From positions 1 through 10,865 of the forward strand of contig JACOEF010000132.1 of the NCBI GenBank assembly GCA_024998705.1: a stretch of DNA of 10,865 nt, in the 5' to 3' direction. Positions 1 through 10,865 of the stretch are shown one piece after another (the stretch's first letter is position 1; every line of letters begins with the position of its first letter). The notes beneath the pieces are model-generated. The model searched no databases and was not told the origin of the DNA. It was given only the letters and a program-made list of their open reading frames with translations. Both the position numbers and the translations under genes were made by a program. This stretch comes from Nitrospira sp. (lineage in GTDB: Bacteria; Nitrospirota; Nitrospiria; Nitrospirales; Nitrospiraceae).

Positions 1-125
1 CGTTGGACGCGCGCAGTCAGAGCCACCACGACCTGCCTGCTGGAGTGGCGAGGTGTAAGACGGGGTTCGTCCCATGCCTGCCTCGAAGACTCAGGGGTGG
101 TAGTCGGAAGCGTTGAATCGAGGGC

Positions 126-129
126 GGAG
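126..129 (+). promoter_or_regulatory. Shine-Dalgarno deciding the start of the HTH-MBL gene
   Basis: GGAG lies 6 bases before ATG 136. The upstream in-frame GTG at 97 has no comparable purine-rich site, so this element supports the shorter 278-residue protein. Confidence 0.6.
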
Positions 130-135
130 ATTCCT

Positions 136-972
136 ATGCCTCTTGAAGACGAACTCAGCGATATTTTGAAGAAGGCTCGCAACGGGCAGCAGCGGTCGGT
201 GGCCGATGTCGCGGGTGCGAGTGGCTTGTCTGAAACCGAAGTGACGGAGCTGGAGCGGGGGCAATCGCCACGGAGTCGCGAGCAGGTTCACGCGGTTGCT
301 CAGGCGCTTGGACTGATGGCTGAGCCGCTCACCCAGGTGGTGGATGGTTGGACTCCTCAGGCAGTGCCTCTATCGGTACCGCATGTGGAGACGGTGTTGG
401 GGTCGGTCGGCGGGTATGAGGTGAAGGGGTATATCGTACATGATGGCGGCGAAGCTGTCGTCATCGATACCGCCTACAACGCAAGCGGGATGTTGGCGGC
501 GCTCGCCAAGCGGAAGCTTCGTTTGCGGGCGATTTGTCTGACGCACGGCCATTCGGACCATGCCGAGGGAATGGAGGCGATCCTCAAGACGTACCCGGTG
601 CCGGTCTATCTCGGCCCGGACGATCTTGATCTCCTCAGTTGGCGTCCGTCACAGGAGCTGTTGCATGTGCCGCAGCGGGGTGAGACGCTGCCGGTCGGCG
701 GGTTGACCATCCGGTTCATGCCCACGCCCGGCCATACACCGGGCGGAGTCTGTTATGTTGTTGAGCAGGCCGGTGCCCCGATCTGTTTTGTGGGTGATAC
801 GCTGTTTGCCGGTTCCATCGGCCGCTCCAATCCAGCCGGGCTCTACGAGACCCATTTGGAATCGGTTCGGAAGCAGGTACTGACGCTGGTTCCTGACACA
901 AGGCTATTCCCAGGTCATGGTCCGGCCACAACGGTGCGTGAAGAGGTACTCCACAATCCGTTCTACTCCTAA
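136..972 (+). CDS. XRE helix-turn-helix / metallo-beta-lactamase-fold hydrolase fusion
   Basis: Seen: an N-terminal helix-turn-helix of XRE type (about residues 8-60, with the SGLSETEVTELERGQ recognition segment) joined to an MBL-fold domain (about 75-278). Metal-site motifs are THGHSDHAEG (H137, H139, D141, H142), GHTPGG (H200), GDTLFAGSIGRS (D221) and FPGHG (H261). Known: this set, especially GDTLFxGSIGR, is typical of the YcbL/glyoxalase-II branch, which hydrolyses thioesters such as S-lactoylglutathione with a di-metal centre. Inference: a soluble cytoplasmic hydrolase of unknown substrate whose N-terminal domain may bind DNA or only mediate protein contacts. Start: ATG 136 is chosen because GGAG (126-129) sits 6 bases upstream. 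The frame stays open upstream to the window edge, and GTG 97 would add 13 unconvincing residues. It stands alone, followed directly by an inverted repeat. The fold is certain; substrate and regulatory role are not. Confidence 0.93.
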   Translation: MPLEDELSDILKKARNGQQRSVADVAGASGLSETEVTELERGQSPRSREQVHAVAQALGLMAEPLTQVVDGWTPQAVPLSVPHVETVLGSVGGYEVKGYIVHDGGEAVVIDTAYNASGMLAALAKRKLRLRAICLTHGHSDHAEGMEAILKTYPVPVYLGPDDLDLLSWRPSQELLHVPQRGETLPVGGLTIRFMPTPGHTPGGVCYVVEQAGAPICFVGDTLFAGSIGRSNPAGLYETHLESVRKQVLTLVPDTRLFPGHGPATTVREEVLHNPFYS

Positions 973-1097
973 CAGGGTGTTGAAACAGTCCGCCAGCAGC
1001 GTGCTCGCATCGTTCAGCGGCTCAACGTACGACTCAGAGTGCGATTCGCCTCTTCACTCGCTGCGGGCCTTGCCGGACGGCCTGTTTGACCACCCTG
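973..1097. repeat. Long imperfect inverted repeat (REP/MITE-like intergenic element)
   Basis: The left end, CAGGGTGTTGAAACAGTCCG (973-992), is nearly the reverse complement of the right end at 1074-1097 (CGGAC, then CCTGTTTGACCACCCTG). The interior continues the pairing: GCCAGCAGCG near the left arm can face CGCTGCGGGC near the right arm. The whole 125 bases could fold into one long hairpin. The element begins one base after the TAA of the hydrolase gene. It holds no credible gene. I recall similar sequences scattered between genes in Nitrospira genomes, but cannot verify this here. It may act as a transcription terminator for the upstream gene or be a non-autonomous mobile repeat. Confidence 0.6.
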
Positions 1098-1102
1098 CAG
1101 GT

Positions 1103-1111
1103 TGTTATGAT
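1103..1111 (+). promoter_or_regulatory. Possible extended -10 promoter for the protease operon
   Basis: TGTTATGAT matches the extended -10 form TGnTATAAT with one mismatch. It lies just beyond the right end of the inverted repeat and about 80 bases before ATG 1193. No good -35 sits at 17 bases. A TTGACC at 1086-1091 is spaced only 14 bases away. It is the best sigma-70-like candidate in the gap, but only from inspection. Confidence 0.3.
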
Positions 1112-1192
1112 GGTATCTGCGATACCTCCCGGACTGCATTCTCGGGATGTGGAAAGTATTTTTCACCAACCTGGTAGGCCTGGAGGCCCGGC

Positions 1193-2143
1193 ATGAATCG
1201 TGACGACTCGGAGCCGAGCCGGTCTCCCGACGAACTGATTCCCTCTTCGTCCGACGAGGACGAATGGGAGGAGGACGAACGCCGGCAGTTCTCTGTCTGG
1301 ATGCTTCCTGCACTCTTGTTCCTGCTCACGGTATTTACCGTCCTCTGGGCCGGGGCCTACCAAACCACCACCAATCCGCTCGTCGGCCCATGGAATTTTC
1401 TCGTCGATGATCCTGGTTCGTTATGGCGGGGGGTTCCATTTGCCGCCACCCTGCTGGGCATCCTGGTCACGCATGAACTGGGTCACTATGTGTTGTCGCG
1501 TATCCATGGCGTGCCGACGTCGCTGCCGCTTTTCGTGCCGGGACTGCCGCATTTCGTCGGCACGTTCGGCGCCATCATCCGTATGCGGGCGCCGCTGACC
1601 GACCGCCGGGCGCTGTTCGATATCGGCGTGGCGGGGCCGATTGCCGGGTTTGTGGTGGCGGTCATCGCGCTGGTGGTGGGCCTTCGGCTCTCGACGGTGG
1701 TACCGATTCAAACCAGTTATGGCATGCATCTCGGTGAGCCGCTCTTGTTGCAGGTTGCGTCGTGGGTCGTGCTCGGCCCGCTCGCTCCCACCGCGGATGT
1801 GATACTTCATCCGATTGGGTTTGCCGCCTGGTTCGGTCTCTTCATCACCTCGCTCAACCTGCTTCCCATCGGTCAGCTTGACGGGGGACATGTGGCCTAC
1901 GCGTTATTGGGAGATCGGCAACGTAGTCTGGCAGTCGCCCTCGTCCCGATTCTCATGGTCTTCGGCTGGTTGGGGTGGAAAGGGTGGTTCTTGTGGGTGG
2001 GGCTGGCCGGTATGATGGGATTGGCCCATCCACCGGTGCGGAATTCTCATCGTGAACTCGGGCGAACCCGTGTGCTGGTCGGTTGGTTCGCCCTCGTGAT
2101 TTTTGCGCTGACGTTCTCCTGGGAGCCGTTTATTTTGCGGTAA
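1193..2143 (+). CDS. Site-2 protease family (M50) intramembrane zinc metalloprotease, EGY-like
   Basis: Seen: a 316-residue, very hydrophobic protein. HELGH at 94-98 gives two zinc-ligand histidines and the catalytic glutamate, and NLLPIGQLDGGH at 222-233 supplies the third ligand, D230. The first 29 residues are strongly acidic (13 Asp/Glu), followed by a membrane segment at about 31-52 and several more to the C-terminus. Known: M50 proteases cut substrates inside the membrane. The segment after HELGH (LPLFVPGLPHFVGTFGAII) and the AGPIAG motif resemble the plant/cyanobacterial EGY-like subgroup, not RseP, and no PDZ domain is visible. Start: ATG 1193 with GGAGG at 1182-1186. The next gene starts 3 bases after the stop, so the two are probably co-translated. 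Inference: regulated membrane proteolysis with an unknown substrate; no anti-sigma factor gene is adjacent. Confidence 0.92.
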   Translation: MNRDDSEPSRSPDELIPSSSDEDEWEEDERRQFSVWMLPALLFLLTVFTVLWAGAYQTTTNPLVGPWNFLVDDPGSLWRGVPFAATLLGILVTHELGHYVLSRIHGVPTSLPLFVPGLPHFVGTFGAIIRMRAPLTDRRALFDIGVAGPIAGFVVAVIALVVGLRLSTVVPIQTSYGMHLGEPLLLQVASWVVLGPLAPTADVILHPIGFAAWFGLFITSLNLLPIGQLDGGHVAYALLGDRQRSLAVALVPILMVFGWLGWKGWFLWVGLAGMMGLAHPPVRNSHRELGRTRVLVGWFALVIFALTFSWEPFILR

Positions 2144-2146
2144 TCG

Positions 2147-2875
2147 ATGCATTGTCAAAAATGTGGTTGGGCACAGGAGGGCGGCCGGGTTGAGTGTGTT
2201 CGTTGCGGGATTATTTTTGCGAAACTCGCCAAAGCGCCACGGCCTGGCTCAATCGCTGGGCCGCGTCCACCTGTTCGGAGCGCAGCCTGGCTGAGATTCG
2301 CCGGGGACTGCCTTTTCACGACGGAGGAGTCGGTCAATCCGTTTCATTTCGCCGGGCGGGTGCTGGTGTTGCTCGGGCTCGTCCTGTGGGGCTGGCGCTT
2401 CATCACCACGCCGCTCGAGACAAACTACACGGGCGAATCGTTTCTGCATCTGGTGAATCTGCCGTTCCATGAAGCGGGACATGTGCTCTTCATGCCCTTC
2501 GGACGCTTCATGACCATCCTCGGCGGCAGCCTCGGACAAATTCTCATGCCGCTGGTGTGTCTGGGCACGTTTCTTTTTAAGACCCGCGATCCGTTCGGCG
2601 GATCGGTGGCTCTGTGGTGGACGGCCGAGAACTTCATGGACGTGGCGCCCTATATCAACGACGCCCGAGCAATGGATCTCCTGCTGCTGGGCGGATTCAC
2701 CGGCAAGGAAGTCGATGCGCATGATTGGAACAATCTCCTCACGATGCTCGGGTGGTTACAGTACGATCATGGTCTGGCGAAACTGTCCTACGGCATTGGG
2801 ACGGGGCTGATGGTGCTCGCGTTGGTCTGGGGCGCAATGCTCCTGCATCGACAATACCGGCGACTGGACTGGTAG
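2147..2875 (+). CDS. Zinc-ribbon membrane protein with HExxH metalloprotease-like motif
   Basis: Seen: 242 residues. An N-terminal zinc ribbon has cysteines C3, C6, C17 and C20, followed by a linker and a membrane segment at about 70-86. HEAGH at 108-112 is followed by a Gly-rich hydrophobic stretch (LGGSLGQILMPL). A TAENFMD segment (E161, N162, D165) lies about 50 residues later, where gluzincin-type enzymes place a third ligand. An HDWNNLL motif and a C-terminal membrane segment at about 213-232 complete the protein. It starts 3 bases after the stop of the M50 protease gene. Inference: a membrane-bound zinc-dependent peptidase, or a protein derived from one, acting with the preceding protease. 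I do not know a characterised homologue, and activity is unproven. The zinc ribbon may sense or recruit a substrate on the cytoplasmic side. Confidence 0.85.
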   Translation: MHCQKCGWAQEGGRVECVRCGIIFAKLAKAPRPGSIAGPRPPVRSAAWLRFAGDCLFTTEESVNPFHFAGRVLVLLGLVLWGWRFITTPLETNYTGESFLHLVNLPFHEAGHVLFMPFGRFMTILGGSLGQILMPLVCLGTFLFKTRDPFGGSVALWWTAENFMDVAPYINDARAMDLLLLGGFTGKEVDAHDWNNLLTMLGWLQYDHGLAKLSYGIGTGLMVLALVWGAMLLHRQYRRLDW

Positions 2876-2938
2876 CTGCGCTTGTCCTCCCGCGCCCATC
2901 CTTGAAAAGATCCGACACATCGGGCACACTGCCGGGCT

Positions 2939-3421
2939 ATGCTGACCTTGCCTATGCTCGTTCGAAGTGCGGCTTGTCTGATCGGGCTCTGTGTCGGTTT
3001 CACGCCGGCGCTTGTCCACGCCGAAGAGGGTGCATCACGGTTTGTTCTGGAGCTGGACGGCCAGGCGGTGAAGGATTTGGTGAGCGGGCTGACCTGGGAG
3101 CGGGAACCGGATTATATCTTCGATGTGTGGGATCGCTCGATCGCTCGTTGCGCCACCAAAACGGTCGGTGGCCGACAGGGATGGCGCGCCCCTAGCATCG
3201 ACGAAATCAAGACGTTGGTTGATCTGGATCAGCAGGATCCCTCATTTCCGCCGGGGCATCCGTTTCGCAATATTCGGTCCGGCATCTATTGGACGGCAAC
3301 ACCCCATCCCACCGATGACATCGTCGCATGGCAACAAAGTTTCTTCTCCGGCCAAGCGGTGACCGATCAAAAATCAGGCATGCGCCGTCTCTGGTGCCTG
3401 CTGGGAGTCGCACCTAAGTAA
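2939..3421 (+). CDS. Secreted DUF1566 (Lcl C-terminal-like) domain protein
   Basis: Seen: 160 residues beginning with a signal peptide (hydrophobic core about 11-25, likely cut after V26-H27-A28). The mature part has the order typical of DUF1566: DLVSGLTWERE (46 onward), a Cys, GWRAPSIDEIKTLVDL (around 82), YWTAT (117-121), then an AWQQSFFSG stretch and a final WCL. Known: these domains are common in exported bacterial proteins and fold like a C-type-lectin/formylglycine-type scaffold; their role is mostly unknown. It lies 63 bases after the zinc-ribbon gene and could be in the same transcript. Start: ATG 2939 has only a weak GCCGGG upstream; ATG 2954 is possible and would still leave most of the signal peptide. 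Periplasmic or outer-membrane-exposed location is inferred. Confidence 0.85.
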   Translation: MLTLPMLVRSAACLIGLCVGFTPALVHAEEGASRFVLELDGQAVKDLVSGLTWEREPDYIFDVWDRSIARCATKTVGGRQGWRAPSIDEIKTLVDLDQQDPSFPPGHPFRNIRSGIYWTATPHPTDDIVAWQQSFFSGQAVTDQKSGMRRLWCLLGVAPK

Positions 3422-3771
3422 TCCCGGTAGGCCGCTCGCTCGCGACGACTTCCACTCACACAGGGCCTGACGTGCTCACAGGACTCTCCTGGCTTGGAAC
3501 GTGCTGGCTCTGAAGTCACGTTTTTCACGCGCGAGAGGACCGTCCTGCGATAACACGGCATGCAATTTTTGCAGAGCCATCTCCGGAGTGCTCGCTGGGC
3601 ACGCCTGGCGGCGATGCCGACGAGTCGTTTTGTAGGGTCAACCTCTTATAGATCCAATACATTGTATGGCCTGGGCGGAAAGGCACGAGAGTTGCTCTAG
3701 AGTTGCGTTAATAAAGCGGCAAGGCAACCGTGTCCCTCAACATGCATGCATCTGGAGAGGAACCTGGACCT
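3422..3771. other. 350-base intergenic region with small palindromes
   Basis: No convincing gene on either strand. It holds an 11-base palindrome AGGACCGTCCT (3536-3546), an 11-base palindrome ATACATTGTAT (3657-3667), an 8-base direct repeat AGAGTTGC (3688-3695 and 3699-3706, period 11), and the sigma-54-like site noted separately. These are candidate operator-like sites without a known owner. Confidence 0.5.
3490..3505 (+). promoter_or_regulatory. Possible sigma-54 (-24/-12) promoter
   Basis: TGGCTTGGAACGTGCT has the invariant GG-N10-GC spacing and matches TGGCACG-N4-TTGCW at most defined positions, with mismatches at the A, C and first T. It points towards the small zinc-binding gene at 3772 and then the ABC gene. 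A sigma-54 activator is encoded later in the window, but no binding site for it can be shown. A chance match is quite possible. Confidence 0.28.
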
Positions 3772-3960
3772 ATGGAACAGACGGATCATCCTTGCGAGCA
3801 ATGTGCTCGAACCAACGCTCGCCTCATTTTCGATCAATGGAGCAAACTGCTCCTGTGTGAAACGTGCCTGGAGCGAATGCGATGGCAGCAGACCTGGTCG
3901 CTCCTGCGGGAGGCTGAGACGCGTGTGCGCGCTAGCTCAGTTATTTCTGGCCATGAATGA
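3772..3960 (+). CDS. Small CxxC-x17-CxxC putative zinc-binding protein
   Basis: Seen: 62 residues from ATG 3772, with PCEQC (C8, C11) and LCETC (C29, C32), a treble-clef/zinc-ribbon-like spacing, followed by a basic and amphipathic helix-like tail (LERMRWQQTWSLLREAE). Known: two CxxC pairs at this distance usually hold one zinc ion. Start: GGAGAGG at 3754-3760 lies 11 bases upstream, a little far. ATG 3742 and GTG 3730 are in-frame alternatives that would add 10 or 14 residues. No characterised family is recognised. It is isolated between a long non-coding stretch and the ABC gene. The regular Cys pattern is the main argument that it is real. Confidence 0.6.
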   Translation: MEQTDHPCEQCARTNARLIFDQWSKLLLCETCLERMRWQQTWSLLREAETRVRASSVISGHE

Positions 3961-3974
3961 GGGAGGGCATGTGA

Positions 3975-4006
3975 CGCCACATCGACACACCTGTCTCTGT
4001 GTGGCG
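3975..4006 (+). terminator. Hairpin after the small zinc-protein gene
   Basis: CGCCACA (3975-3981) pairs with TGTGGCG (4000-4006), with further ACACA/TGTGT pairing possible in the loop. It lies 15 bases after the stop. There is no T-run downstream, so intrinsic termination is uncertain; it could be an RNA-stability element. Confidence 0.3.
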
Positions 4007-4081
4007 CCCGTCCTCTGAGTGCGGATGGTTATCTCGCTTCGCGACGAACGCATAGGCTGCGAGAAGTGCCTGCGCGTGATC

Positions 4082-4086
4082 AGGAG
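4082..4086 (+). promoter_or_regulatory. Shine-Dalgarno deciding the start of the ABC gene
   Basis: AGGAG lies 6 bases before ATG 4093. The in-frame GTG at 4066 has no such site. Just upstream, TCTCGC and GCGAGA (within about 4031-4065) could form a leader hairpin. Confidence 0.6.
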
Positions 4087-4092
4087 CCTCTC

Positions 4093-5772
4093 ATGCCTGG
4101 CCGCTATCTAGAGCTGAAGCCGGTTCGCAGCACCCTGTGGGCAGAGGTGTCTCGGCTTGCGTTTGTGATCGGCCTCGAACAGCGCATTCTCACGCTCATC
4201 ATCTCCTACGCCTTGGCCATCGCTCTCTTTTCGTTGGTTGTTCCTCTGACCGTTCAGGAACTCGTCAATAGCTTCGCCTTTTCGATCCAGCCGGTCATGA
4301 TTGTGACCCTCGCACTGATCATTCTGATCGGGCTGCTTTTCATCGGGTTCTTCCGGGTCTTTCAGACGAGCGCGACGGAAATACTTTTTCAGCGGCTCTA
4401 TACCCGTATCGCGATCGCCATGACGGAACACCTGCCTCGGGTGCGGGAAGAGGTGTTCGTGCCCAGCTACGCGAACTACTTCGGAGAAGCGGAACTATTG
4501 CCGCGCGCGGTGGTGGTCGTGCTGGTCGACCTGATCAATGTGGTGATTTCCGATGCGACCTGGATGCTCATCCTCGTCGTCTATCATCCGAACTTCGTCG
4601 TCTACAACGCGTTTCTGATCGGCGGCTTTGTGCTGGTGCAATTCACCTCCGCGCGGGGAGGCGTTCAAGCGACGCAGACGGTCTCGCAACTCCATTACGA
4701 TCTCATGACCTGGATGCAGGATATCGCGCAAAACCGCCTGCATTTCAAAGCCACCCAGAGCGCGCCCTTGTTGCTCAGTAAAACCGATCGGTTGCTGGAT
4801 TCGTACTTGTCGGCGAGACGAGCCCGCTCCGGCGTGTTGACCTGGCGTCAGTATGTCAGCACGGTGATCTGGGAGGCGGTGTGCCATAGCAGCATGATCG
4901 GCATGGGCGGGTGGCTGCTGTCGATTGGGCAAATCACGCTCGGGCAGTTTGTGGCCGCCGAAGTCATCGTCGGCACACTCCTGCTCAATCTCGATACGGT
5001 GACGCGTCGAATGTACGCCGTCACCTATATCCTGACGTCCTTCGATGAGCTGACACGGGTTTTCTCCCTTCCCAAAGACGATGTCACAGAAGCGGCGTCG
5101 TTCGCGCGTATTGCCGATCCCGTGACCCACGGTCTTCGTGTGACGTGTAAGAATGCCGCGTTTGCCTATCCCAACTCCCCGCCGGTCATCGAGGGGTTCA
5201 ATTTGGAGGTGGTTCCCGGGGAAAAGGTGGCGGTCATTTCCTCGACCAGCACGGGGAAATCCACCCTCGCCCTCTTGCTGGCCGGGCTGTCTCGCCCGAC
5301 CGCCGGGGTGATTCGATTCAACGATGTGGACCTCCGCGAGATGACCATGGAGGATATCAATGCCGCTCGTGCGCTGGTTCTCGATTCGCATCTGACATTG
5401 TTCGGAGGGACGCTGGAGGAAAATATCTCACTCGGACGGCCGTCGGTCCACTTCGAAGACCTTCGCTGGGCGCTGAGGTTTACGGGGTTGGAAGACGATG
5501 CCGATAGATGGTCGCGCGGCCTGGAAACCCCGGCGCTGGCTGGAGGAAAGCTCTTCACGAAGAGTCAGATTCTTCGCATCCTGGTTGCCCGTGCGATCGT
5601 GACGCGGCCGCAATTGCTCATCTTCGACGGGACGTTACATAACATGGAACCGGATCTGAGGCAGATTCTGCTGCGGCGACTCTGTTCAAAGGAGGAAACG
5701 TGGTCGGTGATCTTCGTCACCAACGACCCTTCCATCGGAGAATATGTCGATCGCCGCGTCATGCTGGGGTGA
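4093..5772 (+). CDS. ABC half-transporter (TMD-NBD fusion) with degenerate ATPase motifs
   Basis: Seen: 559 residues. The N-terminal membrane domain (about 25-310) has roughly six hydrophobic segments, and the C-terminal ATPase domain spans about 340-559. Nearly every catalytic motif is altered. In Walker A the first Gly is Ser (S383, then STSTGKST, with K389 kept). The Q-loop Gln is replaced (D431 region). The LSGGQ signature position, ten residues before ARAI, reads FTKSQ (488-492). Walker B LLIFDG keeps D512 but has Gly513 for the catalytic Glu. The switch His is Asn (N544 in VTND). Known: half-transporters work as dimers, and sites with such changes bind ATP but hydrolyse poorly. Inference: it may pair with an active partner encoded elsewhere, or act as an ATP-gated channel or sensor. 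The membrane domain ends with GQITLGQFVAAEVIVG, as in many type-I exporters of unknown substrate. The reading frame is intact throughout, so this is not a decaying gene. Confidence 0.9.
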   Translation: MPGRYLELKPVRSTLWAEVSRLAFVIGLEQRILTLIISYALAIALFSLVVPLTVQELVNSFAFSIQPVMIVTLALIILIGLLFIGFFRVFQTSATEILFQRLYTRIAIAMTEHLPRVREEVFVPSYANYFGEAELLPRAVVVVLVDLINVVISDATWMLILVVYHPNFVVYNAFLIGGFVLVQFTSARGGVQATQTVSQLHYDLMTWMQDIAQNRLHFKATQSAPLLLSKTDRLLDSYLSARRARSGVLTWRQYVSTVIWEAVCHSSMIGMGGWLLSIGQITLGQFVAAEVIVGTLLLNLDTVTRRMYAVTYILTSFDELTRVFSLPKDDVTEAASFARIADPVTHGLRVTCKNAAFAYPNSPPVIEGFNLEVVPGEKVAVISSTSTGKSTLALLLAGLSRPTAGVIRFNDVDLREMTMEDINAARALVLDSHLTLFGGTLEENISLGRPSVHFEDLRWALRFTGLEDDADRWSRGLETPALAGGKLFTKSQILRILVARAIVTRPQLLIFDGTLHNMEPDLRQILLRRLCSKEETWSVIFVTNDPSIGEYVDRRVMLG

Positions 5773-5804
5773 GTGTCGCCGGGCGTTGAGTCTGCCCGGC
5801 ACAC
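5773..5804 (+). terminator. Strong hairpin immediately after the ABC gene
   Basis: GCCGGGC (5778-5784) pairs perfectly with GCCCGGC (5794-5800) around a 9-base loop, extended across one bulge by GTGT (5773-5776) with ACAC (5801-5804). It begins at the base after the TGA. There is no T-run, so it may be a Rho-assisted or 3'-end-protecting structure and not a classical terminator. It separates the ABC gene from the two-component operon. Confidence 0.45.
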
Positions 5805-5884
5805 GGACGGAGCGTTCGGCTATACAGCCTCAGTCCTGCGTGGTAGCATGCAAGCCTGCTCGAATCTTCCTGTAGGACAGAGGT

Positions 5885-7282
5885 ATGTTTAGGCCAATTC
5901 CCGAAGCCGCCTTCCTCCGGAGAGTTCCATATCGGTTGATCGCAGCAGTCTTGCTGATGTTGGCCTTGGTCGTGGCGGTTATTCTGCTCTTCAGTCTGGA
6001 GCAGGAGAAACTCCTCCTGCAGGGCGTCACTCAAGGCAAGACGGTTCCAACGGATCTGTTTCCAGCGCTGTGGCAGTCGCGTCGCGATTTGATGCTGGTC
6101 GCCCTCATTGTCTTTTTGGTAAGCGCGATCGGGATCACCGCGGTCATCACGTTTCTGCACTATGACAGCACCATTCGAACCCTCGAAGAAGTGAAAGGGC
6201 TGGCGCGCCACATTCTCCAGAGCATTCCGACCGGCGTGCTGACGCTGAATCGTCGGGGCATTATTACGGCCATTAATCCCTCGGCGGAGTCGGTCTTGAA
6301 ACGCGCGTCGATCGACATGCTGGGCTATTCGTACGAATCGGTGTTTACGGAGGGAAATCCTATTCGCGGGGCGCTCGATGCGGCGTTGCGGTCGCATGTC
6401 TACATGAGCCAGCGGGATCTGCCCTATGAACATCGTGATCGTACACCGCATACCATCCGCGTCAGCACGGCCGAATTGACCGGTGATGAGGGGCAATCGG
6501 CCGGCGTGATCCTCCAGGCGCAGGATGTGACGGAATGGTTGGCTCTTGAACGGAGAGTTCGGGTGGCCGAAAAGCTGGCGGCGTTGCATACGTTGTCTGC
6601 CGGGGTGGCGCATGAGTTGCGCAATCCGCTGAGTGCCATCGATTTGAATCTGCATCTCCTCGAAGAAGAATTCACGGAGCAAGGGGGGGCGGCGAAACAT
6701 GCCGCGCATTATCTTCAAGTGTTGAATGCCGAGTGCCGGCGTCTGTCGGTGATTCTCGATAATTTCATGAAATTCGCGCGGCCCGGTGTCATAGGGCTCC
6801 ACGCGGTGGATTTGCCTGCCCTGATGGCACACATCATGGCGCCGATGCAGTTCGAAGCGGATGAGCGCCGGATCGATTTGGAGCAACACGTGGGCCTGGA
6901 TATTCCTCCGGTGTTGGGCGACGAGACACAGATCAGCCAGGTATTGGTCAATATCGTCGTCAACGCCTTTCATGCCATGCCCAACGGCGGGAGATGCCGT
7001 ATCACGGCGGAACCTCGCACAGGGGAGGGGAAGCGCTGGGTGGCGATTGAAGTGAGCGACACGGGCATCGGTATTGAGCCGGACGACCTGCCGCGCCTTT
7101 TCGAGCCGTTCTACACGACCAAGTCCAGCGGAACCGGGCTCGGTCTCGCCATCGCCTACCGGATCATGCAGGATCACGACGGGACCATTCAGGTGTCGAG
7201 CGTGCCGGGGAGCGGGACTACGGTGGTGCTGCAATTTCCTGTTGCGGTCGATGAACAGCAGCGCGTTGTGGTGACATCATGA
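5885..7282 (+). CDS. Membrane-bound PAS sensor histidine kinase (NtrB/ZraS/AtoS type)
   Basis: Seen: 465 residues. Two membrane segments (18-37 and 69-90) enclose a short loop of about 30 residues outside the membrane. A PAS domain (about 105-215, IPTGVLTLNRRGIITAINPS) is followed by the dimerisation/phosphoacceptor helix with HELRNPLSAI (H243) and a HATPase domain with N-box N356/N360, G1 DTGIGI (D392) and G2 GTGLGLA (416-422). Known: such kinases autophosphorylate on the His and pass the phosphate to an NtrC-family regulator. No HAMP linker is evident. Start: ATG 5885 with an AGAGG just upstream. Its TGA overlaps the regulator's ATG (ATGA at 7279-7282), showing translational coupling. Inference: the small outer loop suggests that the signal is sensed by the PAS domain or in the membrane. 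The signal itself is unknown. Confidence 0.95.
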   Translation: MFRPIPEAAFLRRVPYRLIAAVLLMLALVVAVILLFSLEQEKLLLQGVTQGKTVPTDLFPALWQSRRDLMLVALIVFLVSAIGITAVITFLHYDSTIRTLEEVKGLARHILQSIPTGVLTLNRRGIITAINPSAESVLKRASIDMLGYSYESVFTEGNPIRGALDAALRSHVYMSQRDLPYEHRDRTPHTIRVSTAELTGDEGQSAGVILQAQDVTEWLALERRVRVAEKLAALHTLSAGVAHELRNPLSAIDLNLHLLEEEFTEQGGAAKHAAHYLQVLNAECRRLSVILDNFMKFARPGVIGLHAVDLPALMAHIMAPMQFEADERRIDLEQHVGLDIPPVLGDETQISQVLVNIVVNAFHAMPNGGRCRITAEPRTGEGKRWVAIEVSDTGIGIEPDDLPRLFEPFYTTKSSGTGLGLAIAYRIMQDHDGTIQVSSVPGSGTTVVLQFPVAVDEQQRVVVTS

Positions 7283-8637
7283 CGCCAGGCGCCGACATCC
7301 TGGTCGTAGACGATGAGGTCAATATCCGCGGCGCGTTGGTGACGTTGCTTGAAAAGAAAGGTCACCGTGTGCGCGGAGCCGGGACGGGGGAAGAAGCCCT
7401 GGAGCAGTTGGAGGCCGCCGCCGCGGATTTGGTGATGACCGATCTGAAGATGCCGGGGATTGGCGGCATGGAGTTCCTTCGACGCCTGAAGGGAAAGTGG
7501 CCGGATACGGAAGTTGTGGTGATGACGGCGTATGGATCGATCGATACGGCAGTGGAAGCGATGCGCTGCGGCGCATACGATTACCTCACCAAACCGATCG
7601 ATCGTGAGCGGTTCCCCTGCGTGGTGGAGAAGGCGCTTGAGCGTCATGCGCTGGCGAGCGAGAACAGGCAGCTCAGGAACCACCTTGAAACGCGCACCCG
7701 CTTCGATCAAATGGTGGGTGAGAGCGAGCCGCTGCGGCGTGTCTATGACCTGGTTGAGATGGTGGCCGAGAGCGACGTCACAGTATTGTTGACGGGAGAA
7801 AGCGGCACGGGGAAGGAGCTGGTCGCCCGGGCCATCCATCATCGGAGTGCCCGCGCGAACGGACCGTTCATCACGCTGAACTGCGGGGCATTGCCGGAGA
7901 ATCTGTTTGAAAGCGAACTGTTCGGCTACGACAAGGGCGCGTTTACCGGAGCGATGACGACGAAGTTGGGGCGATTCGAGCTCGCACATGAAGGTACGCT
8001 GCTGCTGGATGAGGTGGGCGAGCTGTCGCTGAAATCACAGGTGGATTTTCTGCGCGTGTTGGAGACGAAGGAATTCAGGCGCCTGGGTGGAACGAAGGTG
8101 ATTAGCGTCGATGCCCGGATCATTGCCGCCACGAATCGCAATCTGGAGGAGGCCGTCAAGCAGGGCGATTTTCGAGAGGATCTCTACTATCGACTCAATG
8201 TCGTTCCGATCCACCTGCCGCCGTTGCGTGAGCGTTCCGAGGATATCCCGCTGCTCGTGATTCAGTTTTTGACCGCGTTCTCTGCCCAACATCGCCGTGA
8301 ACCAAAGGAGGTGTCTCGCGATGCGATGCGGTCGCTTCGTCTCTATGCGTGGCCCGGGAATATTCGCCAGCTCCGGAATCTCATGGAGCGGCTAGTGGTG
8401 ACCGTAAAGGATACAACCATTCAATCCGAACATCTTCCCGAAGAGATCCAGGCCAGTAAGGAGGATGCCCGTACAATGCTCGTGACCCTGGGGATGTCAT
8501 TGGAGCAGATCGAACGGGATGTCATTCAACGAACCTTGGCTGAAGTCACGAATCATCGCGAAAAAGCGGCGAAACTTCTTGGCATCAGTCTTCGCGCGTT
8601 GCAGTACAAGATTAAAGAATACGGTATCCGCGGCTAA
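7279..8637 (+). CDS. NtrC-family sigma-54-dependent response regulator
   Basis: Seen: 452 residues in the canonical order. The receiver domain has an acidic pocket in VVDDE, phosphoacceptor D55 in MTDLKMPG, and K105 in LTKPI. The AAA+ domain has Walker A GESGTGKE (173-180), the sigma-54-contact loop GAFTGA (220-225), and Walker B LLLDE (D244, E245). A Fis-type helix-turn-helix fills about 410-452 (NHREKAAKLLGISLRALQYKIKEYGI). Known: these proteins use ATP hydrolysis to open sigma-54 RNA polymerase promoters after phosphorylation. All key residues are present, so it should be functional. It overlaps the kinase gene by 4 bases and is its cognate partner. Targets are not shown by the sequence; I saw no clear -24/-12 site in front of this operon. 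It could equally be called ZraR-, AtoC- or HydG-like, so no symbol is given. Confidence 0.96.
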   Translation: MTPGADILVVDDEVNIRGALVTLLEKKGHRVRGAGTGEEALEQLEAAAADLVMTDLKMPGIGGMEFLRRLKGKWPDTEVVVMTAYGSIDTAVEAMRCGAYDYLTKPIDRERFPCVVEKALERHALASENRQLRNHLETRTRFDQMVGESEPLRRVYDLVEMVAESDVTVLLTGESGTGKELVARAIHHRSARANGPFITLNCGALPENLFESELFGYDKGAFTGAMTTKLGRFELAHEGTLLLDEVGELSLKSQVDFLRVLETKEFRRLGGTKVISVDARIIAATNRNLEEAVKQGDFREDLYYRLNVVPIHLPPLRERSEDIPLLVIQFLTAFSAQHRREPKEVSRDAMRSLRLYAWPGNIRQLRNLMERLVVTVKDTTIQSEHLPEEIQASKEDARTMLVTLGMSLEQIERDVIQRTLAEVTNHREKAAKLLGISLRALQYKIKEYGIRG

Positions 8638-8656
8638 CCCTCGCCTCCGCTCTCAC

Positions 8657-8869
8657 ATGACCGTGTGCCCCTACTCGTCTGCCCCTCGGGGTTTTCAGAC
8701 TCTCGCGGTGGTGGTCTCTCTGCCGGGTGAAGGCGTGGTTGCCGTGCGCACCCCGCATCTGTTCCTCACTCTGCAAGAAGTGCAGCTCCTCTTCCACGGT
8801 ATCCCGAGTATCCTGCCAATACCTGCAATTCTTGCACGCCGAGATGGTGCATACGTCGATCCGAGGTAG
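8657..8869 (+). CDS. Possible small hypothetical protein downstream of the regulator
   Basis: A 70-residue frame starting at ATG 8657, 19 bases after the regulator's stop. The product has protein-like character: VVVSLPGEGVVAVRTPHLF, then an alternating hydrophobic LTLQEVQLLFHG segment, and a basic/acidic end (ILARRDGAYVDPR). Against it: no Shine-Dalgarno is visible, and a GTCTG-CCCC-TC-GGGG-TTTT-CAGAC structure (8677-8700) inside it could instead be a terminator. No family is recognised. It could be an operon tail gene or chance. Confidence 0.35.
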   Translation: MTVCPYSSAPRGFQTLAVVVSLPGEGVVAVRTPHLFLTLQEVQLLFHGIPSILPIPAILARRDGAYVDPR

Positions 8870-9120
8870 GGCCGTTCAGCGTAGAGAGTATAAGTCACCA
8901 ATTTCTTATGGAATAACGCCCTAAGTAGCGGTGTTGGTTCTCGGCATGTCTCATGCAAAAGCCCATGAGCATTGTTGAGTCTGTCGAGACAGCATGGCAA
9001 GTAAACGTGGTGAGTGAATCGATTATGTGCTCCTGCGACGTGAGGAGCGCAAGCGTTCGCAAGGCAGGTGATGTGGCTGATGTTGTCGGGATCGATGGCC
9101 GTCGAGAGAGGGAGAGAGTG
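8870..9120. other. Intergenic stretch with a small AT-rich island
   Basis: No well-supported gene. It contains the only AT-rich patch in this part (about 8888-8916), with a TTAT-GGA-ATAA inverted repeat at 8906-8916 and a TATAAG at 8889-8894 that lacks a matching -35. The frame of the next gene extends back to ATG 8953, but without a ribosome site there. Confidence 0.4.
9111..9114 (+). promoter_or_regulatory. Shine-Dalgarno supporting the short start of the small membrane protein
   Basis: GGAG, within a purine run (about 9104-9117), lies 6 bases before GTG 9121. The upstream in-frame ATG codons at 8953 and 8965 have no comparable site. Confidence 0.5.
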
Positions 9121-9288
9121 GTGTCGAACGGAAGTCCCGACAAAGTTCCTCTGTTCGAGAAGATTCTGGCCGGCGGGGGTCTCGTAGGGTTCGTCGCCGC
9201 CGGGGTTTCAGACACAGCGCTTACAGTTTCTGTCCTCTCGGTCATCGTGATGGCCCTCATTGTGCTTTTCCAGGACCCGCTTTCCTGA
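9121..9288 (+). CDS. Small hydrophobic membrane protein
   Basis: Seen: 55 residues from GTG 9121. A short polar N-terminus (SNGSPDKVPLFEKI) is followed by a Gly/Ala-rich hydrophobic stretch (ILAGGGLVGFVAAGVS) and a second strongly hydrophobic one (LTVSVLSVIVMALIVLF), ending in QDPLS. This suggests one or two membrane helices. Start: chosen for the GGAG 6 bases upstream. The frame is open back to ATG 8953, which would give 111 residues with an odd polar, Cys-containing N-terminal half. Function is unknown. It could be a small regulatory membrane peptide. There is no close partner: the nearest neighbours are more than 150 bases away on each side. Confidence 0.5.
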   Translation: MSNGSPDKVPLFEKILAGGGLVGFVAAGVSDTALTVSVLSVIVMALIVLFQDPLS

Positions 9289-9439
9289 GGGCGTGTAATC
9301 CGCTCACAGAACCCTGCCGCCGGGAGGCGCAGGTGGAATGCGGAATGGATCGCCGAGGGGCAGATCCTGTTGTGACTCGCCGATGGAACGTGCCTGACAG
9401 AGCGGGAAGTCGACTATACAGCCGTACAGGAGTCTGCGC

Positions 9440-9730
9440 ATGCCGGCACACGTTGCACGTTCCGCAAAACCACAAGCCTCCTTGCATTCCGTCTCGAGCG
9501 AGGAATGGCTTGGGCAAATCGGGCGCCTGCAAGATGCGCTGACCGTGTGCCCGACCGATGTCGAGGCGCGGTGCGAATTAGCGACGTTATTGGAGCGGTT
9601 GGAGCAACCGGAGGAGGCCTTGTCTCATTGGCAAACGGTGCTGACTCGTGATCCGAACAGTCTCAAGGCGCGCGAAGGCGTGGCGCGCTGTCGTCAGCAG
9701 ACAGGCCGTCCGTTACAGTCGCATCTCTAA
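9440..9730 (+). CDS. Small single-TPR protein
   Basis: Seen: 96 residues. One clear 34-residue tetratricopeptide repeat spans 41-74 (VEARCELATLLERLEQPEEA through LTRDPNS), with an amphipathic helix before it (EEWLGQIGRLQDAL) that may be half of another repeat, and one more helix after it. Known: TPRs are protein-binding scaffolds; a single repeat normally needs extra helices or dimerisation to be stable. Start: ATG 9440 with AGGAG at 9428-9432, 7 bases upstream. No signal peptide is evident, so a cytoplasmic adaptor is likely. The partner is unknown, and the neighbours give no hint. Confidence 0.75.
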   Translation: MPAHVARSAKPQASLHSVSSEEWLGQIGRLQDALTVCPTDVEARCELATLLERLEQPEEALSHWQTVLTRDPNSLKAREGVARCRQQTGRPLQSHL

Positions 9731-9860
9731 GCGCGCACAGGCCGACGTGGGGGCACTCGATCGAATGGACTTACGGCAGGAGCGATGATTTGACCGGAGG
9801 CATACGTGGCGGGGGCGGCAATGGTCTGGTCAAAGAGGTGAACGGAGAGGAACAAGGAGC

Positions 9861-10148
9861 GTGAAGCCTACGGTGAAAGATACAAGCGTCGTGGTGGTGT
9901 AATACCTGCGCGGTGCGACCGCGCTCATCTGGATCGATCCTGCCAGCCGGGCGGTCTTGAGTAGTGATGCCGGATTGAGTGCGATGCTTCATCAGGGAGT
10001 CAGAGGGTGGGACGGTCGATTGGTTTCTCCCGGGAGGGGGCATGAGTTTTTGACGGCGGTGTACGATCGTTTGTTCATCAATGGTTGCGCCGTTCGATGG
10101 ATGCATGCGCGGGCCGCCTTTCCGATTCTACGACGGTATCCCGTCTAG
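9861..10148 (+). pseudogene. Small ORF interrupted by one in-frame TAA
   Basis: A good ribosome site (AGGAG at 9855-9859) precedes GTG 9861, which encodes VKPTVKDTSVVVV and then TAA (9900-9902). The same frame continues for 81 more codons with protein-like composition: YLRGATALIWIDPASRAVLS, then WDGRLVSPGRGHEFLTAVYD, RLFINGCAVRW, ending RRYPV at TAG 10148. Read through, it would be a 95-residue protein. No ATG or GTG with a ribosome site follows the stop early enough to restart it. Inference: a gene broken by a point mutation (for example from CAA or TAC), or a sequencing error. No family is recognised. A chance frame cannot be excluded. Confidence 0.45.
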
Positions 10149-10300
10149 CGAATAAAATCGATAGGACTTCTGCTGCGTGCTGCTGTGAGACCAGTGAAGG
10201 CACATGGCGGTACACCGTTAGTCTCGTCGATGAGGCGCGCATTCTGATCAGGGACTTGACCACGAATACCATTCAGCGCATTGTGGGTTCGGTTTATTGA
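10097..10300 (+). pseudogene. Possible small gene remnant
   Basis: A frame reading to TGA 10300 whose last 40 residues look like real protein (EGTWRYTVSLVDEARILIRD, then LTTNTIQRIVGSVY). Its first part overlaps the preceding ORF in another frame and is not protein-like (a cluster of three Cys). Neither ATG 10097 nor TTG 10085 has a ribosome site. It may be the 3' part of a decayed gene or a small gene with an unrecognised start. Confidence 0.3.
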
Positions 10301-10374
10301 CAGAAACACGCGCATTGCTCGCAGGGCGCCGGGTGGCGAACCTGATGTCTACCTTCAGCAAAAAAGGATATGTC

Positions 10375-10865
10375 ATGCGATATTTAGTGGCGGTACTGTT
10401 TGCTGTGCTGGCTGGGGTCGATTGCCCCGCTCGGGCCTACGAGGCAATGACAGTGACGGAAGGCGGTACCCTCACAGGGACGGTCATGTTGGAGGGAACG
10501 GTTCCCAAGCCGAAAGGCTACAACCTCACCACCTTGCCGGACCAATTTTACTGCGGGCGCATTTCGGACGGGCAAGGGTGGCGCATCCTGCAGCCGTTTC
10601 AGGTCGGGCCTGCGGGCGAGTTTCGCGACGTCGTGGTCTATCTGGAAGGGATCGACAAGGGCAAACCCTTTCACGAAGGGAGCGTGCCGCAAATCGACGC
10701 GAAAGACTGCCTGTTCGAACCGTTCACCACCGTCGTGCGGGACGATCAATCGGTCACGGTCGTCAACATGGACCCGGTCATGCACGACATCCAAGCCTAT
10801 GAAACGTCGCGTCTGGGTGCGCGGGTGCTGTTTAATGTGCCGCTGCCGATGAATCCGGCGCACCC
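10375..10865 (+). CDS. Secreted beta-sandwich/cupredoxin-like protein (3' truncated by window edge)
   Basis: Seen: 163 complete codons, open to the end of the window. It has a signal peptide of about 21 residues (hydrophobic 4-14, cut after A19-R20-A21). The mature part begins TEGGTLTGTVMLEGTVPKPK, typical of carboxypeptidase-regulatory-like/transthyretin-like folds. It continues with a DVVVYLEGI strand and a VTVVNMDPVMHDIQAYETS segment (N131, D133, H137), like the first metal-ligand region of plastocyanin-type domains. Two cysteines (C60, C112) could form a disulfide. Start: ATG 10375 with AAGGA at 10364-10368, 6 bases upstream. Inference: a periplasmic protein, possibly copper-binding or electron-transfer related. 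The expected Cys/His/Met ligands would lie beyond the window, so metal binding cannot be judged. Confidence 0.82.
   Translation, partial: MRYLVAVLFAVLAGVDCPARAYEAMTVTEGGTLTGTVMLEGTVPKPKGYNLTTLPDQFYCGRISDGQGWRILQPFQVGPAGEFRDVVVYLEGIDKGKPFHEGSVPQIDAKDCLFEPFTTVVRDDQSVTVVNMDPVMHDIQAYETSRLGARVLFNVPLPMNPAH

Follow-up and report, generated by a model that had tools for sequence, protein, structure and literature searches.

The window, which is the whole 10,865-nucleotide stretch of Nitrospira DNA analysed here, carries at 4093-5772 an open, undamaged reading frame of 559 amino acids (translation). The ATG at 4093 is favoured as the start over an upstream GTG at 4066 because many homologues are also 559 amino acids long. 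The product is an ABC half-exporter with altered ATPase motifs, and genes for a histidine kinase and a response regulator follow it. The features are listed below with the evidence for each.

4093..5772, + strand: putatively ATPase-dead ABC half-exporter, a lone paralogue linked to NtrBC (559 aa; translation, homologues, Pfam, hhalign)
4093..5127, + strand: transmembrane half, aa 1-345, domain border approximate (hhalign against canonical exporters, hydropathy peaks)
5128..5769, + strand: degenerate nucleotide-binding domain, aa 346-559 (Pfam ABC_tran at aa 367-512)
5239..5265, + strand: Walker A remnant SSTSTGKST, aa 383-391 (alignment, DNA read-out)
5374..5403, + strand: Q-loop region LVLDSHLTLF, aa 428-437, lacking the Gln (alignment, DNA read-out)
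5554..5568, + strand: signature remnant FTKSQ, aa 488-492 (alignment, DNA read-out)
5614..5640, + strand: Walker B and new fixed motif, LLIFD-G513-TL-H516 (family residue table)
5707..5733, + strand: H-loop remnant VIFVT-N544-D545-PS (family residue table)
5885..7282, + strand: histidine kinase (PAS, HisKA, HATPase_c), the next gene of window-type copies (Pfam, gene order)
7279..8637, + strand: NtrC/AtoC-type sigma-54 response regulator (NCBIfam, below the curated cut-offs of the named equivalogs; gene order)

Upstream, two neighbouring membrane proteins (1193-2143 and 2147-2875) carry HELGH and HEAGH motifs and look M50-like by eye; the first has no NCBIfam match. An Lcl_C domain protein (2939-3421) comes next, and this order is kept in N. 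defluvii (L033).

ATPase motifs of the window protein

The nucleotide-binding domain (NBD) is matched by Pfam ABC_tran (PF00005) at 47.2 bits against a cut-off of 25. ABC_membrane gave no match in the protein. In a profile-profile comparison by hhalign (probability 100, E 7.6e-42), the alignment of canonical exporters with the family to which the protein belongs spans 507 columns. On these alignments the protein is predicted to have the type I ABC exporter fold, with an N-terminal exporter transmembrane domain (TMD) fused to a C-terminal NBD.

Both Walker A glycines of the canonical G-xx-G-x-GK[ST] are replaced (S383 and S386), and G388, K389 and S390 are kept. In the family alignment S432 stands opposite the Q-loop Gln of four canonical half-exporters from the same genome; MAFFT set a gap there in other alignments, and the exact partner is position 431 or 432. 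The LSGGQ signature reads F488-T-K-S-Q492, with Q492 kept. Walker B is LLIFD512-G513, in which D512 is kept and the catalytic Glu has become Gly. The H-loop reads VIFVTN544-D, with Asn for His. The A-loop Tyr (FAYP) is retained. All four reference exporters have canonical motifs at these places, one of them in the form LSVGQ.

The original prediction had named Ser383, the missing Q-loop Gln, FTKSQ at 488-492, Gly513 and Asn544 as altered, and K389 and D512 as kept, in an undamaged frame. The DNA read-out and the alignment agree at every altered position and add S386, which had not been named. The read-out likewise returns both retained residues, and translation the open frame. Aligned with the four canonical half-exporters, the domain has no canonical motifs elsewhere, and a pattern check of the C-terminal part of the protein found no other LSGGQ-like or DEAT-like stretch. 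A single regular-expression flag in a relative (L098) proved to be a chance match in the membrane part. With its motifs so altered, a homodimer would hardly hydrolyse ATP, as had been predicted. The window copy keeps Lys389, Gly388 and the A-loop Tyr and may still bind nucleotide.

Residue census and selection across the family

A homologue search with the window protein gave 1236 matches, of which the best 120 share 58-99% identity with it; the named ones among these are mostly Nitrospira. A second search used a distant member as query (best 120 of 1192), and the names among its listed matches are Nitrospirales, Ca. Nitronereus thalassa and four Nitrospinota. Family members are annotated in the database as 'ABC transporter ATP-binding protein'. 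We tabulated 353 distinct sequences, drawn from the listed matches of both searches and from genome loci. This set includes near-identical pairs (loci and database clusters), fragments (e.g. P0065 and L076) and two paralogues with X at a stop, and sequences were entered into the alignment without their insertions.

Not one of the 353 has the catalytic Glu513, the H-loop His544 or the first signature Gly (Gly490). At position 513, 350 sequences have Gly and 3 have Ser, and one sequence has no residue at 544. Gln432 is found in 8/353 and the Walker B Asp in 303/353. The Walker A Lys is present in 213 sequences and lost in 140 (Arg in 127, another residue in 13), so that even ATP binding looks dispensable; Gly388 varies even among the near relatives of the window protein. 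H516 occurs in 337/353 and D545 in 343/353, where the canonical references (n = 4) have N or S at 516 and, at 545, R in three and D in one. Because the same positions are altered throughout the members examined, the change goes beyond chance.

Among 56 diverse members, mean column entropy is 1.29 bits in the NBD and 1.30 bits in the TMD, the former being as conserved as the latter. G513, H516, D545, R426, W537 and R500 are invariant (56/56), and the columns of the NBD that vary more include those of the Walker A glycines and position 490 of the signature. This pattern fits an NBD kept for a new purpose rather than one under relaxed constraint. A repurposed active site, with H516, D545 and R426 carrying out another reaction or binding another ligand or metal, has this in its favour: G513, H516 and D545 never vary in the 56, and the canonical references differ at 516 and mostly at 545. 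The Walker A glycine positions are free to vary, however, no catalytic logic is evident, and the invariance may be structural. We consider such a site highly doubtful.

Selection was estimated from dN/dS. Against three orthologues the window copy gives 0.117, 0.135 and 0.123 over the whole gene, and 0.159, 0.202 and 0.115 for the NBD in the same comparisons. The value against N. defluvii is 0.117 (TMD 0.099, NBD 0.159). For the operon copies described below, dN/dS is 0.049 for copy 2 (NBD 0.044) and 0.032 for a fragment of copy 1. The corresponding value for a canonical, type I secretion-like ABC from this genome is 0.101, at a dS of 1.6 that is near saturation. By these estimates the degenerate domain is under purifying selection. 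In the window copy the constraint on the NBD is somewhat weaker in two comparisons (0.16 and 0.20), with 0.115 in the third.

These values bear on whether the family consists of decaying pseudogenes or the product of assembly error. Two of the four copies in the draft genome do have an in-frame stop. Against this stand whole-gene dN/dS of 0.03-0.14, open frames in orthologues from many independent genomes, and the same fixed changes throughout the members examined. The constraint refutes pseudogene decay for the family, and we regard this explanation as practically negligible. A recent loss or assembly error confined to the window copy, which the original prediction had named as a way to be wrong, fares no better: orthologues keep the altered motifs, with Glu513, His544 and Gly490 in 0/353, and the dN/dS values speak against it as well.

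Genomic setting and distribution

The genome of the window (G000) has four family copies, all dead by the residues above: the window copy, a tandem pair on contig C1022 and one on C270. Its close relatives there are these three dead paralogues only; 13 further matches are weaker, and the four of them looked at are ordinary ABC exporters. The window copy is a lone paralogue beside NtrB/NtrC, and the HlyD-type adaptor and TolC are not at its locus. They lie in an operon of the same genome, with the adaptor split between the ends of C535 and C1022 and followed by TolC, two dead ABCs and a 4HB gene. One of these two ABCs has a stop. The in-frame TAGs, one each, are in C1022:2506-4125 and C270:12515-14128 of G000 (L003, L004), and orthologues elsewhere are intact; the stops may be draft errors or real losses. 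Members of the C270 type (L004, L021, L128) are lone copies too. Downstream of them, and in L128 one gene further on, lies a gene coding for about 257 aa that by eye resembles a glycosyltransferase.

The usual family locus is different. We searched 98 loci (L013-L110) by tblastn at E <= 1e-25 within 8 kb, with at least 65% identity for NtrB and 70% for NtrC; L135 and L136 were left out. Adaptor and TolC lie within 8 kb of a family member in 85/98, and 42 of these also have the 4HB gene. Two locus pairs are the same place, so the count of distinct loci is 84/96. Of the remaining loci, 8 have NtrB and NtrC instead and 1 has NtrC alone at the cut-off. L046 and L062, on short contigs, yielded only the 4HB gene; L021 and L032 yielded no adaptor, TolC, 4HB, NtrB or NtrC at the cut-offs used. 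The two locus types are exclusive in this search, with no NtrB/NtrC pair in adaptor/TolC loci and no adaptor in window-type loci.

In the window's genus and several others of its family (f1), the order is purK-purE / adaptor - TolC - dead ABC (- dead ABC) - 4HB_MCP / rsuA-like, where the names purE, purK and rsuA were read by eye and not from a family search. Gene clustering shows that another part of f1 has variants in which the adaptor follows the ABC, and that the order in a second family (f2) is adaptor - TolC - dead ABC. In one subgroup (L084, L098, L104 and similar loci), an unbroken run of two to five TolC-type ORFs stands before the dead ABC and the adaptor comes after it. Adaptor and channel were identified by Pfam and NCBIfam, with NCBIfam scores below cut-off. 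The adaptor hits HlyD_3 and has a weak TIGR01843 hit (77 bits against a cut-off of 209), the channel protein hits OEP at 108.9 bits, and 4HB_MCP_1 is the match of the accessory protein.

Adaptor and dead ABC are found together across genomes. The adaptor occurs in 78 of the 295 sampled, namely in 77/77 dead-ABC carriers and in G105, and neither gene occurs in the other 217; the co-occurrence lies within one order, and relatedness inflates the count. G105 (2.0 Mb) has its adaptor (L115, G105:C3:7316-8605) between rsuA-like and purE-like genes, and purK also remains. TolC and dead ABC were not seen at this locus, the sole adaptor-only case in the 295 genomes.

Could the window protein be the silent half of a heterodimer, as the original prediction had proposed, with an active half-transporter encoded elsewhere that supplies one competent site? 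Degenerate sites in asymmetric exporters are well known (as set out in the accessible part of PMC7756269). Many other ABC domains are encoded in the genome, along with canonical half-exporters, of which the nearest, on C377, is 30% identical over the NBD. Exporter-like ABC proteins occur at E <= 1e-90 in 253/295 sampled genomes, which makes a partner in trans conceivable. A competent composite site requires the signature from the silent partner, however, and the signature is altered in 353/353 family sequences. Another NBD is present in just 3/98 loci (L014, L015, L076), 4 to 9 kb away and never adjoining the gene. A screen for an active partner beside the genes flagged 6/93 loci, of which 3 proved to hold family members and 3 true other ABC ATPase genes; L032, L036, L037, L044 and L074 have only family members and no other ABC ATPase domain. 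The tandem partners are dead too. For LssB-type partners, which were the ones covered, 26/77 carriers have no ABC match at E < 1e-130, a threshold chosen in this analysis. The LssB-type ABC of the window's own genome has an adaptor of its own, 25% identical to that of the family. No co-encoded active half was found among the close relatives in the own genome, in the tandem pair or adjoining the family genes at the 98 loci. The paralogues, the tandem pair and the neighbourhoods give the proposal no support, and we judge it distinctly unlikely.

Window-type copies lie away from the operon with kinase/regulator genes near (L019/L033, L022, L034-L039, and L117, L118, L125 and L126; some are from the same genomes as others). 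NtrC is near such a copy in 9/98 loci, with NtrB in 8/9 at the cut-off and in the ninth (L038) called by gene clustering. The regulator is found in 33/295 genomes at E <= 1e-180, and by coordinates it adjoins a window-type copy in 8 (G000, G055, G060, G077, G153, G220, G226, G280). In G286, which has a window-type copy, the regulator was not found at E <= 1e-180.

The original prediction had also offered an ATP-bound sensor. As an ATP- or ligand-binding sensor, the window copy would bind nucleotide without hydrolysis and signal to NtrB/NtrC. This is possible for the window clade, given K389, S390, D512 and the A-loop Tyr in the window protein and the NtrC genes nearby, with both NtrB and NtrC in L117, L118, L125 and L126. 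It does not hold for the family, because the Walker A Lys is lost in 140/353 relatives and Gly388 varies among near ones, and nucleotide sensing is therefore not the family's function. The regulator, moreover, is beside a window-type copy in only 8 of the 33 genomes that have it. We consider the sensor unlikely.

The family is present in 77/295 sampled genomes of the phylum at E <= 1e-40, a sample in which genomes are related to one another. Carriers comprise 69 genomes of f1 (10 listed f1 genomes are without it) and 8 of f2. No match at this threshold was found in the sampled genomes outside one order, which we infer to be Nitrospirales. Four Nitrospinota proteins belong to the family: P0194, P0202 (Ca. 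Nitronauta litoralis), P0203 and P0217. They fall in two places inside the f2 side of a tree of 48 sequences, thinly sampled from 33 of 120 listed proteins and 15 locus proteins, and these two positions suggest exchange between the phyla. The branch that joins the family to canonical exporters is very long, which makes the root of the family tree unreliable. L057 and L083 are family members from contigs that bear the labels Acidimicrobiia and Nitrosospira; they fall among Nitrospira sequences in the tree and so probably come from mislabelled or mixed bins. An NxrB match above 90% identity is found in 51/77 carriers, and 18 genomes that do not have the family show one as well. The link is therefore to lineage, and these counts rule out nitrite oxidation as a strict correlate; nxr is often missing from draft genomes.

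A candidate inner-membrane gate and its relation to known systems

An exporter dimer has two composite sites, and in each of them one half contributes the Walker motifs and the other half the signature. The same background is given in the accessible part of PMC7756269. Since neither contribution to a site is intact in the members examined, and given the operon context, we favour a tripartite complex in which the protein serves, without hydrolysing ATP, as platform or gate at the inner membrane, with the NBD kept for another job. We hold this to be about evenly poised between right and wrong. Its starting points are direct observations: ATPase residues absent in all members examined, selection on the protein, the gene neighbourhood and the co-occurrence with the adaptor.

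In the favoured scheme, the dead ABC would occupy the inner-membrane position of a complex with the HlyD-type adaptor and the TolC-type channel. Two dead ABC subunits, either the same or paralogues, would dimerise to form the platform and gate that holds adaptor and channel. The remodelled NBD pair may act as a fixed dimerisation or gating element, and the gate would open through ligand or protein contacts. If anything is transported, this would happen passively, along a gradient or with power from elsewhere. The window copy, which has no adaptor genes of its own and is linked to the adaptor only indirectly, could be an alternative inner-membrane subunit that uses the adaptor and channel of the operon and is controlled by, or reports to, the NtrB/NtrC pair. 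More tentatively, and somewhat short of even confidence, we propose that Nitrospirales and Nitrospinota have envelope-spanning tripartite machines based on an ABC exporter that do not hydrolyse ATP and in many members do not bind it. These type I secretion-like conduits would work as an ATP-independent gate or sensor in which new invariant residues replace the catalytic centre.

ABC exporters are taken to depend on ATP hydrolysis for their work. Degenerate ABC sites are known, but to our knowledge with a competent one beside them. A competent site beside the degenerate one is also what the accessible part of PMC7756269 describes. The dead-ABC family is a natural experiment, an exporter fold with NBDs and without the motor: it is conserved across much of an order and co-inherited with adaptor and channel genes, and every catalytic residue is gone. 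Nitrospira is ecologically central and hard to manipulate. It gains a lineage-specific envelope system behind a generic 'ABC transporter ATP-binding protein' label, and the carriers, many of them nitrite oxidizers, seem to retain a machine resembling a pump in which the motor domain has stopped burning ATP. Among the open-licence papers listed by literature searches, none describes the family, going by titles and abstract openings.

Several known systems resemble the family in part. The best NCBIfam match of the window protein is to NHLM/NHLP bacteriocin exporters (TIGR03796, TIGR03797), at 153 bits against a cut-off of 853, and the best PDB matches covering most of its length are ComA/PCAT1-type exporters (ComA 8hf7, positions 23-556). 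Unlike either, it lacks a C39 peptidase part and its motifs are dead. Type I secretion ABC exporters (HlyB/LssB/PrtD; TIGR03375, TIGR01842, TIGR01846) share full-length homology; neighbours of the HlyD and TolC families stand at 85/98 loci of the dead-ABC family and are absent from the window locus itself, and in gene set the adaptor/TolC/dead-ABC operon resembles a type I secretion system. The window protein nevertheless scores far under their NCBIfam cut-offs (LssB 136 against 693, PrtD 95 against 510, HlyB 91 against 726), has every ATPase motif altered and, at 559 aa, has no N-terminal extra domain. The LssB test is strict, because 0/295 genomes have a match over its cut-off; the genome's canonical type I exporters are below it too. 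The residues that ATP-driven substrate export would call for are absent in the family members examined. With such scores and no ATPase residues, the family is not filed as a member of the type I secretion system.

In print, the nearest precedent that we found for adaptor loci lacking an active ABC is the SecA_DEAD / HlyD / M50 locus of planctomycetes and others, including one Nitrospirae member (accessible part of PMC4452313). There too a type I secretion-like adaptor locus stands without an active ABC, and its authors, in that part of the text, found no ABC homologue (PMC4452313). Among eight family-bearing genomes searched, a second strong SecA is found in one (G055), and in two more the second match is weak and falls below the cut-off; with 1/8, SecA is not a general energiser here. 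The second SecA_DEAD protein of N. defluvii (G055 C1:2665076-2666239, 697 aa frame), which has no counterpart of that strength in the other seven, may be the Nitrospirae case of PMC4452313.

Asymmetric exporters with one degenerate site, such as TM287/288, TmrAB, TAP and CFTR, are the well-known parallel for a lost catalytic Glu and other missing motif residues (accessible part of PMC7756269). They keep one competent site, as described there, whereas the tandem and single operon dead ABCs lack the residues on both sides.
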